Both the position numbers and the translations under genes were made by a program. 24,191 bases of DNA from a virus. The stretch's first letter is position 1. Every line of letters begins with the position of its first letter. Shown here piece after piece: positions 1 through 24,191 of the stretch. The stretch covers positions 1 to 24,191 of IMG/VR virus record IMGVR_UViG_3300044646_001282, one strand, 5' to 3'. The notes under the pieces were generated by a model. The model was not told the DNA's origin. It ran no database searches and saw nothing but the letters and a program-made list of their open reading frames with translations.

Positions 1-7
1 GGAAAGT

Positions 8-274
8 TTGCGTGAGACGCATAAGCAAATGCGCTCGGCTTTAAACGCAGGCCACCGCTTCGCCCGATCCGGCTTCGCCACCACCCCACCCGAAGCCCTC
101 GCCACCCGCGAAGCAAAGTGCCGCGAATGCCCTGAGTGGGACGCCGGCCGCTGTCGCAAGTGCGGCTGCTCCACCTGGGCAAAACTCCGAATGGCCACCG
201 AGCGCTGCCCCCTCGGCAAGTGGGAAGCCGTCGAATCGAAACCGGAAACCGGAGTGCTGAAACCGGAAATCTAA
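8..274 (+). CDS. Cys-rich zinc-ribbon-like small phage protein, possibly truncated at the window edge
   Basis: This is an 88-aa reading frame read from a TTG at position 8. The frame stays open to the left edge, so the true start may lie outside the window. Residues about 37-70 carry a Cys pattern: CREC, then CRKCGC seven residues after its last Cys, then a later CPLGKW. Such spaced CxxC pairs suggest a bound Zn2+ ion. Small proteins of this kind are common near tail genes, but I cannot name a family. It precedes the large fibre gene on the same strand after a 91-bp pyrimidine-rich gap. No function is assigned. Confidence 0.6.
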   Translation: MRETHKQMRSALNAGHRFARSGFATTPPEALATREAKCRECPEWDAGRCRKCGCSTWAKLRMATERCPLGKWEAVESKPETGVLKPEI

Positions 275-337
275 CCGCCTCTTTCCGCCCTCCGCCTTCC
301 GCTCTCCGCTTTAGGAGACGCTCGGAAGCCTACCCGA

Positions 338-346
338 TTTGACACC
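338..346 (+). promoter_or_regulatory. TTTGACACC start-associated motif, copy 1
   Basis: TTTGACACCC begins at 338, upstream of the fibre gene. The spacing from the last A of TTTGACA is 21 nt to ATG 366, or 12 nt to an in-frame TTG at 357. Between motif and ATG lies a perfect 7-bp hairpin (GCCGCTC, loop GCTT, GAGCGGC; 348-365). No SD sequence is visible close to either start. Confidence 0.5.
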
Positions 347-365
347 CGCCGCTCGCTTGAGCGGC

Positions 366-2288
366 ATGAAACTCTTCCTCGATTCAAAAAACCGGCGGTT
401 CGTGAAGTCCGCCGCGAGCAATGTCGCATTGCAGACGCTCGTCCTAAAGCGCCGCGACCAAGTCCCCATCGAGGTCGTCTTTGTCGAGAACGGCGTGGCC
501 GTCTCGCCCGTCGCAGGAACGCAGACAACCGTGGCCCTCAAGTCTTCGTTCTCCGACTCCAACTTCCTCGCTCTGGCGGCCCCCGGCCAAACAATCCTCG
601 ATCTGAATACATTGCCGGTCGAGGCCGCCTTCTCCTCCGAGAAGGCCAGCATCGCCGCCTTCCTCGAGATCCGCTGGACCGCCCCGACTCAGGCATTGCG
701 CACCGCCACGCTCCAAGTCGAAGTTCAAAACTCCGTCATCCTCGGCGACGAAGCCACCCCCGCCGCACTCCCCGACGGAAAAGCCACCCAAGCCGAAGCC
801 GAGGCCGGAACCGACAACGCAAAATGGATGACGCCGCTCCGAACGGCGCAAGCGATCACCGCTCTCGCCGATGCCACATTCTACGGCACCACCGCGCCTG
901 ATCCGGCACAATTCACTCGATGGGTCCACACGGACCTCGGGCGACTCTTCACTTGGTTCGAAGGCGCATGGGTCGAGTTCACGCACTCCACTGCCGCATC
1001 CTCCACATCGACCGTCACCTGGACCGATGTTATCGGCAAGCCCGCTACCTTTGCGCCATCCACACACACGCACACGATCGCGCAAGTTGACGGCCTGCAA
1101 GCCGCCCTTGACGCCGCAGGCACAGGAGGCGGCACACCCGGCCCCACCGCGTGGGCCGACATTACCGGCAAACCCCTCACCTTCGCGCCATCCACACACA
1201 GCCACGCAATCGCCGACACGACCGGCCTTCAGACCGCGCTCGATGGCAAGGCAGCGACCACGCACACGCACGCCATCAGCGACACCACCGGCCTTCAGAC
1301 CGCGCTCGATGGCAAGCAACCCTCTGGGAATTATTCGCTAAACGGCCACACGCACACCACCGCGAATGTCACCGGCCTTGACGCCGCTATTGCCGGCAAA
1401 GTCTCCGGCACCGGCGTGGCCTCGCTGGAAGTTGTCACCGCTTTGCCTGCCACGCTTGTGCCCACCACTTTCTACATCGTCATCCCCAGCGGAGCCACGA
1501 CCGCATCGGCCGTGCAGCTCGGCAGCGTCTCGCTCTTCACCGGAGATGGAGGCGGAGACGATGGCGGCGGAGGCGGTGGTGGTGGTGGCGGCGGGGTTGC
1601 ATGGACCCCCACCGGCATGGGCGGCCTGCAAATGTGGTTCGCCGCCGAGGATGAGACAATCACTTCGTCCAGTGGCAAGGTCTCCGAGTGGCGTGATAAG
1701 AGCGGCAATCTCCTGCACGCCACGCAGTCCACCGCAGCCAACCAGCCGACCTTTTTTTCCTCCGACGCCTTTGGCCGCAAATCCGTCGGAAACGCCACAA
1801 GCGCAGGTCTGCTCGGCCTCATCTGCCCCAGCACGACATACAAAGAAGTTTTCATCGTGGGCTACTACGGGGCTGGCACGGAATCCGTCTTTCCTGGCAT
1901 TAACACCTTCTTTTCGGGTCCGGGCGCCAACAATGCCCAGCGTGTGGCTGGCAACAATGCAACCAATGCATTCCTCACCACATCGGCGTTCACAAGCAGC
2001 GTTTTCAAGAATGCCTCCGACACATCCACCACGGCTCCGCTCCCGCTCCCGCCAACAATTTTGCGCTTCAGCGCAGCTAGTGCCGTGACACAGCAGACCT
2101 TCCTTTTTTATTCATCACTAAGCTCAGGCCGTTCATTTAATGGAGCCTTCTCGGAGGTTCTATTTTTCGCCTCTAACCTCTCTGCCACCGACCGCCAAAA
2201 AGTCGAAGGCTACCTCGCTCACAAGTGGAACCTCGCCGGGAATCTACCGGCTGACCACCCCTACAAATCCGCCGCCCCGACCGCATGA
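366..2288 (+). CDS. Tail fibre protein with His-Thr-His repeats, poly-Gly linker and C-terminal lectin-like domain
   Basis: This 640-aa protein is likely a receptor-binding or side tail fibre. The N-terminal ~130 residues resemble a virion-attachment region. Residues about 215-360 hold repeats of the form GKP.TFAPSTH.H.IA..TGLQ.ALDGK, including THTH and HTHTH clusters like the metal-binding HxH motifs of T4-type long fibres. A run of about 11 glycines near residue 410 links to a C-terminal ~220-aa domain. That domain has a WRDKSGN motif and ends with EGYLAHKWNL and LPADHPYK, a signature of concanavalin-like/LamG domains in PVC-bacterial surface proteins. I chose ATG 366; TTG 357 in the same frame fits the upstream TTTGACA spacing better. 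Its stop overlaps the next start (ATGA). Confidence 0.8.
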   Translation: MKLFLDSKNRRFVKSAASNVALQTLVLKRRDQVPIEVVFVENGVAVSPVAGTQTTVALKSSFSDSNFLALAAPGQTILDLNTLPVEAAFSSEKASIAAFLEIRWTAPTQALRTATLQVEVQNSVILGDEATPAALPDGKATQAEAEAGTDNAKWMTPLRTAQAITALADATFYGTTAPDPAQFTRWVHTDLGRLFTWFEGAWVEFTHSTAASSTSTVTWTDVIGKPATFAPSTHTHTIAQVDGLQAALDAAGTGGGTPGPTAWADITGKPLTFAPSTHSHAIADTTGLQTALDGKAATTHTHAISDTTGLQTALDGKQPSGNYSLNGHTHTTANVTGLDAAIAGKVSGTGVASLEVVTALPATLVPTTFYIVIPSGATTASAVQLGSVSLFTGDGGGDDGGGGGGGGGGGVAWTPTGMGGLQMWFAAEDETITSSSGKVSEWRDKSGNLLHATQSTAANQPTFFSSDAFGRKSVGNATSAGLLGLICPSTTYKEVFIVGYYGAGTESVFPGINTFFSGPGANNAQRVAGNNATNAFLTTSAFTSSVFKNASDTSTTAPLPLPPTILRFSAASAVTQQTFLFYSSLSSGRSFNGAFSEVLFFASNLSATDRQKVEGYLAHKWNLAGNLPADHPYKSAAPTA

Positions 2289-2512
2289 GTGCTTACTATG
2301 TTTTAACCTCCAAAGCAGAAAGCGACCAGTGCCGCTCCGAGGCTTTCGCGGCTTTCATCGCGCAGCAAAACGAACCCGCCTATGTCGCCACTACCACGCA
2401 GTGGAGCGAAGAGCAGACGCGAGCCGATGGGAAATTCATTGTGCCCTTTTGCCAGCAGCTAGGCGTGGCTGGCTACAAAATCGAAGATGGCACGGAGGAA
2501 TGGTTCGCATGA
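2285..2512 (+). CDS. Small protein of the fibre operon, unknown function
   Basis: This 75-aa acidic protein starts inside the fibre stop codon (ATGAG overlap), so translation is probably coupled. It has no signal peptide or membrane segment and contains two Cys (C16 and C56) and several aromatic residues. Its place directly after a fibre gene suggests a fibre-assembly factor or small baseplate component, but nothing in the sequence proves this. Its own stop overlaps the next start by ATGA. Confidence 0.65.
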   Translation: MSAYYVLTSKAESDQCRSEAFAAFIAQQNEPAYVATTTQWSEEQTRADGKFIVPFCQQLGVAGYKIEDGTEEWFA

Positions 2513-3675
2513 TCGCCTTCCCCGCCAACCCCACGCTCAACCAGGAATACGAAGCGCCCGACGGCCGCCTGTGGCGCTTCAATGGCTTCGCGTGGGTCGG
2601 CTTCTCCCCACCGCTCACCGCCGACAAGATCACTGATTTTACGGAAGCCGTCGTCGCCGCCGCGCCGCCGACCATCGATGCCTCGCTTCTCACCACCGGC
2701 ACACTGCCCGACGCCCGCCTCGCCGCCACCATCGCCCGCAGCGCCGATCTCACGACGGAGCAAAATGCACGCATCGCCGGAGATGTCGCGCTCGGCCAGA
2801 GGATCGATTATCTCGCCGCGAATCTGGACCCAGCCGCGCTCGACTCCATCGCCGAAGCAGCCTCCAGCATCGGATCGCTCCAGACCCAAGTGGACGGCAA
2901 AGCCACCGCCGCCCAAGGCGCCAAGGCCGACACCGCCCTCCAGCCCGAGCCCGTCGATTACCAAGGCGCCTACAACAACGGAGCCGACTACTCCCCCGGC
3001 CAAGTCGTCAGTTTTAACGGCGAACTCTACATCCGCATCGGAGAGCCGAACCCCGGCTATCCACCGCCAGGCAGCTACTGGGCCGCCTTCGATCCCTCCG
3101 CCTCCCCCGCATTCAAGCTCTGGGTCGATCTCTCAAAAGCCGACACGGTCCACACCCACGCCGCCGAAGAGATCACCGGCCTTTCGAGCTACATCATTTC
3201 CTCCGCCCCCGGCCTGCAAATCAACACCACCGTCCGCACCGGCGACGGCGTTGCCACCACCTTCCCGATCGACGGCCTAGTCAGCAGCGATCCCGAGCAT
3301 GTCCTCGTGGCTTTGAACGGCGTCACGCAAACCCCCACCACCGACTACCTCGTCAGCGAAGCCACCGGCACCATCACATTCGACGAGCCGCCCGCCGCCG
3401 GAATGCAGATCTCCTGCACCGCCCTCGGCCTCCGCACCGTCCAGCCGCCGATCGATCCCACCCTCTACCTCTTCGCCTTCGACCAATCGCTCGACGGCCT
3501 CACGACCTACAGCGGCCGGTTGCTCAATGCCGACCGCCCCGCCGCTCCTGCCCTCCCCGAGACCGCCACAAGCTGGACCATCCGCCGCAGCACCCTCTCC
3601 GCCGCCGGCCAAATCCTCGCCACCGCCTCCGCCACCGGATCGTGGGCTAACCGGGAGACTCTTGCATTCGCATGA
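2509..3675 (+). CDS. Tail fibre/tail-tip protein with duplicated C-terminal module
   Basis: This 388-aa protein starts at the ATG overlapping the preceding TGA. The N-terminus (FPANPTLNQEYEAPDGRLWRF) resembles short beta domains common at the start of fibre proteins. Residues ~45-160 are Ala-rich and probably coiled coil. A GAYNNGADYSPGQVV segment near residue 155 looks like a carbohydrate-binding (CBM5/12-like) repeat: Y..GA.Y.PG..V..NG..Y. A single HTHA follows. The last ~65 residues (FAFDQSLDGLTTYSG to ATGSWANRETLAFA) are clearly similar to the C-terminus of the 4958-5338 product, so the two share a mobile terminal module. It overlaps the next gene by ATGA. Confidence 0.7.
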   Translation: MIAFPANPTLNQEYEAPDGRLWRFNGFAWVGFSPPLTADKITDFTEAVVAAAPPTIDASLLTTGTLPDARLAATIARSADLTTEQNARIAGDVALGQRIDYLAANLDPAALDSIAEAASSIGSLQTQVDGKATAAQGAKADTALQPEPVDYQGAYNNGADYSPGQVVSFNGELYIRIGEPNPGYPPPGSYWAAFDPSASPAFKLWVDLSKADTVHTHAAEEITGLSSYIISSAPGLQINTTVRTGDGVATTFPIDGLVSSDPEHVLVALNGVTQTPTTDYLVSEATGTITFDEPPAAGMQISCTALGLRTVQPPIDPTLYLFAFDQSLDGLTTYSGRLLNADRPAAPALPETATSWTIRRSTLSAAGQILATASATGSWANRETLAFA

Positions 3676-3899
3676 CAACAATCACCGAAAGCAACCTAAC
3701 CCAGACGCTCGATCTCTCCTCGTTCGACCTCACCCTGCCAGGCATCGTCGTCGAGTATCCCACCCGCTCCAATTTCCCGAGCGTCGGGAAACCCGACCGC
3801 CTGTATATGGCGATGGACGAGGGGATGCCCTACCGCTGGTCGCCCTCCGCGAGCGCCTACGCCCTCATGATTCCCATCATCGATGCCGGTAATTTTTGA
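3672..3899 (+). CDS. Small virion-associated protein, fibre operon
   Basis: This 75-aa protein starts in the upstream stop (ATGA). The core FPSVGKPDRLYMAMDEGMPYRW matches a pattern I recognise from phage structural proteins: FP..G....LY........Y.W, followed by a Tyr-rich tail. These small beta domains occur alone or within fibres and neck proteins. Its final codons read into TTTTTGACA, so the stop TGA lies inside a copy of the TTTGACA motif. Exact role unknown. Confidence 0.6.
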   Translation: MTTITESNLTQTLDLSSFDLTLPGIVVEYPTRSNFPSVGKPDRLYMAMDEGMPYRWSPSASAYALMIPIIDAGNF

Positions 3900-3954
3900 C
3901 AATCACCCACCCACGAACAGCCCAACCAAAACCACAACCACCACCTAATTAGCC
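3895..3954 (+). promoter_or_regulatory. TTTGACA motif (copy 2) plus A/C-rich leader
   Basis: TTTGACAATC begins at 3895. It is followed by ~50 nt almost free of G, including CCAACCAAAACCAC and CAACCACCACC (3922-3945), ahead of ATG 3955. A near-identical A/C element precedes ATG 24158. There is no SD. The leader should be unstructured RNA, a plausible ribosomal S1-type entry site. This copy lies 53 nt from the start, unlike the other TTTGACA copies. Confidence 0.4.
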
Positions 3955-4872
3955 ATGGCCAATCCAATCATCAAAATCAAACGCGGTTCAGGCGCTCCCG
4001 TCAGTCTTCAGACGGGTGAGCTGGCAATCGACACACTGAACAAAAGCCTCTTTGTAGGCACAGCCCAAGGCGTTCTCGCCATCGGCGGCGAGCACATCTT
4101 CGCCAAAAAGACCTATGTCGATAGCGCCGTTTCAAGCGAGCAATCGGCACGCGAAGCAGCGGATTCGACGCTCACCACGAACCTCAATGCGGAAATCTCC
4201 CGCGCTCAAGGAGCCGAAAGCGATCTCGCTGACGACATCGCCGCCGAGACATCCGCGCGCCAGTCCGCGATCAACGCCGCCGTTTCCACTTTGGAAGCAG
4301 CCGACACCGCTTTGGACGGCAAGATCACCGTCGAGAAAGGCCGCATCGATGCGATCCTCAGCGCCTCCTCGGCCGACAAGGACAGCTTCGCGGAAATCGT
4401 CACCCTGATCAATTCGGTCGATCTGACCAACGACGACGCCCTCGCAGCCGCCATCTTGTCGATCAACGACTCGATCGCTGACGAGACCTCCGCCCGCACC
4501 TCCGGCGACTCCAGCCTCCAAGGCAACATCGACACCGTCGCCAGCGACCTTTCGGCGCTCACAACCCGCGTCTCCGCCGCCGAGCAAGACATCCTGGACG
4601 AAGAGTCCGCTCGCATCGCCGCAGTCTCCGCCGAGGCCGCCGCCCGCGCCTCGGATGTGTCCGGCCTCGAAGCCGACATCGCCCTCGTCCAGTCGAATCT
4701 GGATTCGGAAAGCTCGACCCGCTCGACAGCCGACACCTCGTTGAGCAACAGAATCACGACCTTGGAGAACGCCAGCGCGGACAGCCGCCTGGACGCCGTA
4801 GAGGCCGATGTAGCCGACCACGAGACTCGTATCTCCTCCTTGGAGAGCACGATAGATGGCGGCGTTTACTAG
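3955..4872 (+). CDS. Coiled-coil tail fibre with Mtd-N-like N-terminus
   Basis: This 305-aa protein has an N-terminus (IKIKRGSGAP, then LQTGELAIDTLNKSLFVG) that matches the short beta-prism-like domain of phage fibres related to the major tropism determinant N-terminal family: I..RRG, L..GELA.DT....L.VG. From residue ~60 to the end it is a long heptad-like series with repeated ETSAR, ADTSL and LEAD units, so a trimeric coiled-coil shaft is likely. There is no globular C-terminal tip, so it may be a spacer fibre or need a partner tip protein such as the neighbouring small genes. ATG 3955 is preceded by an A/C-rich leader and no SD. Confidence 0.75.
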   Translation: MANPIIKIKRGSGAPVSLQTGELAIDTLNKSLFVGTAQGVLAIGGEHIFAKKTYVDSAVSSEQSAREAADSTLTTNLNAEISRAQGAESDLADDIAAETSARQSAINAAVSTLEAADTALDGKITVEKGRIDAILSASSADKDSFAEIVTLINSVDLTNDDALAAAILSINDSIADETSARTSGDSSLQGNIDTVASDLSALTTRVSAAEQDILDEESARIAAVSAEAAARASDVSGLEADIALVQSNLDSESSTRSTADTSLSNRITTLENASADSRLDAVEADVADHETRISSLESTIDGGVY

Positions 4873-4892
4873 TCCCTAAACCACCCAACCCC

Positions 4893-4918
4893 GGCGGGGC
4901 GCTCCATAGCGCCTCGCC
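4893..4918 (+). other. Strong hairpin in the gap between two fibre genes
   Basis: GGCGGGGCGCT pairs with AGCGCCTCGCC (11 bp with one G-U) around a CCAT loop, in the 85-bp gap 4873-4957. No T-run follows, so it is not a standard intrinsic terminator. It could be an attenuator, an RNA processing/stability element or part of a mosaic junction. The gap ends in an A-rich stretch (AAAACAAAAACCGCCAC) before ATG 4958. Confidence 0.4.
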
Positions 4919-4957
4919 AAGCGGGGGTTCCCAAACTCGCAAAACAAAAACCGCCAC

Positions 4958-5338
4958 ATGGCAAACCCACAAATCATCCCAAAACGCAGCACGGTCACCG
5001 GGCGCATCCCGAACACGACCGACCTCGCCCTCGGCGAGATTTGCGTCAACCACGCCGACCGCCGCCTCTACACGCGCAACCCCTCCACCGGCGAAGTCTA
5101 CAAATTAGCAGGCACCAAAGACGCCCCCGACCGCGTCTGGGCATTCGACCTTTCGAGCGACGGCACCACCACCTACCTCGGCTTCCTCCTTTACTCGGAC
5201 TTCCCGAACTCCGGCAGCGTCTATGACAGCCCGAACTGGGAAATCTCCCGCACCATTTTCAACTCCGCAGGCACCACCAGCACCGAAGCCAGCGCCACCG
5301 GCGCGTGGTCTTCCAAGGAGTCCCTTCAATTTTCCTAA
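4958..5338 (+). CDS. Short tail-fibre-like protein sharing a C-terminal module with the 2509-3675 product
   Basis: This 126-aa protein has an N-terminus (IPKRSTVTGRIPNTTDLALGE, then NHADRRLYTRNP) that is a variant of the short fibre beta domain seen in the preceding gene: K.S...G..P...L..GE...N..D..LY. Its C-terminal ~65 residues (WAFDLSSDGTTTYLG to SATGAWSSKESLQFS) align with the last ~65 residues of the 388-aa protein. It therefore looks like a two-domain tip: attachment domain plus shared terminal domain. Start ATG 4958 follows an A/C-rich leader without SD. Confidence 0.7.
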   Translation: MANPQIIPKRSTVTGRIPNTTDLALGEICVNHADRRLYTRNPSTGEVYKLAGTKDAPDRVWAFDLSSDGTTTYLGFLLYSDFPNSGSVYDSPNWEISRTIFNSAGTTSTEASATGAWSSKESLQFS

Positions 5339-5358
5339 ACCTCAAAAAACCCACCACC

Positions 5359-5640
5359 ATGACAGCCACCAACCCAATCGAAATCGAAGGCAAATCGTTT
5401 GACCGTTTCTCGCTCAACCTTGCCATCAACGGCAAATACAACGCCGATGGAACGCCGGATGCCAGCATCGCAGCCCGTTTAATCCCCACTCGAATCGAAG
5501 GCGATGAGGTCGAGCAGGCGCAAGAGCAGTCCGTAAACATCGCCCTCGGTAGCCTCTCCGGCTCCGACGAAGCCACTCTCACCGCCGTCGCGGAAATCAG
5601 CGCGGCACTTCAAAAATTCATCATCTCGAAAGGACTTTAA
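5359..5640 (+). CDS. Conserved-looking small phage tail-region protein, unknown function
   Basis: This 93-aa acidic protein has the pattern SFDRFSLNLAINGKYNADGT, then ARLIPTRIEGD, then a helical C-terminus (AEISAALQKFIISKGL). It resembles small proteins found beside fibre genes in other phages, but I cannot attach a named family. The leader CAAAAAACCCACCACC before ATG is A/C-rich with no SD. It ends 2 nt before the large fibre gene. Confidence 0.65.
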   Translation: MTATNPIEIEGKSFDRFSLNLAINGKYNADGTPDASIAARLIPTRIEGDEVEQAQEQSVNIALGSLSGSDEATLTAVAEISAALQKFIISKGL

Positions 5641-5642
5641 TC

Positions 5643-8171
5643 ATGGCAAACTATCGCGCAGTAGCAACAGGAAACTGGTCATCGGGTGCAACATGGGGCG
5701 GCGGAGCCGTCCCGCCCAATGGCGAAGGCCACAACATTTATTCCAACAATTTCACCGTCACCATCGACCAAGATGTCAATGTCGCGCTCATCACAAATGC
5801 GTCCATCACGGCTACATTTGTTGGCGGGGGGACATCTGCTGTGGCAGGCGGAGGATTTGTAATGAATAACGCTTACAATATTTCTGGTTCTTTTGGTGCA
5901 GTGGCACAGCTTTTAGTTGTATCTGCAACAACTGGAACGATAAACATGAATATCGCATCAATTCCGCAGGGCTTATCAACCACAGGCACAGTGCGGCACA
6001 ATGGTTCGGCAAGTATCGTAATAAACAACTGCAATATAACAGGACATACCGGCTCAAGTATTGTAAATGTATTCAATACTTCTTCTGGAAACATTACTTT
6101 TAATACATGCACAATCACAGCTATTGGCACTTCGGGCGGCGGCGCTGTTCCTGTTGTAAATTCAGCAACATCAACCGGCACTCTTACATTTAATAATTGC
6201 ACAATTACTGCTGGGTCTAATATATGTAATGCAATAAACAATTTAGGGCCGGGAAATGTCACTACCTCATCCTGCACAATTACCGGCGCAGCAGTTTCAA
6301 CCGGCGCAGGAATAAGCTCAACTTCATCGGGTAGTGTAATATGCTTGAATTCTGCAATCAATGCAGGGGCAACAGGTGTAGCAATTAGTAATGGCAGCGG
6401 ACAACTAATTTGCACAAATTGCTCAATTACTGCATCAAGCGGGAATAATGCAATCACATCTTCTGGCGTTCCAAGAATAAGCGGAACACTAACAAGTTCG
6501 CCTAACGGGTTTCAAGCCGTAAATTCCAATCGCTGGATATTAAAAACAACGCCCACAAACGCCTACATCCAGCACGCGCTCGACGGCATCAACGCCAATA
6601 GCTATGTTCGCTATTACACCGCCGACAACGCCCTCGGCCAAGCCAATCCCACCGATGTCCGCTCTGGCGTGAGCTACGCCAGCGGCAGCCTCACCGGCCT
6701 CCTCACCGTCCCCGCTCGCGGATCGGTGGCGTTGAGCGTCAACTACGGGCCGTCGATGCCATTCACGGCTACCCGCAGCAGCACGACCGCCACGGCCACG
6801 CTGGCCTACAGCTACCCGCTGGTCGTAGGCGATGAGTTTACCGTGACCGGCGCATCAAACTCCGAGTGGAACAGCACCTACACCATCGCCTCGGTGGTAT
6901 CCGGCACATCGGTCACATTCACCGTGCCAAACACCCACAGCGCCACCGCAGGAGCAGGCGCTGTGATGCAGACCACCGGCACAGCCGTCCTCGATCCCGC
7001 AGCCGTAGCATCAGCAGTCTGGGGAGCGGTCAGCCGCACCATCACCGGCGGGCTTGTCGATACCGCGACAACTCTCACGAATGCGCCTACGGTTCCAAGC
7101 GTCGTCCAAATCCGTGAGGAAATGGATTCCAACTCGACCAAGCTCGCCAACCTCGACGCCACGATCTCCAGCCGCTCAACCCTCACGACCGGCGACCTGC
7201 CGAGCGTGCCTAGTGCCGCCTCGGTGGCCTCCGCCGTGCGCACCGAACTAACCGAGCTTTCCAATCTGGATGCCTCGGTTTCTAGCCGACTGGCCTCGGC
7301 AGCCTACACAGCCCCGACCAGCGCCCCGACAGCCGCTGCTGTGGCTTCAGCCGTTCGCACAGAGCTGACCGAACTCAGCAATCTCGACGCCTCCGTTTCA
7401 AGCCGACTGGCCTCGGCCTCTTACACCGCGCCAGCCAACTCGGACATCTCCGCGATCAAAAGCAAAACCGACAACCTCCCGGCCTCGCCCGCAGCGGTCT
7501 CCGACATCCCCACCACCGCGCAGATCAGCGCCGCCGTGGAAGGCTCGCTCCTCAACGAAGGCGACGGCCAAGCCGTGCTCAACGCCCTCGTCGGCGCCAT
7601 CGGCAACCAGAATGTGGACGAAATCGCCCTCGTGGCGGCCATCCGCTCCGACCTCGAGCGCAGCGGCGGAAAACTCGACAGCATCCCGACCGATGCCGCT
7701 CCCAGCGCGGCCTCCGTGGCAAGCGCCGTGTGGAGCGCCAGCACCAAAGAGATCACCGGAGGCGTGGTCGATACCCTCACCAACTCGCCCGATGTCCCGA
7801 CCGAAGCCGAAATCGCCAGCCAAGTCCGCACCGAGCTTTCGGTCGAACTCGGCCGCATCGATGCCGCCGTCTCCAGCCGACTCGCGCCATCCGGCACTTT
7901 GGCGACCGTCACAACATTGACCAACGCGCCAAGCGTCCCATCGGCAAGCGCCATCGCCGACGAGGTGCGCGTGGAACTCGCCACCGAACTGGCTCGCCTC
8001 GACGCCCCGGTCAGCGGCGCAATAGCCCCAAGCGCCGCCACCGTGGCCAGCCAAGTCCGCACGGAGTTGACCGCCGAACTCGCCAAAGTCTCGGCCTTGA
8101 ACACCGAGCGCCTCGCCAATGTTGCCACAACTGCCATCGTCGGCAACCTCATCGCCCAGGCGAACAGCTAA
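5643..8171 (+). CDS. Large beta-helix tail fibre/receptor-binding protein
   Basis: This 842-aa protein begins with a short N-terminal domain (YRAVATGNWSSGATWGGGAVP). Residues ~60-290 are right-handed beta-helix repeats with recurring NNC.IT, TFNTCTIT and TFNNCTIT units, giving Asn/Cys ladders as in pectate-lyase-like and tailspike folds. Residues ~290-450 form beta-sandwich-like spacers. The C-terminal half is a repeated coiled-coil region with units such as VASAVRTELTELSNLDASVSSRLA (two nearly identical copies at DNA ~7225-7300 and ~7342-7416) and VPSAS..A..VRVEL. The beta-helix DNA (~5810-6545) is much more AT-rich than both flanks, suggesting recent exchange of the receptor-binding part. 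AAGGA lies about 7 nt upstream of ATG 5643. The stop overlaps the next start (TAATG). Confidence 0.8.
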   Translation: MANYRAVATGNWSSGATWGGGAVPPNGEGHNIYSNNFTVTIDQDVNVALITNASITATFVGGGTSAVAGGGFVMNNAYNISGSFGAVAQLLVVSATTGTINMNIASIPQGLSTTGTVRHNGSASIVINNCNITGHTGSSIVNVFNTSSGNITFNTCTITAIGTSGGGAVPVVNSATSTGTLTFNNCTITAGSNICNAINNLGPGNVTTSSCTITGAAVSTGAGISSTSSGSVICLNSAINAGATGVAISNGSGQLICTNCSITASSGNNAITSSGVPRISGTLTSSPNGFQAVNSNRWILKTTPTNAYIQHALDGINANSYVRYYTADNALGQANPTDVRSGVSYASGSLTGLLTVPARGSVALSVNYGPSMPFTATRSSTTATATLAYSYPLVVGDEFTVTGASNSEWNSTYTIASVVSGTSVTFTVPNTHSATAGAGAVMQTTGTAVLDPAAVASAVWGAVSRTITGGLVDTATTLTNAPTVPSVVQIREEMDSNSTKLANLDATISSRSTLTTGDLPSVPSAASVASAVRTELTELSNLDASVSSRLASAAYTAPTSAPTAAAVASAVRTELTELSNLDASVSSRLASASYTAPANSDISAIKSKTDNLPASPAAVSDIPTTAQISAAVEGSLLNEGDGQAVLNALVGAIGNQNVDEIALVAAIRSDLERSGGKLDSIPTDAAPSAASVASAVWSASTKEITGGVVDTLTNSPDVPTEAEIASQVRTELSVELGRIDAAVSSRLAPSGTLATVTTLTNAPSVPSASAIADEVRVELATELARLDAPVSGAIAPSAATVASQVRTELTAELAKVSALNTERLANVATTAIVGNLIAQANS

Positions 8172-8440
8172 TGAGCACAGAAGTTGTCCGAAACAGACCA
8201 GGTGTAAAAATGAGCGTCGGCGAGTTCATCGCCGCGCTCGCCCTGGTGGCAACCGTCTTCTCCGCCTCGCAAGCCTGGTGGATTCTTCCCGAAAAAGTTT
8301 CCCGCGTAGAAGTGGAAAACGAAAAGCAGGAGCAGCGCCTGCAAAAGATCGAATCCACCGCCGCCGACCGCGCCGAGACTTTGGCCCGCATCGATGAGCG
8401 CACCAAGCGCATCGAGCAAATCCTCGCCAACCGTCCGTGA
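8171..8440 (+). CDS. Membrane-anchored coiled-coil protein at head of lysis cassette
   Basis: This 89-aa protein has a single hydrophobic segment at residues ~16-40 (FIAALALVATVFSASQAWWI), then a charged coiled coil (KVSRVEVENEKQEQRLQKIE, then RIDERTKRIEQIL). The layout of one transmembrane (TM) segment plus a periplasmic or cytoplasmic coiled coil resembles XhlA/Rz-like accessory lysis proteins. It overlaps the fibre stop by TAATG and precedes a holin-size protein, a lipoprotein and an amidase. It could be an i-spanin analogue partnered with the lipoprotein at 8626-8805; that is inference from topology and context. Confidence 0.65.
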   Translation: MSTEVVRNRPGVKMSVGEFIAALALVATVFSASQAWWILPEKVSRVEVENEKQEQRLQKIESTAADRAETLARIDERTKRIEQILANRP

Positions 8441-8443
8441 GGC

Positions 8444-8452
8444 TTTGACACC
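8444..8452 (+). promoter_or_regulatory. TTTGACACC start-associated motif, copy 3
   Basis: TTTGACACCT starts at 8444, just after the stop of the preceding gene, and ends 14 nt (from TTTGACA) before ATG 8465. The intervening bases CCTCCGCCCATTCG contain no SD. Confidence 0.5.
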
Positions 8453-8464
8453 TCCGCCCATTCG

Positions 8465-8629
8465 ATGAAAACCCTTCTCTCCCGGCTAAAGGAGCCCTCT
8501 ACCATTCGCGGCCTCTGCATCCTCCTCGGGCTGGCAGGCATCAACCTCGAACCCGAGGCGGTCAACGCCATCACGAGCTTGACCATCGCCGCCCTCGGCG
8601 CGATCGAGCTTTTCCGAAAGGAAAAATGA
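8465..8629 (+). CDS. Small hydrophobic protein, candidate holin
   Basis: This 54-aa protein reads MKTLLSRLKEPSTIRGLCIL, then a hydrophobic stretch, then EAVNAITSLTIAALGAIELF, ending FRKEK. It has two hydrophobic stretches separated by NLEPEA and a basic C-terminus, as in small class II-type holins and in phage proteins annotated as holin-like. No catalytic features are present. It is followed by a lipoprotein gene overlapping by ATGA. Holin assignment is from size, topology and position only. Confidence 0.6.
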   Translation: MKTLLSRLKEPSTIRGLCILLGLAGINLEPEAVNAITSLTIAALGAIELFRKEK

Positions 8630-8805
8630 TCAACCCCGCCAAGTTCGCGGCGGCCATGATCCTCGCCGCTTTTCTTTTCCTAGCTTTGGCTCTCCTCACC
8701 GGGTGCTCGAGCTTCGGCCCGCTCACTTTCTCGCTCGAGAGCGACTATGGCCGCTTTAGCTACCAACTCCCCGAGCTTCCAGATCGCACCCTCCGCGACA
8801 AATGA
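8626..8805 (+). CDS. Small lipoprotein, candidate spanin subunit
   Basis: This 59-aa protein has an N-terminal hydrophobic signal (AAAMILAAFLFLALALL) followed by a lipobox ending TGCSS, with Cys at about residue 27, so lipid anchoring is expected. The mature part is short (FGPLTFSLESDYGRFSYQLP). Rz1-type o-spanins are small lipoproteins in lysis cassettes, but those are usually Pro-rich and this one is not strongly so. Start overlaps the previous stop and its stop overlaps the amidase start (both ATGA), so all three are probably translationally coupled. Confidence 0.65.
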   Translation: MINPAKFAAAMILAAFLFLALALLTGCSSFGPLTFSLESDYGRFSYQLPELPDRTLRDK

Positions 8806-9422
8806 TCTCCCTCCTCGCCCGCTTCTTCATGCTCCCCAAGCCGCAGGTATCCCCCGCGCCACAGCCAGAGCCGAAGCCCGCGAAGCCAGCCAAAACCTCC
8901 CCCGCCAAAACCTCCGGCCTCCTCAAGCCCGAGCCAAAGTTTTATCAGCAGACCAACAAGCGGACCCCCAACATCTCAGCCGGCCGCGTCATTAAGCCGA
9001 CCCATGTGATTTTGCACCACACCTCCGGCGCTTATGCCGGATCAGTCTCGTGGTGCTGCGATCCGGTAAGCAAAGTCAGCTACCACTGCATTATCGCCCG
9101 CAACGGCAAACGCACCACATTGGCGCTCCCGACCCAGAGAACATGGCACGCCGGAGTCTCAAGCTGGCAAGGCCGCAAAGACTGCAACTCTTTCTCCGTC
9201 GGCCTAGCTTGGGAAGGCGACACCTACACGACGCCCCTCAGCGAAGACGCCCTCCTCAGCGCCGTGGAATACTTGTTGCCCATCCTGCGCGAGCACCACA
9301 TCCCCCTCGCCAACATATTGCGCCACGCCGATGTCTCCCCCGGCCGCAAAACCGATTGTTCCCCCGCCGCCCACGCCGCGCTTTTAGCGGCTCTAAATAA
9401 GGTCCAAGCTGGCGGCTATTAA
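8802..9422 (+). CDS. N-acetylmuramoyl-L-alanine amidase endolysin (Amidase_2, T7-lysozyme type)
   Basis: This 206-aa endolysin cleaves the amide bond between MurNAc and L-Ala in peptidoglycan. The N-terminal ~45 residues are Pro/Lys/Ala-rich, preceded by a weakly hydrophobic start (MISLLARFFML) that might be a signal or anchor. The catalytic domain spans ~65-200: ILHHTSG (His72/73, Zn ligand), VSYHCIIARNG, TWHAG, NSFSVGLAWEGD, and RHADVSPGRKTDC. His175 and Cys186 match the His/Cys Zn ligands of T7 lysozyme. It is the last gene of the fibre-lysis operon and ends next to an AT palindrome. Confidence 0.9.
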   Translation: MISLLARFFMLPKPQVSPAPQPEPKPAKPAKTSPAKTSGLLKPEPKFYQQTNKRTPNISAGRVIKPTHVILHHTSGAYAGSVSWCCDPVSKVSYHCIIARNGKRTTLALPTQRTWHAGVSSWQGRKDCNSFSVGLAWEGDTYTTPLSEDALLSAVEYLLPILREHHIPLANILRHADVSPGRKTDCSPAAHAALLAALNKVQAGGY

Positions 9423-9438
9423 AAGCGCGGCTAGCGTG

Positions 9439-9453
9439 GAAAATAATATTTTC
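9439..9453. terminator. AT-rich palindrome between converging genes
   Basis: GAAAATAATATTTTC is a perfect palindrome 17 bp after the amidase stop, touching the stop codon of the minus-strand RHH-like gene. The position between converging genes suits a weak bidirectional terminator, but the stem has little GC, so termination is uncertain. Confidence 0.35.
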
Positions 9454-9778
9454 ATTTGGTTGGCTTAATTCTTTTCGGGGTGTAAGAAACTGAGGAGCGT
9501 CGGGCAGGCGGCGCAATTTCGTTTCCTTTATTCCCGTATTCTGGGGAGTCATCGGCAACCAAGGCAATCTCCATTTCTTGAACTGCCGGAATCTCATTGG
9601 CTAAAGCCTCGGCGCGGAGCCGGGCAGTGTCTTTGCGCACGAGGGTCTGCACATAGCGCGAAAACATCGTCTCCCCCTCTTGCTTCATTCTCTGGAGCGC
9701 GAGCGCATACAGATCGCCATCGAAGGAAATCGTCCGTCGCTCGCACAGCTTCTTTTGTTTTTTAGGTGTCTCACTCAT
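9452..9778 (-). CDS. Ribbon-helix-helix-like DNA-binding protein (minus strand)
   Basis: This 108-aa protein is read from ATG at 9778 (alternative in-frame ATG at 9796). Residues ~12-47 (CERRTISFDGDLYALALQRM, then MFSRYVQTLVRKD) have the strand-helix-helix pattern of Arc/MetJ/CopG repressors: a basic strand, a long helix, then SRYV.TLV.KD. The C-terminal half is acidic and then basic (PKRIKPTK). It is divergent from a second RHH-like gene at 9880, and the shared control region holds matching palindromes. The pair probably forms a regulatory switch. No antitoxin-toxin partner is visible. Confidence 0.65.
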   Translation of the reverse strand: MSETPKKQKKLCERRTISFDGDLYALALQRMKQEGETMFSRYVQTLVRKDTARLRAEALANEIPAVQEMEIALVADDSPEYGNKGNEIAPPARRSSVSYTPKRIKPTK

Positions 9779-9791
9779 GTCTGAATCAACA

Positions 9792-9808
9792 TTCATACTG
9801 AGTATGAA
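9792..9808. promoter_or_regulatory. Operator O1: palindrome TTCATACT-G-AGTATGAA, over a minus-strand promoter
   Basis: A perfect 8-bp inverted repeat centred at 9800. On the minus strand it covers the -10 of a plausible promoter (TTGTTG, 17 nt, TATGAA) for the 9452-9778 gene. Its half-site TTCATACT recurs in both arms of the second palindrome at 9852-9889, as expected for binding by the same RHH-type repressor. Confidence 0.5.
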
Positions 9809-9837
9809 AAAAAACAACAAAATGTGAAAATAGGGTC

Positions 9838-9889
9838 TTGACCCCATTCACCATTCTTCATACTTTCCGCGTCACAAGTATGAAGAATG
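9838..9889 (+). promoter_or_regulatory. Promoter TTGACC-N17-TACTTT with operator O2 (14-bp inverted repeat)
   Basis: The -35 TTGACC (9838-9843) and -10 TACTTT (9861-9866) are 17 nt apart, giving a near-leaderless transcript for ATG 9880. Overlaid is a perfect 14-bp inverted repeat: CATTCTTCATACTT (9852-9865) and AAGTATGAAGAATG (9876-9889), 10-nt spacer. It covers the -10 and the start codon. It shares the TTCATACT half-site with O1, so one repressor probably controls both divergent promoters. Confidence 0.6.
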
Positions 9890-10062
9890 CATTGAAAAAA
9901 AAGACGGAGAAACGAACGGTCTCGATGCCGCGCCAACTTCTCCGAGATGCCCTGGAACGCAGCAAACAAGAGCATCGGAGCCTTTCGAGCTACATCCAAC
10001 ACCTCATCGCTCGCGATGCGGAAAAAGCCCGCGCCGAACAACAATATTCCACCCCCGCTTAA
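9880..10062 (+). CDS. Arc/CopG-like ribbon-helix-helix regulator
   Basis: This is a 60-aa basic protein. The pattern KRTVSMPRQLLRDALERSKQ followed by SLSSYIQHLIARDAEKAR fits an RHH fold: a strand with T-S-M-P, helix 1, a turn with SLS, then helix 2 SYI..LI..D. The ATG lies within the right arm of operator O2 and close to the predicted transcription start, so no SD is used and autorepression is likely. With the divergent minus-strand RHH-like gene it forms a two-gene switch between the lysis genes and the early genes. Confidence 0.7.
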   Translation: MKNALKKKTEKRTVSMPRQLLRDALERSKQEHRSLSSYIQHLIARDAEKARAEQQYSTPA

Positions 10063-10073
10063 CCCAAAAAAAA

Positions 10074-10187
10074 ATGAGTGAGACCCATGCAACCATCCTT
10101 CGATGCCTCGGCTACGGCATCGAATTTATCCAACTCCTCGCCGTGCCTGTGGTGCTGGCGGCAATGACCAGGAGGTTAGCGAAATGA
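10074..10187 (+). CDS. Short hydrophobic peptide, early operon
   Basis: This 37-aa protein has one hydrophobic helix (GIEFIQLLAVPVVLAAM) followed by TRRLAK, consistent with a small inner-membrane peptide. The upstream sequence is an A-run (CCCAAAAAAAA) without SD. The stop overlaps the next start (ATGA), and the AGGAGG for that gene lies inside this one. Function unknown. The reading frame is short, so coding status is moderate. Confidence 0.45.
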   Translation: MSETHATILRCLGYGIEFIQLLAVPVVLAAMTRRLAK

Positions 10188-10471
10188 TCAGATCAACCAC
10201 AGAGGACACAGAGCGCACTGAGGGTTTAAAAAGCAATTTTTTCAGAATGCCTCGACAATCTGCAATCATTGTAAATGGCGAGGATGTGGACCGACTGGTT
10301 CATAACTCCGTCGATGATCTAAGGACACAAATCAAGTTTCAGAAGGCGGTAAAACATCAGCCATGTCTGTGGACTCTAAAAGTCGCACACGAAGAATGCA
10401 TCCTGCGAGGCTATAAAACCAAGGCGAAGATTTTAGCGGCTGCTATCAAAAAACAGGAGGCCGCGAAATGA
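10184..10471 (+). CDS. Unknown early protein with a repeat-derived N-terminus
   Basis: This 95-aa protein starts at ATG 10184, 8 nt after AGGAGG (10170-10175) and overlapping the previous stop. Residues ~3-14 (RSTTEDTERTEG) are encoded by a copy of the dispersed ACCACAGAGGACACAGAG repeat, so the N-terminus was probably added by repeat insertion; the conserved protein may begin at MPRQSAIIVNGEDV. The body is helical and basic (DLRTQIKFQKAVKH, then AKILAAAIKKQE). It has no recognised domain. It overlaps the next gene by ATGA. Confidence 0.6.
   Translation: MIRSTTEDTERTEGLKSNFFRMPRQSAIIVNGEDVDRLVHNSVDDLRTQIKFQKAVKHQPCLWTLKVAHEECILRGYKTKAKILAAAIKKQEAAK
10195..10223 (+). repeat. Dispersed purine-rich repeat, copy A
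   Basis: AACCACAGAGGACACAGAG followed by CGCACTGAGG, in + orientation, inside the start of the 95-aa gene. It matches copies at 12631-12666 (+) and 20780-20816 (-). Confidence 0.7.
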
Positions 10472-10623
10472 GCGCCTGGGAAGCTGTGTTGTTAGGCTTT
10501 ATCGCCTTTGGTTCCTGCTTCGCGTGCTACCAGCTCGGGCAGCGCAATATGTATGACCGCATCCAGCGCATGCGCGAGAAGCGCCAGCGGTGGGCGGAAT
10601 GGGAGGATTTCGATGATGAATAG
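10468..10623 (+). CDS. Small membrane-anchored basic protein, unknown
   Basis: This 51-aa protein has an N-terminal hydrophobic helix (WEAVLLGFIAFGSCFACYQL), then a basic amphipathic stretch (QRNMYDRIQRMREKRQRW) and an acidic end. AGGAGG at 10455-10460 sits 7 nt from the ATG, a canonical SD. It overlaps both neighbours by a few bases. Probably a single-pass inner-membrane protein; role unknown. Confidence 0.6.
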   Translation: MSAWEAVLLGFIAFGSCFACYQLGQRNMYDRIQRMREKRQRWAEWEDFDDE

Positions 10624-10810
10624 CATCGAACTCTCCGAAGACCAAGTCGGCTGCCTTTGCCTGGTCTGCGATGCGGTGGGCGAGGCGCGTGTCTCGAAGC
10701 TGCTGGATCCGGACCTCGGGCCGGTGTGCCACGAGTGCTTCAACCACTGCCAACTCGCCACCGTGGAACTCCTCTGGCAATGCGCCGCCATTTCACCTTC
10801 CAAACCCTAA
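10613..10810 (+). CDS. Cys-rich zinc-ribbon-like small protein
   Basis: This 65-aa protein contains CLCLVC near residue 15 and CHECFNHC near residue 41: two CxxC-type knuckles about 24 residues apart, as in small Zn ribbons. GGAGG at 10602-10606 gives a good SD for ATG 10613 (or the adjacent ATG 10616). It overlaps the end of the upstream gene by 11 nt. Similar Cys-knuckle proteins occur among phage early genes; no specific function can be given. Confidence 0.6.
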   Translation: MMNSIELSEDQVGCLCLVCDAVGEARVSKLLDPDLGPVCHECFNHCQLATVELLWQCAAISPSKP

Positions 10811-10817
10811 CCCACCT

Positions 10818-11015
10818 ATGAATCATCACGAAAAAACTGCCGCCCAACTCCTCGCCACGGCCACCCAACTTTTGGCCACCGCCCAAAAACTCCTGGCGAA
10901 GCCAACACCCCCCGCCCCGAAATCTCGCCGGATGCGCACCCAAGGCCCCCGGCTCACCCAAGCGGAGGCCGCTGAGGCTTTCGCCAAGCTCCGCGCCGAG
11001 CTCGCCACCCTATGA
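10818..11015 (+). CDS. Ala/Leu-rich small helical protein, unknown
   Basis: This 65-aa protein has the repeated heptad AAQLLATATQLLATAQKLLA followed by a Pro/Lys linker and a second helix (LTQAEAAEAFAKLRAELATL). It is likely a short coiled coil. The leader CCCACCT before ATG has no SD. It overlaps the following gene by ATGA. Unknown role. Confidence 0.5.
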   Translation: MNHHEKTAAQLLATATQLLATAQKLLAKPTPPAPKSRRMRTQGPRLTQAEAAEAFAKLRAELATL

Positions 11016-11158
11016 CACCCAAACCCTCCCCGCGCTTGGCGCCATATTCCAAAGACCCGCAAAAAATCCGCCTCGAGCAGAAAGCGATCGCGCTGCTGCG
11101 CCGCTCCGAGGAATTGCGAGCCAAAGCCCACGAACTCATCCGCCAAAGCATGCAATGA
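11012..11158 (+). CDS. Small basic helical protein, unknown
   Basis: This 48-aa protein has a Pro/Lys-rich start (MTPKPSPRLAPYSKDPQ) and then one charged helix (KIRLEQKAIALLRRSEELRA). It is coupled to both neighbours by ATGA overlaps, which is the main support for it being translated. Confidence 0.5.
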   Translation: MTPKPSPRLAPYSKDPQKIRLEQKAIALLRRSEELRAKAHELIRQSMQ

Positions 11159-11745
11159 TACGCGTTAAAAAGCCAAAAGATCATCGGGAAGCTGAACATG
11201 AAGCCTTGCTTAAGAATTGGCTGGATGGCTTAGAGCCTCTTGAAAAAAAAGAGGTTCAAGAAGCGTTGCGCCATGCACCGGCGATCTCGACGATTGAGGA
11301 AGAATATTTGGAAGCGATGCCATCTCATCAACCTTTTGATGTGGATCGCCCTGAGTGGATTTTGGCCGAAGAGCTAAATCTTGGCCTTGAGGAAGCGATG
11401 CGGGTGCTGAAGTGGCATGAAAAGCATGTAGAACGAGAGGTCGAGTGGGCAAAGGCAGAGCAGTTGACGAGAGTGGTGGGGTTTCTCATTAAGCCATGCG
11501 GCAATCTGCGAGTCATTGTGCGCAGCCTCGCGCTGGCTACAGGACTAGCTGAGTTAAATGGCACTCACTCCCAATCGGAGGAAGCACGAAAACTCGGAGT
11601 TACCCGTTCTCTTATATCTTACTATGTAACTGCTTGGGCAGACCTTCTAGGGATCGAAGTTTTTAATTTCCGCAAGTCTTCCAGCTCACGGGAGACTTTC
11701 AGCGCGGCACAAAAGAAAGCGTGGGCAAAACGAAAAACAAAATGA
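11155..11745 (+). CDS. Putative DNA-binding early protein with C-terminal HTH
   Basis: This 196-aa protein has a strongly charged N-terminal half (KNWLDGLEPLEKKEVQEALR). Residues ~138-175 (THSQSEEARKLGVTRSLISY, then AWADLLGI) fit a helix-turn-helix: SQ.E.A..LGVTR..IS.Y, like the HTH of ParB- or sigma-type proteins. The DNA here has less GC than its neighbours. It is coupled to both neighbours by ATGA overlaps. It may be a regulator or replication-accessory protein; I do not recognise the family. Confidence 0.6.
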   Translation: MIRVKKPKDHREAEHEALLKNWLDGLEPLEKKEVQEALRHAPAISTIEEEYLEAMPSHQPFDVDRPEWILAEELNLGLEEAMRVLKWHEKHVEREVEWAKAEQLTRVVGFLIKPCGNLRVIVRSLALATGLAELNGTHSQSEEARKLGVTRSLISYYVTAWADLLGIEVFNFRKSSSSRETFSAAQKKAWAKRKTK

Positions 11746-12431
11746 CAACAACAACATTAACGCTCCCTGATGGACTATGCACGCCTCACAAGGCGAGTCT
11801 TCAATTCCACCGCACTCCTACAGAAGCCGAGTGGGAACAGGTTGGTAGGTTCGTATATGCGGCTCGGTCGGCGGCGTGCCGCTGGCGTGCAGATTGGGCA
11901 AGGCTCGGTCGCCGTGAGTTCGGGGATTTGACGGTGCAGCATTATTCTGACCGGCTGCAAATGGAATTCCCTGCCATGAAGGCAGCAGAGGCTTTGGAGG
12001 CATTTGAGATTCGGAGTGATGTCCTCAGCGATGACCATCATTTGGCAGTGGCCAAGGCGCTCCCTGATGGTCTCGATAAGGCTCGCGAAGAGTGGCAGCA
12101 GAAAGCGCAGGAATGGCTGCTGATCGCTGAGAAGGAGGGATTGAGCCCCCGTGAGCTGCAAAAGTCTATAAAGGCCGGTCAAGTCATGCGCGACTCCGAA
12201 GAGGAGAAGCCTCGGCTGAATGCGAATGACCGATCTGTGGGAATCGTGACGATTGAGGGAGTTAACATGCAGTTCAACCTCTGGCTTAAAAAAGTGAGGG
12301 AGCAGGATGGTTTCCCTGGGGGATGGGATCAACGCAGGTTGGGGATGGTCCTCTTGCTTTTGCAACCAATGGCTCAGGTCTACAGAGATGTTCAAGCATT
12401 GATGGAGCCGACAACAGGGGGGGCTGTATGA
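11742..12431 (+). CDS. Unknown early phage protein
   Basis: This is a 229-aa mostly helical protein. The start was chosen at the ATG overlapping the previous TGA. The N-terminal part has a Trp/Arg-rich helix (FVYAARSAACRWRADWARLG) and the rest is acidic and helical (DKAREEWQQKAQEWLLIAEK). No catalytic motif is recognised. The pairing with the HTH gene just upstream suggests a joint DNA-related role, but this is inference. The stop overlaps the next start. Confidence 0.6.
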   Translation: MTTTTLTLPDGLCTPHKASLQFHRTPTEAEWEQVGRFVYAARSAACRWRADWARLGRREFGDLTVQHYSDRLQMEFPAMKAAEALEAFEIRSDVLSDDHHLAVAKALPDGLDKAREEWQQKAQEWLLIAEKEGLSPRELQKSIKAGQVMRDSEEEKPRLNANDRSVGIVTIEGVNMQFNLWLKKVREQDGFPGGWDQRRLGMVLLLLQPMAQVYRDVQALMEPTTGGAV

Positions 12432-12634
12432 GCGAGGCGACGATGTTCCGGCAACTCTTCTGGAGGGCGGTGGCGGATGAGCTTCCGGATGATGAGGAAA
12501 CGGTGCTGCTGCACCTCGAGGGCGGCGAAGTGTGGACGGGGTTCCTGGATGGTCGCGTCTGGCGCTTTGTCTCGGCGGACAAGATCGAGGAGGAGGTCCT
12601 GCATTGGGCTCCATTCCCACACCCTCCGCTTTAA
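12428..12634 (+). CDS. DUF551-like small phage protein
   Basis: This 68-aa protein matches the DUF551 layout: DELPDDEETVLLHLEGGEVW, then TGFLDGRVWRF, then VLHWAPFPHPP. The family pattern is LP.....VL.......W.G..DG..W followed by V.HW.PLP.PP. DUF551 proteins are common in early phage regions and have no known function. The stop codon TAA lies within the first bases of dispersed repeat copy B. Confidence 0.75.
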   Translation: MSEATMFRQLFWRAVADELPDDEETVLLHLEGGEVWTGFLDGRVWRFVSADKIEEEVLHWAPFPHPPL

Positions 12635-12666
12635 CCACGGAGAACACAGAGGACACAGAGAATGAG
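12631..12666 (+). repeat. Dispersed purine-rich repeat, copy B
   Basis: TTAACCACGGAGAACACAGA followed by GGACACAGAGAATGAG. It exactly fills the gap between two genes: it supplies the TAA stop of the DUF551 gene and the ATG of the next gene (12662) lies at its end. Same family as copies A and C. Confidence 0.75.
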
Positions 12667-12904
12667 AAAAACAGAGACGCATATTTTGTCGGCGGCGATG
12701 CACGCCCTGGCTGGCGAGATCGTGAGCGAGGATGGCGTGGCCTCGGCGGCGATCCTCGAGGCCGGTGCCCGGCTGCTGGAGCAATCGGTGGAGATCAAGG
12801 AGTGGCGCGAGCAGGCGGCCGAGTTGGCCGTGGCCCTGCTGTCGCCGAATAGCGAATACACGCGGGAGGTTTTGAAAAATTACCAAGAAAGGATTGAGAA
12901 ATGA
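12662..12904 (+). CDS. Helical small early protein, unknown
   Basis: This 80-aa acidic, Ala-rich protein is predicted all-helical (ILSAAMHALAGEIVSEDG, EAGARLLEQSVEIKEWREQA). The ATG is the last part of repeat copy B, and AGAGGACACAGAGA gives only a weak purine-rich SD. It overlaps the next gene by ATGA. Function unknown. Confidence 0.6.
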   Translation: MRKTETHILSAAMHALAGEIVSEDGVASAAILEAGARLLEQSVEIKEWREQAAELAVALLSPNSEYTREVLKNYQERIEK

Positions 12905-13176
12905 TCGCGGAATATGATCCAGACAAATTGGCTTTCCCATGCGACATGGCGGATGTCATCGGGCTTTCAAAGAACGAGATTGCTTTTCTAAAACAAAAGG
13001 GGTGTCCGTTTTTTGGCCGGAAGACGACGGTGCGATGGGTGCGGGACTTTATAGCGCACCAGGCGGGGGCACCAAGGCTGCAGCCGCCTGAGCATCCGAA
13101 AGATTCAGCTTCGAATACACGGCGTGAACCAGGCGCGTGGAGTGGTTCACGAGGCGCATCGCTTGCGACTCGCTAA
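12901..13176 (+). CDS. Excisionase-like/MerR-type HTH protein
   Basis: This is a 91-aa protein. Residues ~11-50 (FPCDMADVIGLSKNEIAFLK, then FFGRKTTVRWVRDFI) fit a winged-HTH/MerR-like fold (adaptor, turn, recognition helix, wing), as in Xis or phage DNA-binding proteins. Its last 128 bp overlap the 3' end of the integrase on the opposite strand, so the C-terminal ~40 residues are low-complexity and may be a by-product. Position directly against int suggests a recombination-directionality factor. AAAGGA lies upstream of ATG. Confidence 0.6.
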   Translation: MIAEYDPDKLAFPCDMADVIGLSKNEIAFLKQKGCPFFGRKTTVRWVRDFIAHQAGAPRLQPPEHPKDSASNTRREPGAWSGSRGASLATR

Positions 13177-14071
13177 GGCCTGCCCGATGACAACGAGTCA
13201 CGAACGATACGCGGAGGCTGTGGCTGGTGGCTCCGGTGGCGGCTTTGAGGATGGAATTGAAGACGCGGTTCTGGTCGCCGGTGAGGGGGCCACTGGTGCG
13301 GTCGCGTTTTTTAAAAACCTGCTCCAGGTGCTGGGCGAGGCCGTCTGGCATGGGCACGGCGTAGCGCTTCCGAGGGTCGCCGTCTTTGCGTTTTGAATCG
13401 ATGAGCCAGATGACTTTCTCCTTAAAATCGACATCGTCGCGGCCGAACTCGGCCTCGCTAAAGCGGCAGCCGAGATGGGCGCAGACCTCGAAGACGGTGA
13501 GCATCCAATCGGCTCGATCGGCGAAGGCGGCGCGGGCGGCGGCAAAGTCCTTGGTCGATAGTTCTTTTTTCGGCTTTGGCGCCGTGCGGGGGATCTTGGC
13601 GAGCGCGAGGGGGTTCTTCGTGCATAGCTCACGGCGGAGCGCCTCCTGCATGACGAAGGAGAAGAGCTTCAGCTCGAGCCGTGCGGTATTGTGCGAGGCA
13701 CCTTGGTCCTTGCGCCAATCCATGAACTGGCTGGCATGCTCGTATCGGATGTCGGCGGGGTGCCTGAGATTGCCCAATCGCATCCACTCGACGCAGCGGG
13801 ACCAGGCCAGCTCGTATCGTTTCTTTGAGTGCGCGTTTGAAAAATGCGCCGTCAAGTATGGTGGCGCCCACTCGATGAAATCTCCCTGGTGGCGTGGCGC
13901 GAGCTGGGCCTCGCGGCGTGCGGCGGCTTCCGCCATGCGCTGCGCTTTGCGCGTCTCCTTGGCGTCATCGATCCGGCATCTGGTGGATTCCTCGCGCCAC
14001 CGGCCGGTATCGAGGTCGCGGTATTTGAGGATCCAGAACGAGGACTTGGGAGTCTGCCGTAAAAACGCCAT
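13049..14071 (-). CDS. int: Tyrosine site-specific recombinase (phage integrase)
   Basis: This 340-aa protein is read from ATG 14071 (14089 is an alternative). An N-terminal AP2/arm-type basic region (FWILKYRDLDTGRWREEST), a SAM-like core-binding domain (~65-150) and a C-terminal catalytic domain are present. The catalytic set is visible: Arg203 in HLGCRFSE, a Lys in SKRKDGDPRK (228/230), His284-Ser-Leu-Arg287, His310 in VNHSTR, and the nucleophile Tyr319 in HAVYSKL. It is the only large minus-strand gene. An attP-like repeat region lies directly upstream. The 3' end overlaps the Xis-like gene by 128 bp, tail to tail. Confidence 0.9.
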   Translation of the reverse strand: MAFLRQTPKSSFWILKYRDLDTGRWREESTRCRIDDAKETRKAQRMAEAAARREAQLAPRHQGDFIEWAPPYLTAHFSNAHSKKRYELAWSRCVEWMRLGNLRHPADIRYEHASQFMDWRKDQGASHNTARLELKLFSFVMQEALRRELCTKNPLALAKIPRTAPKPKKELSTKDFAAARAAFADRADWMLTVFEVCAHLGCRFSEAEFGRDDVDFKEKVIWLIDSKRKDGDPRKRYAVPMPDGLAQHLEQVFKKRDRTSGPLTGDQNRVFNSILKAATGATSHSLRVSFVTRCHRAGLSESQAMRLVNHSTRLVHAVYSKLNLSDAQAAAALVPPPGAL

Positions 14072-14077
14072 GGCCAC

Positions 14078-14249
14078 AGACTCCCACATGCTCCCACACG
14101 CATCCACAAAAATCGTGTGGGATAAAGTGGGGGAGCGTTGTTTTGCAGGGTTTTGCGTGGAAGGGAATTCCCTACCGTTACACCACGAGGCAAGGTTTTG
14201 TCTTGTATTTGAAGCACTTGCGGGAGACTCCCACACGGCTCCCACAAAA
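14078..14249. other. Candidate attP / integrase-binding region
   Basis: Part of the 231-bp gap 14072-14302. CTCCCACA occurs four times in two helically spaced pairs: 14081 and 14091, then 14228 and 14239. They flank a centre with a perfect palindrome AGGGAATTCCCT (14162-14173) and two GTTTTGC repeats 10 bp apart (14140, 14150). The minus strand of 14172-14191 reads GCCTCGTGGTGTAACGGTAG, like the 5' half of a bacterial tRNA (acceptor plus D-arm). Arm-type pairs around a tRNA-like core beside int are the classic attP arrangement. They could instead be operators for the int/primase promoters. Confidence 0.4.
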
Positions 14250-14302
14250 AATCTTGGGGTTGCCGGTGTGCAACGGCTGGGAATCTGGAGCGGGGGGGCT
14301 TT

Positions 14303-15466
14303 GTGAGCAAGGACAAAGTTTCTGTGGCGGAGCGGGCGGCGAGGTATTTGCAGAAGATGGGGCCTGCGGTATCGGGCGCTGGCGGACATACGCACACGCT
14401 TCTTTGTGCTCGGGCTTTGGTGAGGGGGTTTTTGCTGTCGCCTTCGGAGGCGCTGGGGATTTTGGAAAATTGGAATCAGGGGAATGCGGAGAAGTGGTCG
14501 TCGCATGAACTGGAGCACAAAGTGCGGTCGGCAGTGAATGGACCTGGTGAGGATGGGTATTTGCTGAGGGAGAGTGATCGGTCGGCTTCGCGCTCGGTGT
14601 CTTCTTCTCGAGATCAGGTGCTCCCGACGAAGCCTCGGCCGCGTTTGGTTTACGAGCCGGAGATGCTGCGGCGTATCGCGGGGGATTTTGCGGCTGCGGT
14701 GGATTTGCCTTGGTTGGCGAATCGGTCGGAGGTGGATCCGGCTGGGGTGGAGGCGGGGGAGTTTCTGTCGCGGCTCTACAATGCCGAGGCGGGCGAGCGG
14801 GTGATTGTTTTTTCGGAATACAAAAGCCAGGGGCAGGCTGTGTGGCCGACTCAGAGCATTCCGACTTCTGGGAAGGATGGCGTTTGGTTTTTGGCTCAGC
14901 CGGTGGATGGGAAGCTGCGGCCGAATCCTCGCCTGGGAAAGATGTCGCGTCGCTCGGAGGAGTCGGTGCTGGCTTGGCGCTGGATGGTGCTGGAATCAGA
15001 TGAGGCTCCGGTGAGGCTGTGGCTGGGTGCATTGGCTCGGGTTGTTCCGAGGATTGCGGCGATCACGACTTCTGGAGGTCGCTCGGTGCATGCATTGGTG
15101 CGGGTTGATGCGGCCACAAAGCGAGAATGGGATGACATCAAGCGGGAGGTGCTGGGCCTGGTGGCTGCGGGCGCGGATCAAGGTGCTCTGTCGGCGGTGC
15201 GTCTTACGCGGCTGCCTGGTTGCTGGCGGGGGGGGAAGGAGCAGAAGTTGCTCTACTTCGCGCCGAGTGCTCCGGCTTTGACGATCGCTGAGATGCTGCC
15301 TCGCAGGGATGTGTTGTCTTTTTGGCGTGGGGAGTGTCGCCGGGTGGCGATGGGGGGCTTTGCGGATCGTGAGGCTGTGGGTCGGGCGCTGTCGGGGTGT
15401 CGGCACTATGGGCGGTTTGACGAGTGGCTGATGAACGCGGCGGTGGAGCTGGAGAGAGAAATTTAA
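14303..15466 (+). CDS. Primase-like replication protein (AEP-type fold)
   Basis: This 387-aa protein starts at GTG 14303 after a G-rich stretch. Residues ~8-80 (AERAARYLQKMGPAVSGAGG, then LENWNQGNAEKWSSHELEHK) match the PriCT-type helical domain found in phage primases. Residues ~225-320 look like an archaeo-eukaryotic primase core: ESD (231-233) as motif I, SGGRSVH (257-263) as motif II, and RLTRLPGCWRG. Such proteins make primers for phage DNA replication next to an SF3 helicase, which follows 21 bp downstream. The AEP assignment rests on these short motifs. + strand DNA is strongly G-rich here, opposite to the late genes. Confidence 0.7.
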   Translation: MSKDKVSVAERAARYLQKMGPAVSGAGGHTHTLLCARALVRGFLLSPSEALGILENWNQGNAEKWSSHELEHKVRSAVNGPGEDGYLLRESDRSASRSVSSSRDQVLPTKPRPRLVYEPEMLRRIAGDFAAAVDLPWLANRSEVDPAGVEAGEFLSRLYNAEAGERVIVFSEYKSQGQAVWPTQSIPTSGKDGVWFLAQPVDGKLRPNPRLGKMSRRSEESVLAWRWMVLESDEAPVRLWLGALARVVPRIAAITTSGGRSVHALVRVDAATKREWDDIKREVLGLVAAGADQGALSAVRLTRLPGCWRGGKEQKLLYFAPSAPALTIAEMLPRRDVLSFWRGECRRVAMGGFADREAVGRALSGCRHYGRFDEWLMNAAVELEREI

Positions 15467-15487
15467 ACCAAGGAATAAAAAAATAAC

Positions 15488-17113
15488 ATGAGTGAGATAG
15501 GAGATATGGTCAGCTCGAAGCTGGCAGAATACGGCATCGTGCCGGATCGTGGAGATGCGGCTGGTGCGGCGGCGTCAGAGAATCCGGAGATGCCGATGGT
15601 GCAGATCGTGCCGGTGATCTCGACGATGGCGCGGGAGATCGGGGGGATATTGTCGCAGAATGGTGTCTTCGTGCGGCAGCGCTCGGCGATGACGATCTCG
15701 CCTGAGGGGCGGCTGGTGGAGATGTCGGCGCGGCGGTTTCGGACTTACTGCGAGGAGCACCTGGTGACTTTCAAGTGGGAGATGCCGAAGCCGAATGTTT
15801 TTGAGAAGAAGCCCCAGACGATCACGGTAGAGGCGGCAGCAACGATCTTGGAGAGCGATCAATTCCTCGAGCGTCAGCGTGAGCTGATGCGGGTTGCGAC
15901 GGTGCGGCAGCCGGTGCGCCGGAAGGATGGCCGGATCGAGTTGCTGCAGTATGGCTATGACCACGAGGCACAGACTTACACGCAAAACTCGGGGGTGGAG
16001 TTTGCATCGGATATGCCGCTGGAGGAGGCGCGGAATGTTTTGCGCGCTCTTGTGGCGGAGTTTCCTTTCGGTGATCGGAAGGCGGATGGGCAGTCGCGCA
16101 ATGAGGCGATCGTGATCTCGGCGATGCTGGCGATGTTTGCCGCGCCGCTGCTGAGGCCGACGGCGAGGCGGATGAACTTTATGTTCAGCTCGAACTCGGT
16201 GGGCTCGGGCAAGACGCTGCTGGCGCAGTTGGCGATCATCTCGACTCTTGGGACATGCGATGTGCAACCACTTCCGGAGAACCAGGAGGACTGGCGGAAG
16301 ATTCTCGATACTGAGTCACTGGCAGGCTCGCCTTACATTTTATTCGATGACTGCAATGGCTACCTCAAATCCCCGACCCTTAATGCGTTCCTGACGGCGG
16401 CGACCTGGACGGGGCGAAAGATGAACACACAGCAGAAGTTTGCAGTGCCGAAGATTGCCACGGTCTTCCTGACCGGCAACAACCTCGAGGTCACGCCGGA
16501 TGTGGCTCGGCGCTTCCTGCATTGCCGGATGCTGACCGACGAGGCGGATCCGCAGGCGCGGAAGATCGAGAAGGTTTTCTCGGATGAGTGGCTCGAGAAA
16601 CCCTCGACGCGCGCCCAACTCCTCGCGTGCCTGTGGTCGATCGTGAGGTCTTGGGATGCGGCCGGTCGGCCTAGCCCAACGCGGATCGTGCGCGGGTATG
16701 AACCTTGGTGCGCTGTCTTTGGGGGAATGGTGCAGCATGCCGGCTTCGGTGATCCGATGGAGCCTCTACCTGTCGAGGAGTCGGGGAACTCTGAGCTCGC
16801 GGACATGACTGCTCTGGTGGCTCAACTCGCGAAGGGCGTGGACGATGATCAGGAGTTTTGTTTCCAAGATGTCGTCGAGGCGGCCGTGGAGGTGAATGCT
16901 TTCACATGGATGCTCGAGGGCAAAGAGGAGAGGGATGGGAAGGACGGGCCTCGGCGATATGTGCTGACGGCTCGGGCCAACTCGAAGTTCGGCAGGCTCC
17001 TCGCCGAGCAGTATGGCGGTAAGAAGTTCCGCCTTCCCTCGGGCCGAGTGGTTCGCTGGGGGCAGTCCGGCAAGAACCGGCAGAGGGTATACACGCTCAC
17101 GGTCCTCGAGTAG
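15488..17113 (+). CDS. SF3/AAA+ replicative helicase-like ATPase
   Basis: This is a 541-aa protein. Walker A SNSVGSGKT is at ~235-243, Walker B YILFDD at ~283-288, sensor-1-like FLTGNN at ~327-332, followed by an Arg pair (341-342, VARRF) suitable as Arg finger. The order and spacing fit phage D5/SF3-like or related AAA+ helicases. The ~200-residue N-terminal part probably mediates DNA or primase contact. With the primase-like protein just upstream it forms the replication module. It ends 7 bp before a strong intrinsic terminator. AAGGA lies ~14 nt upstream of ATG. Confidence 0.8.
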   Translation: MSEIGDMVSSKLAEYGIVPDRGDAAGAAASENPEMPMVQIVPVISTMAREIGGILSQNGVFVRQRSAMTISPEGRLVEMSARRFRTYCEEHLVTFKWEMPKPNVFEKKPQTITVEAAATILESDQFLERQRELMRVATVRQPVRRKDGRIELLQYGYDHEAQTYTQNSGVEFASDMPLEEARNVLRALVAEFPFGDRKADGQSRNEAIVISAMLAMFAAPLLRPTARRMNFMFSSNSVGSGKTLLAQLAIISTLGTCDVQPLPENQEDWRKILDTESLAGSPYILFDDCNGYLKSPTLNAFLTAATWTGRKMNTQQKFAVPKIATVFLTGNNLEVTPDVARRFLHCRMLTDEADPQARKIEKVFSDEWLEKPSTRAQLLACLWSIVRSWDAAGRPSPTRIVRGYEPWCAVFGGMVQHAGFGDPMEPLPVEESGNSELADMTALVAQLAKGVDDDQEFCFQDVVEAAVEVNAFTWMLEGKEERDGKDGPRRYVLTARANSKFGRLLAEQYGGKKFRLPSGRVVRWGQSGKNRQRVYTLTVLE

Positions 17114-17120
17114 GGATCAA

Positions 17121-17146
17121 GGCCCGCCACACGGCGGGCCTTTTTG
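17121..17146 (+). terminator. Rho-independent terminator after the replication operon
   Basis: GGCCCGCC (17121-17128), loop ACAC, GGCGGGCC (17133-17140), then TTTTTG. A perfect 8-bp GC stem with a U-run, 7 bp after the helicase stop. It separates early/replication from late transcription. Confidence 0.9.
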
Positions 17147-17308
17147 TTTATAGGTCATGCAGGGGTCCGCAATGTTCCGAGCCTTAACACTACACGCCCC
17201 CTTCCCCTTTTATCATTTCGCACTGGACCTACGCACCCACGCAGCACCCCCGTCTTTTCCATGTTTTGCAAATCATTCTCCATCATTGTTTGGATTCCAT
17301 CTGATGAC

Positions 17309-17331
17309 TAGGTGGCATAGGTGGCATAGGT
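17309..17331. repeat. Tandem 9-bp repeat TAGGTGGCA in the packaging-side non-coding region
   Basis: Two full TAGGTGGCA copies (17309-17326) plus TAGGT. They lie in the 422-bp stretch 17147-17568, where I see no convincing gene. Codon-like bias is absent and base composition differs from both flanks. Possible packaging or replication control repeat. Confidence 0.5.
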
Positions 17332-17503
17332 CTTTTGGCTTTTGTGATAACGGGTATGGGGACAGTCATGTCTTAAAGGCGGAGACCTCCGCACCTGTGT
17401 TTCGGTTCCGTTGTCCACGAGTGCAAAGGAATCTCTTTGAGTGCGCGCCCTCTGCAGTTTGCCAGTCGCTCGTTACTTTTATGAGAGCGGACCCGAAACA
17501 ATA

Positions 17504-17562
17504 CGGAACCGGAACCAAGGAACCCGTTCCGCATCCGTTCCGTTTGACATCGTTCCGTTCCG
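17504..17562. other. GTTCCG/CGGAAC repeat cluster upstream of terS: candidate cos/pac (TerS-binding) site
   Basis: Seven copies of the 5-mer GTTCC or its complement fall within 59 bp: CGGAAC at 17504 and 17510, GGAAC at 17519, GTTCCG at 17526, 17537, 17552 and 17557. Another GGTTCCG is at 17404. The lambda cosB R-sites sit in the same position, just before the small-terminase gene. The TTTGACAT motif (17543-17550) lies between repeats. The nicking site itself cannot be identified from sequence alone. Confidence 0.45.
17543..17550 (+). promoter_or_regulatory. TTTGACAT start-associated motif, copy 4
   Basis: TTTGACATCG begins at 17543, ending (TTTGACA) 19 nt before ATG 17569. No SD is present between them; the interval is GTTCC-rich. 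Confidence 0.45.
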
Positions 17563-17568
17563 TAACAC

Positions 17569-18165
17569 ATGAAACGACACGGAAGGGAACAAGCGGACCT
17601 GGTGAAGGCGTGCGCCGCGCGACACGGCGTCACTCCGCGCGCCGTGCGGAAGTGGCGCGACCAGGTGGATCCGCGTTGGAACCAATTTCTCGCCGAGCGC
17701 GCGGCTGCCGGAATGATCCCGGTCGGCTCGGCCGCGCCGGCCGCTCCGTCAATTCCACGCGAGTGGTCGGATGAGGACCTGACTTTGGAAAACCAGATCC
17801 GGAAAATGAAAGAGGCCACCGCCGACCTGCGCGAGCGCGCCGAGTTGGCCAAGTCCGTCGGCGACCTGGACGCCGAAATGTCGCTCCGCCGCATGTGGCT
17901 CCAGCACGCCGAGGCCCTTCGCCGTCTCGAGAAAGACGCCCCTGGCATCAGCGCCGCTTCCGGCGATGTCGTCAACCGCAAGCAAGCCGTCCAGGTTCTC
18001 ATGCAATACTCCGCCGCCATCGCCGCCGCTCTTTCGAACCTCCCTGACCGCATCCTCTCTCTCCTCCCTCAAGTCGCCGACGACATCGCCGCCAAGATCC
18101 GCGCTGAGGCCGAGGAGGTCCAGCGCGCCGCCCAGCAGATCAACCCCGATGCCCTCGCTTCTTGA
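17569..18165 (+). CDS. terS: Terminase small subunit (TerS)
   Basis: This 198-aa protein has an N-terminal HTH (ADLVKACAARHGVTPRAVRK, residues ~8-30) suited to binding cos/pac DNA, a linker, then a long charged coiled coil (LENQIRKMKEATADLRERAE) for oligomerisation and a C-terminal helical tail that should bind the large subunit. Length and layout fit phage small terminases. It is immediately upstream of and overlapping (17 bp) the GpA-type large subunit. The GTTCC repeat cluster just before the gene is a natural DNA target. Confidence 0.75.
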   Translation: MKRHGREQADLVKACAARHGVTPRAVRKWRDQVDPRWNQFLAERAAAGMIPVGSAAPAAPSIPREWSDEDLTLENQIRKMKEATADLRERAELAKSVGDLDAEMSLRRMWLQHAEALRRLEKDAPGISAASGDVVNRKQAVQVLMQYSAAIAAALSNLPDRILSLLPQVADDIAAKIRAEAEEVQRAAQQINPDALAS

Positions 18166-19858
18166 TCCCGCAGCTCGCGAGCAACTCTCTCGCATCTGGC
18201 AACCCAGCCTTCGGCCGACCGCCCTCGAGTGGGCACAAGAAAATGTCACCCTCGACAAACGCTTCTCCCCTCGCCCCGGCCGCTACGACGCCGACTACAC
18301 CCCATACCTTCGCCAGCTCCACCTCTGGTTCTCTGATCCAAAAATCCGTCAGCTCACCTTTGTAAAAAGCGCCCAAGTCGGCGGCACCACCTGGCTCGCG
18401 AACTGCCTCATGTGGGCCATCTCCGAGGACCCCGGCCCCATCCTCTATGTGACCAGCACCAACGAAAACGCAAAGTCCTGGTCCGAACGCGAGCTCCATC
18501 CGCGCCTCCGCGCCTGCCGCGCCCTCAAGCCCCTCCTCCCCTCCAACGACGACGACTTCCGAAAAACCGAGATGCACTTCGCCAGCTGCACCCTCAAGCT
18601 CGTCGGAGCCTGTTCCGAGGGCAACCTCGCCTCCCGCCCGATCCGCTACCTCTTCGCCGACGAGGTCGACAAGTGGCCCGACGACTCCTCCCTCGAAGCC
18701 CCCGCCCTCGAGCTCGCCATGGCCCGCCTGAATTTCTACCGCAAAGTCTCCAAAGCCTGCCTCACCTCCACCCCCACCGTCGAGACCGGCGCCATCTGGT
18801 CCCAATTCCTCGCGGGATCCCAGCACCGCTTCCACCTCACCTGCCCCGATTGCGGCCACGCCCAGCCCCTCCTCTTCGAGCAGCTCAAATGGCCCGAGCA
18901 CCACCGCGACCTCGCAGGCATGTGGGACCTCGAGGCCGTCGAGCGCGACACCACCTACCACTGCGCCGCCTGCCAGAGCCCATGGCACCAAGCCCTCCAG
19001 ACCGACCTCGTCCGCCGAGGCCAGTGGATCGCCGGAAACCCCAAAGCCCCCTCCGACCACATCTCCGCCCACATCTCCGCCCTCTACTCCCCGCAGATCT
19101 CCTGGGGCAGCCTCGCCCGCATCTTCCTCCAGAAAAAAGAAACCACAGGCGGCCTCCACGACTTTTACAACAACTTCCTCGGCATCCCCTGGGAAAACCG
19201 CGCCGCCCAGGTTAAAGAAGACGCCATCCTTGCCCTCCGCGACCCCACCTACCGCATCGCCACGCTCCCCTGCGAGCCCGTCGTCCTCACCCTCTGCGCC
19301 GACCCCGGCGAACGCCAGACTCACTGGACCGTCGAAGCCCGCATCCAATCCGGCGAGAGCTGGCTCATCGACTACGGCACCGTCCTCGCCATCGAGGACT
19401 TGATCAGCCCCGAGTTCCTCGCAGCCCGCCGCTACCAGTTCGGAGAAAAAATCTTCACCCCCCGCTTCGGCCTCATCGATTCCGGCTGGTCCGCCGAGCG
19501 CGTCTATTCAGTCTGCGCCAAGTCCTCCGGCGTCTACATGCCCTCCAAAGGCTCCACCGCCAGCTTCGGCACCTGGACCCAGTCCGCCGTCAATGGCTAC
19601 CCCAGCCTCCGCCTCGTCACCTATGTGGATCTCACCGCCAAGACCGAGCTCTACCTAGAGCGCGTCAACAAAAAAATGCCCCCCCTCCTCCACCTCCCCG
19701 CCGACACCGGCACCGACTTCATCGGCGGCCTCACCGGCCAGCAACTCCTCCAAAACAAAAACTCCCGCCTCAGTCCCTTCTTCTGGAAAAAAGTCGCCGA
19801 AGACCATTACGGCGACTGCACCAAACTCCACGGCGTCGCCTGGTGGGTCTTGAAATAG
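18149..19858 (+). CDS. terL: Terminase large subunit, GpA family (TerL)
   Basis: This 569-aa packaging motor and nuclease shows: LTFVKSAQVGGTTW (Walker-A-like with Lys73 and GGT, ~69-82); Walker B YLFADEVDKWP (~167-177); Zn-knuckle pairs CPDCG and CAAC; nuclease-domain acidic residues in CADPGE and LIDSGW. Lambda gpA (641 aa) is slightly longer. ATG 18149 was chosen because it overlaps the TerS stop by 17 bp; an ATG further upstream would overlap TerS much more. It pumps DNA into the prohead via the portal and cuts at cos/pac. Confidence 0.92.
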   Translation: MPSLLDPAAREQLSRIWQPSLRPTALEWAQENVTLDKRFSPRPGRYDADYTPYLRQLHLWFSDPKIRQLTFVKSAQVGGTTWLANCLMWAISEDPGPILYVTSTNENAKSWSERELHPRLRACRALKPLLPSNDDDFRKTEMHFASCTLKLVGACSEGNLASRPIRYLFADEVDKWPDDSSLEAPALELAMARLNFYRKVSKACLTSTPTVETGAIWSQFLAGSQHRFHLTCPDCGHAQPLLFEQLKWPEHHRDLAGMWDLEAVERDTTYHCAACQSPWHQALQTDLVRRGQWIAGNPKAPSDHISAHISALYSPQISWGSLARIFLQKKETTGGLHDFYNNFLGIPWENRAAQVKEDAILALRDPTYRIATLPCEPVVLTLCADPGERQTHWTVEARIQSGESWLIDYGTVLAIEDLISPEFLAARRYQFGEKIFTPRFGLIDSGWSAERVYSVCAKSSGVYMPSKGSTASFGTWTQSAVNGYPSLRLVTYVDLTAKTELYLERVNKKMPPLLHLPADTGTDFIGGLTGQQLLQNKNSRLSPFFWKKVAEDHYGDCTKLHGVAWWVLK

Positions 19859-19890
19859 ATCATTTCAATCCGTCCGATCCGTCCAACTTC

Positions 19891-19912
19891 GTTTTCCCGT
19901 CGCCGGGAAAAC
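19891..19912. terminator. Hairpin GTTTTCCCG-TCGC-CGGGAAAAC after terL
   Basis: A perfect 9-bp inverted repeat 33 bp after the TerL stop. No U-run follows on + strand, but the stem could stall or protect transcript ends at the boundary of the small-gene cassette. Confidence 0.4.
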
Positions 19913-19960
19913 AACCCCAGCACGCCGAGCTAGGTTTTAAGCGGCTCCGCGAGCCTCCAA

Positions 19961-19988
19961 AATTATTTTCATTTTCTTGAAAATAATT
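19961..19988. promoter_or_regulatory. AT-rich palindrome, possible operator/terminator
   Basis: AATTATTTTC and GAAAATAATT form a perfect 10-bp inverted repeat with an 8-nt loop. It lies before the 87-aa gene. A weak promoter (TTTACA 19990, 16 nt, GATTGT 20012) is just downstream, so the palindrome may regulate a separately transcribed cassette. The core resembles the 9439-9453 palindrome. Confidence 0.35.
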
Positions 19989-20060
19989 GTTTACAAAAAT
20001 CAAGTTCGTGAGATTGTCATGTCAGATCGAAGGCGCAACGCCGGAGACGAAAACCAAAAA

Positions 20061-20324
20061 ATGAAAATCACAACCACACCAACAAAACATAAAGACAGCG
20101 CAACATTTAAGGTGTCCGCTGACGGAGTGCAAATCGGGTTCGTTTTTGAAACCCGATATTCCTGGGGATACTGCAATGCTCGCCGTGGAGGTTTGCCCAA
20201 ATCATGGGTAGCAACCGAAGCCAAAAACAAAGAAGACGCGATCGAAAAACTAATCACAGCTGATGCCGGATTGATTGAAATGATGAAATCTCTTCGGACA
20301 ACAGGCGAATGGTCTGCAAGATAA
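20061..20324 (+). CDS. Small unknown protein in AT-richer cassette
   Basis: This 87-aa protein starts at ATG 20061 after CCAAAAA; upstream in-frame starts (ATG 20019, TTG 19977) are possible. Sequence features: a beta-like segment with Trp/Tyr (GFVFETRYSWGYCNARRG) and a helical C-terminus. The base composition is clearly more AT-rich than TerL or the portal, suggesting an inserted moron-like gene. No known domain. Confidence 0.55.
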   Translation: MKITTTPTKHKDSATFKVSADGVQIGFVFETRYSWGYCNARRGGLPKSWVATEAKNKEDAIEKLITADAGLIEMMKSLRTTGEWSAR

Positions 20325-20362
20325 ATCAAGAAAAACCCAACCACCACCCCCTTAAAAAAACC

Positions 20363-20599
20363 ATGAGCCCCACCGACACACAAATCCGCCTAGCTTGCAG
20401 CGTCGATGCAGCAGGCCACCGCAGCGGCCAACCGCTCACGCTAACCGCCACCGGACCTGACAACCTGACGATCCCGAACGGCTACATTGTCCGCCACGGC
20501 CTGCGAGTCGGCGCTCGGTTCCGGTCGTTTGGAACAGCCATGCGCGCCTTTGAATTCAAGCGCGAAAATCTCGGCTACACCACCATCGCCACAGCATGA
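20363..20599 (+). CDS. Small unknown protein in inserted cassette
   Basis: This 78-aa beta-rich protein (RSGQPLTLTATGPDNLTIPN, then GFRV-like GLRVGARFRSF) has ATG 20363 preceded by an A/C-rich leader (ACCACCCCCTTAAAAAAACC) with no SD. It is coupled by ATGA overlap to the next gene. No named family. Confidence 0.55.
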   Translation: MSPTDTQIRLACSVDAAGHRSGQPLTLTATGPDNLTIPNGYIVRHGLRVGARFRSFGTAMRAFEFKRENLGYTTIATA

Positions 20600-20775
20600 A
20601 AAAAAAAACCACTACCCACGGCGGCGCGCGCAAAGGAGCCGGACGAAAGACAGGCTCTGGAAAGGGCCGAACCTATGTTCCAAAAACCGTGGCGATGTCG
20701 TCAGAATCCTGGGACAAGCTCGACCGCCAGCGCGGCGACCAGTCACGCGGGAAATACATCGAGTCCCGCCTTTGA
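20596..20775 (+). CDS. Small basic DNA-binding-like protein (GGxRxGAGR motif)
   Basis: This 59-aa protein contains HGGARKGAGRKTGSGKGR, a motif seen in phage terminase small subunits and DNA-binding proteins, followed by YVPKTVAMSSESWDKLDRQR and a helical end (SRGKYIESRL) like a short CopG-type RHH. It could bind packaging or promoter DNA. Its stop is 4 bp before dispersed repeat copy C. Confidence 0.6.
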   Translation: MKKKTTTHGGARKGAGRKTGSGKGRTYVPKTVAMSSESWDKLDRQRGDQSRGKYIESRL

Positions 20776-20779
20776 ATTC

Positions 20780-20816
20780 CTCCCCCTCCGTGCTCTCCGT
20801 GTCCTCCGTGGTTAAA
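20780..20816 (-). repeat. Dispersed purine-rich repeat, copy C (inverted)
   Basis: Minus strand reads TTAACCACGGAGGACACGGA followed by GAGCACGGAGG. It occupies the gap after the 59-aa gene, before the TTTGACACCC motif. Same family as copies A and B, opposite orientation. Confidence 0.75.
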
Positions 20817-20824
20817 TCCTAGTC

Positions 20825-20833
20825 TTTGACACC
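20825..20833 (+). promoter_or_regulatory. TTTGACACC start-associated motif, copy 5
   Basis: TTTGACACCC begins at 20825; 13 nt separate TTTGACA from GTG 20845. No SD (interval CCCTCCCCCAGCC). Confidence 0.5.
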
Positions 20834-20844
20834 CTCCCCCAGCC

Positions 20845-21126
20845 GTGGACCAGCACGCCCAAGCCCTCGCCGGATTCAAAGCCTACCTCAAAGCCCTCGG
20901 CAAAACAAAAGCCGAGCTCCTCACCATGGCCGCCGATCTCGCCAACGGCCTCGATGATGTGACGATCACCAGCATCTCCGGAGACGGCACCGCCTCGAGC
21001 GGCCAGCTCAGCCTCCTCCCCCGCGAGCTCAAGATCTCCGCCATCATGGAAGTCTACCAGGAAGGCAACGCCCCCCGCCAACTCGCCAGCATCATCGACC
21101 GCTCCCTCTACGCCAGCCCGCTTTGA
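20845..21126 (+). CDS. Small head-gene protein in the gpW position
   Basis: This 93-aa protein is read from GTG 20845. It is mostly helical (GFKAYLKALGKTKAELLTMA), with a Gly/Ser loop and a second helical part (LPRELKISAIMEVYQEGNAP). It lies between terminase and portal where lambda has gpW (head-tail joining), but the similarity is by position only. Its stop TGA lies inside the next copy of the TTTGACACC motif. Confidence 0.55.
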   Translation: MDQHAQALAGFKAYLKALGKTKAELLTMAADLANGLDDVTITSISGDGTASSGQLSLLPRELKISAIMEVYQEGNAPRQLASIIDRSLYASPL

Positions 21127-21130
21127 CACC
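21122..21130 (+). promoter_or_regulatory. TTTGACACC start-associated motif, copy 6
   Basis: TTTGACACCC begins at 21122 and contains the stop codon of the preceding gene. 13 nt from TTTGACA to portal ATG 21142. Only a weak GAGG lies between. Confidence 0.5.
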
Positions 21131-21141
21131 CACCTCGAGGC

Positions 21142-22599
21142 ATGGCCTCGAAAATCAAAGCAAATTCAAAGAAATCAAATCGTGGCGGACCCCGCCCCGG
21201 CGCAGGCCGCCCACCGAAAGCCGCCGCCTTCGAAGCCTCCGAATTCTCCCGCCAGCGCGGCCTCATCGTCCTCGACACCTTTGAGCCCAAGCGCGAAGCC
21301 CCACCCCAGACCCGCCTCACCCTCCTCAAGAAATCCCGCTGGCTTTACAATAATCTCGGCGTCGCCTCCTACCTCGTCGAGCATTTGGCCCAGCGCGCCG
21401 TCGGCACCGGCATCGTCCCCCAAGCCCAAACCACCGACCCAGCCTGGAATCGCCTCGCCGAGCGCGCCTTCGAGGATCGTGCCTGCGCCGAAGCCTGGGC
21501 CTTCGATGCCTCCGCCCAGGTCAACTTCTACGGAGCTCAATCCCTCATCCTTCGCCAGGTCGCCGTCGATGGCGATTTCTTCGCCCAGCTCCTCACCACC
21601 TCCACCGGAGCCGCCCGCGTCCGCTTCCTCGGCGGCGAGACCGTCGGCAGCACTGCCGACTCCTCCGAGCGCGCCTTCGACGGCGTGCTCCTCGATAATT
21701 TCGGAGCCCCCGTCAGCTACCGCGTCATCACCGACCGAGCCTCTGGAAAGTTCCAGGATGTCCCCGCCCCTGACATGCTCCACTTCCGGCACATCCGCCG
21801 CCACGGCTACCCACGCGGCATCTCCTGGATGCACAACGCCATTATCAACTGCCACGATCTCCTCGAGTATTTGGCTTACGAAAAAGGCAGCGCCAAAGCC
21901 GGAGCCCAGATCGCCTACGCCATCACCAGCAACGAAGCCGTCCGCCTCGGCGGCGGCCTCGGCAGCGTCAACTCCGGCGACAACCCCCAGCAAGAAATCT
22001 CCACCGAGACCCTCTACAACGGCAACATCATCCCCAAGCTCAAGCCAGGCGAAGCCATTCAGTCTTTTAAAAACGAGCACCCCACCGGCGCCTTCGAGCC
22101 CTTCATCGCCACCATCCTCGGCGAGATCGCCCGAGGCATCGGCCTTCCACCCGAAGCCATGATGCTCACCACCGGAGCCGCAGGCACCGAATTCCGAGGC
22201 ATCCTCGAAGTCGCCCAGAATTTCCTCGAGCGCCTCCAGCAAATGCTCGTCGACCAATTTTGCCGACCTTATTGGAAATACTGGGTCTGGCACGAGATCC
22301 AAGCCGGACGCCTCCCCTACCCCGGCGACGACTGGTGGCGCTGCGACTGGATCGCCCCCCGCAAGATCACTGTCGACAACGGCCGCGACGGCCGCCTCTA
22401 CGCCCAACTCCTCGACTCCGGCTACATGTCCTGGGAGCGCTACGCCAACCTCCACGGCCTCGATGCCGAAGCCGAAGAGGAATCCATCCTTACCACCTAC
22501 ATCCGCCGCAAACAAAAATGCGAGGCCCTCGGCATTCCACTCTCCGAGGTCTTTCCCAGCTATGCCCAAAATCTCCCTGATCCAACCCCCACCACCTGA
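21142..22599 (+). CDS. Phage portal protein, lambda (gpB) type
   Basis: This 485-aa protein forms the dodecameric portal ring through which DNA enters and leaves the head. Core features of the lambda-type portal family: LVEHLAQRAVGTGI (~76-90), an ADSSERAFDGVLLDNFGAPV block, MLHFRHIRRHGYPRGISWMH (~213-232), PKLKPGEAIQSFKNEHPTGA, GEIARGIGLPPEAMMLTTGA and FRGILEVAQNFLERLQQML. Length is close to lambda gpB (533 aa). The N-terminus carries RGGPRPGAGRPPK, a GGxRPGAGRPP motif usual in terminase small subunits rather than portals. Start fits the motif spacing. Confidence 0.9.
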   Translation: MASKIKANSKKSNRGGPRPGAGRPPKAAAFEASEFSRQRGLIVLDTFEPKREAPPQTRLTLLKKSRWLYNNLGVASYLVEHLAQRAVGTGIVPQAQTTDPAWNRLAERAFEDRACAEAWAFDASAQVNFYGAQSLILRQVAVDGDFFAQLLTTSTGAARVRFLGGETVGSTADSSERAFDGVLLDNFGAPVSYRVITDRASGKFQDVPAPDMLHFRHIRRHGYPRGISWMHNAIINCHDLLEYLAYEKGSAKAGAQIAYAITSNEAVRLGGGLGSVNSGDNPQQEISTETLYNGNIIPKLKPGEAIQSFKNEHPTGAFEPFIATILGEIARGIGLPPEAMMLTTGAAGTEFRGILEVAQNFLERLQQMLVDQFCRPYWKYWVWHEIQAGRLPYPGDDWWRCDWIAPRKITVDNGRDGRLYAQLLDSGYMSWERYANLHGLDAEAEEESILTTYIRRKQKCEALGIPLSEVFPSYAQNLPDPTPTT

Positions 22600-22616
22600 T
22601 TGCAGGCTTTTTATCA

Positions 22617-22946
22617 ATGCCCTCCGCGAAAAATTTAAACGCCCGCCTCTTCCGGCAGCGGATCCAGCGCCCCCACCAATTCCTCGCCGAGAAGTCCACA
22701 TCCAGCAACACCTCCGCCCCTGGAGACCCTGACCCCGACTTCCTCGTCGCCATCATGTGCGCGATGATCGAGCAAGCCTTCAAAGACCTCCAAAACGAAG
22801 CCACCTACAAATCCCCCCACAAAAACAACGAGATCGCCGACTCCCACCGCACCGCCAAAGCCTTCTTCAACTCCCGCTTCTTTCTCGAGCTCTGCCTCAC
22901 CCTCAATCTTCCCGCCGACAAAATCCTCCGCCGCGCCCTTGCCTAG
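22617..22946 (+). CDS. Small helical protein between portal and protease
   Basis: This 109-aa protein has a basic disordered N-terminus followed by helices (DFLVAIMCAMIEQAFKDL) and a C-terminal segment SHRTAKAFFNSRFFLELCLT, ending LPADKILRRAL. That pattern (A..FF.S..F...C..L.L....ILRR) resembles small phage proteins with an HTH-like end. 17 bp follow the portal stop, with no SD or TTTGACA motif. Unknown role. Confidence 0.55.
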   Translation: MPSAKNLNARLFRQRIQRPHQFLAEKSTSSNTSAPGDPDPDFLVAIMCAMIEQAFKDLQNEATYKSPHKNNEIADSHRTAKAFFNSRFFLELCLTLNLPADKILRRALA

Positions 22947-22957
22947 CCCCTCTCCCT

Positions 22958-22966
22958 TTTGACACA
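22958..22966 (+). promoter_or_regulatory. TTTGACACA start-associated motif, copy 7
   Basis: TTTGACACAG begins at 22958. The start decision for the protease uses it: GTG 22979 is 14 nt after TTTGACA, while GTG 22973 would be 8 nt. No SD. Confidence 0.5.
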
Positions 22967-22978
22967 GCGCCCGTGTTC

Positions 22979-24121
22979 GTGAACTCCTGGTATGCCCTCG
23001 CTAAAAAACCTGACATCGGCCAAACCGAAATCTCCATTTATGACGAGATCGGCGCTTTTGGCGTCAGTGCCAAGTCCTTCCTTGCCGACCTCCAGCGCAT
23101 CCCGGCAGATCACACTATCCTGCTTAAAATTCACTCCCCCGGCGGAGAGGTCTTCGACGGCAACGCCATCTTCAACTCCCTAAAACGCCGCGCCGCCGAT
23201 GTCGTCGTCCAGATCGAAGGCATCGCTGCGAGCATGGCCACCGTTATCAGCCTCGCCGGGCATCATGTGAAGATGGCCGCAAACGGCTTTTACATGATCC
23301 ACAATCCATGGGGCATGGCCATGGGCGACGCCGCCGAGCTCCGCGACCAGGCCGAACTCCTCGACAAAATCCGCTCGAACATGGTCGGAGCCTATGCCGC
23401 CAAGTCCGGCCAATCCCCCGAGCAAATCAAAGAGTGGATGGATGCCGAGACCTGGTTCACCGCCGAGCAAGCCCTGGCCGCCGGATTTGTGGATGAAATT
23501 ACCGACGGCCTCGCCATCGCCGCCTCCGCCAACCGCCCCGCCCTCCTCGCAAAATTCCGCAACACCCCCGCCGCACTTTTGACACCCGAGCCACCGCGTA
23601 TGAACGAAACCCAACCCGCCGCCGAGCCCGAGGTCGAAATCCTCGACACCGTCGTCAGCGAAAACGCCCCCGTAGATCCGTCCGCTCCGTCCGATGAGTC
23701 CGCTCCGTCGGATTCTCCAGAGCCAGCCGCCGAGCCCACCCCCGAGGCCGAAGTCATCGAACCGATCGAAAGCCCCGTCGCCAAGATCGCCGCAGCAGAC
23801 CAGATCCTCGCCAAATACAACGCCGCCCTCGCCGAGCGCGACGCAGCCGTTGCCGGACTCAAAGAAGCCAGCGCGAATATCGAATTCCTCCGCAGCGAAA
23901 TCGCCGCCGAGCGCGAAGCACTGCAACGCCTCGAGCGCAGCCTCGGCCTCTCCGCCGCCCGCGTCGTCCCTGTCATCGAGAACGCCAGCCCCGAAGCCTC
24001 CGACCCCGTCGCCGAATACATCGCCGCCGTGGAAGCCGGAGACCGCAAAACCGCCTCGGCCCTTTTCGAGAAACACAAAGCCGCCATCTGGCAGCACCGT
24101 TCCAAAATTTCCAAGGCATAA
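22979..24121 (+). CDS. ClpP-like head maturation protease fused to scaffold region
   Basis: This 380-aa protein (start GTG 22979, MNSWYALAKK) has a protease part at ~1-180: IYDEIGAFG, ILLKIHSPGGEVFDGNAIFN, IEGIAASMATVISLAG with Ser85, YMIHNPWG with His108, and DAETWFTAEQALAAGFVDEI with an acidic third residue. This is the ClpP/S14-type phage prohead protease, which processes capsid and scaffold. Residues ~205-380 are Pro/Glu/Ala-rich then coiled coil, like a scaffold. Lambda uses the same gene plan (C with nested Nu3). An internal start at 23600 probably makes the scaffold alone. Confidence 0.88.
   Translation: MNSWYALAKKPDIGQTEISIYDEIGAFGVSAKSFLADLQRIPADHTILLKIHSPGGEVFDGNAIFNSLKRRAADVVVQIEGIAASMATVISLAGHHVKMAANGFYMIHNPWGMAMGDAAELRDQAELLDKIRSNMVGAYAAKSGQSPEQIKEWMDAETWFTAEQALAAGFVDEITDGLAIAASANRPALLAKFRNTPAALLTPEPPRMNETQPAAEPEVEILDTVVSENAPVDPSAPSDESAPSDSPEPAAEPTPEAEVIEPIESPVAKIAAADQILAKYNAALAERDAAVAGLKEASANIEFLRSEIAAEREALQRLERSLGLSAARVVPVIENASPEASDPVAEYIAAVEAGDRKTASALFEKHKAAIWQHRSKISKA
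23578..23586 (+). promoter_or_regulatory. TTTGACACC start-associated motif, copy 8, inside the protease gene
   Basis: TTTGACACCC begins at 23578, in frame within the protease coding sequence (Leu-Leu-Thr-Pro), and 15 nt before an internal ATG at 23600. Its presence inside an open reading frame argues for a role in internal initiation. Confidence 0.55.
23600..24121 (+). CDS. Nested scaffold protein (Nu3-like), same frame as protease
   Basis: This 173-aa product is predicted from internal ATG 23600. It is acidic and Pro/Ala-rich for ~60 residues (with PSDESAPSDSPEPAAEPTP), then coiled coil (AKYNAALAERDAAVAGLKEA and IAAEREALQRLERSLGL), then a basic C-terminus (KAAIWQHRSKISKA) that would contact coat protein. 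This matches lambda Nu3, translated from within gene C and sharing its C-terminus. The upstream TTTGACACCC motif at 23578 supports an independent start. Not proven to be expressed separately. Confidence 0.6.
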   Translation: MNETQPAAEPEVEILDTVVSENAPVDPSAPSDESAPSDSPEPAAEPTPEAEVIEPIESPVAKIAAADQILAKYNAALAERDAAVAGLKEASANIEFLRSEIAAEREALQRLERSLGLSAARVVPVIENASPEASDPVAEYIAAVEAGDRKTASALFEKHKAAIWQHRSKISKA

Positions 24122-24157
24122 GGCCAAGGAGAAACCAACCAAACCACCACCACCAAA

Positions 24158-24191
24158 ATGCCCAATACAATCGATTCAGCCCTGGTTGCGG
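24158..24191 (+). CDS. Start of next head gene, probably major capsid (partial)
   Basis: Only 11 codons (MPNTIDSALVA) are in the window. The gene follows the scaffold/protease gene, where coat or decoration genes normally lie. The leader AACCAACCAAACCACCACCA (24134-24153) is A/C-rich and close to the leader of the 3955 fibre gene; AAGGAG at 24126 is too far (~27 nt) for a normal SD. Identity inferred from position only. Confidence 0.5.
   Translation, partial: MPNTIDSALVA

Follow-up and report, generated by a model that had tools for sequence, protein, structure and literature searches.

The divergent gene pair described here, two small RHH paralogs that share the operators O1 and O2, is probably the main immunity and lysogeny switch of a temperate, tRNA-Gln-integrating phage of Verrucomicrobiota. 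The window, i.e. the whole stretch of DNA that was analysed, is a virus record of 24,191 bases and represents a fragment of the phage genome. A sequence-only reading had seen in this locus a compact RHH-based switch. The anatomy of the genes and operators, their conservation and the attachment sites, all read from sequence data, support that proposal: the two genes are paralogs, their operators are shared, strands and operators change together, repressors and operators are exchanged as a cassette, an integrated prophage carries a pair of its own, and no recognisable gene of CI/Cro type was found in the regions scanned. With less assurance, we consider it reasonably likely that the main switch consists of just two RHH paralogs with one strand code, and that at least four pairs of code and operator define heteroimmune groups of Verrucomicrobiota phages that exchange half-kilobase cassettes. 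Coordinates are given in Table 1.

Table 1. Features of the RHH locus and of the integration region (window positions)
Feature	Position	Strand	Remarks
Minus gene, long RHH paralog, 108 aa	9452..9778	-	ATG at 9778, stop at 9452; start backed by relatives
O1, perfect 17-bp palindrome TTCATACT-G-AGTATGAA	9792..9808	.	Half-sites 9 bp apart, before the minus gene
Predicted minus promoter, TTCACA-16 bp-CATACT	9801..9828	-	Promoter scan; -10 inside O1
Predicted plus promoter, TTGACC-17 bp-TACTTT	9838..9866	+	Read from sequence; TTGACC at 9838, TACTTT at 9861
O2, perfect 14-bp inverted repeat	9852..9889	.	Half-sites 9857-9864 and 9877-9884, 20 bp apart
Plus gene, short RHH paralog, 60 aa, first in rightward early operon	9880..10062	+	ATG 9880; conserved in relatives
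Small membrane peptide ORF, 37 aa, early-operon neighbour	10074..10187	+	Read from sequence; directly 3' of the plus gene
Tyrosine integrase ORF	13049..14518	-	Pfam Phage_integrase 1.8e-06; PHROG integrase 2.2e-37; true start further inside
attP core, 21 nt CTACCGTTACACCACGAGGCA	14172..14192	.	Identical to tRNA-Gln(CTG) 3' end and both prophage ends

The pair was expected between lysis and early genes, and this is where it lies, with an Amidase_2 endolysin on one side and early genes on the other. Tail, holin-like and amidase genes stand to its left; small early genes, the opposite-strand integrase, and genes for primase, a helicase-like protein, terminase, portal and protease stand to its right. 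The membrane peptide encoded next to the plus gene is a single helix with relatives in the L015 and L016 contigs. The same 11 nt (ATGAGTGAGAC) open the minus RHH gene (9768-9778) and the membrane peptide gene (10074-10084) in inverted orientation. Repeats of about 30 bp, of CACAGAGGACACAGAG type, are dispersed in intergenic spaces of the phage (10195-10224, 12630-12660 and 20783-20815). A small basic protein without Pfam family is encoded at 20596-20775, adjoining the terminase and portal genes, and has a related gene in a 31-kb relative. In that relative the start of L049 and the end of L050 consist of C homopolymers, which resemble an artefact of sequencing or assembly where the contig breaks off.

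The minus and plus proteins are paralogs with 43% identity over 49 aa. AlphaFold models of both display an N-terminal strand region and two helices, the RHH topology, with helices at residues 21-34 and 39-61 of the minus protein (pLDDT about 90 over the domain) and 18-31 and 35-56 of the plus protein (mean pLDDT 78). The strand itself was unassigned in these AF2 monomer models, as expected since the RHH strand forms on dimerisation. In the minus protein the RHH domain (approximately residues 13-61) is followed by a tail of 46 aa with little predicted order. Its Foldseek neighbours were mostly RHH proteins (NikR, Arc, CdbA, CopG), headed by E. coli NikR (prob 0.91, E about 1), none being significant by E-value. 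A search with the minus domain among sequences of solved structures returned spurious fluorescent-protein matches alone and did not find NikR. The plus protein matched the PHROG 'Arc-like repressor' weakly (E 0.004), the RHH_5 match for the relative L014 (0.0004) was under the gathering score, and neither RHH protein of the window reached the curated cut-offs of Pfam or PHROG. The RHH assignment, earlier worded as RHH-like, is thus a probable one that rests on predicted fold and on weak profile scores below curated cut-offs. Two other starts of the minus gene, at 9847 (a 131-aa reading from upstream of O1) and at 9796, were discarded on the evidence of relatives: against the 131-aa reading, L014 has a stop there and L013 is without the ATG inside O1.

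Both operators were recovered with the coordinates and sequences first assigned to them, as a 17-bp palindrome and a 14-bp inverted repeat. The arms of O2 (9852-9865 and 9876-9889), 14 nt each and 100% complementary, constitute the sole fully complementary inverted repeat of at least 14 nt within 40 bp in the window. The half-site proposed as common to O1 and O2 proved to be TTCATACT, which occurs four times in the 24-kb window, exactly at the four half-site positions, against 0.10 expected from dinucleotide shuffles, none of which held four copies. The search for further half-sites that had been suggested, run on the 24-kb window, found none beyond the two operators. O2 overlaps the predicted -10 of the plus gene and, as had been claimed, its start codon, the ATG lying inside the right half-site. 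That each operator covers the -10 of a predicted promoter held in different ways for the two genes: for O1 and the minus gene by promoter scan, and for O2 and the plus gene by direct reading, the scan remaining silent because TACTTT matches in merely 3/6 positions. The TTGACC element and its 17-bp spacing are nevertheless kept in L013-L016, L023 and L069, in window-like as well as KKSIS-type phages, despite the changing operator. The minus promoter is less well kept in distant relatives. Transcription of the plus gene is expected to start at about 9873, and the predicted leader is therefore 6-8 nt long.

Relatives were gathered from many metagenomes by scans with the plus protein and a helicase alignment. 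A divergent RHH pair is present in all relatives with a contig that extends over the site, and the gene immediately downstream of the plus gene differs among them. O2 keeps two matching half-sites of altered sequence (TTCATACT; TTCCTACT; a GTGAGCACACTTT palindrome with 13-bp arms; ACGCCGT), spaced 10 to 32 bp apart. Matching half-sites with altered sequence occur in L015, L016 and L069, while L068 and L080 have other palindromes at the same place. Relatives keep just the TTCATACTT core of O2, and the outer part of its 14-bp arms is thus specific to the window. In L013, L015, L016 and L023 the halves of O1 are still 9 bp apart, the left one being degenerate. A loose pattern, TTCMTACYN{0,20}RGTAKGAA, is absent from the remaining sequence of the seven relatives that have it. 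The test for words shared by O1 and O2 was mostly not significant in single distant phages, and word sharing is consequently claimed firmly for the window group alone. Searches further afield found little: tblastn of both RHH proteins gave no sequence match in 50,697 annotated phage records, a plus-family profile gave none in genome contigs, and a profile search of 388 genomes of the phylum yielded weak, distant RHH matches alone. The annotated transcriptional regulators of Akkermansia phage Moulinsart belong to other types, and no RHH match was obtained there.

The operator changes in step with the beta-strands of the two proteins. RTIS/RTVS (RTVSM) strands in both proteins pair with the TTCATACT operator, KxSIS strands (L015, L016, L069) with a TTCCTAC operator, and GFR strands (L060, L068, L096-L100) with GTGAGCACACTTT-like palindromes at the plus start. 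In a Chthoniobacter prophage, TTLSLSLP and TTLTISIP strands accompany ACGCCGT-AAC-ACGGCGT between -35 and -10 and a further CGCCGT before the minus gene. A permutation test on seven distinct phages, which represent few independent lineages, gave a beta-strand match of 3.17 for same-phage partners and 1.36 for cross-phage pairs (p=0.0034), with a weaker effect in helix A (p=0.014) and none in helix B (p=0.51). In RHH proteins it is the ribbon that reads the half-site, in the major groove (PMC3325190), and one residue of the strand can suffice to switch specificity (PMC8136818). The co-variation is the pattern that two proteins reading one operator would show. Strand residues co-vary both between partners and with the operator, an indirect sign that the RHH dimers may bind DNA through the beta-ribbon.

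The joint replacement of repressors and operators is a mark of an immunity region, and such joint exchange was found in two pairs of otherwise similar phages. L068 aligns with L014 at 87.7% identity as far as L068 position 2989, within the minus gene, and again at 97.5% identity from 3507, ten nt before the plus stop. No alignment is obtained between these flanks, where the minus DNA-binding domain, the operators and almost the entire plus gene are either unrelated or highly diverged, so that the swapped segment of L068 represents a 0.5-kb cassette. L060 matches the window as far as the amidase gene extends and again from the plus stop codon onward, and the alternative cassette is common to L060 and L068. 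The tails of the minus proteins remain with the phage backbone.

The attP core lies between integrase and primase and recurs in L028 (6211-6231) and L080 (4742-4762). A Chthoniobacter MAG holds a prophage of 30.2 kb that extends from tRNA-Gln to the 21-nt direct repeat and carries its own divergent RHH pair. The terminase of the window has its nearest cellular relatives in this same MAG (82%) and in a Spartobacteria MAG (86%). Together, the terminase relatives, the att-bounded prophage and the shared 21 nt indicate that the phage family is temperate and that its host is most likely a verrucomicrobium. Verrucomicrobia are bacteria of soil and freshwater and, to our knowledge, a phylum in which few phages have been studied. 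For the window and the 31-kb relative, 40 ORFs from the regulatory regions gave no match to HTH_3, Peptidase_S24 or a similar family, and 34 ORFs of the prophage gave none to HTH_3 or Peptidase_S24. Note that these ORFs were picked by a rule on length and overlap that might miss a repressor of very small size or strong divergence, and that for this phage the absence of a CI-like gene refers to the regulatory ORFs of the fragment; such a gene may lie in the missing structural part.

Two alternatives concern the nature of the operators. Paired arms of O2 would sequester the start codon of the plus gene, and O2 could accordingly be read as an RNA hairpin governing its translation instead of an operator. 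However, the left arm lies on the -10, hence upstream of the predicted start of the transcript, and with so short a predicted leader O2 is better seen as a DNA element. The same half-site moreover forms the palindrome O1 outside the plus gene, and L015 and L016 have their start codon past the core of the right half-site. The hairpin was rejected on the overlap of its left arm with the -10 and is in our view most improbable. The half-sites could also be those of a host regulator, NikR for example, placing phage genes under the nickel state of the host. NikR heads the fold matches of the minus protein, is itself of RHH type, and in E. coli binds GTATGA-N16-TCATAC (PMC7055735), with the same hexamer. 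It is, however, a metal-binding tetramer, with no nickel domain seen here, and its half-sites are 16 bp apart and face the opposite way to TCATAC-N14-GTATGA in O2 and to the N3 arrangement in O1. Operator sequence furthermore varies between related phages in step with their own RHH strands, and the sequence search described above did not find NikR. Half-site orientation and co-variation led us to discard a NikR site, a reading whose chances are minimal. The identity of the hexamer is a lead on how the strand reads the half-site and no sign of common regulation.

Other alternatives accept the operators and question the role of the pair. In Salmonella phage P22, mnt and arc are divergently ordered. 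Besides its main immunity region this phage has a second one, immI (mnt, arc, ant), which serves to control an antirepressor (PMC7549136, PMC8022706), and the pair described here might likewise control an accessory early gene for antirepression or exclusion, an unrecognised protein being the main repressor. Small genes of unknown function do follow the plus gene. Against this role, no antirepressor-type family was found in the downstream ORFs scanned, neither the regulatory ORFs nor the att-bounded prophage showed a domain of antirepressor or CI/Cro type, and the divergent pair stays at the late/early boundary in all covered relatives while the downstream gene varies. We regard it as unlikely. 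RHH domains are also common in antitoxins, and weak matches to HicB_lk_antitox and CopG_antitoxin profiles could suggest two autoregulated antitoxins or the remnant of a toxin-antitoxin system. Yet no toxin family was present among the neighbouring ORFs scanned, the downstream genes vary between relatives, and divergent RHH genes with shared operators are not a toxin-antitoxin layout, which makes this origin very unlikely.

The preferred reading, a main switch of two RHH paralogs, would work as follows. We infer binding, direction of regulation, identity of the lysogenic protein and induction signal. The two paralogs, with their matched beta-strands, would compete for O1 and O2 or share them, their dimers inserting the beta-ribbon at TTCATACT half-sites. 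Occupation of O2 would cover the plus -10, start site and start codon and turn off the rightward early operon; occupation of O1 would cover the minus promoter and thereby regulate the minus gene. The longer minus protein would sit on O2 in the lysogen and is proposed as the prophage-maintenance repressor, in a role like that of Mnt or CI. During lytic growth the short plus protein, a putative early autorepressor comparable to Arc or Cro, would repress the minus promoter through O1 and, once accumulated, its own promoter through O2. The whole unit shifts its DNA specificity and moves between phages as a cassette.

Lambda CI and Cro are divergent repressors with shared operators over both promoters, located at the late/early boundary and exchanged as an immunity cassette. 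The present locus resembles them in its divergent pair, shared operators, late/early position and cassette exchange; unlike lambda, it encodes RHH instead of HTH proteins, and no HTH repressor with autoprotease was found. With no autoprotease domain here, induction must work differently from lambda. The P22 paralogs measure 53 and 82 aa and are about 40% alike (PMC7549136), and the Mnt tail makes tetramers (PMC3325190). As in immI, the operators lie between a divergent pair of RHH paralogs, of which the longer has a C-terminal tail and the shorter heads the other operon, and the role, here proposed, is in lysogeny versus lytic growth. Unlike in immI, we found neither an antirepressor downstream of the short gene nor, in the 40 and 34 ORFs, a main region of CI/Cro type, whereas the proteins of one phage share strand code and half-site and the cassette is exchanged. 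The archaeal virus SSV1 is kept lysogenic by F55, a small RHH protein that covers early promoters as well as its own promoter (PMC5569661); there it is a single gene, with tandem repeats ATAGATAG, archaeal promoters and no divergent paralog. Of the proposal that RHH proteins stand in for CI/Cro, the switch is therefore supported, while an RHH pair is not in itself novel, given P22 mnt/arc and SSV1. Searches of open-access papers, incomplete in coverage, turned up no account of two RHH paralogs forming the main switch of a phage. Such a switch would be very small, with two proteins (60 and 108 aa) and two operators, and would show that RHH control of P22 style is able to act as the main switch of a phage. 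As a naturally occurring series, the repressor pairs with their matching operators would also make the RHH recognition code and the evolution of immunity specificity readable and testable. A last observation concerns the G008 contig (L052, L053, L048; 57,528 bases), which contains two related phage genomes, each with its own divergent RHH pair and a different strand code, which may mean that two heteroimmune phages are carried together or that the assembly joined them.
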